From Clostridia bacterium (GTDB lineage Bacteria > Acidobacteriota > Terriglobia > Terriglobales > Acidobacteriaceae): a stretch of 64,000 bases of DNA. The DNA is taken from the NCBI GenBank assembly GCA_035561135.1, contig DATMYA010000048.1, forward strand, positions 124,001 through 188,000. Direction: 5' to 3'. Shown here piece by piece: positions 1 to 64,000 of this stretch. Each line of letters starts with the position of its first letter. The first letter of the stretch is position 1. A model generated the notes under the pieces. That model was not told where the DNA came from. It saw nothing but the letters and a program-made list of their open reading frames with translations, and did not search any database. Made by a program: the position numbers and the translations under genes.

Positions 1-129
1 TGATGCGCCGACCAGGGCGACACTGCGCGGCGCAAAAATCGCGTCAAGCGGATGCGCCTCCGCGCGTAATACGTCGTGTGATGGATCAGCCTTCGTACCG
101 CTTGTAACAGCCTTGCTAACAGGATTCAT
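1..129 (-). CDS. NDP-forming acyl-CoA/acetyl-CoA synthetase, N-terminal fragment
   Basis: Only the first 43 codons are inside the window; the frame stays open to the left edge. After about 25 variable residues the protein reads LDAIFAPRSVALVGAS, the usual opening of the CoA-binding Rossmann domain of ADP-forming acetyl-CoA synthetases and of the related Pat-type GNAT fusions. These enzymes interconvert acyl-CoA and acid with ADP or ATP. An AAGGTGA ribosome-binding site lies about 6 bases before the ATG, which fixes the start. Whether the full gene carries a GNAT domain, and what acid it uses, cannot be seen. Confidence 0.75.
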   Translation of the reverse strand, partial: MNPVSKAVTSGTKADPSHDVLRAEAHPLDAIFAPRSVALVGAS

Positions 130-380
130 GAATAGTCACCTTGAATACTTATGAGATCTGGACGACACTCGCCATACGAACGGGGCCGCAGAGAATGCAG
201 AACCGGTTATCTTTTCAGCCTTCCAGGCCAAAATACAGCGATTCAGACACGGTCCATTGTGACGTGCCCGCTTCGAACCATGTGACGTGCTAAACCATAA
301 TAAACGCCTTGTGAGTCAAGTGTCCGGGCAATGCCCCTTCTGTCGAATAACTCGCATCCAAAGGTGCTGGAGGTACTTTG

Positions 381-1397
381 ATGAGGCGCAGCCACCCCGG
401 TTCGGCATTAGCGATTGTCGCCGTAATTCTTTGCTGTTTCCAATTTGCTGCGGCCCAGCAGGCGCTCGAATTGAATTTGCGCCCGCCGTTCAAGTTCATC
501 GCTTATGGCGATATCCGTTTCCTCGATCCTTCCAACACCAAGGACAGCGATCCAGTCAGGCGCAAGCTCATTGTGGAGAAGATTGTCTCGGAGAAGCCAG
601 AGTTCGTCCTGATCAGCGGAGACCTTGTCGCGCGTGGCGACCGCGCTTCCGACTGGCAGGCGTGGGACGCTGAAACCGCTGCTTTCCCTCGGTCGAAAAT
701 CCGTGTGCTCCCCGCGCTTGGCAACCACGATCTCCGCGGTGATTTGGGTGTGGCGCTCGGCAATTACTTCCAGCGCTTTCCGGAATTAAAACAAAGCCGG
801 TGGTACTCCGCACGTGCGGGCAACGTGCTGGTGCTCACGCTCGACAGCTCGATCGATCCCGGCGCCGACACCATCGATCAACAGGGCGCTGCCGGCATCG
901 CCGCCAGCAAGGCGCAGACGCGCTGGCTCGAACAGCAACTCGATGCCATTCCCCACGACGTGGACTTCGTCATCTTCAATCTCCACCATCCGCCGTACAC
1001 GCGCTCGCAGAGTAACGCCCATGGCGGCGGCCACTCCGTTCGAGAAGCAGAGAAGAGAATTGCCGGAATGCTCGAAGACAGGCAGGCTCACACACGCGCT
1101 CGTTTCGTCGTCATTGCCGGGCACGTGCATAACTACGAACGCTATGAGCACGGCGGGGTGACCTACATCGTCTCCGGCGGCGGTGGCGCGACGCCTTACG
1201 AGATACCGCGCCAACCTGACGACGTCTACACCGATCCAGGCCCCACGTACCACTATTGCGTCCTGAACGTGGATAAGGGAAAACTCGGCTTCTCCATGAT
1301 GAAATTGGAAATGAAGGGGAATAAGGCCGATTGGCAAGAGCGAGATTTCTTCACGCTCACTCCTGCGAAAGCCGCCGCAGCTACGGCCAAACACTAG
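381..1397 (+). CDS. Secreted calcineurin-like metallophosphoesterase
   Basis: A protein of 338 residues. Residues 1-25 form a signal peptide ending AAA|QQ, so it should act in the periplasm. The metal-ligand motifs of calcineurin-like phosphoesterases occur in order: GDIR (about 43), GDLVARGD (about 80), GNHD (about 115), NLHHPPY (about 205) and GHVHNYE (about 250). These bind a dinuclear metal centre for phosphoester hydrolysis; the substrate is not predictable. The start is the ATG at 381 because GGAGG lies 8 bases upstream; an in-frame TTG just before it is less likely. It stands alone between the synthetase fragment and the SRPBCC gene. Confidence 0.9.
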   Translation: MRRSHPGSALAIVAVILCCFQFAAAQQALELNLRPPFKFIAYGDIRFLDPSNTKDSDPVRRKLIVEKIVSEKPEFVLISGDLVARGDRASDWQAWDAETAAFPRSKIRVLPALGNHDLRGDLGVALGNYFQRFPELKQSRWYSARAGNVLVLTLDSSIDPGADTIDQQGAAGIAASKAQTRWLEQQLDAIPHDVDFVIFNLHHPPYTRSQSNAHGGGHSVREAEKRIAGMLEDRQAHTRARFVVIAGHVHNYERYEHGGVTYIVSGGGGATPYEIPRQPDDVYTDPGPTYHYCVLNVDKGKLGFSMMKLEMKGNKADWQERDFFTLTPAKAAAATAKH

Positions 1398-1643
1398 GCC
1401 ATGTGGTCGAGAACACCCGAGCCCGTCTCTCTGCATATACGATAGCGAGTGCCAAAAGTACGTCAACCCGGGCTGCATTTTGCACATGCAGTCAGGCAAC
1501 TTACAACACCACGTTCGCTGCGGCTTTCTCTGCTCCGATATATCCTGCGGCACAGCCCCGCGACTCTGCTTCCTCACCAAACTTTGCGATTGCCCTCCGC
1601 ATCCGAGATTAGGTCCCAAACTTTCGAGCAAGGCGGCAATGCT

Positions 1644-2426
1644 ATGAACTACGAAAACCCATTCCCTTCGCGCTCGCGCCGTACCGATTGGGCCTCCCGT
1701 TCGGAAGCGCCGGAGCAACGACATCGGCTGAAACCGACACCCATGCAATCGTGGGCAACCATCGTCGGCGGCAGCGCCCTGGCCACGTTTGGCGCCACGC
1801 GTCGCAACTGGGCCGGTGCCGGACTTGCGGCCGCCGGGGGCTATCTCGTCTATCGAGGTGTGCGCTCAACCCGCCACCACGTGCAACCGATTCACGTCGA
1901 GCGCGCCTTCACCATTAACAAGCCGGTCGAAGAAGTTTTCCAGTTCTGGCGCAATTTCGAAAACCTGCCGCGATTCATGCGCCACCTCCAGTCCGTGCAA
2001 GTGACCGGCGACCGAAAGTCCCGCTGGCAAGCACGCGCACCGATGGGCATCAACGTCACCTGGGAAGCCGAGATTACCGACGAACAGTCCAACTCCTACA
2101 TCGTCTGGACATCGCTGGCCGGCGCCACGATTGAGAACCGCGGCTCCGTTGAGTTCCGTCCTGCCACTTTCCATGGCGGCACCGAAGTCAGAGTCGCTAT
2201 CGACTACCGCCTGCCCGCAGGCAGACTGGGTGCTGTGATCGCGCGCATGTTCGGCGAAGAACCCGAGCAGCAGATACGCGAAGACCTGCGGCATTTCAAA
2301 CAGCTTCTCGAAGCCGGCGAGATACCGACGACCGAGGGACAGCCCTCCGGACGTCGGACGCCGTGGGTACGCATGGTTCAGGCCGTCACTGCCGAAAAGC
2401 GGTCCCTGATCCAGCGCACCGCCTGA
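1644..2426 (+). CDS. SRPBCC-family (polyketide cyclase/START-like) membrane protein
   Basis: A protein of 260 residues. Residues about 30-75 contain a Gly/Ala-rich hydrophobic stretch ([14 protein letters not shown]) like the small membrane helices that often precede this domain. Residues about 85-230 match the SRPBCC fold: the opening strand [21 protein letters not shown], then [12 protein letters not shown] and a basic C-terminal helix ([12 protein letters not shown]). SRPBCC proteins hold hydrophobic ligands in a deep pocket; no catalytic residues are diagnostic here. The start has AAGGCGG upstream. It ends 53 bases before the alcohol dehydrogenase and is probably co-transcribed with it. 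The ligand is unknown. Confidence 0.85.
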
Positions 2427-2479
2427 GCCGCACCCAACGTGCCGCATGGCCGCTACAGAATCCGAACGGAGACGTTTCT

Positions 2480-3670
2480 ATGAAAGCTCTTTGCTGGTTT
2501 GGCAAACAGGATGTCAGAGTCGAACAAGTTCCCGATCCGAACATTCTTAATCCACGCGATTGCATCGTGAGGATCACGCGCACAGCCATCTGCGGGTCTG
2601 ACCTGCACCTCTATGACGGATTCATCCCGACTATGGAGCAGGGGGATATCCTTGGCCACGAGTTCATGGGCGAAGTCGTCGAAGTCGGCCCAGAGGTCAG
2701 GAACACAAGGGTGGGCGACCGCGTCGTCGTGCCCTTCACCATTTGCTGCGGGCAGTGCTTCTTTTGCAAAAACGGGATGTGGTCGCTCTGCGACAATACC
2801 AATCCCAACGCATACATGCTTGAGAGCCTCTACGGGCAATCGGGCGCGGCGCTCTATGGTTACTCGCACCTCTACGGCGGCTATGCAGGCGGACAAGCGC
2901 AATACGCGCGTGTGCCCTTCGCCGATATAGATCCCATCAAAATTCCCGACGGCATGCCCGATGAACAGGCGCTTTTCCTCTCCGATATCTTCCCCACCGG
3001 CTACATGGCCGCGGAAGTATGCGGCATACAACCCGGCCAGACTGTCGCGATTTGGGGCTGCGGCCCCGTCGGGCAGTTCGCTATCCGCAGCGCGTTCCTA
3101 CTCGGAGCCGAACGCGTCATCGCCATCGATCGCTTCCCTGAGCGCCTGCAGATGGCCTCACAGGCCAAGGCCGAGGTGCTCAACTACGAAGAGACCGAGG
3201 ACCTTATCGAGACGCTCAAGTACATGACTGGCGGACGCGGCCCCGATCACTGCATCGACGCCGTTGGCCTCGAAGCGCACGGCCACTCTGTCGATGCCTT
3301 TATTGACGAAGTCAAACAAACCCTTCGCATAGAAATGGATCGTCCTCTCGTCCTGCGCCAGTGCATACAGGCCTGCCGCAAGGGCGGCACCGTTTCCATC
3401 CCCGGCGTTTACGGCGGGTTCCTCAACAAGATTCCCTTCGGAGCCGCCTTCGCTAAGGGCCTCACCATGAAAATGGGACAGACGCACGTGATCAAGTACC
3501 TTGCCCCGCTTCTCGAGCGCATCCAGCACGGCGAAATCGATCCCAGCTTCGTCATCACCCACAGGGTGTCGATCGACAACGCGCCGGAGATGTACCGCAA
3601 GTTCTTAAACAAACAGGATCACTGCATCAAAGTCGTCCTGGACCCATGGGCGGAGCAGATGGCGGCATAG
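2480..3670 (+). CDS. Zinc-dependent alcohol/formaldehyde dehydrogenase family protein
   Basis: A protein of 396 residues of the medium-chain dehydrogenase superfamily, closest in layout to the formaldehyde-dehydrogenase-like subgroup. Catalytic zinc ligands are visible in CGSD (about 38), GHEFMGEV (about 60) and the later Glu. Structural zinc cysteines form the cluster [16 protein letters not shown] (about 92-107). The NAD(P) site is GCGPVGQFA (about 193). The long insertion (residues about 115-150) is normal for this subgroup. Start: ATG with CGGAGA about 6 bases upstream; the frame runs further up but overlaps the SRPBCC gene. Substrate unknown; likely NAD-dependent alcohol or aldehyde oxidation. 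Confidence 0.9.
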
Positions 3671-3805
3671 CGAGCGAACCGTGAGAGTGGGTTGCAAGCG
3701 AACAAGCCGGTTACAAGTCTTTCTGGTTTAGAGCGAAGGGTGAGACCGATCAGCTTCCCTTCGCCCCGAGCGGAGGCCGCACCGAACCTTGGGCATACTT
3801 CCCCA

Positions 3806-3853
3806 CGCGTCACCCTGAGCGAATGTCGCGCGAACTTCGCTCAGGGGTGACGA
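3806..3853. repeat. Short hairpin copy of the TGAGCGA repeat, between convergent genes
   Basis: Arms CGTCACCCTGAGCGA (3808-3822) and TCGCTCAGGGGTGACG (3837-3852) are inverted repeats with a one-base bulge and a 14-base loop. It sits between the convergent dehydrogenase and GNAT genes. The CCTGAGCGA word is shared with the outer arms of the longer elements near 5.6, 48.0 and 60.0 kb. It may also act as a terminator, although no T-run is present. Confidence 0.6.
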
Positions 3854-3890
3854 GTGGTGTTGATTGCATCAACGCCGTTGCATCACTCCG

Positions 3891-4397
3891 CTAAACCCAA
3901 CCCTCTTTCCGCACCTCATATTTCAACAGTTCAATCCCCTTATGCTGCACGCGTCCAACGTAGCGCATCCCAAGCCGCTGCGTGACGGCCACTGACTTCT
4001 CGTTCTCCGGCAGCACCACGGCAACGACGCGCTCCAATCCAGCCTCTGCGAAGGCGAACTCCAGCGCTCTTCGCGCGGCCTCGGTTGCCAGTCCTTTGTG
4101 CCAGCAACGCGATGCCAACCACCAGCCCACCTCGATTTCTTCCGTTCCCACCAGCGGTTGCAGTCCGCAAAAGCCGGTAAGTTCGCCGGTTTCCTTCAGC
4201 ACCAGCTTCCACATGCAGAACCCGTTGCGATCCTGGCTCACCATCTGGCGCGCAACAAATTCGAGCACTTCGTCGTTCGACCATGGCGCGCCACCGCAGC
4301 GCATCACCAGCGGATCCCGAGCGATTGGAAAGAAGTCCTCCACGTCGCCTTCCGCCCACGGCTTCATCAGTAATCGTTCTGTTTCGATGGTGATCAC
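3891..4397 (-). CDS. GNAT family N-acetyltransferase (RimJ/RimL type)
   Basis: 168 residues from the proposed GTG start. It opens ITIETERLLMKPWAEGDVEDFF, the classic beginning of the RimJ/RimL-like Acetyltransf_3 group, and carries the acetyl-CoA motif KGLATEAARRALEFAF (about 110), followed by NEKSVAVTQRLGMRYVG (about 135). Such proteins acetylate protein N-termini, antibiotics or small amines; the substrate is unknown. The open frame extends to 4481, but that would overlap the divergent purM start. The GTG at 4397 gives the normal N-terminus; the Met at 4367 is an alternative. No clear ribosome-binding site is visible. Confidence 0.85.
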   Translation of the reverse strand: MITIETERLLMKPWAEGDVEDFFPIARDPLVMRCGGAPWSNDEVLEFVARQMVSQDRNGFCMWKLVLKETGELTGFCGLQPLVGTEEIEVGWWLASRCWHKGLATEAARRALEFAFAEAGLERVVAVVLPENEKSVAVTQRLGMRYVGRVQHKGIELLKYEVRKEGWV

Positions 4398-4417
4398 ACC
4401 GCTTTGCGCTCGCAGAA

Positions 4418-4426
4418 TGCTACAAT
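4418..4426 (+). promoter_or_regulatory. Extended -10 promoter element for purM
   Basis: TGCTACAAT lies in the 65-base gap between the divergent GNAT and purM starts. TG plus one base before a TACAAT hexamer is an extended -10 signature. Transcription would start near 4433, leaving a leader of about 30 bases. No convincing -35 box. Confidence 0.5.
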
Positions 4427-4462
4427 GAGGCTCTTTCCCGCCACGACGGAACCTGCAGCGGA

Positions 4463-5509
4463 ATGAACAGCATGGAAACAAACTCCACTACTTATGCCGA
4501 CGCCGGCGTTGATATCGAACGCGCCAACCGAACCAAACAACGTATCAAGTATCTCGCCCATAAGACGTTCAACAGGAACGTTCTGAGCGAAATCGGCGGC
4601 TTCGGCGGCCTATTCCAGATCGATCAGAAGAAGTACAAAGACCCAGTACTCGTCTCCAGCGTTGATGGCGTCGGAACCAAGCTTAAGATCGCCTTCGAGA
4701 TGAACCTGCACCACACCGTCGGTGGCGACCTTGTGAACCATTGCGTCAACGACATTGCCGTGCAGGGTGCCGCGCCCATGTTCTTCATGGACTATTTGGC
4801 CGTCGGCAAGCTCGAACCAGAGACCGCGGAGAAGGTCATCGCCGGGATTGCCGAAGCATGCAAGCACAACGGCTGCGCCCTAATTGGCGGCGAAACGGCC
4901 GAAATGCCCGGCTTTTATCCATCTGGCGAATACGACCTCGCAGGCTTTATCGTCGGCGTGGTTGAGAAAGAAAAGGTCATCACAGGGAAGGACGTTCAGG
5001 TCGGCGACGTCCTGATCGGACTGCCCTCCACCGGACTCCATACCAACGGCTACGCGCTCGCCCGCAAGCTGCTCTTCTCCGTCGCTCGCTACTCGCCTGA
5101 TACGTACGTGAATGAGATGAAGGGCAAGGTCGGCACCGAGTTGATGAAGCAGCACAAGTCGTACTGGCCCGTACTGCGCCGCCTTATCGATGCCGATGCA
5201 GTCGCAGCCATGGCGCACATCACCGGCGGCGGCATCACCGAAAATCTGCCGCGCGTCCTGCCCAAAGGCATGGGCGCCGTTGTGGAAATGGGAACCTGGC
5301 CCGTCCTCCCCATCTTCGAACACATGCAGAAGCTCGGCAATATCGAGCACTCGGAGATGATGCGCACCTTCAACATGGGTATCGGAATGGTTCTTGTCGT
5401 CTCGCCCAAGAAGTTCAAGAAGGTGCAGTCAATCCTGGAGAAATCCGGCGAGAAGGGCTACACCATCGGCCGTATCGTCAAAGGCGACAAGAAAGTACAG
5501 TACAGCTAA
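4463..5509 (+). CDS. purM: Phosphoribosylformylglycinamidine cyclo-ligase (AIR synthetase)
   Basis: 348 residues, the normal length for PurM, which closes the imidazole ring of AIR from FGAM and ATP in purine synthesis. Recognisable segments are TTYADAGVDIERAN at the N-terminus, SVDGVGTKLKIAFE (about 67), the FMDYLAVGKL segment and GLIGGETAEMPGFY (about 137-150), GLPSTGLHTNGY, and HITGGGITENLPR (about 253). A second Met at 4472 is an alternative start. It does not lie in a purine operon here; purN is 9 kb away on the other strand. Confidence 0.97.
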   Translation: MNSMETNSTTYADAGVDIERANRTKQRIKYLAHKTFNRNVLSEIGGFGGLFQIDQKKYKDPVLVSSVDGVGTKLKIAFEMNLHHTVGGDLVNHCVNDIAVQGAAPMFFMDYLAVGKLEPETAEKVIAGIAEACKHNGCALIGGETAEMPGFYPSGEYDLAGFIVGVVEKEKVITGKDVQVGDVLIGLPSTGLHTNGYALARKLLFSVARYSPDTYVNEMKGKVGTELMKQHKSYWPVLRRLIDADAVAAMAHITGGGITENLPRVLPKGMGAVVEMGTWPVLPIFEHMQKLGNIEHSEMMRTFNMGIGMVLVVSPKKFKKVQSILEKSGEKGYTIGRIVKGDKKVQYS

Positions 5510-5540
5510 CAGTTGTCGGTTGCCAGTTGCCAGTAGTCGG
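5508..5540. repeat. GCCAGTTG-type short-word tract
   Basis: Directly after purM the words AGTTGTCGGTTGCCAGTTGC and CAGTAGTCGG repeat a degenerate (G/T)CCAGTTG unit. The same word appears in spacers near 14.9, 27.5, 27.6 and 57.2 kb. Confidence 0.6.
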
Positions 5541-5558
5541 CGAAAGCCAAATCTTGTT

Positions 5559-5612
5559 GTCTTCCTGAGCGAGGGTGTAACTCCTCGACTGCGTCGCTCT
5601 GCTCGGGAAGAC
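5559..5612. repeat. Half-size copy of the dispersed hairpin element
   Basis: Outer arms GTCTTCCTGAGCGAG (from 5559) and CTGCTCGGGAAGAC (to 5612) pair imperfectly. The central GTCGAAGGACCCC part of the full-length copies is missing. It lies between the convergent purM and dinB genes and is followed by CAGCTC/CAGTTCAG words at about 5620-5662. Confidence 0.65.
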
Positions 5613-5662
5613 AATAGAAGTCGGCAGCTCGGCAAACCGCGCAGCTCAGCAGTTCAGAAGCA

Positions 5663-6202
5663 TCAGGAAAGCTTCCCTGCGTTACGCATACGAATGAATT
5701 CCAGGTGCTGGCGTGTGTGTCCGACGATGATGTAGAGCAGGGCTCTTACCGTCACTTCGCTGCCATTCGCCACACCCCGGCGCGGCGCCATCTCTGGCGT
5801 GATGGTTTTTGCCAGCGCGATCGTCGCCTTACGCAGCAGTGTGTATTCCTCAAGCAGAGACTCAAGCGTCCGCTCGTTGAATCGTCCCTCGGCGACGTAA
5901 TCGTCCTGCTCGTACCCCGGCAACGGCGTGCGATCCCCGCGCGAAATACGCAGCAGGCGGTACGAGAGCACCCGGTCGCTGTCGCATAGGTGGCCCAACA
6001 CTTGCTTAAGCGACCACTGCTCCGTTCCCTTCAAGGACTCCGCCTCGGCATCGCTGAATTTGTTCAGCGTTGCCTGCACCTCCGTGAGTTGCGATTCCAT
6101 GGCGCCGACGACATCTGTCTCCGGCACACGCTGAATGTAACCGGCATAGAACTCCGCGTACTCGTCCGCTTGCGGCAATGAAAAGTTCGACATGGCAGTC
6201 AT
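5663..6202 (-). CDS. DinB/DfsB-family putative metalloenzyme
   Basis: 179 residues from the ATG at 6202 (the ATG at 6193 is equally possible). The four-helix DinB_2 fold is suggested by SLKQVLGHLCDSDRVLSYRLLR (about 75), with the first metal His, and by a C-terminal helix VGHTRQHLEFIR (about 165) with the paired His residues. The family binds divalent metal with three His; many members are thiol-dependent transferases and others are of unknown role. No strong ribosome-binding site. It is divergent from the small gene at 6316. Confidence 0.85.
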   Translation of the reverse strand: MTAMSNFSLPQADEYAEFYAGYIQRVPETDVVGAMESQLTEVQATLNKFSDAEAESLKGTEQWSLKQVLGHLCDSDRVLSYRLLRISRGDRTPLPGYEQDDYVAEGRFNERTLESLLEEYTLLRKATIALAKTITPEMAPRRGVANGSEVTVRALLYIIVGHTRQHLEFIRMRNAGKLS

Positions 6203-6315
6203 TGTCAACCCAATCAGGGCCGTACGCAAATGAAGGAATCGGCCACCGTTTATCCCTTGTTTTCTGCGCTTGTGCGTTACTATCTATCAATCACTCTTAC
6301 GAACCACTATCCCTT

Positions 6316-6576
6316 ATGTTTGCCCGCAAGATTCGCGTCGAATACGAAGAGAATGGCGAACTCCATGTTGCGCCAATGAAGTGGCTCGATAGTTTTGCCA
6401 TGCGCAGTTTCACTAATGATCAGGTGTTTGACGACACGCTGCCCGTCTCTGATGGACTGATCGAGGTTGGCACGCGGGTGCCCTTGGAGCTTCTGCGCGA
6501 GCGCATGGAAGACTGGTTCAGAAGAAAAAGCTACCTGCCAAAGGACGCGTCGCTCATGGTCAGTGACGAGCGGTGA
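6316..6576 (+). CDS. Hypothetical protein, 86 residues
   Basis: Small, acidic, soluble protein with no signal peptide or membrane helix. It opens MFARKIRVEYEENGELHV and contains a predicted helix VPLELLRERMEDWFRRKSYL. The ATG at 6316 is chosen because the longer reading overlaps the divergent dinB gene. It is followed by a strong hairpin terminator, which supports a real transcript. Family not recognised. Confidence 0.6.
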   Translation: MFARKIRVEYEENGELHVAPMKWLDSFAMRSFTNDQVFDDTLPVSDGLIEVGTRVPLELLRERMEDWFRRKSYLPKDASLMVSDER

Positions 6577-6610
6577 GCAGCCTGTAAAAGCCGCTGAGGG
6601 TCAATTAAAC

Positions 6611-6643
6611 GCAAAAGGCGCGACCGATGGTCGCGCCTTTTGC
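6611..6643. terminator. Bidirectional terminator between the small gene and apt
   Basis: A perfect 15-bp stem GCAAAAGGCGCGACC/GGTCGCGCCTTTTGC with a 3-base loop (GAT). The A-run and T-run at the stem base make it usable from both sides. It lies between convergent genes. Confidence 0.85.
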
Positions 6644-6660
6644 GTGAACTGCTGAACCGA

Positions 6661-7209
6661 TCATTTGTCGTAGTGCAACAAGGATAAGACGTCGTACCCC
6701 TGGAGCTTGTTGCGGCCCGCCAGGAAATCGAGTTCCACGACGAACCCGAGGCCGCAAATATCCGCGCCCTGAGACTTCGCGAGTTCCGCCGTGGCCTGAG
6801 CGGTGCCGCCGGTGGCGAGCAGGTCATCGACGATGATCACGCGCTGGCCGGGTTTGATGGCGTCCTTGTGCATCTCCAGCGTGTCGTGCCCGTACTCCAG
6901 TTCGTAGGTCCACTTCACGGTTTCGGCAGGTAGCTTTCCGGGCTTGCGCACGGGAACGAACCCGGCGTTCAGGCGATAGGCGAGTGCGGGGCCGAAGATG
7001 AAGCCGCGTGCCTCTATGCCAAGAACGAGGTCAATTTCCTTGTTCAGGTAATGCGCGGTGAGTGCGTCAATGAGCCTGGCAAAACCAAGCTTGTCCTTGA
7101 GCAGCGTGGTGATGTCGTAGAAGAGAATGCCCGGCTTAGGGAAATCGGGCACTTCACGAATGAGTTGCTTCAGGGCTTCACAGTTCATTGCAGGTTTGGG
7201 CTGGTGCAT
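6661..7209 (-). CDS. apt: Adenine phosphoribosyltransferase
   Basis: 182 residues. It salvages adenine to AMP with PRPP. The PRPP loop is [20 protein letters not shown] (about 124-143), with the typical acidic pair and [16 protein letters not shown] (about 23) and [14 protein letters not shown] (about 65) are family hallmarks. Start: ATG at 7209 with GAGGGAG about 12 bases upstream, inside the end of acyP; the ATG at 7188 is an alternative. It is the last gene of the efp-acyP-apt unit, starting 4 bases after the acyP stop. Confidence 0.96.
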
Positions 7210-7213
7210 GTTG

Positions 7214-7504
7214 CTACCACGCTCCCTCAATTCGGAAAGTCGTAAGATCGTTCAACGGTGCTGCTTCTTCCACTTCCACATCATCCACGCGCGCAGCGCG
7301 CGGGCCTTGCTTCAACTTGTCGTACAGCGCGCCCAGTTGCTCACGTGTCCCGGCGGCCAGCACTTCGACACTGCCATCCTGCTTGTTGCGCACCCAGCCA
7401 CTGAGGCCAAGGATGCGAGCTTCGCGTTCCACGTACCAGCGGAAGCCGACACCCTGCACGCGGCCGGAGACAATATAACGGCGGGTTTCCAATCTAGCGC
7501 CCAT
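7214..7504 (-). CDS. acyP: Acylphosphatase
   Basis: 96 residues, standard for this small cytosolic enzyme that hydrolyses acyl phosphates. The phosphate-binding loop is [12 protein letters not shown] (about 14-25) with the catalytic Arg, and the catalytic Asn is in [13 protein letters not shown] (about 36-48). Middle gene of a minus-strand unit: 41 bases after efp, 4 bases before apt. Confidence 0.95.
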
Positions 7505-7545
7505 AAGAATTCTCGATTGCCGCTTCCTGCCTGGCGCAAACTGAG

Positions 7546-8106
7546 CTATGCGCGACTCAGGTATCCACCGTCGGAGGTGTCAACCTTAACCGTGTCGCCT
7601 TCGTTAATGAAGGGCGGCACATAGACGACCAGACCGGTTTCGGTGGTTGCCGGCTTGGTGACGCTGCTGGCGGTTGCAGATTTCAAGCCCGGTTCGGTGG
7701 CGACGATCTTGAGTTCGACAGTCTGCGGCAGTTCGATGCCGACGGGCTTGCCATCGAAGATTTCGACCGTGATCTGGAGATTTGCTGTCAGGTAATCCAC
7801 CGCGTCGCCGAGCGTGTCGCGCTTCATGTGCGTCTGCTCGTAGCTGGTGGTGTCCATGAAGTAGTAATCGTCGCCGTCGTTGTAGAGAAACTCCATTTTG
7901 ATTTCGTCGACGGTGATCTTGTCAATTGCGTCGCCTGAGCGGAACCGATGTTCGAACATTGCGCCGGTACGCAGGTTGCGCAGCTTGGCCTGGATGAAAG
8001 CGCGCAGGTTGCCCGGTGTGCGGTGTTCAACGCTGAAGACGGCATGAAGTTCGTTGTTGTGTTTGATGACCATGCCGGGACGCATTTGTGTGGCTGGAAT
8101 CGCCAT
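7546..8106 (-). CDS. efp: Translation elongation factor P with a PGNLR loop
   Basis: 186 residues, the full three-domain EF-P, which rescues ribosomes stalled at polyproline. Start: ATG with AAGGAGC about 9 bases upstream; the longer open frame lacks similarity. The domain I loop that reaches the peptidyl-transferase centre reads RTPGNLRAF (29-37). Thus Asn33 stands where E. coli has the modified Lys34 and other groups have a rhamnosylated Arg, and the next Arg is at 35. No modification enzyme (EpmA, EarP, YmfI) is in this window. Domain III ends GDTVKVDTSDGGYLSRA. First gene of efp-acyP-apt. Confidence 0.97.
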   Translation of the reverse strand: MAIPATQMRPGMVIKHNNELHAVFSVEHRTPGNLRAFIQAKLRNLRTGAMFEHRFRSGDAIDKITVDEIKMEFLYNDGDDYYFMDTTSYEQTHMKRDTLGDAVDYLTANLQITVEIFDGKPVGIELPQTVELKIVATEPGLKSATASSVTKPATTETGLVVYVPPFINEGDTVKVDTSDGGYLSRA

Positions 8107-8512
8107 TGGGTATTGCTCCTTCGTATTTGTATCTCTGGCCAGCGACCGAGATCCGTTTTCTCCCGACCCAATTATGCCGGTTATGCCTGTCGGAACCTGC
8201 CCGCGCTCCGGGCGAACTATGCCGTTCGGGAAATCCCGGCGGGTACTGCGGAGCGGGCCGCAAAAAGGGATTTCAAGCGCGTGTGCGCTGGAGTGGTGTT
8301 GCGGAGCCTTGTGACACCGCGACAAACACTTGATTTTACAGGAGCACCGTCGTGTTTGGGAATCGCAGAACGCAGGTTCGTGGCAAACGAGGCGCGCAAA
8401 GTTTGCGGGCGTTGGCCCGTACCGTGGCAACGGCGAACAGCGCCTGGCGTTCTAATCGTTGTTGACAGAGGGCAAATGCGCCAGCAGAACACAGCTGGGC
8501 AGAGGAGTTCCG
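8107..8512. other. Divergent intergenic region between efp and the CBS gene
   Basis: About 400 bases holding the promoters for both directions. No coding frame with family features, repeat or RNA was recognised. Open frames crossing it are extensions or antisense readings of the flanking genes. Confidence 0.5.
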
Positions 8513-9232
8513 ATGAAAGTTCGCGAGATCATGACAACCGATGTGATGACCGCCGATCCGGACACCACGCTGGAAACAATCGCGACGATGATGAGGGACG
8601 AAGATGTGGGCGCCATCCCGATCGTGGACGACGACGAACTGGTCGGCATTGTGACCGATCGCGATATCGTGCTGCGTTGCATCGCTGAAGGCAAAGACCC
8701 TGCGGAGACCACGGCGACGGATGTTCTGAGCGAAGACCTGGAAACGGCGAGCCCCGATACCTACGCGGAAGAAGCGGCCGAGATTATGTCCCGCCAGCAG
8801 GTACGCCGGTTGCCGGTGGTCGAAGACGGCCAACTGGTCGGCATGGTGTCTATCGGCGACATCGCAGTGAAGGAACGCGACGAACGGGTTTCCGGCGGCG
8901 CGCTGGAAGGCGTATCCCGCGGCGTCAGGAAATCAACAGGGAGCGCGAAGAGTTCGGGAAAGAAGCAGCCTGGCGGAAGAAGCGAGAGGAGCGCACAGGC
9001 GAAGATACGAATGCCGCAGCCGATGGGGACGCCGGGCAGGGGTGAAGAGCGCGCAGGTCGCACTACAGGCAGACAAGCGGACGCACGCGCCGAAGCTAAA
9101 CGCGGACAGGAGGTAAGTCCCGGCGACCAAGGAATCAGCAACCGGACCGCGGGCGAGGAACTTGAGCGAAATGCGCGTGTTGTGCCTTTCCGCGAAAGCA
9201 AAACCGCGCGTACCCGGCGCAAGGCAAGTTGA
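8513..9232 (+). CDS. Tandem CBS-domain protein with a long basic tail
   Basis: 239 residues. Two CBS domains (about 1-60 and 68-125) carry the normal motifs: MTTDVMTADPDTTLETIATMM, VGAIPIVDDDELVGIVTDRD, and RRLPVVEDGQLVGMVSIGDIA. CBS pairs bind adenosine nucleotides and sense energy state. Residues about 130-239 are a low-complexity tail rich in Ser, Gly, Lys and Arg (GSAKSSGKKQPGGR), probably disordered. That is unusual, since most stand-alone CBS-pair proteins stop near 145 residues. Start: ATG with GAGGAG 5 bases upstream. A YtxH gene follows 72 bases later; both are stress-type genes in related genomes. Confidence 0.9.
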   Translation: MKVREIMTTDVMTADPDTTLETIATMMRDEDVGAIPIVDDDELVGIVTDRDIVLRCIAEGKDPAETTATDVLSEDLETASPDTYAEEAAEIMSRQQVRRLPVVEDGQLVGMVSIGDIAVKERDERVSGGALEGVSRGVRKSTGSAKSSGKKQPGGRSERSAQAKIRMPQPMGTPGRGEERAGRTTGRQADARAEAKRGQEVSPGDQGISNRTAGEELERNARVVPFRESKTARTRRKAS

Positions 9233-9304
9233 CCAAACCAAGCCGGCTAGCATCTGTTTCACACAGTGCGTGCCTCTTCAGGTGTACGCGAACGGAGAAA
9301 GCGA

Positions 9305-9598
9305 ATGGCCGATTACAAAACGTTTGGCGATTATGAGTATTCGGAAAAGAACGATGCGGGGAGGGTTATTTTATTTCTGGCGATTGGCATCGGCGTGGGT
9401 GCGCTGGCCGGATTGCTGATGGCCCCTAAAACCGGCAGGCAGATGCGCCGGACGCTGCGGCGCAAGTACGAGGACGCAAGGGAGCGTATCGGCAATTGGG
9501 GTGAGCAGGCGGGCGACGTGATGGAACGCGGGTCAGAGTGGGCGAGCACGGCGAAGGAACGGGTTGCCCCTTTCGCGCGCAAGATGCGCCGGAGCTGA
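9305..9598 (+). CDS. YtxH-domain small membrane protein
   Basis: 97 residues. The hydrophobic helix ILFLAIGIGVGALAGLLMAP (about 22-41) runs into KTGRQMRRTLRRKYEDARER, the standard YtxH layout: a short membrane anchor, APKTG turn, then an amphipathic charged helix. The family is linked to general stress in Bacillus, with no known activity. Start: ATG with GGAGAAAG upstream. A second YtxH protein lies at 44745. Confidence 0.88.
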   Translation: MADYKTFGDYEYSEKNDAGRVILFLAIGIGVGALAGLLMAPKTGRQMRRTLRRKYEDARERIGNWGEQAGDVMERGSEWASTAKERVAPFARKMRRS

Positions 9599-9733
9599 AG
9601 GGAGTGTAGCGTTTCCTATTGTTGAAAACGGTGCGCGTTAAGCTGAAGCGGCGGGCAGTGCAAAAGGATTACTTCGACTGCGCGTTCGCCGCTTCGCTCA
9701 GCAAGATAAACATCGAATACCAATGCCAAAAAG

Positions 9734-9763
9734 AAAGCCCGAACTCTGGCGGTTCGGGCTTTT
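9734..9763 (-). terminator. Terminator of the tonB-like gene
   Basis: Stem AAAGCCCGAAC/GTTCGGGCTTT (9734-9744, 9752-9762) with a 7-base loop. On the minus strand it is followed by TTTCTTTTT. It lies 11 bases after the tonB-like stop. Confidence 0.85.
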
Positions 9764-9773
9764 CGCGAATAAC

Positions 9774-10664
9774 TCAATAAAGCCGGAAGTTCACTTCCAC
9801 ATTGATCTGGACTGCGACCGGCTGACCATCCTTTTTTGCCGGCTCGAACTTCCAACTGCGGACGGCGTCCATGGCCTTCTGGTCCAGGCCCATGCCCAAA
9901 GAGCGCTGCACGCGAATATCATGCGGACGACCGTCGGGCCCGACGACGACCCACAAGACGACCGTGCCCTGATATTTGGCCTTGCGAGCTTCTTCTGAAT
10001 ATTCAGGATCGGGCGCGTACAGGGCACGAGGTGCGCTGACGCCTCCGCCAACGCGGTATGCGCCGCCGCCGGTTCCACCGCCCCAGCCGGGACCGACGCC
10101 GGGACCGCGTCCGGAACCTACACCACCACCGGAGCCGGTGCCGATGCCGCCACCGAAGCCCGTGCCGTTCGAGGCTGGACCGGTGACGTTGGAGAGTGGG
10201 TCACCCAGATTCGCCATTTGAGGCAGGTTGATTTCAGGGGCGACAACCGTGGGCGGAACAACCAGCTTGGGGTTCTCGTTTCGTACTACGACCGCCGGCG
10301 GAACGATCTGGTCGCGAGCAGACTTCGGCAAAGCGCCCTTCGGGCTTGCTAGCTTGTCCCGGTCACCACCGCCGCCACCGCCGCCTGATTGGTCTTCCGC
10401 CTGCGACAGCACGTATGGGCTGATTTCAATAACCTGGCCGGTGATGATCTGCTTCACTTCGTCCTGATGGGTATATGCGTAACTGCCTATCCCCACGAAC
10501 CCCGCGACAAACAGGATATTCAGGAGAAAGGAGACGACGAAGGAATTCCTATTGACGGCGTAGGTGCCGTATCCATCGCCGAAAAGAGTCGGCAGAATAT
10601 CGTGCGCCTGCGTCTCGCCTTGATTCGTACCAGCAACCGGTTTGTTCACAGCTGGTGTCGTCAT
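9774..10664 (-). CDS. TonB-family energy transducer with Gly-rich linker
   Basis: 296 residues. One membrane helix (about 42-62, FVVSFLLNILFVAGFVGIG) follows a 40-residue cytoplasmic segment. A periplasmic linker (about 90-205) contains a run of seven Gly and many GxG repeats (GGGIGTGSGGGVGSGRGPG). The C-terminal TonB domain (about 210-296) shows YSEEARKAKYQGTVVLWVVV and AVRSWKFEPAKKDGQPV. TonB couples proton-motive force to outer-membrane transport. No exbB, exbD or receptor gene is adjacent. Confidence 0.9.
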   Translation of the reverse strand: MTTPAVNKPVAGTNQGETQAHDILPTLFGDGYGTYAVNRNSFVVSFLLNILFVAGFVGIGSYAYTHQDEVKQIITGQVIEISPYVLSQAEDQSGGGGGGGDRDKLASPKGALPKSARDQIVPPAVVVRNENPKLVVPPTVVAPEINLPQMANLGDPLSNVTGPASNGTGFGGGIGTGSGGGVGSGRGPGVGPGWGGGTGGGAYRVGGGVSAPRALYAPDPEYSEEARKAKYQGTVVLWVVVGPDGRPHDIRVQRSLGMGLDQKAMDAVRSWKFEPAKKDGQPVAVQINVEVNFRLY

Positions 10665-11000
10665 CGCTTCGCTCTAAGTATAGACCTACTCTGGCTGGAA
10701 AAGTTTCACAAAAAGGTTTGCAGGACGATGACAAAACGCGACTCCGTCCCTCCACTCCCCCATGCGACATGAAGCGGGAAAGCTCGCGCCGTGTTCCAGA
10801 AGATTCATATACTTGCACTGGAAACGCCGTGCAAACCGCAGCGGAATCGCGAGCACTCGATTCCTAGGCCATGTACGAAAGCGCGGCCGCCCACCCGACC
10901 TATGATTGCCATGCTGGCCAGGGACATATCGAGTGCGGACGCTGGATTATGGAACCTCGATTGAAACATCGATCGGGGAACTTCGATTAGGGAACTTTGA
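10665..11000. other. Spacer between the tonB-like gene and the lipid kinase gene
   Basis: About 335 bases. The right end contains a 14-bp tandem repeat (listed separately). The rest shows no coding frame with recognisable features. Confidence 0.5.
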
Positions 11001-11012
11001 TTAGGGAACAAT
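10951..11012. repeat. Degenerate 14-bp tandem repeat GGAACTTNGATTAG
   Basis: Units GGAACCTCGATTGA, AACATCGATCGG, GGAACTTCGATTAG, GGAACTTTGATTAG and a partial GGAACAATGA run head to tail. The last units include the stop codon and final codons of the lipid-kinase gene (stop at 11001-11003), so the array has grown up to or into the gene end. Confidence 0.75.
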
Positions 11013-12017
11013 GACCCGCAGAGCTCGTGGGCGAATCGTGATCTCTGCCGGAGTCTCGCAGACGTATTCGCCATCGGCATAGATAGGCATGGGCATGGCG
11101 GTCTGTACGCGCAGCCGCCGAGCGGTGAAGTACTCAACTTCGCGCTTAAGGCGCAGATGCGTGCCGGAGAAGACGGTATGCAGGAATCGCAGCACACGCA
11201 GTTTGGGAACGTGGCGGACGAAGCAGATGTCCAGCAGTCCGTCATCGAGTTGCGCGCGCGGCGCAATGCGCATGCCGTTGCCATACGTGGGAGCGTTGGC
11301 TATTGCGACAAGAAGCGATGGTTCAGAGATGAAGGTTTTGAAGTGCCCATCCTGATCGGGTAACGCGATAGAGATGCGCTCCGACTTATAGGTCGCGAGG
11401 GTACGCAGCGCGCACAAGACGTATCCGCCGTGGGCGCGGAGCCATCCCGGTAAACAATTGGCGCGCTCGTTCGTGGCGGAGTCCAACCCGGTGCCCGCGA
11501 TGCAGCCGTAGTAAACGTGAGGTGCGGCGCGTTCAAGGGCGTGGTGCAGATGGGCACGCATGATCGCCGGCCCAAGCGCTTCGGGAGGTTGAGGGAAGCG
11601 GCCTTCTTTATCCGCAAAGGTCAATCGGCCATCGACCCACGCGTTGGTGTCGCCTTGTTCAGCTTGTGCGGCGACCGGCGTAATGACGCCGAGATCGATG
11701 GTGCGGACGTTGTCGCCCGTTTCGAGGAATCTGCGCCAGGCGCGTTCGGCGTCGGCGACGGAGCGTATACCGAGCGCGGCGGCGAAGTCGTTGCCGCTGC
11801 CGGTGGGGACCACCAGCAGCGCGCAATCGCTTTCGGCAAGCGGTTGCAGGGCACGGTGGACGGTACCGTCTCCACCGAAGACGAGCGCTACGTCGGGGTA
11901 GTCCGGCGGCTCGATGGTGTTGCCGGCAAAGATGTTCACGCCCGCGGCATGGAAGCGCCGCAGGAGCTTGGAGTCAGTGTTGGGGTGCAGGATAGCCGCG
12001 GCGCGCACGAAGCGCAT
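11001..12017 (-). CDS. Diacylglycerol/lipid kinase family protein (DagK/YegS type)
   Basis: 338 residues. The nucleotide-binding motif VALVFGGDGTVHRAL (about 43-57) and VPTGSGNDFAAALGI (about 70-84) are diagnostic for the DAGK catalytic domain. A beta-rich C-terminal domain follows, ending EITIRPRALRVIVP. Members phosphorylate diacylglycerol or other lipids at the membrane; the exact lipid is unknown. It begins 29 bases after the tyrS stop and is the last gene of the run purN-dut-cupin-tyrS-kinase. Its last codons form part of a 14-bp tandem repeat. Confidence 0.9.
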   Translation of the reverse strand: MRFVRAAAILHPNTDSKLLRRFHAAGVNIFAGNTIEPPDYPDVALVFGGDGTVHRALQPLAESDCALLVVPTGSGNDFAAALGIRSVADAERAWRRFLETGDNVRTIDLGVITPVAAQAEQGDTNAWVDGRLTFADKEGRFPQPPEALGPAIMRAHLHHALERAAPHVYYGCIAGTGLDSATNERANCLPGWLRAHGGYVLCALRTLATYKSERISIALPDQDGHFKTFISEPSLLVAIANAPTYGNGMRIAPRAQLDDGLLDICFVRHVPKLRVLRFLHTVFSGTHLRLKREVEYFTARRLRVQTAMPMPIYADGEYVCETPAEITIRPRALRVIVP

Positions 12018-12046
12018 TGTAACCGCCGCCGAGCTTTTCTGGAACG

Positions 12047-13294
12047 CTAAGCGAGCACCACGCGCTTCATCATCCGGCCAACGCGAATGACAAGTTCCGA
12101 AGGAACGCTCAAGTTGACGAACAACTCCTTCGAGACCGCGCCATCGATCTTCACCGAACCAGCTCTGATCTTGCGCTGCGCGTCGGAGGTTGAATCGGCG
12201 AATCCAGCTTTCGCGAGCAACTTGTCGAGCTTGAAGGAGTGGTGATCGCCTTCGGGTCGCGGCGCGAGGTCGGCGGATGCAATACGCACCTCTTCCAGAT
12301 TCGACGGCACTTCAGCTTTCTGGAACTGCTTGCTCCAGTTGTCTTCGGCATCCTGCGCCAGTTGCGGGGAATGGAAATCGGCGATGATGCGCTTTGCCAG
12401 ATCCTTTTTGGCACGCATGGGGTGGAGTTGGCCAGCGGCGACCTGCTGCTTCAGACTCTCGATTTCGGCCATCGTCAAGTCCGTCAGTAGCTCGTAGTAG
12501 CGCCACATCAGGTCGTCGGAAATCGACATGAGCTTTCCGAACATCTCGACCGGAGTCTCGGTAATGCCGACGTAGTTGCCGTACGACTTCGACATCTTCT
12601 GCACGCCGTCGGTGCCTTCGAGCAGCGGCATAGTCAGCACGATCTGCGAGGGCTGGCCGTAGTGACGTTGCAGTTCGCGTCCGACGAGCAGGTTGAACTT
12701 CTGGTCGGTGCCGCCGAGTTCCACGTCGGCGTTGAGCATGACGGAGTCGTATCCCTGCGCGAGCGGATAGAGCAGTTCGTGTACGGAGATGGGTTTTTCT
12801 TCCATGAAGCGCTTATGGAAGTCTTCGCGCTCGAGCAGTTGCGAGACAGTGTACTTGGCGGCGAGGCGGATCATGCCCTCAAAGCCGAGCGCGTGCAGCC
12901 ATTCGCTGTTGTAGCGAACCTCTGTCTTCTGCGGGTCGAGAATTTTGAAAACCTGCACCTTGTAGGTCTCGGCGTTGACTTGCAGTTGCTCGCGGGAGAG
13001 CGGTGGGCGCGTGCTATTTCGTCCCGTGGGATCGCCGATCAGTCCGGTGCCGTCGCCTATGAGGAAGACGACGATGTGGCCCATATCCTGGAAGTGCTTG
13101 AGCTTGCGGATGAGCACGGTGTGACCGAGATGGAGGTCGGGTGCCGTGGGGTCAAAGCCGGCTTTAACGCGCATCGGCTTGCCGCTTTTACTGCTCTGCT
13201 CCAGGCGTTCGCGCAGGTCGCTCTCTCGGATGATCTCCACGGAGCCCTTGCGCAGGTAAGCGAGTTGTTCTTCGACCGGTTTGAAGTGAGACAT
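12047..13294 (-). CDS. tyrS: Tyrosyl-tRNA synthetase
   Basis: 415 residues, normal length. Class I signatures: [13 protein letters not shown] (HIGH motif, about 53-65) and [10 protein letters not shown] (KMSKS, about 231-240), with [13 protein letters not shown] between them. The C-terminal S4-like RNA-binding domain (about 345-415) shows [15 protein letters not shown]. The ATG has no ribosome-binding site; a TATAAT box ends 9 bases upstream, which suggests a leaderless mRNA. Confidence 0.97.
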
Positions 13295-13303
13295 TGCAAT
13301 TCG

Positions 13304-13309
13304 ATTATA
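13304..13309 (-). promoter_or_regulatory. -10 box (TATAAT) just upstream of tyrS
   Basis: Reading the minus strand, a perfect TATAAT ends 9 bases before the tyrS ATG. Transcription would start within a few bases of the ATG, giving a leaderless transcript. A poor -35 candidate (CTGCCA) lies 17 bases upstream. Confidence 0.5.
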
Positions 13310-13366
13310 GGAGATGAAGCGGATTATGGCAGGCGAAGACGGCGACGGCTTCCGAACAGAAGTGCG

Positions 13367-13744
13367 TTACGGGATTCGCAAGCGGCTGCGAATTCTTGTC
13401 AGAACGGTTTCTTGCCGCGGTTGGAACGTTTGTGAGGAAACCTTGATGGCGTCAAATAAAATTACGTTCTCTTCCCCAATGACTTCTGCTTCGTGCTCGG
13501 CGCCGGCAGGTACGCAAATATAGTCTCCCGGCGCGAGGATGAAAGACCGTGCGCCGAAACTTACTCGCAACCGGCCGCTCAGCACTGCGTCGATCCTCTC
13601 TACCTCATGTGTGTGCGTTTCGAAGCGTGTCCTGCGGGGAAACACGTAGCGCGAAACGATGTACCCGAGGGCTTCGATTTTGCGGCGCAACGCAGCTTCG
13701 CTCAGCCGACCTTCTCGAGCTTCATCCCAGCGTTCCGCATTCAT
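13367..13744 (-). CDS. Cupin-domain protein
   Basis: 125 residues with one conserved cupin barrel. Motif 1 is FETHTHEVERIDAVLSGRLRV (about 41-61, His-His-Glu), and motif 2 is PGDYICVPAGAEHEAEV (about 72-88). The metal-binding His and Glu residues look intact. N-terminal residues 1-30 form a charged helix. It is likely a small-molecule-binding or regulatory cupin; the ligand is unknown. AAGGG/AAGG ribosome-binding site upstream. Between dut and tyrS on the same strand. Confidence 0.88.
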   Translation of the reverse strand: MNAERWDEAREGRLSEAALRRKIEALGYIVSRYVFPRRTRFETHTHEVERIDAVLSGRLRVSFGARSFILAPGDYICVPAGAEHEAEVIGEENVILFDAIKVSSQTFQPRQETVLTRIRSRLRIP

Positions 13745-13798
13745 TCGCCTTGCCCTTCGCGCGCTCAGAAATGGGGCACGCCAGTCATCACGCCGATC

Positions 13799-14233
13799 TC
13801 ACCGCCTGCCGGATGAGCCGAATCCCCCAACTCCCCGGCTCGAAACGCCGAGTTCCTCGACAATTTGTACCTGCCCTGTAAGAACAGGATAGGGGATTAG
13901 ATTCGCAAGCTTATCGCCCGCGTGAATCTCCGCCGGCGCATTGCCGAGATTCTCCATCACGATCTTGATTTCTCCACGGTAACCCGAGTCGATGACGCCG
14001 GCAGTGGTTATGATGCGCCGCGCGGCCATTGAGGATTTGTCGCGCACGAGTGCACCCATGGGCGTTCCATCCGATGCGGTGACTTCAATGGATATGCCCG
14101 TAGGGACGATGGCGTGTCCACCGGCAGGAATGGTCAGAGTCTCTGCCGAAAACAGATCATAACCAAGGTCTTCGCCGGGATGAGCGATGGTTGGAGCTTT
14201 AGCTTCAGGACGCAGCAATTTCACACGGAGCAT
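13799..14233 (-). CDS. dut: dUTP diphosphatase
   Basis: 144 residues; hydrolyses dUTP to dUMP and pyrophosphate as a homotrimer. All five dUTPase motifs are present: GYDLFSAE (about 24), RDKSSMAARRI (about 64; the usual GRSS is DKSS here), GVIDSGYRGEI (about 79), the KLANLIPYPV segment (about 109) and the flexible C-terminal arm RGVGGFGSSGR (about 133-143). No clear ribosome-binding site. It lies 36 bases after purN. Confidence 0.95.
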   Translation of the reverse strand: MLRVKLLRPEAKAPTIAHPGEDLGYDLFSAETLTIPAGGHAIVPTGISIEVTASDGTPMGALVRDKSSMAARRIITTAGVIDSGYRGEIKIVMENLGNAPAEIHAGDKLANLIPYPVLTGQVQIVEELGVSSRGVGGFGSSGRR

Positions 14234-14269
14234 GGCGGCAGTTTAACAGCCGTCAGAATATGCACCGGA

Positions 14270-14896
14270 TTACGCGCCCGAAGCTGTGCCGGAGGTTTTG
14301 GCGATGACCCGACGGCCAACAATCTCATAGTTGCCGTCGACGATGATGCCTATTCCCTCCGTGTACGCCTGGTGCTCTTGTTCGAGGATGCGCGCGGCGA
14401 GCGTGTGCTCGTCATCGCCGGGGAGTACAGGAACGGTGCGTTGCACGATGATGGCGCCGTGGTCGAGGTGCTCGTCCACAAAGTGTACGGTGCAGCCCGT
14501 CACTTTGACTCCGTACTCGAACGCCTGCTTCTGTGCGTCCATGCCGGGGAAGGCGGGAAGCAGCGAGGGATGAACGTTGAGAATCCTGTTCGGGAATTGC
14601 TGAATGAACCAAGGCGAGAGCAGGCGCATGTATCCGGCCAGGACGATCAAGTCTGCGGAGTTTTCCTGCAACGCGCTCGCGACTTCTCGGTCGTGGTCTT
14701 CGCGCTGACGGCCCTTGCTGGGGATGACGATGGCGTTAAGGCCGCGACGCCGGGCGCTTTCAATACCAGGCGCGTCGGCACGATTCGAGATGACGACGGA
14801 AATGCGCGCTCCAGGCAGCAGTCCGGCGTCGATATTCGAAGCGATGGCTTCGAAGTTGGAGCCGCGTCCAGAAATGAGGATGCCGAGATTCTTCAA
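14270..14896 (-). CDS. purN: Phosphoribosylglycinamide formyltransferase (GAR transformylase)
   Basis: 208 residues; transfers formyl from 10-formyl-THF to GAR in purine synthesis. Visible: N-terminal LGILISGRGSNFEAI, catalytic Asn/His in ILNVHPSLLPAFPGMDA (about 104-120), and the catalytic Asp in CTVHFVDEHLDHGAII (about 135-150). The only start giving the normal N-terminus is TTG at 14896, without a ribosome-binding site; translation may be weak. Upstream is a GCCAGTTG repeat tract. First gene of a minus-strand run that includes dut and tyrS. Confidence 0.95.
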   Translation of the reverse strand: MKNLGILISGRGSNFEAIASNIDAGLLPGARISVVISNRADAPGIESARRRGLNAIVIPSKGRQREDHDREVASALQENSADLIVLAGYMRLLSPWFIQQFPNRILNVHPSLLPAFPGMDAQKQAFEYGVKVTGCTVHFVDEHLDHGAIIVQRTVPVLPGDDEHTLAARILEQEHQAYTEGIGIIVDGNYEIVGRRVIAKTSGTASGA

Positions 14897-14903
14897 GGGC
14901 AGG

Positions 14904-14934
14904 TGCCGATGGCCAGTTGCCAGATGTCAGTAAA
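14904..14934. repeat. GCCAGTTG-type short-word tract upstream of purN
   Basis: The words GGCCAGTTGCCAGATGTCAG belong to the degenerate tract family also seen near 5.5, 27.5 and 57.2 kb. It lies 8 bases from the purN start, where a ribosome-binding site would be expected. Confidence 0.5.
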
Positions 14935-15078
14935 GCAGAAATGAGCGGCGAGTGGTTAGTGGATAGTTAAAGGCGATTCACCGTCGTCGATTGCAGTGGT
15001 GTCGGGTCAACAGGTTGTTCCGGTTAGACCGAAACAACCTGTTAATCGGCGCAAGCTGAGACAAACACGGCTTTAACG

Positions 15079-15687
15079 CTAGCGCCTTTGTTGTAATCCA
15101 GCAGTTGAACGCTTGCTCGCCGGACGAAGCTGAAGGTCTTGAGCGAGTTTAAAGCTGAGTTCCGTTTCTGGAGGCAGTTCCTTCTTTTTGCCCCGGAAGA
15201 CCTGTGCGCCGGCGCCACCTGCTCCGCCAACCAGCGCTCCAATCGCTGCCCCTTTGCCGCCGCCCAGCAGAGCACCTAGAACAGCTCCAATCGCCGCACC
15301 GCCTCCGACGTACTTGCCGGTTTGCTTATTCATGCCGAGGCCGCCGGATGATGACGATTGCTGCGATGAGGCTGTTGTGACGAGATATCTGCGACCGTCC
15401 ATGGTCACAGAACGAAGATCGAGCACCGTGTCTTTGCCGTCATTGGTGGGGGCGGCTACTAACTGCGCACGTGCGCCACGTGGGATCGCAACCGCTCCAG
15501 ACCTGTCGAGCACGTCATTGCTGATGCTGCCGGTGTAGGCGCTTCCAGACTGGGGTTTCGCTGGAATGGCCGTATCCGTACGGACTTTGATTTCGGTCCC
15601 TTCCGGCAGGTTACGCGTGCTTTGCGCGTAAGCGGCATAGGACAGAAGGCACAGCAAAACGAGTACGAGCGAACTTCTTGATCTCAT
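15079..15687 (-). CDS. Secreted glycine-zipper protein
   Basis: 202 residues. Signal peptide 1-21 ([16 protein letters not shown]). Residues about 30-105 form a beta-rich domain ([32 protein letters not shown]) typical of acidobacterial envelope proteins. Residues about 128-163 are a glycine-zipper segment with small-residue repeats ([19 protein letters not shown]), able to insert in or pack against membranes. The tail is basic. GGGAGG ribosome-binding site. Cellular role unknown. Confidence 0.8.
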
Positions 15688-16097
15688 GGTTTTCCTCCCA
15701 AGTGTATTGTGATGCTCAACCGAACGACCGGAGCCGTTTCAAAGCACTTGGATTTGTGATCTGGGTAAGACTCAACTTCAGTTCTTCTGGCCACACACTA
15801 GCCAAATCACGCGTGTGGCACGGCTGCATTACCCCCGGCCCCGGTGCCTGGAGTGCATTCACGGCGAAGTGCGACAAACCTCGTCGATAGCTGAAAGTCA
15901 CCAAAGGCGCGCAGAGATTCAGGCATCACGTCGCCCCGTTAATGGATTCGTGATGACACGTTGGCTACCTGCCATTCTGCAATTAACGTGAATTCCTCAA
16001 TTGCGGGCCAACCCGGCCAGCTCTGCCATAAATCGTACTTACATGCAGAACCCTGGATTCACTCCAGGCCGACGATCGAAGAAGGGAGCATACCGTG
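15688..16097. other. Divergent intergenic region
   Basis: About 410 bases between the divergent glycine-zipper gene and the small gene at 16098. A weak inverted repeat GCATCACG/CGTGATGA lies at about 15923-15956. No RNA family or coding gene recognised. Confidence 0.4.
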
Positions 16098-16337
16098 ATG
16101 ACCGAAAATGCGTATTACGCAATTGATCCCATGGCTCTGATCCTCTCAGGACGGGCGTACCTGATATGGGTCGAGATACACAATCCACGCGTGCCCTTGA
16201 CACAGATTAAGGAAGCAATCCGCGCTATGACAGCCGAGGAGCAGAAAGTTGCGCTGGCAAGGGCCCAAACGTTGTCGACGTATGGGAAAGCGGTGGAAGA
16301 TGCGATCGTAGACCTGCAAAAGGAAAAGGCAATCTAG
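16098..16337 (+). CDS. Hypothetical protein, 79 residues
   Basis: Soluble small protein with AYLIWVEIHNPRVPLTQIKE in the first half and a helix AMTAEEQKVALARAQTLSTY in the second. AGGGAG 9 bases upstream supports the ATG at 16098; a GTG one codon earlier is possible. Convergent with the AMMECR1 gene. Family not recognised. Confidence 0.6.
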   Translation: MTENAYYAIDPMALILSGRAYLIWVEIHNPRVPLTQIKEAIRAMTAEEQKVALARAQTLSTYGKAVEDAIVDLQKEKAI

Positions 16338-16399
16338 CACACGACGACGCTTCTGCCTGGCGAACCAGCGACCCGCAACGACGCTCGGAAGGCTCAGAA

Positions 16400-16969
16400 C
16401 TATTCCGAGAAAACTTCGGCGGTGAATGCTTCTAGTTTGGCGCCGTTTCGCCAGGCGTCAGGGGAGAGGCCGGCCTTTCGGCACGTCTGTTCCAGGAAAG
16501 TGAGCCTATCCCATCCCTGCTCGATGGGGACCTGCGGCAGCAGTAAACCACGTTGCTGCCCCACGCTGACGATCAGGCCGTGCTGCCCAACTTCGACATC
16601 TTCAGGCGAAATTGGCTGTACGGGCGAGAGCACGCTTATCTGAAGTGCAAGCCGCGAGGCCTCTTCGACTCCAACCGGAACGAAGCGACGGTCATAGAAC
16701 GCTGCGGCGAAGGCCGTCTCGGCGACGGTGCGGTACAGAGGGTGCTCAGGCACGACATAGCCGACACAGCCGCGCAGATGCCCTTCCAAATGCAGGGTGG
16801 TGAAAGCGGCACGATTCTCAGCCAGGTGCTCGCTGGGCGCGAGCAGCGTGAGTTCCTTGTTATGCAAAGCGGCATCAATTGTCTGACGCGCGATTGTGAG
16901 GAGTTGAAAGCGCTCTTCGGCTGAGTACTCCGGCGCAGATTGCTGGAGAAAGTCAGACGGCAGGCACAT
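16400..16969 (-). CDS. amrA: AMMECR1-domain protein (AmmeMemoRadiSam system protein A)
   Basis: 189 residues. The AMMECR1 core is clear: GHLRGCVGYVVPEHPLY (about 64-80), the strictly conserved LRGCVG included, and HGLIVSVGQQRGLLLPQVP (about 128-146). In many microbes protein A sits beside a Memo-like protein B and a radical SAM enzyme; neither is here. The biochemical role is unproven. The chosen ATG overlaps the end of pgsA by 17 bases, and ACGGAAA lies upstream. A TTG start at 16996 is also open. Confidence 0.9.
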   Translation of the reverse strand: MCLPSDFLQQSAPEYSAEERFQLLTIARQTIDAALHNKELTLLAPSEHLAENRAAFTTLHLEGHLRGCVGYVVPEHPLYRTVAETAFAAAFYDRRFVPVGVEEASRLALQISVLSPVQPISPEDVEVGQHGLIVSVGQQRGLLLPQVPIEQGWDRLTFLEQTCRKAGLSPDAWRNGAKLEAFTAEVFSE

Positions 16970-17627
16970 CGTTTTTCCGTCGGCGATTGAGTACAAAGAC
17001 GCGACGCTTGCGGCTCTTGGCGGCTTGGCGATCTATCTTTGACCAGAAAGCGGCGAAGTAGTCGATGGCCGAAACCAGTGAAAGTGCGACCATGAACCAT
17101 ACCGCTGTGCGCGCGATGATCTCGACCGGGAACAGTAAGACCTTGAAGTCCCAATAAACCCAGCGATGGGCGAGGATGACGGCTACAACAGAGACGATCT
17201 GCACGACCATCTTGAACTTGCCAAGATCGCTGGCCTGAATGGTGAAGCCTTCCTGCGCGGCGATTGCACGGAGGCCGCTCACCAGGAATTCGCGGCCAAT
17301 AATGACGACAGCAATCCAGGCAGGGACCAGCGTGGGCGTGAACTGAACCAAGGTGATGAAAGCTGCGGCAATCAGGAGCTTGTCAGCCAGGGGGTCCAGC
17401 AACATTCCAAGGGTTGTGACCTGACCGCGCCGGCGTGCGATGTATCCGTCAACTCCGTCCGTTATGGATGCGAGGATGAAGACGGCGGAGGCTACCAGTT
17501 CCTTTTCGCCATTGTTCGGATTGAAGACGTTGCTGGAAAGAACCCAGATCAGAACCGGCACACAGAATATGCGCGCCATCGTGATGTAGTTTGGCAGGTT
17601 CAACGAAGCCAACTCGGGCAATGGCAA
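16953..17627 (-). CDS. pgsA: CDP-diacylglycerol-glycerol-3-phosphate 3-phosphatidyltransferase
   Basis: 224 residues, an inner-membrane enzyme making phosphatidylglycerol phosphate. The CDP-alcohol phosphotransferase motif DGxxAR(x8)Gx3Dx3D is seen as DGYIARRRGQVTTLGMLLD followed by PLAD (about 60-82). Several hydrophobic helices follow (FITLVQFTPTLVPAWIAVVI and others). It opens LNLPNYITMARIFCVPVLI, typical of PgsA. The C-terminal 30 residues are very basic (KSRKRRVFVLNRRRK). Its 3-prime end overlaps the AMMECR1 gene. Confidence 0.95.
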   Translation of the reverse strand: MPLPELASLNLPNYITMARIFCVPVLIWVLSSNVFNPNNGEKELVASAVFILASITDGVDGYIARRRGQVTTLGMLLDPLADKLLIAAAFITLVQFTPTLVPAWIAVVIIGREFLVSGLRAIAAQEGFTIQASDLGKFKMVVQIVSVVAVILAHRWVYWDFKVLLFPVEIIARTAVWFMVALSLVSAIDYFAAFWSKIDRQAAKSRKRRVFVLNRRRKNDVPAV

Positions 17628-17860
17628 GCCGTGGAAGCGGCAAGCTCTCTAGCGTGACACTGATTTACGTGACACGGATGAGTGATTATGCGCCCAGCTT
17701 CGCCCCAAAATCAACGTCCTTCCACTTGCTTGCGCTTTTCCGGCATGGATTGGCTCGCTTGGCCGCGCACCAGAAATGGCTGCGTTTGTAAGCGGATGGC
17801 AGACATGGTGCAACGTCGGCAATAGCGAAACCGTCTAAAGGTAACTAGAGAGTAAATAGT

Positions 17861-18088
17861 ATGTTTCGCTCTGCTTCACGCCCAGGCGACCGGGTAAAAA
17901 TTACAGCTGTGTACTGGGTGCATCACTACGCGCATTGCATATCGCATAGGGCAAAGTTGAATGCGGGTGGGGTATTCCCCAGGTGCCACACGTGCGGGGA
18001 CAAGGTTCGGTTCGAGCAGGTGTCTGTCCAAACGGAACAGAATACCCAGGCTATCGAACAGTTCTCGGATTTTCGGAAGGTAGCGTAA
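17861..18088 (+). CDS. Small putative zinc-binding protein, 75 residues
   Basis: Contains GDRVKITAVYWVHHYAH (about 9-25) and GGVFPRCHTCGDKVRFEQV (about 36-54). The second part looks like one knuckle of a zinc ribbon (CHTCG) flanked by the VRFE strand, and the first part supplies His residues that could complete a metal site. The layout recalls small acidobacterial proteins with a GxYxVxH...FPxCxxCxxxVRFE pattern (from memory; unverified). Start ATG with a weak GAGAG upstream. Convergent with gdhA. Confidence 0.6.
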   Translation: MFRSASRPGDRVKITAVYWVHHYAHCISHRAKLNAGGVFPRCHTCGDKVRFEQVSVQTEQNTQAIEQFSDFRKVA

Positions 18089-18128
18089 GTTCAGCGAACG
18101 ATGGTCCCACCCAAGAACGCGTAATTCA

Positions 18129-18150
18129 GGGCGGCCTTTGAGGGCCGCCC
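18129..18150. terminator. Hairpin between the small gene and glutamate dehydrogenase
   Basis: Stem GGGCGGCC/GGCCGCCC (18129-18136, 18143-18150) with a 6-base loop, between convergent genes. There is no long T-run, so efficiency is uncertain. Confidence 0.6.
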
Positions 18151-18174
18151 AAACGATTTAGCGCTACGAACCGA

Positions 18175-19437
18175 CTAGGCGTAGATGCCGCGCTGGCGAA
18201 TGGTGTAGGCCACGCGATCAATGGCCAGCATGTAGGCGGCAATACGATTGTTGACGTTATGCGTGTCAGCATAGCGGATCACATCCTCGAAGGACGCGAC
18301 CATGATGTGTTCCAGCTGCTCGTTTACGACCGATTCCTTCCAAAAGTAGCCCTGGCGATCCTGCACCCACTCGAAGTAGGAGGTTGTCACGCCACCGGCG
18401 TTGGCCAGGATGTCTGGAATGACGAAGACTCCGTTGTCCTGGAGAATGTCATCGGCAGCGGAGGTGGTTGGACCGTTGGCGCCCTCGACCAATATCTTCG
18501 CTTTGATCTTGGCTGCATTCTGCGAGGTGATGACGTTCTCTGTGGCAGCAGGCACCAGGATGTCGCAGTCGGCAAGGATTAACTCGGCGGTATCCGCCTT
18601 CTCGGCGCCGGGGAATCCGTGGATCACGCCGTTGCGCTGGCGGTACTCAACCAGGGCATCAATGTCGATGCCGTTGGAGTTATAAAGCCCGCCATCCCAT
18701 TCGGCGATACCGATAATATTGTAGCCCCGTTCATACATGAGGTTGGCGGCGTTGGAGCCGACGTTGCCGAAGCCTTGCACGATAACGCGGGTATCTTCCG
18801 GTTGCTTGCCGAGTTTCTTGAGTGCCTCGTTTGCGACGATCATGACGCCGCGACCGGTGGCTTCACGACGACCACGCGAGCCGCCGATATTGACCGGCTT
18901 GCCGGTGACCACGGCCGTCACGGTCTGACGCATGTGCATGGAGTAGGTGTCCATCATCCACGCCATCACCTGTTCGTTGGTGTTCACGTCGGGTGCGGGA
19001 ACGTCCTTTTCGGGGCCGATGAACTCAATGAGCTCGGCGGTGTAACGGCGTGTCATGCGTTCCAACTCGCCGATGGACATCTTCTTCGGATCGCAGATCA
19101 CGCCGCCTTTTGCGCCGCCGAACGGGATATTGACGACTGCGCATTTCCAGGTCATCCAAGCGGCCAGCGCGCGAACTTCGTCGAGATTGACATCTGGGGA
19201 GTAGCGGACGCCGCCCTTGGAGGGACCACGTGCGATGGAGTGCTGAACGCGATAGCCGGTGAAGACTTCCAGTTGGCCGTTATCCATCTGCACGGGGATG
19301 TGAACGGTAATTTCGCGGGCTGACTGGCTCAGGATCTTCCAGATGCCTTCGTCCAGGTTGAGCTTCTGCGCGGCAAAATCAAAACGCGCTGCTTGCGATT
19401 CCCAAGGATTACTTTCCGTCTGAAGAGCGGCTGTCAT
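18175..19437 (-). CDS. gdhA: Glutamate dehydrogenase (Glu/Leu/Phe/Val dehydrogenase family)
   Basis: 420 residues from the ATG at 19437, preceded by CGGAGA 7 bases upstream; an ATG 10 codons further up lacks a site. Interconverts glutamate and 2-oxoglutarate plus ammonia. Visible: [20 protein letters not shown] (about 59-78), the catalytic Lys region [15 protein letters not shown] (about 103-117), the Rossmann motif [14 protein letters not shown] (about 213-226), and EGANGPTT. Hexameric catabolic-type enzyme by length. Monocistronic by appearance. Confidence 0.95.
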
Positions 19438-19780
19438 TACTGTCTCCGAAATAGTTGCTACGGCCATGCGGGCCTACGATCAGGCCAAAACACCCTCGCT
19501 GAAACAGGGTGGCTGCAAGATTCGCTTATCGCTGTTTGGCCCCCACAGGCCTGGCCGGCGCAGTTGTGCCGGGGTACAGTCCGTCCGAAAGGAGCCGAGC
19601 AACGGAAGCGCGATTGAAGTCAGGGCACCCCGATGCAAGGGGCAGACACAAACTGGGCGGACACAAACCGTCACAGTATATCCCGTTCCCGATTGGCGCA
19701 AGCATGGCAGGCATCAGGGTTGACAGGAGTCGGCCAGCCATCTGCGCAAGAGAACCGGTTGGGCGCGAACCGGAGCCTGC
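19438..19780. other. Intergenic region upstream of gdhA
   Basis: About 340 bases between the gdhA start and the stop of the MBL gene (same strand). It contains a short direct repeat GACACAAACTGGGCGGACAC. No coding gene or known riboregulator recognised. Confidence 0.4.
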
Positions 19781-20623
19781 TTACACGCTCGCGGACTTCG
19801 ATGTAAGGACTTCGATTTCCATGCCTTCGCTGGCGGCGCGCACTTTGGGATAGTGGTCACGCGCGGATTTCACGATGGAATCGATGCATTCGTCCGAGTG
19901 GTCGGGGTCGTGATGGAAGAGCACTAATTCCTTTGCGCCACTTTCCATGATGATGTTTACGGCTTCGCGCCAGTGGCTGTGTCCCCAACCGCGCTTCTTG
20001 GCCGTGTATTCGTCAGGCAAGTATTGCGCGTCGTAGACGAGCAGGTCAGCGCCTTCTGCCAGTTTGCGCACGTTGCGATCGAAGAGCGGATGCCCCGGTT
20101 CGTTGTCCGTGGCGTAAACGAAAATGCCCTGATCGGTTTCCACGCGGTAGCCGAGGCAGCCCTGCGGGTGGTTGAGCCACATGGATTGCACGACGCAGTC
20201 GTCGAATGCGATGCGGTCTTCCTCAATGTCGTAGAAGTTGCGATGTGCGGCCATCTCGGCCATATCGACCGGAAAGTAAGGATCGGCCATCTGCTCTTCG
20301 ATAGCGCGCTGCAATCCACGCGTGCGGCTGGATGAGTGGAAGAACAGATAATTATCCGGGCTGTCATAAAGCGGCGAGAAGAACGGGATGCCCTGTATGT
20401 GATCCCAGTGGAAATGGGAGATGAACACATGGGCGTAGACAGGCTTTCCTGCGTGTTCACGGCTCAGTTGCTTGCCGAGATTGCGGAAGCCGGTGCCACA
20501 GTCGAAAACATAGATGTGGCCGTTGATGCGCACTTCTACGCAGGAGGTGTTCCCCCCATATCGCATGTTTTCCATCTGTGGTGTCGGGGTAGATCCCCGC
20601 ACGCCCCAGAACTTAACTTGCAT
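19781..20623 (-). CDS. MBL-fold metallo-hydrolase
   Basis: 280 residues of the metallo-beta-lactamase fold. Motif HFHWDHIQGIPFF (about 71-83) carries the His-His-Asp-His metal ligands. It opens VKFWGVRGSTPTP, and GGNTSCVEVRI (about 23-33) is typical of the group resembling RNase Z and phosphodiesterases. Further ligands: ATDNEPG (about 171) and FHHDPDHSD (about 243). A later segment reads WGHSHWREAVNI. The substrate cannot be told; relatives near signalling genes are sometimes cyclic-nucleotide or lactone hydrolases. Confidence 0.88.
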   Translation of the reverse strand: MQVKFWGVRGSTPTPQMENMRYGGNTSCVEVRINGHIYVFDCGTGFRNLGKQLSREHAGKPVYAHVFISHFHWDHIQGIPFFSPLYDSPDNYLFFHSSSRTRGLQRAIEEQMADPYFPVDMAEMAAHRNFYDIEEDRIAFDDCVVQSMWLNHPQGCLGYRVETDQGIFVYATDNEPGHPLFDRNVRKLAEGADLLVYDAQYLPDEYTAKKRGWGHSHWREAVNIIMESGAKELVLFHHDPDHSDECIDSIVKSARDHYPKVRAASEGMEIEVLTSKSASV

Positions 20624-21122
20624 GCGCCCTCATCTCGCGCACATCGTCATGAATCGACGTGTGCATGGTAGCTCTTTCCACGGGTCTCGACTTCATGCCG
20701 ACGCCACACTCGTGCCGCACTGACAAAGGTCGTAGCTCACAAAAAGGGATGGCGTAATTTCCGCAGAGTATACGCCCGTCCGGTCCGGCCGCCAACCAGT
20801 CTGCGTACAGCTGCGTTAATCGTGGTTCGACGATTCTGCCTGAAGGCCTCGCAGATGCGCCATTACTAAGAAGGGTTCGTGTGGCGAGAGGGGTTACGGA
20901 AGTATTGCGGCATTTTCCAAATGGCGCACGCGCAGAGAGCAGATCCCTTGCTTCGCTCAGGACGACTCCGCTCTTCGCTGAAGCTCGAAGACGTTCGCCA
21001 GGCCCAGGTCAACGGCAAGCACCGCATGCCCCTGATGGAGTTAGCGATGCGCGAGCGCCCGTATAATTGATTTCCAAGCAGAGTACGAGACGAAGCGAAT
21101 CCACAGGAGATGAGTACATTCC
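20624..21122. other. Divergent intergenic region upstream of trpE
   Basis: About 500 bases. A GCTTCGCTCAGGACGAC word (about 20949-20965) resembles an arm of the dispersed hairpin repeat. The trpE promoter is near the right end. No Trp-rich leader peptide or terminator/antiterminator pair was seen, so attenuation is not supported. Confidence 0.45.
21062..21067 (+). promoter_or_regulatory. -10 box of the trpEG promoter
   Basis: A consensus TATAAT lies 55 bases before the trpE ATG. The -35 candidate TTAGCG (21041-21046) is 15 bases upstream and weak. The leader would be about 48 bases. Confidence 0.5.
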
Positions 21123-22616
21123 ATGACGCCCGGCTATAAGTCATTTCTGCAAATCGCGCGCGATGGAGCAACGCTGATCCCTGTGGCGAGAACGCTCAAC
21201 GCCGACCTGCTCACTCCCGTATCCGCGTTCCTTAGCATGGCCGCCAACGAGCCCTATGCGTTTCTGCTGGAGTCGGTCGAGGGAGGCGAGCGCGTTGGAC
21301 GGTACACGTTTCTGGGAGCGCGGCCGTACATGATTGTGATTGCTCGCGGCGAAGAGATTGAAATCCGCCGCGGGCTAGCGCGCGAACACCGCACCGGGCC
21401 CGTGCTGCCCGTATTGCGAGAACTGCTGGCGCAGCACGAGCCTGCGCAGATCGAAGGACTGCCTCCGTTCACAGCAGGTGCGGTGGGATATGTGGCGTAC
21501 GACGTAGTGCGCCAGATCGAGAAGCTGCCGGAACAGTCGAGCGCCGATCTGAAGACGCCAGACTGCGTGCTGATGTTCTTCGACCGCGTGCTGGCCTTTG
21601 ATCACGTGCGGCACCAGCTCTACCTGATGGCCGCAGCCGATGTCAGGATTGAGTCTCCGCGCAAGGCGTATGACCGCGCAGTCGCCGGACTGGATGAATT
21701 GGAGCGCAAGCTCGCAAAGGGATTGCAAACCCAGCCGATGACATTCGGCGACATCAAGGCGAAGAAAGCTGCAAAGCTCAAGGTTCATGCCGCGACCGGG
21801 CGCGACGACTACATGTCTGCGGTACGCAAGGCCAAGGAGTACATCGCCGCGGGCGATATTTTCCAGGTTGTGCTGTCGCAGCGTTTTGACTTCCAGGCGC
21901 CTGCCGCGCCGTTTGAAATGTATCGAGCGCTACGCACGCTGAATCCGTCGCCGTATTTGTACTTTCTGCGAATGGGTGAACTTGAGGTACTGGGCTCCTC
22001 GCCGGAAATGCTGGTACGTGTGACCGGGCGCAAGCTGGAATATTCGCCCATCGCGGGAACGCGTGCGCGCGGCGCGACCGTAGAAGAAGATGTCCGGCTG
22101 GAGCAGGAACTCCGCGCCGACGAAAAAGAAAAATCCGAACACGTAATGCTGGTGGACCTGGGACGCAATGACGTGGGCCGTGTAAGTGCATACGGCTCGG
22201 TGCGAGTGACGGACCTCATGCGCGTAGAGCGCTACTCGCACGTGATGCACCTTGTCTCGTCCGTGGAAGGGCGTCTCCGTGATGGTCTCGACGCTCTGGA
22301 TGCTTTTGCATCGTGCTTCCCGGCAGGTACGCTGAGCGGCGCGCCCAAGGTGCGAGCGATGGAAATCATTGAAGAACTGGAACCGGTACGGCGCGGAGTG
22401 TACGGCGGTTCGGTAGTGTATGCGGATTTCGCCGGGAACTTCGATTCATGCATTGCGATCCGGACGATGGTTGTAAACAAAGGGCACGCGTACGTGCAGG
22501 CAGGCGCCGGCGTCGTAGCGGATTCGGTCCCGGCAAATGAGTTCGATGAATGCGTGAACAAGGCGTCGGCGCTGATGAGGGCGGCGGAAGCGGCAAAGGG
22601 CAGTGGTTCCCTATGA
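21123..22616 (+). CDS. trpE: Anthranilate synthase component I
   Basis: 497 residues; makes anthranilate from chorismate with TrpG-supplied ammonia. The N-terminal feedback site [18 protein letters not shown] (about 47-64) has the Ser of the LLES motif for tryptophan binding. The chorismate-binding domain shows [20 protein letters not shown] (about 236-255), [10 protein letters not shown] (about 311), [10 protein letters not shown] and [14 protein letters not shown] (about 401-414). CAGGAG ribosome-binding site. It overlaps trpG by 4 bases (ATGA), indicating coupled translation. No other trp gene follows. Confidence 0.97.
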
Positions 22617-23188
22617 TCTTCGTTCTCGATAATTACGATTCGTTCACCTACAACCTGGTGCAGTATCTGGGTGAGTTGGGTGGTGAGGTGGTGGTGCGGC
22701 GCAACGATCAGGTCACGCTTGAGCAGATTGAAGATCTGCGGCCGGATCGCATACTGGTTTCGCCGGGGCCGTGTACGCCAAAGGAGGCAGGCATCAGTAT
22801 CCCGCTTATTCAGCACTTTGCGGGAAAGGTGCCATTGCTGGGAGTTTGCCTGGGACATCAGGCAATAGGCGCGGCTTTTGGTGCTCGCGTGATTCGGGCC
22901 GCGAACTTGATGCATGGAAAGACCAGTGCAGTTGAGCACGATGGACGAACGATTTTCAACGGCGTAGCTTCGCCGATGACCGCGACGCGCTACCACTCGC
23001 TGATTGTTGCCGAGGAGAACCTGCCGGCGGATCTCGAGGTGAGCGCGCGCACGCGTGAGGCCGATGGGACGCAGATCATCATGGGGCTGCGGCATCGGAG
23101 ATTCGCGGTTGAGGGCGTGCAATTTCACCCCGAAAGCGTGCTGACGGGCGATGGCAAAACCCTGATCCGCAACTTCCTCAAACTCTAA
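22613..23188 (+). CDS. trpG: Anthranilate synthase glutamine amidotransferase component
   Basis: 191 residues, class I glutamine amidotransferase. Opens [19 protein letters not shown]. The nucleophile is in [12 protein letters not shown] (Cys about 79), and the His and Glu of the triad are in [10 protein letters not shown] (about 169-178). It releases ammonia from glutamine for TrpE; in some bacteria the same subunit also serves PabB. The start codon overlaps the trpE stop. Confidence 0.96.
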
Positions 23189-23289
23189 ATTATCTGGCTA
23201 AAGCGGCTGGTAAATTCGGAAACTGTTGCCAAGAAGCTTGACACTCTCGATTGTTCATATCATCCTGTTTTGATTCTTGTGGAGGCATT

Positions 23290-23634
23290 ATGCCCGCATT
23301 CCCATCGGAGCAGAGGGCTACAAGGCGATTTCCGCTGAAGCTCCCTGTGACCGTGCGGTACGCCCAGGGGCGCCCTGAGACGAATGCGCAAACACGCGAC
23401 GTAAGTTCTCGCGGAATCTGTTTCTATATGGATTCCAGGCTCGACACTGGTTCTCAGATTGAGTTCACGCTGACGCTGCCACCGGAGATCACAATGACGG
23501 AAGCGATCAGGGTGCGTTGTAGAGGCAAGGTAGTGCGTGTGGAGTCTCCGCTGCCTGGCGGCAAAATCGCTACCGCGGCAGAGATCGACAAATACGAGTT
23601 TGTCAGTGAGCAATACGGAGCTGCCGCCGTTTAA
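23290..23634 (+). CDS. PilZ-domain c-di-GMP-binding protein
   Basis: 114 residues, essentially one PilZ domain. The c-di-GMP signature is present: RxxxR as EQRATRRFPLKLPVTV (about 6-21), and DVSSRGICFYMD (about 39-50), matching (D/N)xSxxG. This suggests ligand binding and output by protein contact; the partner is unknown. TGGAGG ribosome-binding site. The GAF-GGDEF cyclase at 33267 could supply the ligand. A terminator follows. Confidence 0.88.
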   Translation: MPAFPSEQRATRRFPLKLPVTVRYAQGRPETNAQTRDVSSRGICFYMDSRLDTGSQIEFTLTLPPEITMTEAIRVRCRGKVVRVESPLPGGKIATAAEIDKYEFVSEQYGAAAV

Positions 23635-23668
23635 CAGCCAACACTGCAAGGCCATTCACGAGCTTTCC

Positions 23669-23690
23669 GGCACGGTCCGCCGTGCCTTTT
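23669..23690 (+). terminator. Terminator of the PilZ gene
   Basis: Stem GGCACGG/CCGTGCC (23669-23675, 23680-23686) with loop TCCG, followed by TTTTCT. Confidence 0.85.
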
Positions 23691-23765
23691 CTATTTGCCG
23701 GGCAGCTCGCGCCCATTACGAGTTACGCGCAACGGCAGCGCAGATGTGTTTGAATAAGCCTTCCG

Positions 23766-24701
23766 ATGAAATACGGATGTAACGCCCTGATACTCGCCGC
23801 GCTGTGCTCCGCGCCTTCGGCCCTGATGGGTCAGAGCGTCGTCGGCAATGTGTTCGCCTCCGATGCCGCGGTGACTGGTTCGGTGATGGTGGTTTCAGGC
23901 GGAACGCAGGTGCTGAGCGGGTCGCAGGTGGCTGCAGGTGTAAGCACGGCGGTGCTGCGATTGGCGCGCGGTGGCGAGATAAGAATCTGTCCGGGAACAA
24001 GCGTCGCGATTGCGGCTTCCGTCAACGGCAGTAAGTTGATGTTAAGTCTGAACACGGGCAGCATGGAAACACATTACGACTTGGGCGAAACGCTTGACGG
24101 CCTGGTGACGCCGGACTTCCGCATGCAATTGATCGGGCCGGGCGCATTCCATTTCGCCGTTGCGGCCAACGAGAAGGGTGACATGTGCATCCGCAGCCTG
24201 CCGGGAAGCACGGCCGCTGTGATCGTCTCCGAGGTGATGGGCGACGGAACCTACCAGGTGAAACCGGGTGACGATGTGGTCTTTCGTGACGGGCAGGTGA
24301 GTGGAGCGACACGCGGGACGACGGGTTCGTGCGGCTGCCCAGCGCCTCCCCCCGTGCCGGTGCAGAGTGCTGCCAATCCCAAGCCAAACGTTTCGGCCAA
24401 CAATTTGACGCCGCCACCCGTACAGGTTGCGGCGGCCGAACCTCAACTCCACGTCGAGGTGGACGCTCCGTTTGTGTTCAACGCGGAAGCGGCTACGGAG
24501 GACCCTTCCTACGGCGTCGCCAATTTGAAGACTCGCGGAACAGGCGACATCGCTCTGCAACTGCAACCAACCGTTCTTCCGCCCGCTGCCGTCGAGAAGA
24601 CTCCACCGCGCGCCGTGGCCACGGCTCCAAAAAAGAAGGCGACCTCGGGCGGATTCTTCAAAAAAGTCGGCTCCTTCTTCGGCAGAATCTTCAAAGGGTG
24701 A
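23766..24701 (+). CDS. Secreted FecR-like protein of unknown function
   Basis: 311 residues. Signal peptide about 1-22 (ALCSAPSALMGQ). Residues about 35-180 resemble the FecR/anti-sigma beta domain in periplasmic proteins: SGSQVAAGVSTAVLRLARGG, EIRICPGTSVAIAASVNGSK and LSLNTGSMETHYDL. A low-complexity Pro/Ala region follows (about 190-290), ending in a basic amphipathic tail (FFKKVGSFFGRIFKG). No sigma factor is adjacent, so it is probably structural or scaffold-like rather than a true FecR. Confidence 0.7.
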   Translation: MKYGCNALILAALCSAPSALMGQSVVGNVFASDAAVTGSVMVVSGGTQVLSGSQVAAGVSTAVLRLARGGEIRICPGTSVAIAASVNGSKLMLSLNTGSMETHYDLGETLDGLVTPDFRMQLIGPGAFHFAVAANEKGDMCIRSLPGSTAAVIVSEVMGDGTYQVKPGDDVVFRDGQVSGATRGTTGSCGCPAPPPVPVQSAANPKPNVSANNLTPPPVQVAAAEPQLHVEVDAPFVFNAEAATEDPSYGVANLKTRGTGDIALQLQPTVLPPAAVEKTPPRAVATAPKKKATSGGFFKKVGSFFGRIFKG

Positions 24702-24730
24702 TCACCGTACTCGGCTGTTTCGCTGCGCGG

Positions 24731-24739
24731 TGCTAAACT
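24731..24739 (+). promoter_or_regulatory. Extended -10 (TGCTAAACT) for sppA
   Basis: TG plus one base before TAAACT ends 7 bases before the sppA ATG, where no ribosome-binding site exists. A transcript starting here would be leaderless or nearly so. Confidence 0.5.
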
Positions 24740-24746
24740 CCAGCGC

Positions 24747-25658
24747 ATGGCGGAACAAACTCGCTCGCGAGTACTGCTTTGGGTGCTGGTTGGCGGCGGC
24801 GCCTTCTTTCTCTTCCTACTGGCAATTTTCACGCTGGTGTACTTCAGCATGCGCTCGGACTCGAAGAGCGAGTTCGCTGCGTTTGGCGATAAGATCGGCG
24901 TCGTTGACCTCGAAGGCGTAATCCTCTCGCCGAAAGAGACGGTCAAGCATCTGAAGAAGTTTGCCGACGATGACTCCATTAAAGCCATTGTGGTGCACGT
25001 CAACACGCCCGGAGGCGGCGCGGCGGCTTCGGAAGAAATTTACCGCGAGGTCAAGAGGATTCGCGACGAGAAGAAGAAGCGAATCGTTGCCTCCATTGAG
25101 ACCGTTGGCGCCAGCGGCGGCTACTACGTGGCTTCAGCAACGAACAAAATTTACGCCAACGACGCCTCCATCGTTGGCTCTATCGGCGTGATTGCGGAGT
25201 GGTACAACTACGCAGACCTGATGAAGTGGGCCAAGCTGAAAGAAGTGACCTTGAAAGCCGGAGAGTTCAAGGACACCGGTTCGCCGACGCGGGACATGAC
25301 GCCCTCCGAGCGTGCCTACATGCAGAGCCTCGTGGACAACATGCACGAGCAATTCATCCACTCTGTTGCGCAGGGGCGCGGGATGAAGGATGAGGACGTG
25401 AAGTCAATCGCCGATGGAAAGGTGTGGACCGGGCAACAGGCGCTTCCGCTGAAGCTTGTGGATGAGATTTCGGATTTCCAGGGGGCGGTGAAGGATACGG
25501 CGAAGGCGGTCGGCATCAGGGGCGAACCCACGCTGGTTCGCCCGACGAAAGAGAAGAAAACGCTGGCCGATATTCTCTTTGGCGACATCTCGGACTACAT
25601 CCCGGACCGCGCCAAGCTTATGCAGACAAACATCGGCTTCTACTATTTGTGGAAGTGA
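24747..25658 (+). CDS. sppA: Signal peptide peptidase SppA, 36K type
   Basis: 303 residues with one N-terminal membrane helix (about 9-33, LLWVLVGGGAFFLFLLAIF). S49 protease domain: HVNTPGGGAAASEEIYREV (about 88-106), the nucleophile Ser in VGASGGYYVASA (about 122-133), and the catalytic Lys in LKAGEFKDTGSPTRDMT (about 168-184). It degrades cleaved signal peptides in the membrane. Short single-domain form, common outside enterobacteria. Likely its own promoter; starts 45 bases after the FecR-like gene. Confidence 0.94.
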   Translation: MAEQTRSRVLLWVLVGGGAFFLFLLAIFTLVYFSMRSDSKSEFAAFGDKIGVVDLEGVILSPKETVKHLKKFADDDSIKAIVVHVNTPGGGAAASEEIYREVKRIRDEKKKRIVASIETVGASGGYYVASATNKIYANDASIVGSIGVIAEWYNYADLMKWAKLKEVTLKAGEFKDTGSPTRDMTPSERAYMQSLVDNMHEQFIHSVAQGRGMKDEDVKSIADGKVWTGQQALPLKLVDEISDFQGAVKDTAKAVGIRGEPTLVRPTKEKKTLADILFGDISDYIPDRAKLMQTNIGFYYLWK

Positions 25659-25788
25659 TGAATGTGAATGGAATCGTCTCGGCCGATTCAGAGTTTCCGG
25701 CGTCAGCGTCGTGCGCACACCCTGCTGCCGGTAAAACCGCTCTCGCTGGACTCACTCGGTTTAAATGTGAGATGAATTCTGATAATGT

Positions 25789-25797
25789 TGCTAAACT
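25789..25797 (+). promoter_or_regulatory. Extended -10 (TGCTAAACT) for the HU gene
   Basis: Same nonamer as at sppA, 93 bases before the HU start. Upstream -35 not clear. Confidence 0.4.
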
Positions 25798-25889
25798 CAG
25801 TCTTGCCAAGAGCTTAAGGAATTTGAGATGGTAGGAAGCTGAGTTCGCAGGAATCGGCGACGGTACATACATTTTCGGAGAAGCTGCTC

Positions 25890-26237
25890 ATGACGAAAGC
25901 GGATTTGATCGAAGAAGTCTCCCGGCTTGTTGAGCTTACGCGCAAAGACAGCGAAGTGATCGTAGAAACAATCTTCGACAGCGTCGTGCGATCGCTCCGT
26001 GCGGGCGACAAGATCGAAATTCGTGGTTTCGGCAGCTTCCGTACGCGTCAGCGGCAGCCGCGCGTCGGACGCAATCCGAAAACCGGCGCTCGCGTCGAAG
26101 TTCCTGCCAAGAAGATTCCTTTCTTCAAGCCCAGCAAGGAATTGAAAGATATGGTAAACACCGCCTCCCAGCAACCCGCCGCAGCCGCTGCGATCGAGAG
26201 CACGCCAGAACCAACTCCGGGCGAGGGAAACGCCTAA
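25890..26237 (+). CDS. HU/IHF-family DNA-binding protein
   Basis: 115 residues. The HU fold is complete: MTKADLIEEVSRLVELTRKD, IEIRGFGSFRTRQRQPRVGRNPKTG (about 42-66; the DNA-intercalating arm with RNPKTG) and VEVPAKKIPFFKPSKELKDMV. The GRNPKTG and RGFGSF motifs favour an IHF-beta-like or HU-beta homodimer that bends DNA. A 20-residue Ala/Pro/Glu tail is extra. GGAGAAG ribosome-binding site, followed by a strong terminator. Confidence 0.95.
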   Translation: MTKADLIEEVSRLVELTRKDSEVIVETIFDSVVRSLRAGDKIEIRGFGSFRTRQRQPRVGRNPKTGARVEVPAKKIPFFKPSKELKDMVNTASQQPAAAAAIESTPEPTPGEGNA

Positions 26238-26280
26238 GGGACTCCCAAACGCACCTGGTTTAGCGTTCAGTCATACGTCA

Positions 26281-26311
26281 AGCCGCAAGCTACTGCTTGC
26301 GGCTTTTGCTT
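26281..26311 (+). terminator. Terminator of the HU gene
   Basis: Stem AGCCGCAAGC/GCTTGCGGCT with loop TACT, followed by TTTGCTTTCT. Confidence 0.88.
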
Positions 26312-26386
26312 TCTGGCAATTAAAAGCGTCATCTCCTGACCACTAGAAGAAAGCGAACGACCGGTCTTTGTACTCTGCTTGCAAAA

Positions 26387-26433
26387 CGTCCGATGTCCGA
26401 AGTCCGAAATCTGAAGTCGGAATTCCGATGCCC
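26387..26433. repeat. TCCGAAGTC-type short-word tract
   Basis: GTCCGATGTCCGAAGTCCGA and AATCTGAAGTCGGAATTCCG repeat a degenerate TCCGAAGT word next to the pgeF stop. A related tract lies at 30106-30147. Confidence 0.6.
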
Positions 26434-26443
26434 GGTGTCTGAC

Positions 26444-27397
26444 CTAGCTCCTGATCCCTACGGCTGCCATCATCCTTCCGGTTGCGTACTCGATGCGGTG
26501 CGAGAAGAAGATGTCCGTTCGGCAGGCGGTACAGAGGCCGAGCATTTCGACGTTCTTCTCAGGAACGCCAGCGTCGCGCAACTGGTAAAGATTGGCCTTG
26601 GCGAGATTGAGGTGCGTCTTCATTGCAGGAGCGCCGTGTCCGGGAGCGCGCTGGTTCATGAAAAGCAGCGGATACTTGATGTGCAGCGAGTTGGAGTCGA
26701 AGACCTGCTCGAAGAGTTCCGTGGCATAAGCGAACTGAGTCTCGAACTCGGTCTGCACCTCGTCGCCCACCTCGTAGCAGCATGAGCCGATGCCCGGGCC
26801 TATAGCAGCGAGCATGTCGGCTGGGTCGGAGCCGAAGTGCTTGCGCATCTCGCCCACCCCTTTTTCAACAATGCGTTGCACGGTACCGCGCCAGCCTGCA
26901 TGGAAGACTCCGATGGCGCGACGTACCGGGTCGACGATGACGATGGGCAGGCAGTCGGCTGTTTTGACGGAGAGCAGTATGCCGGGGATGTCGGTGATGA
27001 GGCCATCGCCGGTGACCGAGTGCATCTCGCGGCCGGTGACACGATGAATAATGGCGGAGTGAACCTGCTTCATGTTCACCAGCGGCCACGGCGTCCCGTT
27101 CTTTTCAACCGCTCCAAGCGCGCGCATGAAGCGTTGGCGATTGCTGGCGACGTTAGCGTGGGTATCCTCGCGCGTGATGCCGAGGTTCAGCGCCGTGCCG
27201 CCGTACTCTTCCGTCACGCCGCCCTGTCGAGTGCTGAAGCCGTGCATGAGCCACTTGAGGCGTTCCAGCTTGGCGGCTTTCAGGATGTTCAGTTTCGTAG
27301 CTGCCTTCGGTTCGGGGCGGGCCTGTTCGGCGTCGCGCTTGGCGCGCTGCTTTTTGATGGCATAAGGGCCAGCAGGTTTAACGCTTGGCATAGCCAT
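26444..27397 (-). CDS. pgeF: Peptidoglycan editing factor PgeF (YfiH, laccase-domain)
   Basis: 317 residues from the ATG at 27397, where GAGG lies 5 bases upstream; the frame stays open to a GTG at 27496, which would add 33 very basic residues but has no binding site. The metal-binding motifs are intact: MKQVHSAIIH, KTADCLPIVIVD, VFHAGWRGTVQRI and LCTACRTDIFFSHR. In E. coli the protein removes wrongly attached serine from peptidoglycan precursors; other members act on purine nucleosides. A Lys/Arg/Ala-rich N-terminal region of about 45 residues precedes the domain. Confidence 0.93.
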   Translation of the reverse strand: MAMPSVKPAGPYAIKKQRAKRDAEQARPEPKAATKLNILKAAKLERLKWLMHGFSTRQGGVTEEYGGTALNLGITREDTHANVASNRQRFMRALGAVEKNGTPWPLVNMKQVHSAIIHRVTGREMHSVTGDGLITDIPGILLSVKTADCLPIVIVDPVRRAIGVFHAGWRGTVQRIVEKGVGEMRKHFGSDPADMLAAIGPGIGSCCYEVGDEVQTEFETQFAYATELFEQVFDSNSLHIKYPLLFMNQRAPGHGAPAMKTHLNLAKANLYQLRDAGVPEKNVEMLGLCTACRTDIFFSHRIEYATGRMMAAVGIRS

Positions 27398-27514
27398 GCC
27401 GGCCTCGGCGAAGCTCTTGTCGAGCTCGGAGGCCGCACGACTGCGGCGAGCTTGTTGCTTCTGTTTGCGACGGCTTTTTGATTCGATTCGGCCCACGTTT
27501 CGATTGTAACTGCA

Positions 27515-27553
27515 AAGCAGTTGCCGGTTGCCAGCGGCCAGTGGGCAGCAGCG
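27515..27553. repeat. GCCAGTTG-type tract upstream of pgeF
   Basis: GCAGTTGCCGGTTGCCAGCG followed by GCCAGTGGGCAGCAG; degenerate repeat of the same word as at 5508 and 57164. Confidence 0.55.
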
Positions 27554-27627
27554 GAGTACATGAATTCATATCCGGCAATTTGACACGGAGGCCCGAGAAT
27601 CCAACCCGCAACCGATCACCCGCGTGT

Positions 27628-27679
27628 GACAACGGCAACTAGCTACTGCCAACTAGCAACCGGCTACTGGCAACTGGCT
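27628..27679. repeat. GGCAACTAGC-type tract (reverse-strand form of the GCCAGTTG word)
   Basis: AACGGCAACTAGCTACTGCC, AACTAGCAACCGGCTACTGG and CAACTGGC follow head to tail, a complementary-strand version of the GCCAGTTG word. Confidence 0.6.
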
Positions 27680-27699
27680 TCCGCTACTCACTACTTTAT

Positions 27700-27728
27700 T
27701 TGCCCTCCCTGCGAGCCTCGACTATAGT
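27700..27728 (+). promoter_or_regulatory. Promoter of the 117-residue gene, probably leaderless
   Basis: TTGCCC (27700-27705), a 17-base spacer and TATAGT (27723-27728). The ATG is at 27737, so transcription should begin 1-3 bases before it. Confidence 0.55.
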
Positions 27729-27736
27729 TTCAGTGC

Positions 27737-28090
27737 ATGTTTGACGACTTCCGAGTAACCGACCGCTGGACTGGTAAAGAACTGCGCTGCACTTATCAAG
27801 CCTTGATGATGGCCATAGCCACACGCCACGCTGATGCCGTGGATGTGAAGTTCCTGGTGGGAGATCGTCCCGTGTGGATAGCGCTTCCGCATCCCGCCTG
27901 GGTTGAGTACAACCGGCAGACCGGCAAGGTGATCACGGACCCGCTTGCAGTCCAAATCGCCGGACGCTATCTAAAGACGGCGATTGAATCGGGCGAAGAG
28001 GACGGGCGCGAGATGTACACGCTTTCGGTTCAGGAAACTCTCGAGCACCTCAACGCGGTAGTCAGAAACCACGCAGCGGTGGGAAAGTAA
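27737..28090 (+). CDS. Conserved-looking hypothetical protein, 117 residues
   Basis: Soluble acidic protein opening MFDDFRVTDRWTGKELRCTY, with GDRPVWIALPHPAWVEYNR in the centre and a C-terminal helix SVQETLEHLNAVVRNH. No signal peptide, metal motif or known domain. A good -35/-10 pair ends 8 bases before the ATG and there is no ribosome-binding site, so a leaderless mRNA is likely. Function unknown. Confidence 0.7.
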   Translation: MFDDFRVTDRWTGKELRCTYQALMMAIATRHADAVDVKFLVGDRPVWIALPHPAWVEYNRQTGKVITDPLAVQIAGRYLKTAIESGEEDGREMYTLSVQETLEHLNAVVRNHAAVGK

Positions 28091-28261
28091 AGTCTGGCTT
28101 CTTGCATCACATCCGGCGTACTCCCATAACGAATGATGGGCTCTGCGCTGAGTTGATAGTATGTTGTCGCGAAATGTTCTGAAGGGCGCCGATCGCCGAA
28201 AAAGGCGGCTGGAGTCCCAACATTTATATTTTTCCTTCGAGCAATCTTAAGAGAGGCAACT

Positions 28262-30100
28262 ATGTCCAGCCTTACTGAAGTAAGCGAGGCAATGGTACGA
28301 AACGAAGCGATCCAGCATCAGAAGCTGGCCGCGTGGGTCGCAGAAGTCGCACAGATGTGTACTCCAAACCAGATTCACTGGTGTGACGGTTCCCCTGCGG
28401 AATACCAGGAAATGCTGCGGCTCATGATTCACGCCGGTACGGCTATTCCGATGAACCCAGAGCTGCGGCCAAACAGCATCTTTGTGCGTTCCACGCCGGC
28501 CGACGTGGCTCGCGTTGAGGACCGCACGTATATCTGCTCACTGAAGCAGGAGGACGCAGGCCCGACAAATAACTGGAGAGATCCGGCGGAGATGAAGGGC
28601 GTGCTTTCAAAGCTCTTCACCGGCGCGATGTCCGGCCGCACTCTCTACGTCATTCCGTACTCAATGGGTCCCATCGGCTCGCCCATCGCAAACATCGGCG
28701 TGGAACTGACCGACTCTCCCTATGTCGTCGCTAACATGCACATCATGGCGCGCGTGGGAACGAGAGTTCTGGACGTGCTGGGCAGGGATGGCGAATTTGT
28801 TAAAGGCCTGCACTCGGTGGGCGCACCGTTGCAGCCGACGGAAGCCGACAATCCATGGCCGAACAATACGAGCGACAAGTACATCTGCCACTTCCCTGAG
28901 ACGCGGGAGATCTGGTCATTCGGTTCCGGTTACGGCGGCAACGCCCTGCTGGGCAAGAAGTGTCATGCGCTGCGCATAGCCTCTGTGCAGGCGCGCGATG
29001 AGGGCTGGCTTGCCGAGCACATGCTGATTTTGAAACTCACCAATCCGAAAGGAGAGGTGAAGTACATCACGGGCGCATTCCCGTCCGCGTGCGGCAAGAC
29101 GAACTTGGCGATGTTGATTCCGACGATCCCCGGCTGGAAGGTCGAGACGGTTGGCGACGACATCTGCTGGATGAAGTTCGGGGCCGATGGACGGTTATAC
29201 GCAATCAATCCGGAAGCGGGCTTCTTCGGCGTCGCGCCGGGCACGAGCATGAAGTCCAACGCCAACGCGATGCTGACGGCGGCAAAGAATTCGATCTTCA
29301 CCAACTGCGCGCTTACGCCGGAAGGCGACGTGTGGTGGGAAGGGATGGCCGACGAGAAGCCGGCGCACTTGACGGACTGGCTGCGCCGTCCGTGGACCCC
29401 GGAGAGCGGACGAAAATCGGCACACCCAAATGCGCGCTTCACGACTCCCGCGCGCCAGTGTCCGGTGATCGCGCCCGAATGGGAAGATCCAAAAGGCGTT
29501 CCGATCGATGCAATCCTGTTTGGCGGACGTCGCGCAGGCGTGGTGCCGCTGGTCACGGAAGCATTCGATTGGCAGCACGGCACATTCCTTGGCGCGACCG
29601 TGAGCAGCGAAACAACCGCTGCCGCCGCGGGCAAAGTTGGTCAGTTGCGACGCGATCCGATGGCGATGCTGCCCTTCTGCGGCTACAACATGGGCGACTA
29701 CTTCGGCCACTATTTGGAGATCGGTCAGAAGGCTGGCGCGAAGTTGCCGAAGATCTACTACGTCAACTGGTTCCGTCAGGACGAGAACGGCAAGTTCATC
29801 TGGCCGGGTTACGGCGAGAACAGTCGCGTGTTGAAGTGGGTCTTCGAGCGCTGCAGCGGTACGGGCAAGGCCGTGGAAACTCCCATTGGCAACCTGCCGT
29901 CACCGGAAGCGCTGGACCTGACCGGCTTGGATGTTTCAACGGCCCAGATCACCCGGTTGCTCGACGTGGACGTGGACGGGTGGTTGGCGGAAATTCCGCT
30001 CATACGCGAGCACTTCGCAAAGTTCGGAAAGCATCTTCCAGCAGGCATGACGCAGGAAGTTGATAAGCTCGAACAAAGGCTGAAGGCAGCGAAGAAGTAA
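28262..30100 (+). CDS. pckG: Phosphoenolpyruvate carboxykinase (GTP)
   Basis: 612 residues, full length for the GTP-dependent enzyme that converts oxaloacetate to PEP in gluconeogenesis. The P-loop/kinase-1a region is [15 protein letters not shown] (about 274-288, hyper-reactive Cys included). Substrate residues appear in [13 protein letters not shown] (about 130) and [19 protein letters not shown] (about 220). Metal and GTP residues are in [11 protein letters not shown] (about 299) and [29 protein letters not shown] ribosome-binding site. Single gene followed by a terminator. Confidence 0.97.
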
Positions 30101-30105
30101 GAGCG

Positions 30106-30147
30106 GACGGCAGACGTTAGACTTCGGACGTTAGACTTCAGACGCCA
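30106..30147. repeat. GACGTTAGACTTCGG-type short-word tract
   Basis: GCAGACGTTAGACTTCGGAC, GTTAGACTTCAGACGCC: tandem copies of a degenerate GACGTTAGACTTC word right after pckG, related to the tract at 26387. Confidence 0.6.
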
Positions 30148-30148
30148 G

Positions 30149-30176
30149 AACGGCGCAGCTTAATGGCTGCGCCGTT
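30149..30176 (+). terminator. Terminator after pckG
   Basis: Stem AACGGCGCAGC/GCTGCGCCGTT with a 6-base loop, followed by TCACTTT. Confidence 0.8.
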
Positions 30177-30203
30177 TCACTTTAGTAAAAGACTTTGACC
30201 CTC

Positions 30204-30260
30204 AGCGGCTGAAAGCCGCCTTTCCTTCCGTGCGACTTACGGCACACCTGAAGGCGTGCC
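30204..30260. repeat. Double-hairpin REP-like element
   Basis: Two small hairpins: GCGGCTGAAAGCCGC (30205-30219) and GGCACACCTGAAGGCGTGCC (30241-30260). The second resembles the GGCACG...CGTGCC hairpin after DUF4097 at 54902. It lies between the convergent pckG and the secreted-protein gene. Confidence 0.55.
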
Positions 30261-30311
30261 CCTTCACAAAATCTACCATTTCAGCAAGCTGTGAACTTTG
30301 GCCGGATCGTG

Positions 30312-31226
30312 CTACTTGGCCGCTTCCACCACATCGCCCGGATTGATGTCTTCGAGCGCCGAGGTCACCATGACGGTGGCCGTATCGGCCGTCGTGTTGA
30401 GCACCATAGCTTCTCCGACGCCACGATACGGCAATTTGCGCAACTCGCGTTTGCCGATTTTAATCGCATCGGTCTGTGTGTCCTCGCGCGCCGGAGCGTC
30501 CAGCGAGACGGCATCCGACGGAGGCATTTTCTTCGGATCGTAGTTTCGAGAAATCCGCACGTAGTCTCCGGGCTTCAAGCCTTGATCAGACCCAATGTTG
30601 ATGTAGAGCTTCTGCGTGACTCCGAGAAACTGGTCGAACCCGCGTCCCATTAGAACCCGGCCAGTCGACCCACTGGACGGCATGAAATGTTCGAATGACG
30701 GACGTTTGGCGAACACCACGTTCGGTCTATCGACGAATGGAATCACGGTGTCGCCAGCAACCATCGGTTCGCAACTGAATTCCACCATCGCCACTGCGAT
30801 GCTTTCTTCCAAGCGTATGACGCGCACGCGCCCTAAGTCGGCGAACAGATCGCCCGACCGGCGCAGCAACTTGTTCTGACCCGGAAAGATTTCGTACTGG
30901 TTCGGGTCGCGCTGCTTTCGGATCACTCTGTATTGGGTTCCAACCGAATATCCGGAGCCCTCCAGGTAAATCAATTCGCGCTCGGAGAAGCGTGCGGCAT
31001 GAGGAGCCTGGTAGCCGGCGACGATGTGATTGGCTTTCGGGAATTCTTCGCGCGTCACAAACCCGGCACACTGAATATCCGAGTAGCTTGGTGCCGCCGC
31101 ACGTTCGGCGATGTTGCTGCTGAACATCTGCGGCGGGGTTGCCTGTTGCGCGTCTGCCGCGGGCGCCGCGTCTTGCGCCAGCGCGCTCGCACACAGAATC
31201 AACAGCATAGAAGCCAATTTCTTCAT
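30312..31226 (-). CDS. Secreted protein with repeated beta-barrel-like motifs
   Basis: 304 residues. Signal peptide 1-17 (KKLASMLLILCASALA|Q). No enzyme motif. Three sections share an xxxGDxVx pattern: VAGDTVIPF (about 156), NIGSDQGLKPGDYVRIS (about 210) and ALEDINPGDVVEAAK at the C-terminus. Such IGxxxGxxxGDxx strands resemble the C-terminal domain of FlgT and other envelope proteins. The middle contains FPGQNKLLRRSGDLFADLGR. Probably periplasmic or outer-membrane associated; function unknown. Confidence 0.7.
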   Translation of the reverse strand: MKKLASMLLILCASALAQDAAPAADAQQATPPQMFSSNIAERAAAPSYSDIQCAGFVTREEFPKANHIVAGYQAPHAARFSERELIYLEGSGYSVGTQYRVIRKQRDPNQYEIFPGQNKLLRRSGDLFADLGRVRVIRLEESIAVAMVEFSCEPMVAGDTVIPFVDRPNVVFAKRPSFEHFMPSSGSTGRVLMGRGFDQFLGVTQKLYINIGSDQGLKPGDYVRISRNYDPKKMPPSDAVSLDAPAREDTQTDAIKIGKRELRKLPYRGVGEAMVLNTTADTATVMVTSALEDINPGDVVEAAK

Positions 31227-31573
31227 AACTCCTCCGGATGCCGGCCCGCTCTGCGCTTGACCGGAACTGCGTCCCCAGTTCTTTGGCTCACAGCTCTCTT
31301 GATAACTTACCAGCGCCCAAGCTGCCGTTCGAATCCTAAGTGTTATCCTTGAACTCAGCAGCTCCTATCCTGCACTAAGACGGGCACTTGCACCGTACGC
31401 TAAGATTCGCGCACCTTGCCAGCCGAAACCGTAGCAAAGGGAACCCCGAGAAGCAAGGTTACCTCAGGACGCCGTATTAACCGTCAAGGTACGCTATCGC
31501 AAGTTTTCTGCCGCCCATGCAACTGAGGGGTTGCATCTCTTTTGGTGCATCTGTACCATCACGACGCGAGAAA
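31227..31573. other. Divergent intergenic region before aroDE
   Basis: About 345 bases between divergent genes. No repeat, riboswitch or coding gene recognised. Confidence 0.4.
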
Positions 31574-33205
31574 ATGAATGACTCCCCGACAACTTACGCC
31601 AGGCGATTGCTGCCAATACGGCTGCCGAGAGTCTGCGTAGCCGTTACCGGATCCGACATTAACGAGATGGTCGAGAAGGCCGAATCGCTGGTCCGCGACA
31701 ATCCGCTGATCGAGTTTCGGCTCGACTATCTCAAGAATCCTGCGACCGCTTACCAGCGCTTGCGGCGTCTGTTCGAGTACCGTCCCGACGCCATAGCCAT
31801 CGCGACCTGCCGCCGTGCGGTGAATGGTGGCAAGTTCCGCGGCTCCGTCGCCGCCCAGCTCGAGATCCTAACGAAAGCCGCTGCAGCTGGCTGCCAGATG
31901 GTCGACGTGGAACTCGAAACCGCCGCAGCCCTGAAGCCTGCCGAAATCGAGAAGCTGCGTTCTCGCGCCTCGCTCATCCTGTCCCATCACGATTTCCGGG
32001 CCACGCGCAAGATTGACGAGACCTTTGACCGGATGAAGCAGTTCCCCGCCGACTTCTTCAAGGTCGTCACCACCGCCACGAGTCTTTACGACAACGTGTT
32101 GATGATGAAGTTCCTGCAGCAGAACGGCGATCGCCACTCTCTCATCGGCCTCTGCATGGGCGAGCAAGGCATTATCAGTCGCGTGCTCGGTCTCCGCGCA
32201 GGTAGCGCGTTCACGTTCGTCGCCGCCAGTGCAGGCGAAGAGACTGCCCCCGGACAGATCACCGCGCGCGAACTGCGCGACACCTACCGCATCGAGCAGG
32301 TCGATGCCGCCACTCGCGTATACGGCGTGGCCGGCGACCCCGTCTCGCAATCCCTCTCGCCCGTCATGATGAATGCGGCCTTCCGGCGCGAGAACGTGAA
32401 CGCCGTCTATCTCTCGCTACACGCCAAAAGCCTCGATGACCTGCTCCGCTGCGTGCGCGACATTCCCATCCATGGCCTCAGCATCACCATGCCTTACAAG
32501 CAGGCCATCGTTGAGCATCTCGATAACAGCGACCCGCTCACGCAGAAGGTTGGCGCCTGCAACACGGTCGTACGATCGCAGGACGGCAAGATCTACGGCT
32601 TCAACACCGATGTCGCCGGAATCATCAGTCCGCTCGAGCAGCGCATCGCGCTCAGCGGCGCTCGCGTGCTGGTCATCGGCGCTGGCGGAGCCGCACGTGC
32701 GGCGGTATTCGCCCTGCGCAGCCGCAATGCCGAAGTCTTCATTCTGAACCGCACCGCGGCCAACGCACAGAAACTTGCACGCCAGGCGCACGCGAAGACC
32801 GTTAAACGCGCAGATATCAAAAAGCTCAGCTTCGACATCATCATCAACGCCACTCCGCTCGGCATGGGCGCCAACAAGCAGTCGCCGCTCGATGAGAAGG
32901 AAATCCGCGCCAAATATGTTTTCGATCTCGTCTACAACCCGGCGGAGACGCGCCTCATGAAGATGGCGCGCGCACAAGGCCTGCATGTTATAGGTGGAAT
33001 CGAAATGTTCGCGAACCAGGGCGCACGACAATTCGAGATATGGACCGGCAAGCCTTCACCCAAGGACGAGATGCGCTACGTCGTCAGCCGTGCCTTAGAG
33101 GACCGAGCAGCCTCCGAAGAGAAGACGAACGGAAAACCCGCAGCGAAAGCCGCGACCAAAGCCGTCGCCCGCACGGCCAACAAAACTGTTCAACGCAAGA
33201 AGTAG
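31574..33205 (+). CDS. aroDE: Bifunctional 3-dehydroquinate dehydratase / shikimate dehydrogenase
   Basis: 543 residues from the ATG at 31574. Residues about 20-240 are a type I dehydroquinase: IEFRLDYL, LILSHHDF (catalytic His) and FFKVVTTA (Schiff-base Lys). Residues about 250-510 are shikimate dehydrogenase: GDPVSQSLSPVMMNAAF, SITMPYKQAI (catalytic Lys), GACNTVV, FNTDVAGI, and the NADP site VIGAGGAARAAVFAL with NRT. It performs two consecutive steps of the shikimate pathway, a fusion also known in plants. A Lys/Ala-rich tail (KPAAKAATKAVARTANK) follows. Confidence 0.96.
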   Translation: MNDSPTTYARRLLPIRLPRVCVAVTGSDINEMVEKAESLVRDNPLIEFRLDYLKNPATAYQRLRRLFEYRPDAIAIATCRRAVNGGKFRGSVAAQLEILTKAAAAGCQMVDVELETAAALKPAEIEKLRSRASLILSHHDFRATRKIDETFDRMKQFPADFFKVVTTATSLYDNVLMMKFLQQNGDRHSLIGLCMGEQGIISRVLGLRAGSAFTFVAASAGEETAPGQITARELRDTYRIEQVDAATRVYGVAGDPVSQSLSPVMMNAAFRRENVNAVYLSLHAKSLDDLLRCVRDIPIHGLSITMPYKQAIVEHLDNSDPLTQKVGACNTVVRSQDGKIYGFNTDVAGIISPLEQRIALSGARVLVIGAGGAARAAVFALRSRNAEVFILNRTAANAQKLARQAHAKTVKRADIKKLSFDIIINATPLGMGANKQSPLDEKEIRAKYVFDLVYNPAETRLMKMARAQGLHVIGGIEMFANQGARQFEIWTGKPSPKDEMRYVVSRALEDRAASEEKTNGKPAAKAATKAVARTANKTVQRKK

Positions 33206-33211
33206 AATTAG

Positions 33212-33239
33212 CGAGCGCAGCGCAGCTTTTCGGCGCTCG
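33212..33239. terminator. Possible terminator between aroDE and the GGDEF gene
   Basis: Arms CGAGCGC and GCGCTCG with a 14-base loop between convergent genes; no T-run. Confidence 0.35.
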
Positions 33240-33266
33240 GATAACGCTCTATTTTGATTTGTGCTC

Positions 33267-34379
33267 TCAGGAGACTTCTTTTCGCTTTGCGGCGATCTCT
33301 GAGTAGAGCACTACGCGATTCCGCCCGCGAGATTTTGCTTCATAGAGTGCAACGTCGGCGAACTCTATCAGGTCGCGCTTGAACTGCGCGTCACGGTCGA
33401 AACAAGCGATTCCTATGCTGACGGTCACGTGTTCGATCTCGCTTGGCGAACCAGCAAAGAATTTTGCCTGCTCGATCGCACGGCGTAATCGTTGTGCCAC
33501 AAGCAGAGCGCCTGGGCCGCTGGTTTCCGGCAGAATGATTACGAATTCCTCGCCACCATAGCGGGCCGCCGTATCAATTTCGCGCATGTCCTTCATCAGC
33601 ATCGAAGCCACGTCGCGCAGCACCTGGTCGCCCACGTGGTGGCCGTAAGTGTCGTTGAACGTCTTGAAAAAATCGATGTCGATCATCAGCAGCGACAGGA
33701 GCGTTTTTTTACGCTCGGCGCGCTTGATCTCCAACTCCAGTTGTTGTTCGAAGTATCCGCGAGTTTTTAGCCCCGTCAGGTAGTCTGTGAATGCGAAGCG
33801 GATCAGCCCTTCGTTGCCGAAGTCTCGCGTCAGCAGGTTTTCGGCGACCAGCGTCAGAATCCAGAGCAACTGTGCGTCTTCCTGGGTAAAGCTGTCCGGA
33901 TCGGCACTGTAGAGTTGCAGCGAGCCCATCACCTTGTTGCTTACGAGCAGCGGCACCACCAGTGCGGCCTTGCAGTTCAGGCCTGCGAGCAAAGCGTCCG
34001 CCTGCACGTTGCACCCGGTGGTCACCAGCAGCGGACGGCCGTATTTTGCCGCCCAGAAATTCAGAATGTTCCCCCTCGTGTACGTTTCCAGATCGGGATC
34101 TTCCATGCCACGAGTCACACGCAAATGCATCTGCTGCTGGTCTTCGTCCCAGAAGTAAACCATGCCACGACGGAAGCTGGCGATCTCGGATGCAAAGTCG
34201 CAGAGCATGTTCAGGGTGGCATCGATTTGCATCTGCAAACCGGCCAACATGCTCAGGCGCAGCAAGACGTTCACCTCCCGCCAGCGTCGTGCAACCGTCT
34301 CTTCGCCCAACTCCGAAAAAACCTCGACTACAAACTTTTCAGGAGGACAAGAGTCAGCCGCTGTGTAATCTAAGGACAT
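33267..34379 (-). CDS. Diguanylate cyclase with GAF sensor domain
   Basis: 370 residues. A GAF domain (about 45-195; FASEIASFRRGMVYFWDEDQ, AALVVPLLVSNKVMGSLQLY) is joined to a GGDEF domain (about 205-365). The active site is RYGGEEFVIILPE, a GGEEF variant normally active. The inhibitory I-site RxxD is intact (REID, five residues before GGEEF), so product feedback is likely. LLMIDIDFFKTFNDTYGHHVGD supplies the metal Asp. No membrane helix: a cytosolic sensor. It makes c-di-GMP from two GTP. Divergent from the HisKA gene. Confidence 0.94.
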   Translation of the reverse strand: MSLDYTAADSCPPEKFVVEVFSELGEETVARRWREVNVLLRLSMLAGLQMQIDATLNMLCDFASEIASFRRGMVYFWDEDQQQMHLRVTRGMEDPDLETYTRGNILNFWAAKYGRPLLVTTGCNVQADALLAGLNCKAALVVPLLVSNKVMGSLQLYSADPDSFTQEDAQLLWILTLVAENLLTRDFGNEGLIRFAFTDYLTGLKTRGYFEQQLELEIKRAERKKTLLSLLMIDIDFFKTFNDTYGHHVGDQVLRDVASMLMKDMREIDTAARYGGEEFVIILPETSGPGALLVAQRLRRAIEQAKFFAGSPSEIEHVTVSIGIACFDRDAQFKRDLIEFADVALYEAKSRGRNRVVLYSEIAAKRKEVS

Positions 34380-34793
34380 TCGATGGGCTCGTACCAGCGT
34401 ACGTACACACTCCTAGCTCAGCCGTACATGGCAGCACGAAGTCTGCCAATCTCCAGTATCGATACTTTCCATGCGGCGCTTTACTGTGCAACTCCTCTTT
34501 CCTTTAGCGACTCCCAATCAGCCAAACAACTCACGGATTCCCAGCGAGGCCCGTAGCAGAGTTACCCATTGCAAACGTACGAGTTCCCGAATTGTGAAAA
34601 CCGGGCGTCGAAGAGGGAATGCAGATTCACACTTTAGTTCCGCCGGACTCGATATCAGGTAACTCGAGCCTAGTAGAATCAGCGCCCTACGGAACTTGCC
34701 CATTTTGGAACAGGTCGTGCAGCTACTCTCGCCGGAGTAGATACGGCGGAGTAGATATTGCTATTGCAAGAAGATAAAGAATGGAGGTTCCCG
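34380..34793. other. Divergent intergenic region between the cyclase and HisKA genes
   Basis: About 410 bases. No coding gene, repeat or sigma-54 (-24/-12) site was found by eye. Confidence 0.4.
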
Positions 34794-35060
34794 GTGCATG
34801 ACGATTTGATTGCCGAACTTAGTCACCAGATCAATAGCCCTCTGGCCGCTATTCGGAACGCGATCTACCTGGCCGCGAGCCGCACAGCCGATCTAGAAGT
34901 GCGGCGATACTTGGAACTAGCGGACTCGGAAGTGGTTATCATCGCCAGCGCCTTGCGGAATGCCCGCAGCTTCCATCCAGCAGCAAGGAAGGCGCAGGGC
35001 TCGGCTGACATGCAGGCGCAAGCGGCAAGTACGAAAGCAAAACGAGTAGCAGCAGCGTAG
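34794..35060 (+). CDS. Stand-alone HisKA (histidine kinase dimerisation/phosphoacceptor) domain protein
   Basis: 88 residues from the GTG at 34794, chosen because TGGAGG lies 6 bases upstream; the frame continues upstream to a TTG. Residues 1-55 match the two-helix HisKA domain: LIAELSHQINSPLAAIRNAI holds the H-box, with the phosphorylatable His about residue 10 and the NSPLAAI turn, followed by a second helix (RRYLELADSEVVIIASALRN). The residue after His is Gln instead of the common Glu or Asp. No ATPase domain (N, G1, G2 boxes) exists here or downstream in any frame. The tail is Ala/Lys/Gln-rich. It may be a phosphotransfer or kinase-interacting protein. Confidence 0.75.
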   Translation: MHDDLIAELSHQINSPLAAIRNAIYLAASRTADLEVRRYLELADSEVVIIASALRNARSFHPAARKAQGSADMQAQAASTKAKRVAAA

Positions 35061-35395
35061 CCCTCCCCCTAAGTAGTCTCCCCTCAAGATGATGCCAATC
35101 TGTAGAGCAGCGAATACGGCGCTGCGTGCTTAAATGCGAGTTTGTTGTCAACGCCGGCTACGAAAATGAATTGATAGGGGCTTTAAAAGCAAACTACTCC
35201 CGACGGAAACAAGTCACCGCCAGTATATGTATGAAGCAAATCACCCGTGCGGCGGCAATGACCTTTATCTCGGGTCCGCGACTTCGTTCCCGGCCCCGCC
35301 CAACTCGTGAAGTCTTCCTTCAAGCTTCCGGCACAGGCCCGCTGATGATGTGCGTTTTTGCTGCGAATGCCGCTGCGAACCGTGTGCTGTCTTCC

Positions 35396-35497
35396 AGAGC
35401 GTAGCGCAGTGGAGTCGCGGAGTCGAAGGACCCCTATCATCTGCACTGAGCTGGCAAAAGGGGTCCTTCGACTCGGGCTTACGCCTTTGCGAAAAAG
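35396..35497. repeat. Dispersed hairpin element, near-full copy
   Basis: A perfect 15-bp inverted repeat AGTCGAAGGACCCCT (35421-35435) / AGGGGTCCTTCGACT (35459-35473) around GCACTGAGCTGGCAAA. The same core and spacer occur at 48031 and 53931. The outer GTCTTCC arm is degraded here. Confidence 0.8.
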
Positions 35498-35506
35498 CTC
35501 GGCAAC

Positions 35507-35565
35507 TCAGTAGGTAGCTTAGTAGGTCAGTAGGTCAGTAGCTCAGCGACTTAGTAGCTCAGTAG
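35507..35565. repeat. CTCAGTAG short-word tandem tract
   Basis: Words CTCAGTAGGTAGCTTAGTAG, GTCAGTAGGTCAGTAGCTCA, GCGACTTAGTAGCTCAGTAG in tandem: a degenerate 8-9-bp unit, 10 bases after the hairpin element. Related tracts flank the copies near 48.0 and 60.0 kb. Confidence 0.75.
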
Positions 35566-35798
35566 CCCCGACTGCCTGCCTTTAGCGCCTGCGCAGTCGT
35601 CTGCTGCCTGGTGTGCCAAATGCCGCGTCCATACGGCACTTCCATTGCTATTTCCGCATCACAGGATTACTATGATGATGGACCTGATACCGTCCACTTT
35701 CTGCGATATTCGTTCTTCTCACCGCGTAGCAGTCGGCCCACTGAACGGTTTTACCGAGGCGCGTCTCCCCCCGCCCGGGCGAAATTGGAGAGACGAAG

Positions 35799-36533
35799 AT
35801 GGCGTGGTATGCATACTGCATCACTGAGCAAAGTATCTTTCAGAACGTTCGAGTCCGTCGCCCATTCCCCATTGAGAATCTTCGAGGCATCAACGGGACG
35901 CCCGTGTTTGGCTATCCGAGCGGCGAGTTTGCTGTGATCGTCAGCGAATACTCGCACGAATCGGCGCTCACACAATCCTCCGTGGTGGAACACGCGCGTG
36001 TTGTGAGCGAGTGTTTCCGCAACTCCACCGTGCTGCCATTCCGGTTCGGCACCATTTTCGAGAACGACGACGCGCTTCGACAGGCGGTTCGCACCAACCG
36101 CAAGGCTTTCGGAGATAGCGTAGCGCATCTGCGCGGCAAGGCCGAAATGCACATCAAGGTCACCGTGCGTGGAGATGGTTCAATTCAGACCTTTTCCGAC
36201 GTGCTGCCGGCGCAGGCTGGCGGCGAGTACCTTATGCGGTTGCGCGAGAAAGCCAGTCGCGATCGGGAACGGCAGACCAAGGCACGCGCACTCTCGGTTC
36301 AGGTGCACAAGCTTTTCAATCCGCTTGAAGAAGAGGTTAGTTGCAAGAAAGTTGTTGCGGGCGGCATGACTATCGACATCGCCCACCTGATCGACACCAA
36401 GCAGATTGAGAAGTACCAGAACCGCTACAGCACTGCCAGTCGCCAACTTAAGAATTGCGAATTGGCGATCAGCGGCCCCTGGCCGCCTTACCACTTCATG
36501 CCTGGCAAACTACGAACAGTCGGGAACGACTGA
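35799..36533 (+). CDS. GvpL/GvpF-family protein, without other gas-vesicle genes
   Basis: 244 residues covering the whole GvpL/GvpF domain: MAWYAYCITEQ at the N-terminus, VLPFRFGTIFEN (about 78-89), then RGKAEMHIKVTVRG (about 113), GGEYLMRLREKASRD (about 140) and the family end CELAISGPWPPYHFMPG (about 222). In gas-vesicle clusters these proteins assist shell assembly. Here no gvpA, gvpN, gvpK or other gene is present, so another role is likely. GAGAGACG ribosome-binding site. It is followed by a terminator and a sigma-54 response regulator on the same strand. Confidence 0.9.
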   Translation: MAWYAYCITEQSIFQNVRVRRPFPIENLRGINGTPVFGYPSGEFAVIVSEYSHESALTQSSVVEHARVVSECFRNSTVLPFRFGTIFENDDALRQAVRTNRKAFGDSVAHLRGKAEMHIKVTVRGDGSIQTFSDVLPAQAGGEYLMRLREKASRDRERQTKARALSVQVHKLFNPLEEEVSCKKVVAGGMTIDIAHLIDTKQIEKYQNRYSTASRQLKNCELAISGPWPPYHFMPGKLRTVGND

Positions 36534-36987
36534 TTTGGGGAATCCAAGAAGGCGGCCATCCAGGCCGCCTTTCACTTTGCGTAATTGAGCCACTGAGCTG
36601 CTGAGCCCCTAAAGCACCCAGCTACCCCGAAGAGTGGGCACTGCCAGGCTAACTTGGCAGTTATCATCCCCCTGTGCTGCCCAACGAAGAAAGCAATCCT
36701 TGGCTAGCTTTAGGATATTTTTGCCAATTCTTGGAATTTCTATAGAATGTCTGCATCTAAGCCGGTGGGTGTGGATGGTGGTGCCCCTCGGTCCCCCTCT
36801 GACGTGGCCCCGATCCACCGATCTCCACGCCCCGCGGGCGACCTTTTGTTGGATGTGGTGATTAACTCCTAAACAGGTTCGACTCCGTTCGTAGCGATTC
36901 CAGGTACGGTTTTCACAAAGTTCCATAGCCGCGGGACGAGAGAGATGTCACTGCGATTCCGCAGCTTGTATCGGAGGGGCTGAAGGA
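36534..36987. other. Spacer upstream of the sigma-54 response regulator
   Basis: About 450 bases. It contains the GvpL/F terminator, a short CACTGAGCTGCTGAG tract (36585-36608) and an inverted repeat CTGCCA/TGGCAG near 36643-36661. No -24/-12 site fitting GG-N10-GC was convincing. Confidence 0.45.
36549..36571 (+). terminator. Terminator of the GvpL/F gene
   Basis: Stem AAGGCGGCC/GGCCGCCTT with loop ATCCA, followed by TCACTTTG; 16 bases after the stop. Confidence 0.8.
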
Positions 36988-38490
36988 ATGGTGCCGACGC
37001 CGAAGACGAGAGTGCTGGTGGTTGATGACGATGCCGCCACGGCCAGGTTTCTGAGTTCGTATCTGATTCGCAGGAATTTCGACGTAAGCGTCGCAGCGAC
37101 GGGCGAAGAAGCCATTCGCATGTTCCGCGTCTACGATCCCACGCTAGTGCTGCTTGATCTCGCCATGCCGGGCATGAGTGGAATCGACACCCTTGAACGC
37201 CTTAAGCAGATTAAGCCGGAGGTTTCCGTAATCATGCTCTCTGCGCAGAGCAGTCCAGAGATCATCTTCAAAGCCTCCAAGCTCGGCGCGGACGATTACA
37301 TTGGTAAGCCATTCGAGCCCAAGGAACTCGACCTGCGCATCAGCAAGGTTCTGGAAAAACAGAGACTCGTAACCGAAGTCACTCAATTGCGCGACCAGGT
37401 GCGCCGCCAGTCCGACTTCACCATGCTCTTCGGCACGAGCCCCAAGATGGAAGAAGTCAAGAACACCATCGAGCAGGTGGCAGACACCACCGCGACGGTC
37501 CTCGTACGCGGCGAAAGCGGCACCGGCAAAGAGGTCGTGGCGCGCATGGTTTACGCACAGTCATTGCGCCACGAGAAGCCGTTTGTGAAGGTAAATTGCG
37601 CCGCTATTCCACATGAGTTGCTGGAAAGCGAACTCTTCGGGTACGAACCCGGAGCTTTCACGGGCGCCAATCGCCAGAAGCTCGGCAAGTTCGATCTGGC
37701 AAACAACGGAACCATCTTCCTCGACGAGATCAGCGAGATGCACCCGTCGCTCCAGGCGAAGCTCCTGCACGTTTTGCAGGACGGCGAATTCGCCCGCCTG
37801 GGAGGTAAGCGCGATATTGCGGTCGACGTTCGCGTCCTCGCCGCCACCAACAAACCGCTCGAACGGGCCGTGGAAGAAGGCCTTTTCCGCGAAGATCTTT
37901 TCTACCGCCTGAACGTCGTTACCATACACATACCGCCGCTTCGCGAGCGCCGTGAGGAGATACCCATCTTCCTCGATTTCTTCCTGCGCAAATACAGCGA
38001 GTTCTATGGCAAAACACCGGCTCAGTTCAGCGACTACGCCGTCGGGCGAATGATGGAATATACCTGGCCGGGGAACATACGAGAATTGGAGAATCTCGTA
38101 AAGCGTTACACCATCGTGGGCAATGAGGCGCAAATTATCCGCGAACTCTCTACCCACAAACCCATCGTCTCGTCCCTGTCGGGGAATAGTCCCATCTGGG
38201 GCATTAAGGAACCGGCGATTGCTGCGCCGCCGCATAACTCGCAACCGGCTGTTCCCGCACCCGTCTCCAATGCCATGGGCGAAATCGAAATGCCTTCTCT
38301 GCTGGAGATTGGAAAACGCGCCGCCATGCTCGCCGAGCGCGAAGCGATTGAACGCGTACTTGCCCAAACGCGTTGGAATCGCAGGCAAGCCGCCAAGATC
38401 CTCAAGATCAGTTACAAGGCCCTACTCAACAAACTCAAGGCGATGGAAGAACAGAATCAGGCGAATCAGGCTAAGCAACATCCTGCTTAA
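36988..38490 (+). CDS. Sigma-54-dependent response regulator (NtrC/AtoC type)
   Basis: 500 residues in three domains. Receiver (about 7-125): VLVVDDDAATARF acidic pocket, phospho-Asp in LVLLDLAMPGMSG, and Lys in IGKPFEPKEL. AAA+ sigma-54 activator (about 145-375): Walker A GESGTGKEVVARM, sigma-54 contact loop GAFTGAN, Walker B GTIFLDEISEMHP, and arginine-finger region FREDLFYRLNVV. A Pro-rich linker leads to a Fis-type helix-turn-helix (about 445-490; WNRRQAAKILKISYKALLNKL). It activates sigma-54 promoters when phosphorylated. No full kinase is adjacent; the solo HisKA protein lies 1.9 kb upstream. Confidence 0.96.
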   Translation: MVPTPKTRVLVVDDDAATARFLSSYLIRRNFDVSVAATGEEAIRMFRVYDPTLVLLDLAMPGMSGIDTLERLKQIKPEVSVIMLSAQSSPEIIFKASKLGADDYIGKPFEPKELDLRISKVLEKQRLVTEVTQLRDQVRRQSDFTMLFGTSPKMEEVKNTIEQVADTTATVLVRGESGTGKEVVARMVYAQSLRHEKPFVKVNCAAIPHELLESELFGYEPGAFTGANRQKLGKFDLANNGTIFLDEISEMHPSLQAKLLHVLQDGEFARLGGKRDIAVDVRVLAATNKPLERAVEEGLFREDLFYRLNVVTIHIPPLRERREEIPIFLDFFLRKYSEFYGKTPAQFSDYAVGRMMEYTWPGNIRELENLVKRYTIVGNEAQIIRELSTHKPIVSSLSGNSPIWGIKEPAIAAPPHNSQPAVPAPVSNAMGEIEMPSLLEIGKRAAMLAEREAIERVLAQTRWNRRQAAKILKISYKALLNKLKAMEEQNQANQAKQHPA

Positions 38491-38945
38491 TAGTGGCACG
38501 TCAGTTCATATTGACATTTTGTGATAGTTGCGGATTTACCACACCGGCCTGTGCAAAACTCCTGCGGGACACTCTCTAAACGTCCAGACAACAATTGTTT
38601 CGGATTTCCCTGCGGCTACTTACCTTTGCAGCAAGTTTTGGATTCCTAAGTGCAACTTAGGTTCCCAACAAAAGAGGCCGTACAAGTGACTTTAACCCTC
38701 TTCCCAGTTTCTCGACTTCTCTCTCGACGTTCCGCTCGTCGGAACACCTTGCATCGCCTTCCCTGAACTCCCTCCCGCCCTTCGCCTCTTTTAAAGCGAC
38801 CTTGAGTTATGGGTCGCTTTTTTCTTGGTTCCACTTGTTTCGAAGATTGGCGGCAAAACTAATACCCCGCAAACTCGACAAGATTTTCAATACCCGCATT
38901 TGCGATTCGATTGCGCCTCTGATCTCCGCCGACGATAATTGGCAG
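38491..38945. other. Spacer between the response regulator and M28 peptidase genes
   Basis: About 455 bases. It carries one strong terminator (38793-38823). An in-frame extension of the peptidase through the terminator stem was rejected. No other feature seen. Confidence 0.5.
38793..38823 (+). terminator. Rho-independent terminator upstream of the peptidase gene
   Basis: Stem AAAGCGACC/GGTCGCTTT with a loop of about 10 bases and a run of six T. It lies 300 bases after the response regulator stop, so that transcript or an unseen small RNA ends here. Confidence 0.85.
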
Positions 38946-39884
38946 ATGTTGCGCCGCATCGCTCTCGCGTGCTCTCTTGTCCCTGTTCTACTGAGTCTGC
39001 TTGTGCTTGGGGCGCTGACAGTGCCGCTGGCAGCGCAGGAAGGATCCGCAGGCAAAGCGGCCAGTCGAGGGATACGGTACCGACGCCTCCTGCCGGAGAC
39101 GATCCAGGAGCGCCTCGCTGCCGCTCCGCGCAACAACGCCGTCCGCGGAAACCTGTTGCGCGAGTCGTTCTCGGCGGCGGGCTGCTCGCAAACATCGGAA
39201 GCCGTTGTGAAAGGCGAAAAGCTTCCCAACGTCATCTGTACCCTGCCAGGCAAATCCGACGGCGTCATCATTATCGGCGCTCACTTCGATCACGTCGTTT
39301 CAGGCGATGGTGTCGTTGACAACTGGAGCGGAGCTGCACTCTTGCCAAGCCTCTTCGAATCCGTGCGCGTTGACGAACGGGAGCACACGCTCGTGTTCAT
39401 CGGATTCACTGCCGAAGAAAAGGGACTGATCGGCTCGAAAAGTTACGTGAAATCGCTGACGCGCGAGCAGCGGTCGAACATCCTCGCCATGGTCAACATC
39501 GACACTCTGGGCCTTTCGCCGACGAAGGTGTGGGGCTCGCACGCCGATCCGGCACTTGTTAAAGCGCTCGCTCACATCGCCAGCATGATGCATCTGCCGG
39601 TCGCCATCGTGAATGTAGAAAACGTTGGAAGCGCCGACTCCGAAGCCTTCCGGGAAAAGAAGATTCCTGCGATTACGATCCACTCGGTCACCGAATCGAC
39701 GCTGCCAATCCTGCATAGCGATCGCGACCGTCTCAACGCTATCCGGCCCGACGACTACTACCAGTCCTACATGCTTCTGGCCGGTTACATCGTCTATCTC
39801 GACCAGAACCTTGACCGCACTCCTGCACCGGCAAACGTTGCGAGTGCGGGAGCCACAAGCACAACTCCTTCGGAACGCAAGTAG
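38946..39884 (+). CDS. Secreted M28-family zinc peptidase
   Basis: 312 residues from the ATG at 38946, which begins a signal peptide (RRIALACSLVPVLLSLLVLG...LAAQ). The longer frame crosses a terminator hairpin. The two-zinc ligand set of M28 aminopeptidases is visible: GAHFDHV (about 98), DNWSGAA (about 112), FTAEEKGLIGSKSY (catalytic and metal Glu, about 140), VNIDTLG (about 169) and LHSDRDRLNAI (about 255). It probably cleaves N-terminal residues of peptides in the periplasm or outside. Weak ribosome-binding site. Confidence 0.9.
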   Translation: MLRRIALACSLVPVLLSLLVLGALTVPLAAQEGSAGKAASRGIRYRRLLPETIQERLAAAPRNNAVRGNLLRESFSAAGCSQTSEAVVKGEKLPNVICTLPGKSDGVIIIGAHFDHVVSGDGVVDNWSGAALLPSLFESVRVDEREHTLVFIGFTAEEKGLIGSKSYVKSLTREQRSNILAMVNIDTLGLSPTKVWGSHADPALVKALAHIASMMHLPVAIVNVENVGSADSEAFREKKIPAITIHSVTESTLPILHSDRDRLNAIRPDDYYQSYMLLAGYIVYLDQNLDRTPAPANVASAGATSTTPSERK

Positions 39885-40055
39885 GCGCTTATCACTGCCG
39901 CGAGCACGATACACACCAAGTTATTTGTGATTCTTTCGTGCTGATACCTGCATCAAAACATTTTCAAAAGTGGCGCTTCTGCAGTTGACGCACTCCGCGG
40001 TCGCACATATGATTCCCGTTCTGGTTTGAGTCGCCGGGGCGCCGGGAAAGAGTTC

Positions 40056-40430
40056 ATGGAAAAAAAGAAGCTGGAAACGTTCAAAAAACGACTCGAGGAA
40101 AGACAGCGCGAACTGCGGCACAACGTCACGCGCACGGAACAGGACGGCCGCAACGCCGATGTCGGCGATATGGCGCAGGACATTGCCGACCGTGCGTCCA
40201 GTTCCTATCAAAAGGAGTTCCTTTTCCATCAGAGCAATACCGAGCGACAGACGCTGCAAATGGTGGAAGGCGCGCTGAGCCGCATACGCGAAGGCAGTTT
40301 CGGCGAGTGTGTCTCGTGCGGCAGCGAGATCAATCCCAAGCGCCTTGAAGCCGTGCCCTGGACGCGTTTCTGTATCGCATGCCAGGAGAAGCTTGAACAA
40401 GGTCAACTGGAGCAGGAAACGGGCACGTAA
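40056..40430 (+). CDS. DksA/TraR-family zinc-finger protein
   Basis: 124 residues. An N-terminal coiled coil (1-75; EKKKLETFKKRLEERQRELR) with the acidic tip region DVGDMAQDIADRASS precedes a C4 zinc finger CVSCGSEINPKRLEAVPWTRF...CIAC (about 86-110). Such proteins enter the RNA polymerase secondary channel and adjust transcription, often with ppGpp. The tip lacks a clear DXXDXA motif at the exact position, so DksA identity is not certain. GGGAAAGAG ribosome-binding site. Confidence 0.88.
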   Translation: MEKKKLETFKKRLEERQRELRHNVTRTEQDGRNADVGDMAQDIADRASSSYQKEFLFHQSNTERQTLQMVEGALSRIREGSFGECVSCGSEINPKRLEAVPWTRFCIACQEKLEQGQLEQETGT

Positions 40431-40454
40431 CTCCACCCTTGTCTCAAATAGTCG

Positions 40455-40483
40455 AAGAGGCCGCCCGCGGGCGGCCTCTTTTT
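40455..40483. terminator. Terminator between dksA-like and asmA-like genes
   Basis: Stem AAGAGGCCGCCC/GGGCGGCCTCTT, effectively 11 bp with a 4-base loop, followed by TTT on the plus strand. Convergent genes on both sides. Confidence 0.88.
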
Positions 40484-40518
40484 GTGGGGTAAACGCTTCT
40501 TTGGGGCCAGCGCCGGGG

Positions 40519-43479
40519 TTACCTCGGTTGCGGCTCTTGTTGCTGTTGCTGCTGCTTCTTCTTTGCGCCACCCAGTACCTGGTTCAACAGATTGCCCACA
40601 GCTTCCGACGTGGAGTTCTGCTGCGTTTGCGGCTTTGCCTGCTGTTGTGTTTGGGTTTGCGGCTGTGCCTGTCCCGCCGGATACTGCTGGTTCGGCTTCG
40701 GCTTGCCGGTCAACGCATCAACAATCCCGGCAACTCCTCCTTGTCCATTAACTTGCCCGCCGCCTTTGTTTCCCATCACCGCTCCCAGTATCCCGCTGCT
40801 CAACTGTCCTGGATTCGAGAAGCTTGGCAGCAGGTTCTGCATCTTCATTTCCGCCACCTTCGCCATATCCGGCTGAAACTGTAGCTTCTGGAAGGTGCCG
40901 GTCACCATCACCGGCAGCACGAGTTCGCCTTTGTTGTTCGCCAGAGCAGTCTGCATGAAGCCGCCAACTCCGGTACCGCCAACCTGCTCGCTATACGACT
41001 TTGAGAGTACGGCCGTAACGCGCATGTTTACCGATTGGTCTACCAGGCTTACTGCGCCGGTGGCCGCCAATGTTCCTCCATCGATCAGCGCCTTCAGGTT
41101 ATTGGTGGAGGCAACACCATTGCGCACATCGAAGTCACCCGTGAGTTGCGACAGGTTTGTGAAGTTCTGCGCCGTACGTCCCAAGGACTGGAACTTGCCT
41201 ATCGCCGAGAGCTGTTGCAGCATGTCGACGTTTGCGAGCTTGCCATCGTGCAGGTTCAATGACATTCGCCCGTTCAGCGTTCGCGCAATGTCCTGCCCCT
41301 TCGGCACGGACGTGAATGTCGCCTGCGTATTCGCCGCCAGCAAACCATACAACGCTTCCTTCACCGAACTCACTGAAGCAAGCAGCTTGTTCGCGTCCAC
41401 GTTTTGCAGACGCAGGTTCACGTTGTACAACGTCTGCGGCTGGCGCATGTCGAGCTCGATCGTGCCGGTCTCGTTGCCGCCGTAAACCACCGCCGTCACG
41501 GGCGCCAACCGAATCATGCCGTTGTTCAGGGTGACATTTGAACGAACGTTGTTCAGCGCCAACTGGTCGTACAGTACCGTACCGATCTGTACGGTGCCGC
41601 CACCCGTCATCTTCGTGATGATGCTTGGCTGCTGCGTTGCCGCTGCCTGCGCGTGAGCTTCGGGAATCAATCCGAGCGAGGCAGTCCTATGCGGGGCTGG
41701 CTGCGGCGCGCCCGCTCCCATGATCTGCTGCATTTCGATCACATCTAGCTTGTCTGCCGAGAGCGCGAACTGCACATTCGGCGCCTCGAAATTACGCATC
41801 GTCATCGTGCCGCTGGCGTTCGTGCTGCCCACCGACGCTGCCACATTCTCCATCACCATGGAATTTTTGGTAAAGCGCAGGTTTGCGTTCCTTACATTCA
41901 CCGGACGGGCCAGCGTTGCCGTTTTCAGCGAAGCGTTCGCAATCTGCCCGGTACCACTGAAGTTCATGGCCGCTGAATTCTTCACCGGCCCGGTCGCATG
42001 CACATCCAGCGTGAGCGAACCGCTGCCGTTCATTCCATCTACGGCCGGCACTCCATAGGCTCGCGCCATGTTAATGAGTTCCGCGATGTTGGCATTCGCC
42101 GTGCGCAAGACTGCATCGATGGTGGGAGCCTTCGTCGTGTACTGTCCCAGGGTGAAGCGCCCGTTGACGCTAGTTCCGCCCGTTGAAGCCGTGAAGTCAT
42201 TGGACCGGATCGCATCCGGAGCCAGCGCCAGCTCGATTGCGTTGACTTTAACGGGTTGCGGAAGATCTTTTCCGGTCACCACCAGTTCGCGCCAGGCGAG
42301 TGTTCCATTCATCGATGGACTCGATGTGGAGCCCTGGGCGTGCAGGTTCGCATTCATGCGTCCAGCCACCTGCATCGCCGGGCTGAACCCCACTCCAAAC
42401 GCTCCCGCCAGCCGCGCCGCCTCCGCAATCGAGACGTCACTGGCTTGCACTCGCATGTCCATCAGTGCGGGCGTGTTGCGAGTGTTCACGCTGCCAGCGA
42501 TGGAAAGCGGCGTATTGCCCAACCTGAGCGTGGCTCTTGTAATCTGTATTACGTCGTTGGTCAGATCGTCGCTCACGTCGTAGTCAGCAGTGATCGGGTA
42601 TCCGACGTCCACGCCGCGAATGCGCGGATTCTCCAGTTTCAGCGAACCGCTCGACGCAAGCTTGCCACCTTCGTTCTTAAGCTGCGCCGTGCCGCTGACG
42701 ATCGCGTCCGTTTTTTCAAGTGCCTCCGAGTTCAGAAACTTCTGCGCCGCCGAAAGCGAAACCTGCTCCAGTTTCAGCGTGCCATTGAACGACGTGTTCA
42801 GCATGCTCGCGTCGTCGATCGGTCCGCCTTTGCCATCCAATCGAGCAACCTGCTTACCCTGTCCGGGCAGGTGCGCCTCCATGACCACAGAGAAGGGCTT
42901 GCCTTGTGCGTAGTCTCGGAGAGTCAGATCAATGTGGTCGTACACCGCGCGGGACTGATGCTTTTGCAGATCCGTAACCGCAACGCTGCCGTCAATTATC
43001 TTCAGCACCGCCAATTCGAATTTCTTCTGCTGGTTGACCGGTTGGTTTTGTGGAGCCTGCGGCGGAGGCGTCGTGGCTCCGTTTACCGTACGGTTTCCCA
43101 ACGACGCGAAGTTCCAAATGCCCTGCTGATTGCGCACCATCTCCACTTGCGGCTTGCGCAGCTCCAGTCTGCTGATCTCCAGCTCCTTTTTGAGGAGCGG
43201 GCCCAGCTTCGCCGTCACAAATAGTTCCTGCGCCTGTGCGAACGGACGCCCGGTATTGAAGCTCTTGTCCTCGCCGATGACGGCGTTCTGTACGCGGAAG
43301 GCCGGCGGGAACAGGCTCAAGTTCATTGCGCCCAGTTGCACCGGGCGGTTCAGCCGCTGCTCCAGTTCCGCCTGTATGCGCCCGCGATAACGGTTCACGT
43401 CTACAAAGCGCGGCAGGATGGCTGCCGCGAGTACCACAAGCACCAGCAGAACGAGGATTGCGATTCCCAATTTGCGCAT
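40519..43479 (-). CDS. Large AsmA-family inner-membrane protein
   Basis: 986 residues. One N-terminal membrane anchor (KLGIAILVLLVLVVLAAAIL) then FVDVNRYRGRIQAELEQRLN, the standard AsmA opening, and a long beta-rich periplasmic body with repeated strands (GTAQLKNEGGKLASSGSLKL, GSLTLDVHATG). AsmA-like proteins are linked to phospholipid transport and outer-membrane assembly. The last 70 residues are Gln-rich (QPQTQTQQQAKPQTQQ; KKKQQQQQQ), an unusual end. The start at 43479 has AGGGGG upstream; an earlier in-frame start adds 12 residues. Confidence 0.9.
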   Translation of the reverse strand: MRKLGIAILVLLVLVVLAAAILPRFVDVNRYRGRIQAELEQRLNRPVQLGAMNLSLFPPAFRVQNAVIGEDKSFNTGRPFAQAQELFVTAKLGPLLKKELEISRLELRKPQVEMVRNQQGIWNFASLGNRTVNGATTPPPQAPQNQPVNQQKKFELAVLKIIDGSVAVTDLQKHQSRAVYDHIDLTLRDYAQGKPFSVVMEAHLPGQGKQVARLDGKGGPIDDASMLNTSFNGTLKLEQVSLSAAQKFLNSEALEKTDAIVSGTAQLKNEGGKLASSGSLKLENPRIRGVDVGYPITADYDVSDDLTNDVIQITRATLRLGNTPLSIAGSVNTRNTPALMDMRVQASDVSIAEAARLAGAFGVGFSPAMQVAGRMNANLHAQGSTSSPSMNGTLAWRELVVTGKDLPQPVKVNAIELALAPDAIRSNDFTASTGGTSVNGRFTLGQYTTKAPTIDAVLRTANANIAELINMARAYGVPAVDGMNGSGSLTLDVHATGPVKNSAAMNFSGTGQIANASLKTATLARPVNVRNANLRFTKNSMVMENVAASVGSTNASGTMTMRNFEAPNVQFALSADKLDVIEMQQIMGAGAPQPAPHRTASLGLIPEAHAQAAATQQPSIITKMTGGGTVQIGTVLYDQLALNNVRSNVTLNNGMIRLAPVTAVVYGGNETGTIELDMRQPQTLYNVNLRLQNVDANKLLASVSSVKEALYGLLAANTQATFTSVPKGQDIARTLNGRMSLNLHDGKLANVDMLQQLSAIGKFQSLGRTAQNFTNLSQLTGDFDVRNGVASTNNLKALIDGGTLAATGAVSLVDQSVNMRVTAVLSKSYSEQVGGTGVGGFMQTALANNKGELVLPVMVTGTFQKLQFQPDMAKVAEMKMQNLLPSFSNPGQLSSGILGAVMGNKGGGQVNGQGGVAGIVDALTGKPKPNQQYPAGQAQPQTQTQQQAKPQTQQNSTSEAVGNLLNQVLGGAKKKQQQQQQEPQPR

Positions 43480-43664
43480 AGAACCCCCTGTTCCGGGCAC
43501 CAGCCCGGGACTCACGTTGTACTACCAACCCAATGACGAAGAGTGCGTGCTCTGTAAGAAGCTGGGGACCGGGGGCCGGTTGCACTAGGAGAGTAGCATT
43601 CGAGCGTTGCGAACGATGGATCGCCAGCCCATTCATCCTTCACAATGACCCGACAACTCGTTTC

Positions 43665-43673
43665 TGGTAAACT
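43665..43673 (+). promoter_or_regulatory. Extended -10 (TGGTAAACT) of the TPR gene
   Basis: TG plus one base before TAAACT, 43 bases upstream of the GTG start. No -35 at the right distance, as is common with extended -10 promoters. Confidence 0.45.
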
Positions 43674-43716
43674 CAGTTGTTTCCGACCGTTAAGCTGCTC
43701 TAGGTAAGGACCTATC

Positions 43717-44427
43717 GTGCGTTATACCCGTCATGAACTAAAATCTGACAGATTCGCGGAAACGGCTGCCGAAGCCGTTCACTGGACTGCTGCCCACCGT
43801 TCAAAGCTACTGACCGGCGGCATAGCTGTCGCCCTCATTGTCGTGCTCGCAATCGGCGGTTATTGGTATGTCAATCACCGCAACAATCAGGCTGGCGTGG
43901 AACTTGGCAAGGCAATGACAATCTACAACGCGCAGCTGCGGCCCTCAAGCATTCCGGCAGATCCCAACGTGGTTAGCTTCACATCCGTTGAGGAACGCTC
44001 GAAAGCTGCACGGCATGAGTTTGCCCGCATCGTAGACAAGTACGGGTCCACGCACTCCGGCCAGCTCGCGAAGTATTTCGTAGCGCTTACCGAGCAGGAC
44101 CTCGGCAACACCAGTGACACGGAGAAGCAACTGAAGGAAATATCAACGACGGGCGATGCCGATGTCGCAGCCCTGGCAAAGTTTGCACTCGCTTCCGTTT
44201 ACCGCAACACAAATCGCGAAGCCGACGCCGTGCGTACCTACAAGGACATCATCGATCATCCCGCGCGCACCGTGCCCAAGGTAACTGCGCAGCTCGAGCT
44301 GGCCGATGTTTACGCCGCAACGCAGCCGGCGGAGGCTCGAAAGATATATGAGCAGATCGCCAAAGAAGATCCCAAGGGCCCCGGAGCGGAGATCGCCGCA
44401 CAGCGTCAAGCTGCCCTGAAGCAGTAG
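43717..44427 (+). CDS. Membrane-anchored tetratricopeptide protein (YfgM-like)
   Basis: 236 residues starting with GTG (AAGGACC upstream). One membrane helix (about 35-53, TGGIAVALIVVLAIGGYWYV), a short cytoplasmic N-terminus, and a TPR_21-type periplasmic domain: KAARHEFARIVDKYGSTHSG, AALAKFALASVYRNTNREAD and AQLELADVYAATQPAEARKI. YfgM-like proteins assist the Sec translocon and periplasmic chaperones. Divergent from the AsmA gene; followed by a strong terminator. Confidence 0.85.
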   Translation: MRYTRHELKSDRFAETAAEAVHWTAAHRSKLLTGGIAVALIVVLAIGGYWYVNHRNNQAGVELGKAMTIYNAQLRPSSIPADPNVVSFTSVEERSKAARHEFARIVDKYGSTHSGQLAKYFVALTEQDLGNTSDTEKQLKEISTTGDADVAALAKFALASVYRNTNREADAVRTYKDIIDHPARTVPKVTAQLELADVYAATQPAEARKIYEQIAKEDPKGPGAEIAAQRQAALKQ

Positions 44428-44744
44428 GGTCGCGAATCGCGGTCGAGAGTCGCGAGTCTCGTGCAGGTCGAGTTCTAAACTTGAGGATTACGAGGGCGCC
44501 CACGAGCGCCCTGTTTTTTTGGTAGGCCTTTCTGGCGGGTCGCGACAAGGCCATTAAGCACTCTCCTTCGCGACAGCTCACGACTTGTGACTCTCGTGCA
44601 ACACAGGCAACGTCTCGACGCGAAGCGCATCTTTAAGTGTCAGACGGCGCTACGTTTGTGACGTGCCGTCGTTGATATTTTCAGCGGCGATTCGGTCATC
44701 GTCGCACATCCGGCATTTCACCAGCTGTTGAGGAGGCACCTGCA
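44428..44744. other. Spacer between TPR and YtxH genes
   Basis: About 317 bases including the TPR terminator. Direct words TCGCGAGTC/GTCGCGAC repeat weakly. Nothing else recognised. Confidence 0.4.
44493..44521 (+). terminator. Terminator of the TPR gene
   Basis: Stem AGGGCGC/GCGCCCT with a 6-base loop and a run of seven T. Confidence 0.88.
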
Positions 44745-45038
44745 ATGAAGAGCTTCTTGTTTGGATTGGGTTTGGGTATCGGCCTTGGAGTCCTGTTCGC
44801 ACCAATGAGCGGCGAGGAAACCCGCAGCAACCTGAGCGACCGCGCTAATGACTTAGCCAGCTCCGCCCGCGATAGTTTCGAACAGAACCGTGAGCGGATG
44901 CAGCGCGGCGTGGAAGCGATCCGAGGAACCGCAGAGCGCGCCGTCGGCCAGATGCGCAGCACCGGAACCGAAAGCGGAAGCGGGATGGGCAGCACCGGAA
45001 CGACTAGCACAACCGGGCCCGGCGGTACGAATCTCTAA
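44745..45038 (+). CDS. YtxH-domain small membrane protein, second copy
   Basis: 97 residues. The glycine-patterned membrane helix FLFGLGLGIGLGVLFAP (about 4-20) leads to MSGEETRSNLSDRANDLASSARDSF, the YtxH layout. The tail is Gly/Ser/Thr-rich (GSGMGSTGTTSTTGPGGT). GAGGAGG ribosome-binding site. Same architecture and length as the protein at 9305 but different sequence. Confidence 0.82.
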   Translation: MKSFLFGLGLGIGLGVLFAPMSGEETRSNLSDRANDLASSARDSFEQNRERMQRGVEAIRGTAERAVGQMRSTGTESGSGMGSTGTTSTTGPGGTNL

Positions 45039-45148
45039 CTTGCCGGGGATGTAACCAAGTCTCTCTCAATAAGGGCAGCCGTGGATTCGGTTGCCCTTCG
45101 TGCGTGTCCCTTCGTTACCTCGATTGTTAAATATTTATTAGGAACCGA

Positions 45149-45177
45149 TTGGATTTCCTCAGTGGAGTTGCTATAGT
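45149..45177 (+). promoter_or_regulatory. Promoter of the prepilin gene
   Basis: TTGGAT (45149-45154), 17-base spacer and TATAGT (45172-45177), with TG one base before the -10 (TGCTATAGT). The leader would be about 125 bases. Confidence 0.6.
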
Positions 45178-45309
45178 GACTTCCTCATAAACGCCAAGTC
45201 CGGCAGCGCACTCATAGACCGGGCAGAACCGCGATTTCTGAACAGTTTGCGGCCGCATCTCGCACTCCCTCGATGTGAAGCCGAATTTCGCTTCGTCAGG
45301 ACACCGTTA

Positions 45310-45789
45310 ATGCGCGAACGCGGCTTTTCGCTAATCGAATTGCTGATCGTCGTTGCGATCATTCTCGTCATCTCAGCGATCGCTATCCCGAGCCTCATGC
45401 GCGCCAGGATGGCCGCCAATGAGGCCTCTGCCACCTCGTCCATACGCGCCATCAACACCGCGCAGACAACCTACTCCATAACGTATTCAACCCTTGGTTA
45501 TGCCGATAACCTTGCCAAGCTTGGAGCTCCCGCGTCCGGCCCTGTCACATCGGACAATGCCGGCTTGCTTGATTGGGTCCTGGGCTGCGCATCGCAACCC
45601 TGCCCCAAGAGTGGATACAAATTTTCCATCATCAACGTCACAGGGAGTCCCGTCGTTAGCAGCTATGCGGTCACAGGTGTCCCGAGCAGCATCGGCCACA
45701 CAGGCCAACGCGGCTTCTGCTCAGACAAGATGAACCCTGTTTACTTCGATCCGGCGGGCGGGACCAACTGCACAATAGGATTGCAGTAA
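45310..45789 (+). CDS. Type IV prepilin-like protein
   Basis: 159 residues from the ATG at 45310. The prepilin leader is MRERG|FSLIELLIVVAIILV, with cleavage after Gly5, N-methylated Phe and the conserved Glu at +5. The hydrophobic helix is followed by MRARMAANEASATSSIRAIN, typical of PilA/pseudopilins. Four Cys in the globular part (CASQPC, GFCSD, TNC) could form two disulfides. No PilB, PilC or PilD gene is nearby, so this is an isolated pilin gene. Weak ribosome-binding site. Confidence 0.9.
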   Translation: MRERGFSLIELLIVVAIILVISAIAIPSLMRARMAANEASATSSIRAINTAQTTYSITYSTLGYADNLAKLGAPASGPVTSDNAGLLDWVLGCASQPCPKSGYKFSIINVTGSPVVSSYAVTGVPSSIGHTGQRGFCSDKMNPVYFDPAGGTNCTIGLQ

Positions 45790-45806
45790 CGCGACCTTTC
45801 GTCTTA

Positions 45807-45836
45807 TGCAGGGGTTCATTCCTTGACACCCCTGCA
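45807..45836. terminator. Hairpin after the prepilin gene, containing a -35 box
   Basis: Stem TGCAGGGGT/ACCCCTGCA with a 12-base loop, but no T-run. The loop end includes TTGACA of the next promoter, so the structure and promoter overlap. Confidence 0.5.
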
Positions 45837-45852
45837 CCATGGCCGCTATTCT
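45823..45852 (+). promoter_or_regulatory. Promoter of yceD-rpmF-plsX
   Basis: Consensus -35 TTGACA (45823-45828), 18-base spacer, -10 TATTCT (45847-45852). The leader before yceD would be about 165 bases and can fold a small stem GTCTTGT/ATAAGAC (about 45856-45887). Confidence 0.6.
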
Positions 45853-46024
45853 TATGTCTTGTCCCGAGGAGAAATTCCCCATAAGACCAGCCGTTCGAAC
45901 GTTATAGGTCCTGAGGGAAGCCCGATTCAGCGCGTTGCCGTCTGCCTTCTGGGTGACCCGACTCCCGCGGATGGTCAACCACCAAGCCCTTTGTGTATGT
46001 TGGGGTAGGTGTGTGGTTTGTGAA

Positions 46025-46573
46025 ATGTTCATCCGAGCTCAAGATCTTGAAATCAGGAAGCTGCAATTCCGCGAGGAGTTACAGCCAGGCGTTGTCGACC
46101 TAGGCACCGGCGTGCGGCAGATTGCGCCATTGAAAACATCTGGCCGGGCAGAGGTTCTCCATGAGCACCACGGCGGAAAAGTTGTTATTTCCGACATCCG
46201 CCTGGTCGGCAAGCTTTCGACAAAAGTCGAGTGTGATTGTGCTCGCTGCCTCGAGCCCGTGCCACTGGAAATCACGCGCGAGTTCGATTTGCTGAATCGT
46301 CCACTCGGCTCGGACCGCCGCGGGGACGAGGTCTCGATCACTGAGGCTGAGACTGAGATCGGTTACTACGAAGGCGAAGGGCTGCTACTCGAAGACGTTT
46401 TGCGTGAACAGCTTCTGCTCGCCTTGCCACTGAGGATGGTTTGCAGCGACGATTGCAAGGGCATCTGCCCGCAATGCGGACGCAACCTGAATCTTGGCGC
46501 TTGCAATTGCGAACAGCACATACCGGACCCGCGTTGGGATGCGCTGAACGATTTGAAGAACAGATTGAAGTAG
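46025..46573 (+). CDS. YceD/DUF177-family protein
   Basis: 182 residues. It opens MFIRAQDLEIRKLQFREEL; the DUF177 region shows VECDCARCLEPVPL (about 70-83) and MVCSDDCKGICPQCGRNLN (about 138-156), with Cys pairs likely binding zinc. The family sits next to rpmF in very many bacteria and affects 23S rRNA/50S assembly. No clear ribosome-binding site. First gene of the yceD-rpmF-plsX group. Confidence 0.9.
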   Translation: MFIRAQDLEIRKLQFREELQPGVVDLGTGVRQIAPLKTSGRAEVLHEHHGGKVVISDIRLVGKLSTKVECDCARCLEPVPLEITREFDLLNRPLGSDRRGDEVSITEAETEIGYYEGEGLLLEDVLREQLLLALPLRMVCSDDCKGICPQCGRNLNLGACNCEQHIPDPRWDALNDLKNRLK

Positions 46574-46648
46574 AACGGGCGTCGCGACGCCCGACAGTTC
46601 AGCAGTTCGCGGAGCCCACGGGCGCCGCATTACGGAAAGGTTTTAGCC

Positions 46649-46834
46649 ATGGCGAATCCTAAACGGAGACACTCCACGCGGCGCACCGCAATTCGGCGCT
46701 CGCACGACCACCTCACGGCCCACTCACTCTCTGAGTGCCCCAACTGCCACGAGAAGAAGATGCCCCATCGCGCCTGCCCCAAGTGCGGTCATTACAAGGG
46801 CCGCGAAATCGTGGAACTCGAGCCGGCGAAGTAA
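46649..46834 (+). CDS. rpmF: 50S ribosomal protein L32
   Basis: 61 residues. MANPKRRHSTRRTAIRRSHD is the standard N-terminus; the zinc ribbon is CPNC...CPKC (about 30-46; both knuckles intact, the C+ form). GGAAAGG ribosome-binding site. Between yceD and plsX. Confidence 0.97.
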   Translation: MANPKRRHSTRRTAIRRSHDHLTAHSLSECPNCHEKKMPHRACPKCGHYKGREIVELEPAK

Positions 46835-46852
46835 CCGCCAGCCTCCGAATCG

Positions 46853-47923
46853 ATGCCGACTACCATAGCGGTTGACGCAATGGGCTCGGATCGCGCGCCC
46901 AAACCTGAAATTGAAGGTGCGATCCTCGCCGCTCGTCATTGCGATGTCCGGGTTCTGCTGGTTGGCCGCGAGGATGTGATTCGTGCCGAAATGGCGCATC
47001 ACCCCTCTGGCCGCCACTTACCCATCGACATCGTTCATTCGAGCGAAGTAATCGGCATGCACGAAAAAGCTGCGCAGGCAGTACGCTCCAAGCGTGACTC
47101 CTCCATGCGCGTTGGCCTGCGACTGGTCCGCGAAGGCAAGGCCGACGGATTTGTCAGTGCCGGGAATACCGGCGCGGCCATGGCGACGGCCAAAATGGTA
47201 TTGGGCGCGCTGCCGGGCGTTGACCGTCCTGCGCTCGCCGCCGTGTTTCCCACCGCAGCCGGAACCGCCGCCATCCTTCTCGATGTCGGCGCAAACGTGG
47301 ACTGCAAGCCTTCCAACCTCCAGCAGTTTGCCATCATGGGCGAGATTTACTTCCGCAGCATCTTTGCCGGACGCTTTGCCCACTCAGCGCAGCCGCGCGT
47401 CGGCCTGCTCTCAATCGGCGAAGAAGAGAGCAAGGGAAACGATCTCACTCGCGAGGCTTTCAAGCTGCTGAAAGATCTGCCACTCAATTTCATCGGAAAC
47501 GTTGAAGGCCGCGACCTCTATAACGGCAACGTAGACGTCATCGTCTGCGATGGCTTCGTCGGCAACGTCGCCCTGAAGATCTCAGAGGGCCTTGTGGAAA
47601 CCGTTCGCGCCATCATCAAGGAATCCCTCCAGGCCACCATCACCCGCCAGGTCGGATACCTGCTCGCACGCAAAGCATTTGAGGATTTCAAGAAGCGCCT
47701 CGACTACTCCGAATACGGCGGAGCACCCCTGTTAGGGCTCAAAGGCGTTGCAATCGTCAGCCACGGCTCATCTAACGCGAACGCCATGAAGAACGCCATC
47801 CGCGTCGCCGCCGAATTTGCCAATACGCGCCTCAATCGCAAAATCGAGCAGCAGATCCAGGCCGCAGAAGCCTCCCTCGCGAACCACAGCAACGCAACGA
47901 CCCCGGTCGCCGAACCCCGCTAA
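46853..47923 (+). CDS. plsX: Phosphate acyltransferase PlsX
   Basis: 356 residues; makes acyl-phosphate from acyl-ACP for phospholipid synthesis. Clear signatures: [20 protein letters not shown] at the start, [20 protein letters not shown] (about 100-119), [15 protein letters not shown] (about 142), [20 protein letters not shown] (about 213) and [15 protein letters not shown] short Ala/Thr tail follows. It begins 18 bases after rpmF. The usual next gene, fabH, is not present. Confidence 0.96.
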
Positions 47924-47956
47924 CCAAGTTTTATGCCCCGCCCGCCCTCGTCAAGC

Positions 47957-47998
47957 TACTGAGCGGCTGAGTCGCTTAGTTACTGAGTCGCTGAGCCA
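47957..47998. repeat. CTGAGTCGCT short-word tract
   Basis: CTACTGAGCGGCTGAGTCGC, TTAGTTACTGAGTCGCTGAG: degenerate CTGAG(T/C)CGCT units in the opposite strand sense of the CTCAGTAG tract, left of the hairpin element. Confidence 0.65.
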
Positions 47999-48030
47999 GT
48001 CTGGAATTTTCTGAGCTATCGAGTTTCGTT

Positions 48031-48139
48031 GTCTTCCTGCGCGGAGCGACGAAGCCGCCGAGTCGAAGGCCCGCTTTCATCGGCAGTGAGCCGGCAAAAG
48101 GATCCTTCGACTCGGGCTTACGCCCTCGCTCAGGAAGAC
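48031..48139. repeat. Dispersed hairpin element, full copy
   Basis: Outer arms GTCTTCCTG / CAGGAAGAC (48031-48039, 48131-48139), inner arms AGTCGAAGG / CCTTCGACT (48061-48069, 48104-48112), and between them a GCAGTGAGCCGGCAAAAGG segment shared with the copies at 35396 and 53931. Confidence 0.85.
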
Positions 48140-48151
48140 TAAGCTTTTCTC

Positions 48152-48178
48152 GTAGCTCAGCTCAGCAGCTAAGCAGCT
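48152..48178. repeat. CTCAGCAG short-word tract
   Basis: GTAGCTCAGCTCAGCAGCTA followed by AGCAGC, right of the full hairpin element. Confidence 0.5.
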
Positions 48179-48208
48179 TTCTGCCGCTCGGCCCAGTGGG
48201 TTCGAGAT

Positions 48209-48245
48209 TACAAATTCGCAATTACAAATTCGCAATTACAATTCC
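48209..48245. repeat. ATTACAAATTCGC tandem tract
   Basis: Three head-to-tail copies of ATTACAAATTCGCA (last truncated), 28 bases before fabD. A similar tract lies at 57298-57343. Confidence 0.75.
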
Positions 48246-48272
48246 TATTTACCTCGCACTCAAAGGACACTT

Positions 48273-49241
48273 ATGACTCATCGTCTTCCCTCTGTCGCAT
48301 TCCTCTTCCCCGGGCAAGGCTCTCAGGCCATCGGTATGGGCAAGGAACTTGCTGCCATGTATCCCGTGGCGCAGCAAACGTTTGACGAAGCCGACGAGGC
48401 GCTCGGATACAAGCTATCGCAGGTTATCCTGGAAGGTCCGGAAGACAAGCTGCGCCTGACCGAAATCACGCAGCCCGCCATCCTTACCGTCAGCGTTGCT
48501 GCTTGGCGCGTGCTCGAATCCATTGGACTCATTCCCAGCTACGTCGCCGGACACAGCCTCGGCGAATACTCCGCGCATGTCGCCGCCGGAACGCTCTCCT
48601 TTGCCGATGCAGTCCGCACGGTGCGCAATCGCGGAAAGTACATGCAAGAAGCCGTGCCGGTCGGCGTGGGCGCCATGGCCGCGATTCTTGCGCTGCCGCT
48701 GGCGGATATCGAAGTCTGCTGCCGCGCGGCTACGAAAAACGGCGGAGTGTGCGAGGCCGCCAACATCAACTCGCCCGACCAGGTTGTGATTTCCGGCAGC
48801 AAGGCCGAAGTCGAACGCGCCGCCGACGCTTGCAAAGAGATGGGCGCGAAGCGCGCCGTCATGCTCCCCGTCAGCGCACCCTTCCATTGCGCGCTCATGC
48901 AACCTGCGCAGGACCGCCTCGCCGGCGATCTCAAGGCGCTCACCTTCAATGCGCCTTCTGTGCCAGTTATGTGTAACGTGGATGCAGCCCCCGTCACCAC
49001 GTCCGAAGCCGCGCGCGACGCCCTCATCCGCCAGGTCACCGGAGCAGTGCAGTGGGAGAAGTCGATGCGCGGATTTATCGCGGACGGCATCGATCAGTTT
49101 GTGGAAGTTGGTCCAGGCAAGGTCCTCTGCGGCCTCATGCGCCAGATCGATCGCTCAAAAACTTGCCTCAACGTAGAAGACGAAGCCTCTCTGCAGAAGG
49201 TGAAGAATCACTTCAGCGACGGCAAAAGCAAGCCTGAGTAG
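48273..49241 (+). CDS. fabD: Malonyl-CoA-ACP transacylase
   Basis: 322 residues; loads malonyl onto ACP for fatty-acid synthesis. FLFPGQGSQAIGMGKEL (about 10-26), the catalytic Ser in VAGHSLGEYSAHVAAG (about 91-106), the substrate Arg in VRNRGKYMQEAVP (about 116), and the catalytic His in VSAPFHCALM (about 202-211). AAGGACA ribosome-binding site. Separated from plsX by a repeat-rich spacer. Confidence 0.96.
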   Translation: MTHRLPSVAFLFPGQGSQAIGMGKELAAMYPVAQQTFDEADEALGYKLSQVILEGPEDKLRLTEITQPAILTVSVAAWRVLESIGLIPSYVAGHSLGEYSAHVAAGTLSFADAVRTVRNRGKYMQEAVPVGVGAMAAILALPLADIEVCCRAATKNGGVCEAANINSPDQVVISGSKAEVERAADACKEMGAKRAVMLPVSAPFHCALMQPAQDRLAGDLKALTFNAPSVPVMCNVDAAPVTTSEAARDALIRQVTGAVQWEKSMRGFIADGIDQFVEVGPGKVLCGLMRQIDRSKTCLNVEDEASLQKVKNHFSDGKSKPE

Positions 49242-49359
49242 TCGTCCTCACAAGAGCGGCAGGCGCACCGCCGGTCAGCCCGAGGTCACGCCGCTTTTGC
49301 GGTTCCCCGAACAAACCGCAAACCTGTCCAGAACATCAAACGGAGCCGGAGAGACTTAC

Positions 49360-49962
49360 TTGAGAAACTTACCTCTGGTCGCCACACTTTGTTTCGCAGC
49401 CGCATGTCTCATGCTGTCACCGAGTGTTGCCCACGCGCAGCAGCAAGTCGATTTTGCTTTCGGCGTAGGCACGACTACGTCGCAATCAGATTCAAACTTA
49501 GCTGCAACTCAGAACCTGGGCGGCGGAGCTTTTCCGGCCTTCAGCGCAGATTTGCTCTTCGGGCATGGCTTCGGCGTTAACGGCGAGGTTGCCTGGCGCG
49601 GGAGCCAGAGCTCCTACCAGCAGATTCAGCCTTATCGCCCAATCTTCTATGACGTCAACGCGATCTGGGTGCCGCAGTGGAAGAGACTCGCAGGCGAACT
49701 GATGGCCGGGATTGGTGGCCAGAGCATCCGTTTTTACCAGCCCTATTTCGTTTGTAATTTCACCGGTTGCACCAACTACACCAGCGTCAACAACTTCATG
49801 GGACACTTCGCAGGTGGCGTTCGATTCTATGTCTCCAGCCGTATCTTCGTTCGCCCGGAGGCGCACCTGTACCTGGTACACGACAACTCACTGTTCAATA
49901 GCGGACGACTAGCACGCTACGGTGCGTCGATCGGATACACGATTGGAGCCCGGGAGGAGTAG
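49360..49962 (+). CDS. Outer-membrane beta-barrel-type protein
   Basis: 200 residues starting at TTG (49360), chosen because GGAGAG lies 6 bases upstream and the reading then begins with a normal signal peptide (RNLPLVATLCFAAACLML...AHAQ). An ATG at 49297 is in frame but adds a hydrophilic leader. The rest is alternating beta-strands with aromatic ends (VDFAFGVGTTTS, ARYGASIGYTIGAREE), like the small OmpA/OmpW-like barrels of Acidobacteriota. One Cys pair CNFTGC is in a loop. Function unknown. Confidence 0.75.
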   Translation: MRNLPLVATLCFAAACLMLSPSVAHAQQQVDFAFGVGTTTSQSDSNLAATQNLGGGAFPAFSADLLFGHGFGVNGEVAWRGSQSSYQQIQPYRPIFYDVNAIWVPQWKRLAGELMAGIGGQSIRFYQPYFVCNFTGCTNYTSVNNFMGHFAGGVRFYVSSRIFVRPEAHLYLVHDNSLFNSGRLARYGASIGYTIGAREE

Positions 49963-50466
49963 CCGTTGCGTCGTGCCTCGTCCTGCTTCCGCGAGGCTCG
50001 CTGCGTCCACGTTAGATTAGAATGGATGCGGTCATGCTTCGCCGACTCACCCTCGGGGTACCGATTCTCGCCTGCGTACTGCTGGCGTTCGTCCTCGTCT
50101 GTCCGGCGACTGCGACACCAACCGCCGTGGTCAAGATCAAGCAACCGGGTGTGATGCGTCTGTTAGTTGCGACCGTACTCCGTCCGGCGATCCTCCCCGA
50201 ACCATTCGCCCTGGCATTTGGGACGCCTGTACCAACGATGCGTCGTGAACGTCTGCTTGAGATGACCTGCACTCTCCTCTGCTAGTTAGCGCAACCTTCG
50301 CTGCCGGATTCGATGGGCCCTGGGAGATGACATGAGCATTCATCATTTCGCGTTGCCATTCAATCTCGCAGATAGATGTTGCGAGTTGTGCCGTTACTTG
50401 CGTCCCATAACTCAATTGCATACGGAACCGTTTAACTCCTTCATTCTGAAAGTGGACTAGTTCAAC
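49963..50466. other. Spacer upstream of the antiporter gene
   Basis: About 500 bases. Only a doubtful 87-codon frame is present (50022-50285). No repeat or RNA recognised. Confidence 0.45.
50022..50285 (+). CDS. Doubtful small ORF with a hydrophobic N-terminus
   Basis: 87 codons. Residues about 9-32 could be a signal peptide (LTLGVPILACVLLAFVLVCPATA), but no ribosome-binding site is visible and the remainder shows no family. A comparable frame exists on the other strand. Possibly not a gene. Confidence 0.25.
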   Translation: MDAVMLRRLTLGVPILACVLLAFVLVCPATATPTAVVKIKQPGVMRLLVATVLRPAILPEPFALAFGTPVPTMRRERLLEMTCTLLC

Positions 50467-52434
50467 ATGACGCCAGAGCCAAGATTCTTTGTTGACTTCG
50501 CATACGTCTTTGTCGCCGCCCTCGCGGGAGGGCTTCTCGCAAGACGCCTGCGCCAGCCGCTTATTCTTGGCTACGTCTTCGGTGGCATCCTCATCGGACG
50601 ATTCACGCCCGGTCCTGCGATTTCGGACCTGCACTTTCTTGAAATGCTTGCGGAAGTCGGCGTCATTCTGCTGATGTACTCGATTGGAATCGAGTTCTCA
50701 GCACGGGACCTGCTTCGCGTCAAATGGGTTGCCCTGCTGGGCGGCTTCCTGGGCATCCTGCTTTCGATCGCCCTAGGTTTAGCGGTTGGACATCTGCTGG
50801 GCTGGACTACTGCGCAGGGGATCACCATCGGAGCTGTTATTTCGGTTGCGAGCACGATGGTGCTGTCACGCCTGCTCATCGACCGCGGCGAGCTCCATTC
50901 GCGTCACGGCAGTGTCATGATCGGCATAACGCTCGTAGAGGACATGGCAGTCGTTGTCATGACCGTCCTGCTGCCTTCGCTGTCATCGATTCAAAATGGC
51001 AACTTCCTCGCAATTGGAATCGCGTTTGGCAAGTCCGCACTGCTCCTCATACCGATCGGTTTCATAGCCTACAAACTTGTCCCGCCGATCATGACGCGCG
51101 TCGCGCGCACACGCAGCCAGGAATTGTATCTGCTTGTTGCGCTGGCCCTGGGATTCGCGACTGCTGCCGTGACACAGGCCGTCGGCTTCTCTCTGGCTCT
51201 TGGCGCGTTCCTCGCAGGCATGGTCATCAGCGAATCGGAGTACGCGCACCAGACACTCGCGCAACTGCTCCCGTTGAGAGACGCGTTCGTCGCTCTTTTC
51301 TTTGTCACCATCGGAGCTCTCATCGACCCTTCCACCCTGTTCTCGAACCTGCCGTTACTGGCGACGCTCGTTGCACTCGTCATCTTCGGCAAGTTTGTGG
51401 TGTGGGGTACGGTTGTGTTGCTATTCGGCTACGGCGTGTGGACGGCTATCCTCGTCGCCGTTGGACTGACCCAGATCGGAGAGTTCTCGTTCATCCTCGT
51501 GCAAGTCGCGCGCAATGCCAAGCTGGTTGGCGACGACGTATATAACGCCACCCTCGCCACCGCACTGGTCACGATTCTGCTCAACGCTCTTCTAATGCGG
51601 TTTGTCCCGGCTATCATTGGGCGATATCGATTTGCCGCGGAGCACAACGCGCTCGGGGGCGCGACCGTGGAGAAACTGCACGACCACGTTGTCCTATGCG
51701 GATTTGGTCGAGTCGGCAGCGTCGTTGGAACCGCGCTGGAGACCTTTGGAACTCCCTATGTAGTAGTCGAGATCGATCCTGACATTGTGAAGACTCTCCG
51801 CTCTCGGGGCGTTCCGGCAATTTTCGGCGACCCCGTTCACGTAAACATCCTGGAGGAAGCTAACGTAGCGGACGCGGCGCTGGTCGTCATAACACTGCCG
51901 CAACTCGACCGCGCTCTGCTCGCCGCAGAAATCGCAAGGCGGCTCAATCCGACCGTCCCCATCATTGCCAGGGCACACGGAAAGCAGGACCGCGATGCGC
52001 TCATAGGCATCGGAGCCACGGAGATAGTTCAACCGGAAGCCGAAGCATCGCTCGCACTCATTCGCCGCGCGCTGGACTACCTGAAGGTACCGGGCTCCAA
52101 AGCTGCGGCTTACCTTTCAGAGTTCCGCAGCGCCGTCGAACTCGCTCACTACGAACCGCGAGAGACGCTGGCGGGCTTGCCCCAGGTTCGCGAAATTCTG
52201 ATAACACCGGGAATGGCCACCGGCGAAAGCATCGGTCAGCAGCACGTCCGCGAGCGTTTTGGAATTACGATTCTTACGATCACGAAAGAACAAGACACCG
52301 TGATGAATCCACCGGCTACGGCGCGTTTCGAGGTTGGCGATAGACTTCGAGTCTTCGGATTGGCGGAACAGATCGATTCATTCGACAAATCGCTGCGGAC
52401 CCCAATCAGAGCCGAAGAAGCTAAACAGGGTTGA
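50467..52434 (+). CDS. CPA2-family monovalent cation/proton antiporter with RCK domains
   Basis: 655 residues. About 12 membrane helices (residues about 8-390) form a Kef/YbaL-type antiporter: VGVILLMYSIGIEFSARDLL (about 62-81), SVASTMVLSRLL (about 120) and SLALGAFLAGMVISESEYAH (about 243). A cytosolic TrkA-N (RCK) domain follows with VVLCGFGRVGSVVG (about 408), VVVEIDPDIV and the TrkA-C segment (about 560-645; GMATGESIGQQHVRERFGIT). It exports K+ or Na+ for H+; the ion is not certain. Confidence 0.93.
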   Translation: MTPEPRFFVDFAYVFVAALAGGLLARRLRQPLILGYVFGGILIGRFTPGPAISDLHFLEMLAEVGVILLMYSIGIEFSARDLLRVKWVALLGGFLGILLSIALGLAVGHLLGWTTAQGITIGAVISVASTMVLSRLLIDRGELHSRHGSVMIGITLVEDMAVVVMTVLLPSLSSIQNGNFLAIGIAFGKSALLLIPIGFIAYKLVPPIMTRVARTRSQELYLLVALALGFATAAVTQAVGFSLALGAFLAGMVISESEYAHQTLAQLLPLRDAFVALFFVTIGALIDPSTLFSNLPLLATLVALVIFGKFVVWGTVVLLFGYGVWTAILVAVGLTQIGEFSFILVQVARNAKLVGDDVYNATLATALVTILLNALLMRFVPAIIGRYRFAAEHNALGGATVEKLHDHVVLCGFGRVGSVVGTALETFGTPYVVVEIDPDIVKTLRSRGVPAIFGDPVHVNILEEANVADAALVVITLPQLDRALLAAEIARRLNPTVPIIARAHGKQDRDALIGIGATEIVQPEAEASLALIRRALDYLKVPGSKAAAYLSEFRSAVELAHYEPRETLAGLPQVREILITPGMATGESIGQQHVRERFGITILTITKEQDTVMNPPATARFEVGDRLRVFGLAEQIDSFDKSLRTPIRAEEAKQG

Positions 52435-52655
52435 AAAGCTCATCCCATCGGTCCGGGTCCGCGCGCCCAAGTGAACGGCGCTTTTCGCCAACCTTCGTGG
52501 GGCGCGTTAGAAAAAAACACCCTTCTCACAATAAGCACGCATTCGATAGCAGCTTAGAACGAAGAGGCCCGCGGGGGTGGGGCAGAGCAGCACAATCTAT
52601 GCATCCGGGTAGAGTCCCGCCAAAGGCGGTGTTGAGATCGGAGTTTTCCTCCTCG

Positions 52656-53102
52656 CTAGAACGGCGAAAAGCTTAAGGTCTGATCGGATTTTTCGACCCA
52701 GATACGTGCCTTCTCAACACGGTCATTGACGGTCACTACGACGACGACTCCGCTTCCGCCTCGTGGCGCGGCCGAACCATCCACTTTGTGCGACCTGATC
52801 AGGCCCCACTCCCCGCCCGGCCCCCAATCGATGTAGAACTCGCCGATTGGATATTTCGTGAACTTCTGCGGATGCAGCTTCCAGTCCTTGTCCGCAACCC
52901 AGATTCCATACGCCTTTTCGAAGTCCTTTTGCTCGATGGCCGTGAAGAACTGATCGACCTTGTGTTCTTCCGGCCAATGGCGAAACCACCATGCCAGCGG
53001 CAAGAGGATCAGGATGGCCAGGATGATGGAACCGATGATGATATTCCTGCGGCGGTCGCGTCTCGGGTCGTAGGGCTTCGCGTCAAACAGCGTTGTAGAC
53101 AT
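52656..53102 (-). CDS. Hypothetical single-pass membrane protein
   Basis: 148 residues. One helix (about 20-42, NIIIGSIILAILILLPLAWW) after a basic N-terminus, then a periplasmic domain of about 100 residues: HKVDQFFTAIEQKDFEKAYG (about 48-67) and GEFYIDWGPGGEWGLIRSHK. The DFEKAY pattern recalls the NTF2/DUF4878-like fold of small periplasmic proteins. Weak start signal. Function unknown. Confidence 0.7.
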   Translation of the reverse strand: MSTTLFDAKPYDPRRDRRRNIIIGSIILAILILLPLAWWFRHWPEEHKVDQFFTAIEQKDFEKAYGIWVADKDWKLHPQKFTKYPIGEFYIDWGPGGEWGLIRSHKVDGSAAPRGGSGVVVVVTVNDRVEKARIWVEKSDQTLSFSPF

Positions 53103-53171
53103 TGTGTTCCGTTCTCGTTCAGGCTAGACATCAGGCTCTCGCCCGCTGGTACTATATCGCTTCACGAACTC

Positions 53172-53744
53172 TCAGCGCACGCGCTCCCACACCATCTCCC
53201 AGCGTGTCTCGCCCTGTTCTCCGCTTTCACTGCCGCTGTAGATGAGACGATCGCCATCGAACCTGTAAGTCCGCGGCTTCGGCTGACCGACGATATTCGG
53301 GTCGAATGGCACTTCCGGCAAATGCGTGGCCGTCGATGCCTTCTCGTCCACCGAGTACGTTCCGCAGTATCCTCCGAATCCGTCGAAGGCAGTCTTCACC
53401 TCTTCGGGCGTGGGCTTTTCGGGATTCCTCCATCTCGGCCGATCAGGATTCACCACCTGGGCGCACATATGCGCGGTCGCGTCGTACATCAGGTACCCCA
53501 CTGCGTTCGGACCAAAGCCGTACGGCCGTACCGTGCCGTCCGCAAGCGTCTCCATGGACGACACTAGCTTCCATGTGCCGATGAACGGCTTCAGCTCCGG
53601 AAGCATTTTGGCAGCCGCTGTGCGCGCACGCACAGCCCGCTTCGCCTTCCCGGAGGTAGCCTGCGCGTCGATTTGCGGAGTTCCGATCAGTGCCGCTGCT
53701 GCCACGCAGCTCGTGAAAATGCAGACGAACCCGAGTCGCTTCAT
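53172..53744 (-). CDS. Secreted lipocalin-like domain protein
   Basis: 190 residues from the ATG at 53744 (GGAGGG upstream; the longer frame lacks a site). Signal peptide about 1-27. After a basic segment the lipocalin-like domain begins at KPFIGTWKLVSSMETLADGT (about 53-72) and continues YGFGPNAVGYLMYDATAHMC, GYCGTYSVDEKAST and RTYRFDGDRLIYSG. The GTWxLVS opening and PxGxLxYD strand are typical. Ligand unknown. Confidence 0.85.
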   Translation of the reverse strand: MKRLGFVCIFTSCVAAAALIGTPQIDAQATSGKAKRAVRARTAAAKMLPELKPFIGTWKLVSSMETLADGTVRPYGFGPNAVGYLMYDATAHMCAQVVNPDRPRWRNPEKPTPEEVKTAFDGFGGYCGTYSVDEKASTATHLPEVPFDPNIVGQPKPRTYRFDGDRLIYSGSESGEQGETRWEMVWERVR

Positions 53745-54055
53745 AGCTATCCCTCCGATGCTGGAGCGCGCGATTGTACAACATAGCAGTACTACAAGCC
53801 GTGCATTCGGCAGCGTGATGGTCGCGAACACAGAAAGATACCTCGGGTCAGGCCAGACTGCAGCAGGCCCCGCGTTCCTTCAGCAAGGCCTTGCACCGGT
53901 GGATCGCTTTACTTGCGTTCGCCTCGCGGTGTCTTCCTGGGCGAAGCGACAAAGTCGCGGAGTCGAAGGGCCCCTCTGCACAGAGCTGGCAAAAGGGGTC
54001 CGTCGACTCCGGGCTTACGCTCTTCGCTCGGAAGACAGAATCGTTGGAGGCGAAT
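53745..54055. other. Spacer with a full hairpin element
   Basis: About 310 bases between two minus-strand genes: promoter region of the lipocalin-like gene and, at 53931-54036, a hairpin element directly downstream of the TetR gene. Confidence 0.5.
53931..54036. repeat. Dispersed hairpin element, full copy
   Basis: Outer arms GTCTTCC (53931-53937) / GGAAGAC (54030-54036); inner arms AGTCGAAGGGCCCCT (53961-53975) / AGGGGTCCGTCGACT (53994-54008), with a GCACAGAGCTGGCAAA segment between. It shares sequence with 35396 and 48031. Confidence 0.85.
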
Positions 54056-54790
54056 TCATAATGACGCCGACTGAGCGTCGGCGGCAGGGATGTCTGCCTT
54101 GGTTATGTGCGGCAGGCCCAAAACGTGATCCGCCAGCGCGGGATCGCGGAAGAGGCCGGCCGAGATGAAGTCGAGTACAGCGGCGCGACGCTCACGCAGG
54201 GCTGTTGGAGCGAGCAGGTCCAGGTCACTGAAAGCACGCGTAATCGGCATGCTGCTGAAGTAGAAAACTACGACACCAACCATCGAAAGCATGAACTGTT
54301 CGGGAGAAACCTGTCGAAATACGCCAAGCTTTGTGCCTTTCGCGAGCACCACGGCCAACTTGCCGAAGACCGGACGTAAATGGCGCGATACGATACGCTC
54401 GAAATGTAGCGAATTGCGGGCTCCCGTGCGCATGAGTTCGTGCTGCAAAAGGCGCTGGTAAATAGGATTACTCGCGACGTAATCGAAGTGCGCGCCAGCG
54501 TAGGCCAGCACCTTTTCCGCCGGCGCCAGGTCGAGGTCAAGTACCTGATCAAGTGTCTCGACCAATTTCCCGAAGGTGTGATCGAGCGCAGCTCCGTAAA
54601 GCCCTTCCTTGTCGCGGAAGTAGTAGTAGAGCAGGGCCTTGTTGACGCGGGCTGATTGTGCGATTGAATCGATGCGCGCGCCCTCCAAACCATGCGCAGC
54701 AAACTCCTGTATGGCGGCTTGAAGGATTGTGTGGCGACTGAGTTCAGGCTGGTTGCGGGAGCCGAGATGAGAGCGTTTTCTAGGAGCCAT
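54056..54790 (-). CDS. TetR/AcrR-family transcriptional regulator
   Basis: 244 residues. The N-terminal helix-turn-helix is clear: HTILQAAIQEFAAHGLEGAR (about 20-39), IDSIAQSARVNKALLYYYFRD (about 40-60), KEGLYGAAL. The C-terminal ligand domain (about 75-215) has a hydrophobic helix LSMVGVVVFYFSSMPITRAF. Target and ligand unknown; no transporter is adjacent. No strong ribosome-binding site. Confidence 0.92.
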   Translation of the reverse strand: MAPRKRSHLGSRNQPELSRHTILQAAIQEFAAHGLEGARIDSIAQSARVNKALLYYYFRDKEGLYGAALDHTFGKLVETLDQVLDLDLAPAEKVLAYAGAHFDYVASNPIYQRLLQHELMRTGARNSLHFERIVSRHLRPVFGKLAVVLAKGTKLGVFRQVSPEQFMLSMVGVVVFYFSSMPITRAFSDLDLLAPTALRERRAAVLDFISAGLFRDPALADHVLGLPHITKADIPAADAQSASL

Positions 54791-54897
54791 TATGAATTAA
54801 CCAACTATTTAGATGAATAAAAACAAACAGCGGATACAAATAATAGGAACCGCGGATGTCTTTTCTTAAGCACTCTGTTGAGCTACTCAGTTCGCTG

Positions 54898-54921
54898 AAA
54901 AGGCACGCTCTTGGGCGTGCC
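54898..54921 (-). terminator. Terminator of the DUF4097 gene
   Basis: On the minus strand GGCACGC/GCGTGCC (54915-54921, 54902-54908) is followed by TTTT (54901-54898). It lies about 43 bases after the DUF4097 stop. The stem resembles the REP-like hairpin at 30241. Confidence 0.75.
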
Positions 54922-54963
54922 CGTAGAACCGCTTAGAATGAATACCGAGTCCAAGTCGGCACG

Positions 54964-55752
54964 TTACCAGCGATCAATCGATATGGACCCGTCGCCGCTG
55001 GATACCTCGAGTAACTGCCCTCCCGAATTAAGTTTGCCGCGAATCGCATTGCGGCTGACCTTTCCACTAATCGTGACGGGCATGCCGCTCCTGACACGTC
55101 CATCTGAAGCGTGCGCATCAAGTTCAGCCGCGAACTCCTGCGGCAGGCGAAGTCGTATGCTCCCGTCGCCGCTATGCACTTGCCAGCGGTTCGCCATACG
55201 CGAGCCCGGACGCACTTCGCACTGGATGCTGCCGTCGGACGTCTGCAAGTCGAGATTATCAAAACGACCGGCGGCACGAATGCTGCCGTCTGAAGTACGA
55301 GCTTGCAGTGGCCCTTCGAAGTCGCTGACCTCTATGGAACCGTCGCCACTCGACAGGCTCGCGGGGGCGCGGGTGCCGAAGACACGAATGCTGCCGTCTG
55401 ACGATCGCAGATCAAGCTGCGTATTGGCTGGCACCGTGACCGCAATCTCAAGCCTGCGCTGACGAACGACGCCTATGTGCAAACGTTCAGGCACCTTAAC
55501 GATCAGTTCGACACTGTCGCCGTTCTGGCGCTCAATGATGCGAACGTCCTCGGTCGCAATCTTGTAGCCTTCCGTGCGAACCGCGGCTGAAATCATGGAG
55601 CCCTTCGAAACGCTAATTCGAACACTACCGTCGTTTGTCAAAACTCGTAGTGAAGGCTTGCTTCCGACCTGGTAAGCCTTGTTCCATTGGTCGGCGAAGG
55701 CAGAAGAAGCTGTTACCACTATGACGAGGATAGCGAAAAATATTCGGCGCAT
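54964..55752 (-). CDS. Secreted DUF4097-family beta-helix protein
   Basis: 262 residues. Signal peptide 1-20 (IFFAILVIVVTASSAFA). The mature part carries eight near-regular (S/T)(S/G)DGSIxx repeats: NDGSVRI, SSDGSIRV, SGDGSIEV, TSDGSIRA, TSDGSIQC, SGDGSIRL, ASDGRVRS and SGDGSISI at intervals of about 20-30 residues, building a right-handed beta-helix-like stack. CAGGGGG ribosome-binding site. Envelope-associated; function unknown. Confidence 0.88.
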   Translation of the reverse strand: MRRIFFAILVIVVTASSAFADQWNKAYQVGSKPSLRVLTNDGSVRISVSKGSMISAAVRTEGYKIATEDVRIIERQNGDSVELIVKVPERLHIGVVRQRRLEIAVTVPANTQLDLRSSDGSIRVFGTRAPASLSSGDGSIEVSDFEGPLQARTSDGSIRAAGRFDNLDLQTSDGSIQCEVRPGSRMANRWQVHSGDGSIRLRLPQEFAAELDAHASDGRVRSGMPVTISGKVSRNAIRGKLNSGGQLLEVSSGDGSISIDRW

Positions 55753-55820
55753 GGTTCCCCCTGTTTGCTGGTACGACAGCTTCGCAGGCTAAGTTCCCGG
55801 GAATGGCAGGCGGGCGGAAT

Positions 55821-55871
55821 AAAAAGCGGGCGCGCGTCAGAGAGTATGCGCTCTGGGCAATCAGCGCGCCC
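55821..55871 (-). terminator. Terminator downstream of ddl
   Basis: On the minus strand the arms GGGCGCGC/GCGCGCCC (55871-55864, 55835-55828) enclose a 28-base loop that has its own AGAG/CTCT pairing. A CTTTTT run follows. Confidence 0.65.
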
Positions 55872-55961
55872 GTAGCATCGCTTCCTGCTGCTGAATTGGA
55901 CGCGGCGGCGTGCTTTTCGATAGCAAGAAGCCGTATATCGCAGACGCAGGCTTCCTGCTAC

Positions 55962-57152
55962 CTATGCCTTGGTGTAGCGATTCTTCTTCTTCTCGGCGTA
56001 GCGTTCGAGGCCAAGCTGAATGAGGCGGTCGATGAGCTCAGTATAAGCGATGCCTGTGGCACCCCAGAGCTTGGGATACATGCTGATGGAGGTGAAGCCC
56101 GGCATGGTGTTCACTTCGTTCAAGTACAACTTCTCCGTTTGCGGATCCATCAGGAAATCGACACGCGCGAGGCCTGAGCAGTCCACGGACTGAAATGCCG
56201 CAATCGCCATCTGCTGCACCTGCTTCTGCAAACGGCGCGAAAGCTTTGCGGGCAAAATCAGCTCCGAACCTTCGTCGATGTATTTTGCGTCGTAGTCATA
56301 AAATTCTTTAATGGGCACGATTTCGCCGCAGACAGAAGCCTGCGGATTGTCGTTGCCGAGCACGGCACACTCGATCTCGCGAGGCTTGCGCTTTGCTCCC
56401 CCGACCCCCTGCTCGATGACGATCTTGCGGTCATACAGTGCAGCTTCATCCATGGCTGCCGCGAGTTCGCCGCCCTCGTGCACCTTGCTGATACCGACGG
56501 ACGAGCCAAGGTTCGCCGGCTTCACAAACACCGGATACTTCAGAGAGCTCTCGACCAACTTGCGAACCTTCTTCGGCGCGCTCTCCCACTCGTTGCGGAG
56601 CACGGTAACGTGCTTCACGATGGGCAGGCCAGCATCGCGGAACAGCCGCTTCATAATGTCTTTGTCCATGCCCGCCGAGGAGCCAAGAACGCCAGAACCA
56701 ACGTAGGCGATGTCGGCGAGTTCGAGCAAACCCTGGATCGTGCCGTCTTCGCCGAAGGTGCCGTGGAGCACAGGAAAGATGACATCTACATCAACGGCAT
56801 GAGCGGCGGCGTGCGCGCCCGATGTCTCAAACGGGATGAGGGACGAACAATCTCCGGGGACGGGCGGCACGAGGACGGACTCGCCCTTGGCGAGCAGCGC
56901 CGCGCCGGGTGTTGCGGCCGGATCGCCCGCGCGCAAATGCGAGGCATCGGTGCCTGGCGCTTTCGTTTCGCCACGCAGCAGGCGCTCGGCGTGCAGATCG
57001 GTCAGCCACTGGCCGTCTTTGGTGATGCCGATGGGGACGACTTCGTACTTCTTCTTGTCGATGGCCTTGAGAACGGATGCGGCGGACAGCAGCGAGACTT
57101 CATGCTCACCGCTGCGACCGCCAAAGAGAATGCCGACGCGAAGTTTCTTCAT
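55962..57152 (-). CDS. ddl: D-alanine-D-alanine ligase
   Basis: 396 residues, the long DdlA/VanA-like form; joins two D-Ala for peptidoglycan. [20 protein letters not shown] (about 4-23) with catalytic Glu/Ser, [20 protein letters not shown] (about 127-146), [17 protein letters not shown] (about 208) for ATP, and [20 protein letters not shown] (about 327-346) with metal ligands and [16 protein letters not shown]. Weak ribosome-binding site. A repeat tract lies directly upstream. Confidence 0.96.
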
Positions 57153-57163
57153 TTTCGAGTTTG

Positions 57164-57226
57164 CCAGGTTTCAGTTGTCAGTTGCCGGCGGTCAGTTGCC
57201 GGTCATCAGTTGTCGGTTGCTAGTTG
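57164..57226. repeat. GCCAGTTG-type tract upstream of ddl
   Basis: CAGTTGTCAGTTGCCGGCGG, TCAGTTGCCGGTCATCAGTT and GTCGGTTGCTAGTTG in tandem: the longest copy of this word family here, starting 12 bases before the ddl ATG. Confidence 0.75.
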
Positions 57227-57297
57227 AACAGGATAACGCTCTTGCGCGAGCGGCGCGATGCAGTAAATTCGAAACGCCTTCGACTGCCCGTGAAATC

Positions 57298-57343
57298 CCG
57301 ATTACAAATTGCCTGATTGCCAATCACCCGATTACAAATTCCA
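57298..57343. repeat. GATTACAAATTGC tract after rocF
   Basis: GATTACAAATTGCCTGATTG, CCAATCACCCGATTACAAAT: same word as the tract at 48209. It touches the rocF stop (57344). Confidence 0.65.
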
Positions 57344-58288
57344 TCAAAGGATCTTCTTCCCGAACGCCGATAGCGCCAACTCGACTGACAGTTCTGCCGT
57401 ACGGTTGCGCTCGTCGATGACGGGATTGACTTCGACTATCTCGAAGCTGGTCATGCGTCCGTGGTCGGCAATAATTTCCATGGCCAGGTGCGACTCGCGA
57501 TAGGTAGCGCCGCCGGGGACGGGAGTGCCGACGCCGGGCGCATCTTCAGGATCGATCCAATCCATATCGAGCGAGACGTGATAGCCGACGGTACCGCGTC
57601 CGGCCATGCGTAAAGCTTCTTCCATGACGCTGCGCATGCCGCGCTCGTCGATGTCGCGCATCGTGAAGACTTCGATTCCGGCGCGACGAATGTTTTCTTT
57701 TTCGTTCGCATCAACGTCGCGGATACCAACGAGGACGCAATTCTCCGGGCGCACTTTGGGCGACCATCCGAAAATGCCGGCAAGTTCCGCAGGGCCGAGT
57801 CCCATGATCGCGCCGAGCGGCATCCCGTGCACGTTTCCGCTGGGCGAAGTGCCGGGCGTGTTGATGTCAGAGTGCGCGTCGATCCACAGCAAGCCGATGT
57901 TCTGGTTTTGCCGATGATAGTACTCAGCGACGCCGCTGACGGTACCTACGGCCATGGAGTGGTCTCCGCCGATGGCAAGCGGGACCATGCCGGATTCCAG
58001 CGTCTTTAGTACGAGTTCGGCCGTGCTGGTGCAGGTCGCCGTGATCTCGCGGAGATAACGCGCGTTCGGATCGCCGAAGTTCTGCTGCTCGGCAAGCGTC
58101 ACCTCAATGTTTCCGGCGTCTTCAACGACATGGCCGATGGCCTCAAGCTTGGTTTCAAGTCCGGCAACGCGGACTGCCGAAGGCCCCATATCGACTCCAC
58201 GGCGCTGCTGGCCGAGGTCGAGCGGTACGCCAATGACACGAATCTTTTTAGAAACGATGCTAGCGAAGGATGCAGGTACGCTGATCAT
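57344..58288 (-). CDS. rocF: Arginase
   Basis: 314 residues of the ureohydrolase fold; arginine to ornithine and urea with two Mn. Metal-binding motifs in order: [10 protein letters not shown] (about 107), [13 protein letters not shown] (about 133-145), GNVHGMPLG (about 151) and [14 protein letters not shown] (about 239). It opens [20 protein letters not shown], typical for arginase rather than agmatinase. Between ddl and asnS on the same strand. Confidence 0.94.
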
Positions 58289-58477
58289 AAAGTCAATTCC
58301 ATGGTTCCTACTTCTGGTTAATGAAGAGCGGGTGAGCCGAACCGTTTACTCATCCATGCCGAGCGATGTCTATCCGCACATGGAGACGTGCGGCACTAAT
58401 GGCACGTATGTAGATGCTGGTTCGCGTCCCCGTGCATCGCCCCACGCGATGCGCGGCGCCGTCTAAAGGCTTGGCCG

Positions 58478-58504
58478 AAAGAAGGCGGGCTGGAACGGCC
58501 CGCC
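58478..58504 (-). terminator. Terminator of asnS
   Basis: On the minus strand GGCGGGC/GCCCGCC (58504-58498, 58490-58484) with a 7-base loop, then TTCTTTC; 14 bases after the asnS stop. Confidence 0.75.
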
Positions 58505-58518
58505 CAACCTCAGATTAG

Positions 58519-59856
58519 CTACGGATACATGCGGTGCAACATGCGCGCAAACGGAATGGTTTCGCGCACATGGTCCAATCCGCAGATCCACGCCACGGCA
58601 CGCTCCACGCCCATGCCGAACCCGGAGTGCGGCACACCGCCAAACTTGCGCAAGTCCAGATACCACTTGAAGGCTTCCTCGGGCAGATTGTGCTCGTGGA
58701 TGCGCTTCAGCAGCGCCTCGTAATTGCCCATGCGTTGCGATCCGCCAATGATCTCGCCATAGCCCTCGGGCGCGAGCACGTCGACGCAGAGCGCCTTGGT
58801 CGAGTCATTCGGATCAGGCTCCATGTAGAAGGCCTTTACCGCCGCCGGGTAACGATGCACCATCAGGGGCCGATCGAACTTGGACGAGATGTAGGTCTCA
58901 TCGGGCGAGCCAAAATCATTGCCGTACTCGAACTTGGTTTCGAGTTCGCCCTTTTCGAAACCTTCGTGCAGCATCTTCACTGCATCGTCGTAGGAGATTC
59001 GCGGGAATGGTGCGGCGATCTTTTCGAGCCTGGAGATGTCGCGGCCAATCACTTCCAGGTCGGCACGGCGATGCTCAAGCACTCGCGTTACGATCGCACT
59101 GATGAAGTCCTCCGCCAGTCGCATGATGTCGTCGAGCGTGGCATACGCAACTTCAGGCTCAACCATCCAGAACTCGGTGAGATGGCGGCGCGTCTTGGAC
59201 TTCTCGGCGCGGAAGGTGGGGCCGAAGCTGTACACCTTTCCGAGCGCCATTGCAGTGGCTTCAATGTAAAGCTGGCCGGACTGCGTCAGGAATGCCTCGT
59301 CGCCAAAATAGTCCACCGGGAAAAGCGTGCTCGTACCTTCGCAGGCGGCTGGTGTGAGGATCGGCGGGTCCGTCAGAACGAAGCCGCGATCGTCGAAGAA
59401 GTCGCGCGCGGCCTTGATGATTTCGGCGCGCGTGCGGAGGATGGCAGCCTGTCGCGCCGAACGCACCCAGAGATGGCGGTGTTCCATCAGGAAGTCGACG
59501 CCGTGTTCTTTCGGCGTGATGGGATAGGGTTCGTTGTCGGGAACCTTCTGCACGACTTCCACGCCGGAGACATCGAGTTCGTAGCCACCGGGAGCGCGCT
59601 TGTCGGCGCGAACCTTGCCGGTGACGATCACGCTGGACTCCTGCGTTAGCCCCTTAATCGCGTCGAAGACTTCGGGCGCAACCGCGTTCTTGGGAACGAC
59701 GCCCTGAATGACGCCGCTGCCATCGCGGAAGATTGGGAACAGGAGCTTGCCGCTTTCGCGCAGGTTGTAGAGCCATCCGCGGATGGTGACGGTTTGGCCT
59801 TCATGTTTGCCGATGTCAGCGATGGTGGTGACAGGTGCTGTCTGTACTGCTTCCAT
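58519..59856 (-). CDS. asnS: Asparaginyl-tRNA synthetase
   Basis: 445 residues from the ATG at 59856 (ACGGAAA upstream); a longer frame to 59997 adds nothing conserved. OB-fold anticodon domain (about 17-105; [20 protein letters not shown]). Class II core: [20 protein letters not shown] (motif 2, about 200-220) and [20 protein letters not shown] (motif 3, about 410-430). Followed by a terminator. Confidence 0.96.
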
Positions 59857-59995
59857 GATGTTTTCCGTAATTAGACTGGAGCCTGCGACGGCATGCACGG
59901 TTACAAGTGACGTCGTAAGGCTAACCTTTCGATTGTAGCGGAGAGGTGCTCCTGCGGGCCAGTTACGGTGCATTTGCGGGCAGCACGGAGGTGAC

Positions 59996-60040
59996 AAAAC
60001 GGGTCCTTCGACTCGGGTCTACGCCCTCGCTCAGGAAAAC
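59996..60040. repeat. Right half of the dispersed hairpin element
   Basis: AAAACGGGTCCTTCGACTCG, GGTCTACGCCCTCGCTCAGG and AAAAC match the right half of the copies at 48031 and 53931; the left half is lost. A CTCAG tract follows at once. Confidence 0.7.
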
Positions 60041-60050
60041 AAGGGTTGCT

Positions 60051-60090
60051 TTAGCTCAGCAGCTCAGGCAGCTCAGGCAGTTCAGCGACT
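60051..60090. repeat. GCTCAGCAGCTCAGG tract
   Basis: TTAGCTCAGCAGCTCAGGCA, GCTCAGGCAGTTCAGCGACT: tandem CTCAG words to the right of the partial hairpin element, before a GAGGAAGAC outer-arm remnant at about 60103-60111. Confidence 0.7.
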
Positions 60091-60134
60091 TCTCGTCTCG
60101 CCGAGGAAGACAAATTACATCAATTGCTGGAAAC

Positions 60135-60983
60135 CTACGCGGTTGCGTCGGCGCGCTCCAGTTTCGTCCAGGCTTGTTGCATCTTGACGGGGACGACTTT
60201 ACCGAACTCGGGATCGCCCTGCGGATCGCCATCGATTTCCATAAGGATCGGCGGAACGTGAGGGGCGGAGTGCAGCAGCTCCATCGCCTGTGTCCAGTCG
60301 ATGGAACCGTCTCCGGGCCAGAGGTGGGTGTCGCGGTCTTTCTTGTTGTCGTGAACATGGGTTGAGCGAATGTGCTCCTTGAGCAAGTCGAACTCGACTT
60401 CAACGCCCTCGCCAAGATGAGCGTGGCCGAAATCGAAGCAGACGCCTACGTCTTCGAAGTGGCTGATGCGGATAAGCTCAAGAAGGCGGTCAGGAGTAGA
60501 GAGTTCGTTCGGGATGTTCTCGACAAGCAGGCGAACGCCGAGCGGCTTGGCAAAGGCTCGCAGGTGCTCAAGCGAGGTGAGCGCGGCATCGAACTTGTGC
60601 TCGTCATAGTTTTCGCCGCCGGTGCCGATGTGCTGAATGAGAAAGCGAAAGGGCACTTGCTCGGCAACTTCGATGGCGCGCTTGATTTCGTCCATGGCGT
60701 CGATGCGGCTCTTGCGGTCGATGCTGGCGATGTTGAGCGGCGGCGCACCGTTATTGCCCCAGTCGGTCTGATTGAACATAGGCGAATGCATGGAGTTAAA
60801 CTCAACGCCGCTGGTGCCGAACCAGTTGGCAATCTCGCGCACGTGTTGCCGGTTGGTGTAGTCGAAGTGGCCGCGCGATGCAAAGACCTCGATAGCCTGC
60901 GCACCACCGCGCGACAGTTCATCGAGCAGGCCGGGATGCAACCGCTCGCGTACGTGAACGTAAGTCGACATTGCCTTCAGCAT
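60135..60983 (-). CDS. Sugar phosphate isomerase/epimerase (AP-endonuclease-2-type TIM barrel)
   Basis: 282 residues. The xylose-isomerase-like TIM barrel is seen from GGAQAIEVFASRGHFDYTNR (about 26-45), IQHIGTGG (about 116; metal His), LVENIPNE (about 152; metal Glu), VCFDFGHAHLGEG (about 181; Asp/His), STHVHDNKKDRDTHLWPGDG (about 207) and ILMEIDGDP (about 245; Glu). It acts on a sugar or its derivative; the substrate is unknown. The ATG at 60968 is an alternative start. Confidence 0.9.
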   Translation of the reverse strand: MLKAMSTYVHVRERLHPGLLDELSRGGAQAIEVFASRGHFDYTNRQHVREIANWFGTSGVEFNSMHSPMFNQTDWGNNGAPPLNIASIDRKSRIDAMDEIKRAIEVAEQVPFRFLIQHIGTGGENYDEHKFDAALTSLEHLRAFAKPLGVRLLVENIPNELSTPDRLLELIRISHFEDVGVCFDFGHAHLGEGVEVEFDLLKEHIRSTHVHDNKKDRDTHLWPGDGSIDWTQAMELLHSAPHVPPILMEIDGDPQGDPEFGKVVPVKMQQAWTKLERADATA

Positions 60984-61089
60984 CTGGACTCTACCTATCC
61001 TCGCGCAGATTGGATGCGCCCGCGAATCGCCACAGCCGTTTCTGTTCAGCAGATCTCTTTAGCAAGTATCTTCCAGGAAACCTCTCCGT

Positions 61090-62820
61090 TTAATAGCCCA
61101 ACGCTTTGCCGTTGTTGCGTGCGTCGGAAGCGCCCAGGCGCTCGCCGGTCTTTGGATCGATTGCGATGCACTCGGCGTCGCCCCAGTAATTACGTCGCGA
61201 TAACCTGTGCCCCTTCCCCTCCAGCAGTGTAAGCGTGTCAGCCGAGAATCCCACATTTTCAATGCGAACGGAATCGGGCATCCATTGGTGATGGAAGCGC
61301 GGAGCGTTGACAGCCTCCTGGATGTTCAACCCGTAATCGACAACGCCCATCAGGACATTCGCGACTGTCGTGATAATGGTCGGCCCGCCGGGCGAGCCGA
61401 GAACGAGGAAGAGTTTGCCGTCGCGCAGAACAATCGTAGGCGTCATGGCCGAAAGCGGCCGCTTGCCCGGGCCGATCGCATTCGCAGGCCCCTGTATGAG
61501 TCCGTAACCGTTGGGTACGCCCTGCTTGGATGCGAAGTCGTCCATCTCGTCATTGAGCAGGAATCCGAGGCCCTGGGCGGTCGCGCGCGAGCCGAGGCTG
61601 TCGTTGAGCGTAGTGGTAACAGAGACGGCGTTGCCGGCTGGATCGACGACAGAGTAGTGGGTCGTATGTTCCGGTTCCGTCCAGTTCATGGGTAAACGCA
61701 ACGAGGCGTTCACGTCGAGTTCGCCGAAGCTGGGACGTTTGAGTTCCGCGCTTGGGGTTGCGTGGTCGGGCGAAAGCGATTCGCGCCACTTGCGCGCGTA
61801 CTTCTTGTCCGTGAGTTGCGCAACCGGAATGGGCGAAAAATCCGGGTCGCCGAGAAATTCCGCGCGGTCGAAAAATGCACGCCGGAAAGCCTCCAGCGTA
61901 AGGTGCATGCTCTGTGCGGATCGGCTGCCGAGTTTGGAAAGATCGTAGCCTTCCAGGATGTTCAAGGTCTCGATCAGCGCGACTCCGCCGGAGGAAGGTG
62001 GCGGCGCACTGATGATTTCAAAACCGCGATAGGTTCCCCGGATAGGTTGACGCTCGACAACGTTGTAGTCCGCCAGGTCCCTCTCCGTGACCAGTCCACC
62101 GCCCTGTTGAATGGCAGCCGCAACCTGCTTCGCAAGCGCCCCACGGTAAAAGCCATCGGGATTGCGTGCGATGCGCTCGAGTGTGCGCGCCAGTTCAGGC
62201 TGGCGAAACATCTCGCCCTGCTCGTAGAAGTGGCCGTTGCGCTGGAAGATGCGATGAGAGTCGGGAAACTTGGCCAGGTGCTCGTCGCGAAAATCTTGCG
62301 CATCTTCATGCGAAAGCGGAAATCCCTGGCGAGCAAGACGGATCGCTGGCACCATCACGCGCGGCAGGGGCAGCTTGCCCCACTTCTTCTGCGCGTGTAC
62401 GAGGCCGGCGACAGAACCAGGAACGGCGATGGACTTGTAGCCGACGAGGCTGAGGTCGTCGATGACGTTGCCCTGCTCGTCAAGATACATGTTGACCGTG
62501 GCTTTGGCCGGCGCCTTTTCGCGGAAGTCCAGGAAGTGAACATCCCCGTCGGCGAAGCGTGCGAGGAGAAATCCGCCGCCGCCAATGTTTCCAGCCTGCG
62601 GATGCACGACTGCCAATGCGAAGCCGGTAGCCACGGCGGCATCAATGGCATTGCCGCCCTGTCGCATGACTTCGAGACCGGCGCGTGTGGCTGCCTCGTG
62701 GACGCTTGCGACCATGGCCTTCGGCGCGTGTGCCGGTCGCATGGGCGCGGCAGAAGTATTCGCCGCAAAGCAGAGAAGCAGGAGTACCAGAAGGGCGTGC
62801 CGTGCGCGTTGGCTTCGCAT
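61090..62820 (-). CDS. ggt: Gamma-glutamyltransferase (periplasmic)
   Basis: 576 residues from the ATG at 62820, which begins a signal peptide (HALLVLLLLCFAANTSAAP). GGT splits itself at a Thr: EHTTHYSVVDPAGNAVSVTT (about 373-392) contains the catalytic Thr. Gly loop GSPGGPTIITTVANVL (about 470-485) and the N-terminal AATRAGLEVMRQGGNAIDAA (about 44-63) are diagnostic. It hydrolyses glutathione and transfers gamma-glutamyl groups. A GTG 8 codons upstream is also possible. Confidence 0.95.
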   Translation of the reverse strand: MRSQRARHALLVLLLLCFAANTSAAPMRPAHAPKAMVASVHEAATRAGLEVMRQGGNAIDAAVATGFALAVVHPQAGNIGGGGFLLARFADGDVHFLDFREKAPAKATVNMYLDEQGNVIDDLSLVGYKSIAVPGSVAGLVHAQKKWGKLPLPRVMVPAIRLARQGFPLSHEDAQDFRDEHLAKFPDSHRIFQRNGHFYEQGEMFRQPELARTLERIARNPDGFYRGALAKQVAAAIQQGGGLVTERDLADYNVVERQPIRGTYRGFEIISAPPPSSGGVALIETLNILEGYDLSKLGSRSAQSMHLTLEAFRRAFFDRAEFLGDPDFSPIPVAQLTDKKYARKWRESLSPDHATPSAELKRPSFGELDVNASLRLPMNWTEPEHTTHYSVVDPAGNAVSVTTTLNDSLGSRATAQGLGFLLNDEMDDFASKQGVPNGYGLIQGPANAIGPGKRPLSAMTPTIVLRDGKLFLVLGSPGGPTIITTVANVLMGVVDYGLNIQEAVNAPRFHHQWMPDSVRIENVGFSADTLTLLEGKGHRLSRRNYWGDAECIAIDPKTGERLGASDARNNGKALGY

Positions 62821-62991
62821 AAGTGTTCGCGTTCCGGTGTTCACGTTCGGGCGTTTGCGTTTGGAAGAAAGCAGTTGAGGCTAGCGCGACTCGGCGTGCG
62901 AGTCAATCGGGAGCACGCGGCGAACTCTACTCACTCCTGCCCCCAAACGCTCATCTCATAACAGCACGAGTTTCGGGGCGAGGTGCGCGGC

Positions 62992-63162
62992 ATGGCAATG
63001 ATTGGCGAACGCTTGCCTGGTGAACGTCTGAATAAATCAAGTGATTGGGCGGGGTTGCTGATCGGAGCCGTTTCGCTTGGCCTATTGCGCCTGCTCTACG
63101 TGGCGCTGCGCGACACGGACGATCCGAAGCGCGCTGCGGAGATGAACGTGCGTATCGGATGA
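62992..63162 (+). CDS. Possible 56-residue small membrane protein
   Basis: A short frame with GAGGTG 6 bases before the ATG. Reads MAMIGERLPGERLNKSSDWA, a hydrophobic stretch GLLIGAVSLGLLRLLYVAL (about 21-39), then a charged tail DTDDPKRAAEMN. The layout of a small single-pass protein and a good start support it; no family recognised. Confidence 0.45.
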   Translation: MAMIGERLPGERLNKSSDWAGLLIGAVSLGLLRLLYVALRDTDDPKRAAEMNVRIG

Positions 63163-63188
63163 TCTTCAACCATAGTCCGCGCTGATGC

Positions 63189-63704
63189 TCAGCGAGAGCC
63201 CGTAGTCTTACTTCTCGCGTGCTTTGTTTGCTGGACAGACTTCTTGCGTGTGGACTTCTTCGCTCCGCTCACCGCAACTTTCTCCGCGGCCGGGGATGCC
63301 GCCTCGCGTGCAGTCGGTTTCTTGGTACCTGCCGGCATTTTCTTGGTTGTGAATCTGCCAGCTTCTAACTCCTGCTGAACCTTCCTTGGAAGTTTTTCGA
63401 AGACGAGCCGGTAGGACGTGTTCAGCCGGTCGCGGAGTTCGTCATCGCGCAGGACGTTGAAGCGCTCAAGCGCGACCCACTGCGCGCGTGCCATGTAGGG
63501 CGCAGGGATGATGCCTTCAATCTCCTGCAGTTCGTAGAAAGCTTCTGGAGTCGCCTTGAAGGAGAGGGCGAGTTTTCCCGGTTCCAGGCACATTATGACG
63601 AACATCTTGCCTGCAACTTTGAATACAAGGTCGTCGCCCCATTGCACGGTTTCCGTGACATAAGGGAGAGAAAGACAGTGCTGACGGACAGAGTCGGTGT
63701 TCAT
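63189..63704 (-). CDS. MmcQ/YjbR-family protein with a basic tail
   Basis: 171 residues. Residues 1-112 are a YjbR domain: VRQHCLSLPYVTETVQWGDD (about 6-25), LVFKVAGKMFVIMCLEPGK (about 26-44), ALSFKATPEAFYEL and LLDxSYRLV-like LNTSYRLVFEKLPRKVQQEL. Residues 113-171 are very basic and Ala-rich (KKMPAGTKKPTAREAASPAA; KKSTRKKSVQQTKHARSK), likely nucleic-acid binding. The family has a DNA-binding-like fold and unclear function. Confidence 0.88.
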   Translation of the reverse strand: MNTDSVRQHCLSLPYVTETVQWGDDLVFKVAGKMFVIMCLEPGKLALSFKATPEAFYELQEIEGIIPAPYMARAQWVALERFNVLRDDELRDRLNTSYRLVFEKLPRKVQQELEAGRFTTKKMPAGTKKPTAREAASPAAEKVAVSGAKKSTRKKSVQQTKHARSKTTGSR

Positions 63705-63757
63705 GAGTATCCAGCTCCGGTCAAGAATCTAGCACGAGTCGCGTACGCAGCCAGTTG

Positions 63758-63792
63758 AGCAGGCGCGAGTGCACTGAGCACCCGCGCCTGCT
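63758..63792. terminator. Hairpin downstream of the partial GNAT gene
   Basis: Stem AGCAGGCGCG/CGCGCCTGCT (63758-63767, 63783-63792), 3 bases after the GNAT stop on the minus strand. No clear T-run. Confidence 0.5.
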
Positions 63793-63795
63793 GAT

Positions 63796-64000
63796 TTACT
63801 TGGCGGTAAAATCGCGGACGAGCACGACCTTGGTGTAAACGACGTGGAAGCCCAGGCGCTCGGAGTTGCGTTGCGAGTCGGAACCCGGTTGCGTGGTTAC
63901 GACGGCCAGATCGCATCCGGCCTCCTGCGCTGTCCTGAGCCGACTATGCAGCAGTGCCGTTTGCAGGCCACGTCGGCGAAAAGTCGGGAGAGTTGCAGCC
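63796..64000 (-). CDS. GNAT-family acetyltransferase, C-terminal fragment
   Basis: The last 67 codons up to the window edge, read from 64000 leftward in the frame ending TAA at 63796. The acetyl-CoA motif RRRGLQTALLHSRLRTAQEA and GCDLAVVTTQPGSDSQRNSE followed by RLGFHVVYTKVVLVRDF are the normal end of a GNAT domain. The start is outside the window. Substrate unknown. Confidence 0.85.
   Translation of the reverse strand, partial: AATLPTFRRRGLQTALLHSRLRTAQEAGCDLAVVTTQPGSDSQRNSERLGFHVVYTKVVLVRDFTAK

Follow-up and report, generated by a model that had tools for sequence, protein, structure and literature searches.

A conserved stand-alone HisKA gene, probably a functional signalling component and no kinase remnant

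Does an open reading frame whose one recognisable domain is HisKA encode a working signalling protein, or is it what is left of a broken kinase? The question is raised by a short gene in the window, the 64,000-nucleotide stretch of DNA that was analysed. An earlier note had described an 88-residue HisKA-only frame at 34794-35060; these coordinates were borne out, and an HMM search matched PF00512 and no other family (Table 1). The match covered residues 3-50 of 88 (E 2.1e-6) and scored 28.1 bits, where the cut-off is 26.9. HATPase_c was missing from the protein in the Pfam search, so that it is not an orthodox histidine kinase, and the Spo0B Pfam models gave no match. Only sub-threshold matches, all to whole kinases, were obtained with NCBIfam. 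The DHp hairpin is very short, with 10 residues before the His and the kinase lead-in missing. A phmmer search of PDB with the single window sequence gave no match, a profile search matched kinases weakly, and the one contig-database scan returned a single match, in an Elusimicrobia MAG.

Table 1. Features of the solo HisKA locus, in window coordinates
Feature	Position	Strand	Remarks
GAF-GGDEF gene	33267..34379	-	Divergent neighbour; kept in the syntenic locus
GGAGG, Shine-Dalgarno-like	34783..34787	+	6 nt 5' of the solo-gene GTG; read from sequence
Solo HisKA (DHp-only) gene	34794..35060	+	88 aa, GTG start; ORF, Pfam, orthologues and selection
Two-helix DHp hairpin, residues 2-30 and 34-59	34797..34970	+	AF2 model, core pLDDT above 90
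His11 codon, would-be phospho-acceptor	34824..34826	+	Invariant in 6/6 orthologues
Variable Ala/Lys-rich tail of solo protein	34971..35057	+	Alignment; low-confidence in model
GvpL/GvpF-like gene	35799..36533	+	Downstream of solo gene in all six genomes
NtrC-type response regulator (REC, sigma-54 AAA+, Fis HTH)	36988..38490	+	Candidate partner, by position only

A broken kinase might have left part of its ATPase domain nearby. Forty CA domains taken from the nearest kinases were made into a profile, which was run over all six frames of 34380-35798, the 1.4-kb gap between the GAF-GGDEF and GvpL/F-like genes. No ATPase remnant was detected (best E 1.1, score -2.6), as had been claimed for the downstream DNA.

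Orthologues were then sought. A first search, of 100 relatives that mostly represented each genus by a single genome, yielded kinase-type longer frames only. When the search was widened to 398 genomes of the family to which the window genome belongs, five short-frame relatives ranked above the kinases (E 8e-11 to 1e-17). Identity to the window protein over the core was 46-60% for the short-frame relatives (55-60% in four) and about 30-45% for the kinases. The five orthologues (loci L163, L164, L165, L166 and L167, in genomes G192, G175, G223, G145 and G100, respectively) are 75-89 residues long, each stops shortly after the second helix, and they are 44-49% identical to the window protein over the full length. 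Three of them scored 35.5, 29.0 and 27.4 bits with PF00512, and one fell just under the cut-off at 26.0. GGAGG or GGGAGG also precedes the gene in G192, G223 and G145. The solo gene is thus known from six genomes in four genera of one family, the window's genus and three further ones. The GvpL/F-like gene follows it directly in all six genomes, and a divergent GGDEF gene lies on its other side in four orthologous loci, as in the window; the G100 contig starts too near the solo gene to show it. Five orthologues of similar length rule out a sequencing error, frameshift or misassembly, and no relative joins the solo HisKA to an ATPase domain.

The codons of the gene showed signs of purifying selection. 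For the G223-G145 pair omega was 0.22 at an unsaturated dS of 0.31, and for G192-G145 it was 0.11 with saturated synonymous sites; synonymous sites in the remaining pairs were nearly or fully saturated, which leaves one unsaturated pair and makes the other omega values merely suggestive. The solo gene is therefore real and lies at a conserved chromosomal position, and we conclude that it more probably encodes a functional signalling component than the relic of a kinase, in keeping with the proposal of the earlier note that it is no fragment.

The AF2 model of the window protein is a hairpin with a low-confidence tail. Its best PDB matches in Foldseek were the GacS DHp bound to RetS, the ERS1 DHp and CpxA, with weak E-values (best 0.048), as expected for a short helical hairpin. 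The predicted fold is a DHp hairpin, which may dimerise into a four-helix bundle.

Residues invariant in all six solo proteins include L5, L9, H11, P16, L17, A19-A23 and Y25-A27 in the first part of the hairpin, and D33, Y39, L40, A43, E46, I50 and L54 further on. The His is thus conserved at one and the same locus, two points on which the earlier note had called for a check, although with only six sequences its invariance is weak evidence. The residues beside it are less constant. Position +1 reads Q, E, Q, E, E and V across the six proteins, so that an acidic residue is missing in three of them; the Gln stressed in the earlier note is real in the window protein but is not a family trait (Q in two, E in three, V in one). 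Position +4 is S except in one protein, which has N. H-box motifs in the family include HQINS (window), HEINS, HEIHS and HVVNN, and the full HE/DxxN/T motif, an acid at +1 together with N/T at +4, occurs in none of the six. In the nearest full-length kinases +1 was E in 78 of 78 and +4 was N in 77 of 78; the H-box pattern used for these kinases fixed the His and the Pro at +5 and admitted sets of residues at +4 and +6, and because it left +1 unconstrained that position was free to vary. As judged from these alignments, the His is kept in the solo family while the side residues tied to autokinase and phosphatase chemistry are relaxed.

The gene is distributed patchily. In a HisKA-core tree, which is rough because it has few columns, the six solo sequences formed one group among HEINNPL-type kinases (support 95/66). 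In a GvpL/F tree the carriers fell in four separate lineages, each with non-carrier sisters. The DNA upstream of GvpL/F at 59 other loci, among them those of six g50 genomes, three g55 genomes and one g89 genome, showed no trace of the solo gene; contig ends interrupt a few of these loci. G262 is a near sister of G192, and its gap can be aligned with a carrier's on either flank but not across the stretch that holds the solo gene. Since the gene is absent from these 59 loci and from close sisters, any role that it has is accessory. Its patchy presence at one locus in one clade suggests either an old gene that was lost repeatedly or recombinational exchange at the locus. A plasmid origin was rejected: no plasmid match was found, and all six copies lie at one locus.

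The neighbourhood offers a candidate partner, the NtrC-type regulator. The earlier note saw no obvious kinase beside it, which holds within the window and fails for several relatives, where a kinase lies between the GvpL/F-like and regulator genes (loci L086, L087, L088, L092, L093, L164, L245 and L264); its REC-GAF-HisKA-HATPase domains were assigned by eye from translations. This kinase is missing from the window (36533-36988) and from many other relatives, and the regulator gene comes directly after the GvpL/F gene in 25 of 74 loci, with or without the solo gene. The idea that the solo gene replaces the lost locus kinase found no clear association among the 74 loci. In G029 the neighbour of the regulator is a divergent kinase of PAS type whose H-box reads HEINNPL, the class to which the solo protein belongs; this hints, faintly, at a regulator able to pair with that class. 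A functional link between the solo protein and the regulator at 36988 is proposed solely from gene neighbourhood.

The GvpL/F-like gene itself is present in 382 of the 398 family genomes. No match to gvpA (PF00741) was found in the window's genome or in most of the relatives sampled, and the product is apparently a core protein outside gas vesicles. Between the solo and GvpL/F-like genes lie a perfect 16-nt inverted repeat, GAGTCGAAGGACCCCT (35420-35474), seen among the fetched loci solely in copies of the same place, and an 8-bp tandem array, GTAGCTCA (35514-35566). Beyond the GGDEF gene, 31517-33205 encodes a putative AroD-AroE fusion of the shikimate pathway.

What, then, might the protein do? 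Without an ATP-binding domain it cannot autophosphorylate alone. In Spo0B and ChpT, which lack autokinase activity, a DHp fold serves purely for phosphotransfer (PMC6136694, PMC3433190, PMC5231405). We propose with moderate confidence that the solo protein is a genuine stand-alone DHp acting as a His-to-Asp phosphotransfer module or a phosphoryl sink. As a dimer it would form a four-helix bundle resembling the DHp core of Spo0B or ChpT and expose one His on each face. A receiver domain or a kinase would place a phosphoryl group on the His, and the protein would then pass it to a receiver, for example that of the NtrC-type regulator at the locus, or drain it from one. Here dimerisation, phosphorylation and partner are what we infer. 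An invariant His with relaxed +1 and +4 positions is expected if the His is kept for phosphotransfer and the autokinase and phosphatase residues have been released; among the functions considered, this pattern appears to fit phosphotransfer or a phosphate sink best.

The main rival is that the hairpin is a docking decoy, which pairs with the DHp of a kinase or covers a receiver and so blocks or tunes signalling without handling phosphate. Hetero-pairing is plausible because HEINNPL-type kinases, the closest relatives of the solo protein, abound in the same genomes. In the best structural match the GacS DHp is crystallised together with RetS, which inhibits GacS autophosphorylation by direct interaction (PMC5992135), and relaxed residues at +1 and +4 would suit a non-catalytic role. 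A decoy would not need the His, however, which is invariant in all six proteins, and we consider this explanation possible but somewhat doubtful.

A stand-alone phosphatase that acts on a response regulator through its DHp face appears improbable. There is a split system in which free CheA3 acts as the main phosphatase, and HE/DxxN/T is retained in 711 HisKA proteins that lack HATPase (PMC3591291). The window protein has HQINS, however, and the loss of the full motif throughout the solo family makes a phosphatase role less likely.

The chances are slim that the protein supplies the DHp of a split kinase and is phosphorylated in trans by a CA domain on another polypeptide. Such kinases exist, and EnvZ is functional when split (PMC3591291); for the Mycobacterium split pair Rv0600c/Rv0601c, a literature search found both genes named in two papers only, once in each. 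A search among the HATPase_c proteins of the genome found no dedicated CA partner. Every strong kinase-type HATPase_c lies within a frame of at least 308 residues, and the small HATPase_c frames, of 188, 195 and 239 residues, are weak (27-32 bits), have the look of RsbW-type anti-sigma factors and are nowhere near the solo gene. A partner is unlikely because the search of the genome turned up no small, strong kinase-type HATPase_c protein, and the missing acidic +1 in half of the solo proteins also speaks against this role.

A chance frame or decaying remnant, for example of a lost REC-GAF-HisKA-HATPase kinase, might be suspected from the patchy presence of the gene and the absence from the window of the kinase that some relatives carry, but it is refuted for practical purposes by the similar-length orthologues in four genera with their sign of purifying selection, by the lack of any ATPase remnant in the surrounding intergenic DNA, and by the locus kinase itself, which has a HELRTPL H-box (HQINSPL in the solo protein), lies on the opposite side of GvpL/F and is present together with the solo gene in G175.

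Other short HisKA-like proteins occur in the family. A second one in the same genome (LAHDLSNSIETIMQASYLL, G000:C90:33972-34226; also L106:1501-1758 and L100:3895-4230) occurs as a short frame, one copy per genome, in 42 of 60 sampled family genomes, its own genome counted; the 40 genomes searched from outside the family showed no homologue. An alignment of 28 members of this second solo family has no variation in the His, Leu, Ser and Asn of the H-x-L-S-N motif and hardly any in the Asp after the His; the acid and Asn are thus kept, whereas the window family has released both. The members scanned fell below the Pfam cut-off, and the model is a confident hairpin (mean pLDDT 87), matched best among solved structures by the DHp regions of kinases. 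The second family is more widely conserved than the window family. A third short frame, LVHNLRQPLSTIE, is nearly identical in two genera (G000:C26:3551-3808, L099; G015:C56, L168:4155-4412); the small contigs that carry it are 95-96% identical in DNA at both ends, and it belongs either to a mobile element or to a mis-binned contig. Another short protein, with HDLRQPL, is encoded on G037:C53. In G177 a 155-residue frame (L170:4702-5169) has a full HEINNPL HisKA and no visible ATPase domain; it has the appearance of a truncated kinase and in this differs from the solo family. With at least two conserved solo families, we tentatively raise the idea that bare DHp hairpins form an independent signalling class in this family, as minimal dimeric phosphotransferases or as kinase modulators.

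Should the solo protein transfer phosphate, few dimeric His phosphotransferases would be smaller, and it would show that selection can maintain a DHp hairpin that has no ATPase-like domain. As a decoy, it would be a natural dominant-negative fragment of a kinase turned into a gene. HisKA-only frames are easily dismissed as fragments and merit testing, for which six syntenic members make this family practical.

The closest sequence relatives, the HEINNPL-type PAS/GAF kinases of the same family (about 30-45% over the HisKA core), have sensor and ATPase domains, Glu at +1 and Asn at +4; the solo proteins have none of these domains. The RetS-GacS pair illustrates how one DHp can regulate another kinase by pairing, although RetS has the full make-up of a hybrid kinase-like protein, with degenerate HATPase and REC domains, and the solo protein is a bare hairpin. 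Spo0B of Bacillus shares the DHp hairpin, there in a dimeric four-helix bundle, and the lack of autokinase activity. It has in addition a second, CA-like domain, whereas the solo protein has no second domain of any kind. Its gene adjoins obg and ribosomal (L21/L27) genes, and the solo gene adjoins GGDEF and GvpL/F genes. ChpT of Caulobacter has a class I kinase-like DHp with, as here, a Pro at +5 from the His (Pro38 and His33 in ChpT), but also an atypical Bergerat (ATPase-fold) domain and known partners, CckA and CtrA. A search of the literature for a 'HisKA-only' protein found no match. HisKA proteins without HATPase account for 1556 of 42417 in SMART, about 3.66% (PMC3591291), and share with the window protein a HisKA on a polypeptide that lacks an ATPase domain; the window protein differs in being nearly all hairpin, conserved in position and without HE/DxxN/T. 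What was known is HisKA without HATPase as a statistical class, and what is new is a syntenic family whose members hardly extend beyond the hairpin and have kept the His and lost the motif.

Follow-up and report, generated by a model that had tools for sequence, protein, structure and literature searches.

What does an intact GvpL/GvpF gene do in a genome that carries no gas-vesicle shell gene? The question is raised by one gene in the window, as we call the whole 64,000-nucleotide stretch of DNA that was analysed, which comes from a member of a major soil family. An earlier note had described a complete, isolated copy and had suggested that it has been repurposed. In three papers, GvpL and GvpF figure as components of the machinery that assembles gas vesicles (PMC2963123, PMC11445434, PMC9501494), and the first of these describes a gvp cluster from an acidobacterium that contains two L/F genes (PMC2963123). 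A literature search by title and abstract opening, which left subscription papers mostly uncovered, returned nothing about stand-alone GvpL/F in Acidobacteria. The features of the gene and its surroundings are:

31517..33205, forward strand: fused aroD-aroE gene (DHquinase_I plus shikimate dehydrogenase; 3-dehydroquinate dehydratase), from Pfam.
35645..35673, forward strand: promoter-like element TTGCTA-17-TACTAT, weak alone, read from its conservation in relatives.
35787..35792, forward strand: ribosome-binding site GGAGAG, read from the sequence, 6 nt before the ATG.
35799..36533, forward strand: stand-alone GvpL/GvpF gene, 244 aa, from the ORF, Pfam (166.1 bits), the fold (Z 19.5/18.3 to GvpF), and the clade.
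36550..36570, forward strand: hairpin AGGCGGCC/GGCCGCCT after the stop, a possible terminator, read from the sequence.
36988..38490, forward strand: sigma-54-dependent response regulator, in a minority of loci the downstream neighbour, from Pfam.

The window ORF encodes a complete GvpL/GvpF protein. It opens with ATG and carries both motifs that had been taken as signs of completeness, VLPFRFGTIFEND and AISGPWPPYHF. The Pfam model GvpL_GvpF (PF06386) matches at 166.1 bits (cut-off, 23.6) and is covered from position 1 to 244 of 245. The ribosome-binding site mentioned in the earlier note is present, and a CGGAGAG-like block is kept there across the aligned upstream regions. The claim of an own terminator stood only in part: a hairpin does follow the stop codon, but its T-run is poor and a terminator scan makes no call there. 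A role for this hairpin as a terminator is plausible.

An AlphaFold model of the protein (mean pLDDT, 90.1) predicts the GvpF fold over the whole chain. Compared with GvpF crystal structures, the model gave Z scores of 19.5 for 6l5d (Anabaena PCC 7120) and 18.3 for 4qsg (Microcystis aeruginosa) over 220 residues, with the next entry at 9.0; Foldseek TM scores were 0.69–0.71. While the folds are alike along the whole chain, sequence identity to these two proteins is only 14–18%, and the source genome lacks gvpA, gvpK, and gvpG. Two NCBIfam models remained below their cut-offs, GvpL at 41.9 bits (cut-off, 200) and cyanobacterial GvpF at 30.8 bits (cut-off, 350). This is a strict test, since a cluster-linked L/F protein of one relative with a gvp cluster (G227) also scores under these cut-offs (100.9 and 125.8).

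We searched the whole source assembly (4.19 Mb, 95 contigs, completeness 100) with four models: PF00741, which we take to cover GvpA, GvpJ, and GvpS, and those for GvpK, GvpG, and GvpN. PF00741 had 0 matches anywhere in the genome, as did GvpK and GvpG. GvpN gave two AAA+ matches only, whose scores of 24.5 and 22.4 bits stay well under the cut-off (266.8). In three cluster-bearing relatives used as controls, GvpK and GvpG were detected in 3/3 and GvpN exceeded its cut-off in 2/3 (G227 fails). Closer to the gene, seven neighbouring proteins of at least 100 aa (within 30312–40427) were scanned with Pfam, and none is a Gvp protein. Thus, the lack of a gvp cluster nearby is confirmed and extends, for GvpA/J/S, GvpK, and GvpG, to the genome. 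A complete gvp cluster elsewhere without its own L/F gene, which the earlier note had named as the case that would speak against it, was not found in the source genome.

The protein might nevertheless still serve a protein shell, if Pfam had missed a nanocompartment of another kind or a GvpA-like protein that has diverged strongly. PF00741 is short (39 positions) and a diverged relative could score below its threshold; moreover, the window protein keeps residues of the wider L/F family. We consider this explanation quite unlikely, as GvpK and GvpG are absent too, yet were detected in all three cluster-bearing relatives, and no shell-like protein is present among the scanned neighbours (again, from 100 aa up).

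The copy is isolated in the sense that it has no gvp neighbours, but it is not the only GvpL/F gene of its genome. A second, divergent one lies elsewhere:

C70:70515-71150 (L072:7489-10972), on another contig: short divergent GvpL/F copy of the same Pfam family.

The short copy resembles the window gene in its Pfam family and in residing in a genome without gvpA. It differs in its place in the tree, among cluster-linked copies, and in what comes after it, a PAS-histidine kinase and then a receiver protein. Relatives of this kinase are found within the gvp clusters of two other genomes, G227 (63% identity over 697 aa) and G037 (56% over 680 aa). The combination of a short L/F gene, a related kinase, and a receiver recurs in two further genomes, G147 (where the kinase is split into two pieces) and G143, neither of which has GvpA. 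A C70-like copy is present in 51 of the 250 family genomes searched, and 43 of these 51 have GvpA. Judging from these sequences, the short copy is probably what remains of a lost gvp cluster, with its signalling pair kept. No such mark of a relic is seen in the window gene.

GvpL/F is near-universal in the family, and GvpA is not. PF06386 (E ≤ 0.001) matched in 389/398 family genomes (387 above the cut-off) and in 254/256 good genomes, a count of L/F of any kind, as a Pfam match alone cannot separate stand-alone from other copies. PF00741 matched in 54/398 family genomes and 33/256 good ones. None of the nine L/F-less genomes, seven of which are under 90% complete, is in the GvpA list, and L/F is therefore present in 335/344 GvpA-less genomes (333 above the cut-off). 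A class-wide draw of 250 genomes gave 82 with GvpL/F; the 20 genomes with GvpA are all among them. Since L/F is found in nearly all sampled members and the vesicle shell gene is missing in most, the stand-alone L/F probably has a job other than vesicle assembly. Databases annotate such proteins of Acidobacteria as 'GvpL/GvpF'; this annotation should not be taken as evidence of gas vesicles.

A profile specific to the stand-alone proteins sharpened this picture. We built it from 32 such proteins (profile A1) and searched it against 247 genomes of the phylum. The scores were bimodal: 26 genomes of one family (f1) scored 364–407 bits, and no other match, be it cluster-linked or from another family, exceeded 86 bits. 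Fourteen of the 26 genomes had supplied rows to the profile, and the remaining 12, which are not in it, score alike. Five of the 26 top matches read through one stop; this is probably the tail of the profile running past the gene end, as the Pfam matches in the same genomes have none. The same profile found 538 relatives among named genomes. The best 80 of the 538, which share 66–75% identity, come without exception from records of Acidobacteria (Acidobacteriaceae, Acidobacteriales, Terriglobales, Terriglobia, Ca. Sulfotelmatobacter, and Ca. Angelobacter). From the names of these relatives and two shared contigs (L095 = L050 in G054; L102 = L054 in G119), we infer that f1 is Acidobacteriaceae in the broad sense. 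For comparison of loci, the best 80 were joined to 20 f1 loci chosen from the class draw, mostly one per genus, of which the window is one (L065). The resulting 100-locus set leans to close relatives, and the two shared contigs, with identical proteins, are counted twice in it.

The stand-alone proteins also form a lineage of their own, as emerged from the comparison with vesicle-linked copies that the earlier note had proposed. In a tree of 73 proteins, a branch with 100/100 support has 27 stand-alone f1 proteins, six stand-alone f7 proteins, and one f2 protein (L081) on one side. On the other side are 35 cluster-linked L/F proteins, three short orphan copies, and one other. Three GvpA-bearing genomes whose gvp clusters have their own L/F (G047, G078, and G227) are represented on both sides. 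Distinct from the vesicle-linked L/F of the sampled class, the stand-alone lineage is found both in genomes that have vesicle genes and in genomes that lack them. The f7 proteins (L066-L071) and L081 are members of this clade that come from other families and share 28–37% identity with the window protein; none of the six f7 genomes appears in the class-draw list of GvpA genomes, and the f2 genome of L081 has GvpA. The f7 rows nest within f1 on a long branch, a placement that may be false, and may reflect either transfer or a long-branch effect. With its midpoint root, 16 open branches among 70 inner ones, and the f7 rows within f1, the tree does not give a direction of change.

The frame of the stand-alone gene has been well maintained. 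It is open in 98 of the 99 relatives' copies, and all 99 have ATG at the aligned start position. In the exception, L163, the frame is broken by a stop at codon 184, which is either a real loss or an assembly error. Across 371 pairs at 80–97% nucleotide identity, window included, the median dN/dS is 0.038 (range, 0.008–0.116), and these alignments indicate that the gene is under strong purifying selection. Such values bear on one alternative, namely that the window gene is itself left over from a gas-vesicle cluster that has been lost, and now drifts with no function. One could point to the relic-like short copy beside a cluster-type PAS-histidine kinase in the same genome, to gvpA in 54/398 family genomes, and to the one stop-interrupted copy among 99. 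Against these stand the near-universal presence of L/F, a dN/dS of about 0.04, the 98 open frames, and the tree, which sets the window gene in a clade apart from the cluster-linked L/F of the sampled class. Retention and selection largely refute the relic explanation, which we regard as most improbable for the window gene; it fits the C70 copy better.

The data thus support a role for the window protein outside gas vesicles. The repurposing suggested by the earlier note fits in this respect, given L/F in 389/398 genomes versus GvpA in 54/398, the low dN/dS, and coexistence with vesicle-linked copies in G047, G078, and G227. On the other hand, a change from a vesicle role to another one is not given by an unrooted tree, and the gene is not the sole L/F of its genome. 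A strongly constrained L/F in nearly every sampled species, mostly without the shell protein, offers a natural means of telling a job of the fold itself from its job in the vesicle.

To describe what the two lineages share, we compared the window protein with vesicle-linked GvpF/GvpL of Acidobacteria gvp clusters (for example, those of G227, G047, and G078). They belong to the same Pfam family and share core residues, including GPW.P..F, but identity is 18–24% and they fall in a separate clade at the 100/100 branch. Seventeen positions are kept in the stand-alone proteins and in at least 70% of the cluster-linked ones: Y4, Y6, G30, S49, H65, V68, P80, F83, G84, G113, E116, L197, G226, P227, W228, P230, and F233. 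Other residues are fixed in 21/21 f1 stand-alone rows and differ in most of the 32 cluster rows, among them W3, E10, C182, H196, and H232. Position 10 is E in 5/32 cluster rows; at position 196, 16 rows have F, 10 have C, and 2 have H; at position 232, 18 have N and 1 has H. These special positions come from alignment counts. A four-residue Cys/His site that would include C7 was rejected, as C7 is fixed in f1 but is also a cysteine in 11/32 cluster rows.

We suggest that the stand-alone proteins are a distinct, vertically kept GvpL/F subfamily acting outside gas vesicles, probably as a soluble cytosolic chaperone or adaptor for a client other than GvpA. In two papers, GvpF is thought to keep the hydrophobic GvpA in solution and GvpL to serve as a platform (PMC11445434, PMC9501494). 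By analogy, the stand-alone protein would retain the client-binding framework of GvpF, that is, the residues common with vesicle-linked L/F (Y4, Y6, H65, P80, G84, G113, E116, L197, and GPW.P..F), and would hold a different client. The clade-fixed residues W3, C182, H196, H232, and others would help to define the new client or ligand. An adaptor or chaperone with a different client would agree with the kept framework, the changed specific positions, and the broad persistence of the gene where GvpA is absent. A shared fold alone, however, does not imply that client binding is kept. A broader version is possible but rather doubtful: GvpL/F may not be intrinsically a gas-vesicle protein but an ancient cytosolic client holder that has a core function in Acidobacteriaceae. 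The vesicle-linked proteins would then be one specialised branch of it (or the reverse), and C182, H196, and H232 would mark a new client or ligand site.

The main rival to the chaperone or adaptor is a ligand- or metal-sensing regulator that acts on transcription or metabolism. The chain ends in a ferredoxin-like domain (residues 113–236) whose alignments to domains of this fold, ACT and PII included, reach Z 7–9, although this is the usual background for so common a fold. C182, H196, and H232 are present in 21/21 f1 rows, whereas only 2/32 cluster rows have H196 and 1/32 has H232; still, the three need not meet in space, and C7 does not set the clade apart. Nearby in the window are genes for a GGDEF protein, a HisKA stub, and a sigma-54 response regulator, but the neighbours are inconstant. 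On balance, we think a sensor unlikely.

Neighbouring genes do not point to a function more directly. The fused aroDE gene is co-directional and within 3 kb upstream in 48 of the 84 loci that have at least 3 kb upstream, window included. Co-transcription with aroDE is unsupported because, where aroDE is the adjacent gene, the gap is often 220–430 bp and a promoter-like element lies between, so we rejected an operon and regard aroDE as a common neighbour only. The sigma-54 regulator was matched in 16/100 loci; in 14 of these, window included, it lies downstream and is co-directional. A dksA-like gene follows GvpL/F in 36/100. With aroDE at 48/84 and the dksA-like gene at 36/100, none of the neighbours recurs often enough to indicate a pathway. 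PADLOC gave no match, and a role in anti-phage defence was dropped. Between the GGDEF gene and GvpL/F, a 100-aa ORF (34758–35060) has HisKA as its sole Pfam match, without the kinase ATPase domain.

The promoter-like element between aroDE and GvpL/F draws its credibility from relatives. There it takes the form TTGCNN-17/18-TANNAT, and in a free scan of 98 upstream regions (the window and 97 loci; L065, L128, and L163 left out) the best site ends 111–166 nt before the ATG in 91. A position-limited scan found scores of at least 10 in 82/98 upstream regions versus 6/294 Markov controls, with a consensus partly derived from the very upstream regions scored. The element is retained in relatives with other neighbours (L048 and L063). 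In the window it scores 9.5, outside the 82, and a plain consensus scan does not report TTGCTA-17-TACTAT; weak by itself, it would not be believable without the conservation in relatives. A structured 5' leader was also considered, from a covarying hairpin seen by eye, and rejected. RNAalifold gave no consensus for 83 leaders, the median MFE z was -0.18, and Rfam had no match on the leader; the negative result on structure is weak because the leader alignment is gappy.

Farther upstream, at 35420–35474, lies an inverted repeat, GAGTCGAAGGACCCC...GGGGTCCTTCGACTC. Its 15-mer has 11 copies in the genome and 0 in a backward-read control, and near copies are present in the window at 53960–54009 and 60000–60014. 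By its sequence, this appears to be a dispersed repeat element. Adjoining it, at 35510–35566, are runs of GTAGGTCA/GTAGCTCA-like units, seen by eye, which perhaps belong to the same repeat.
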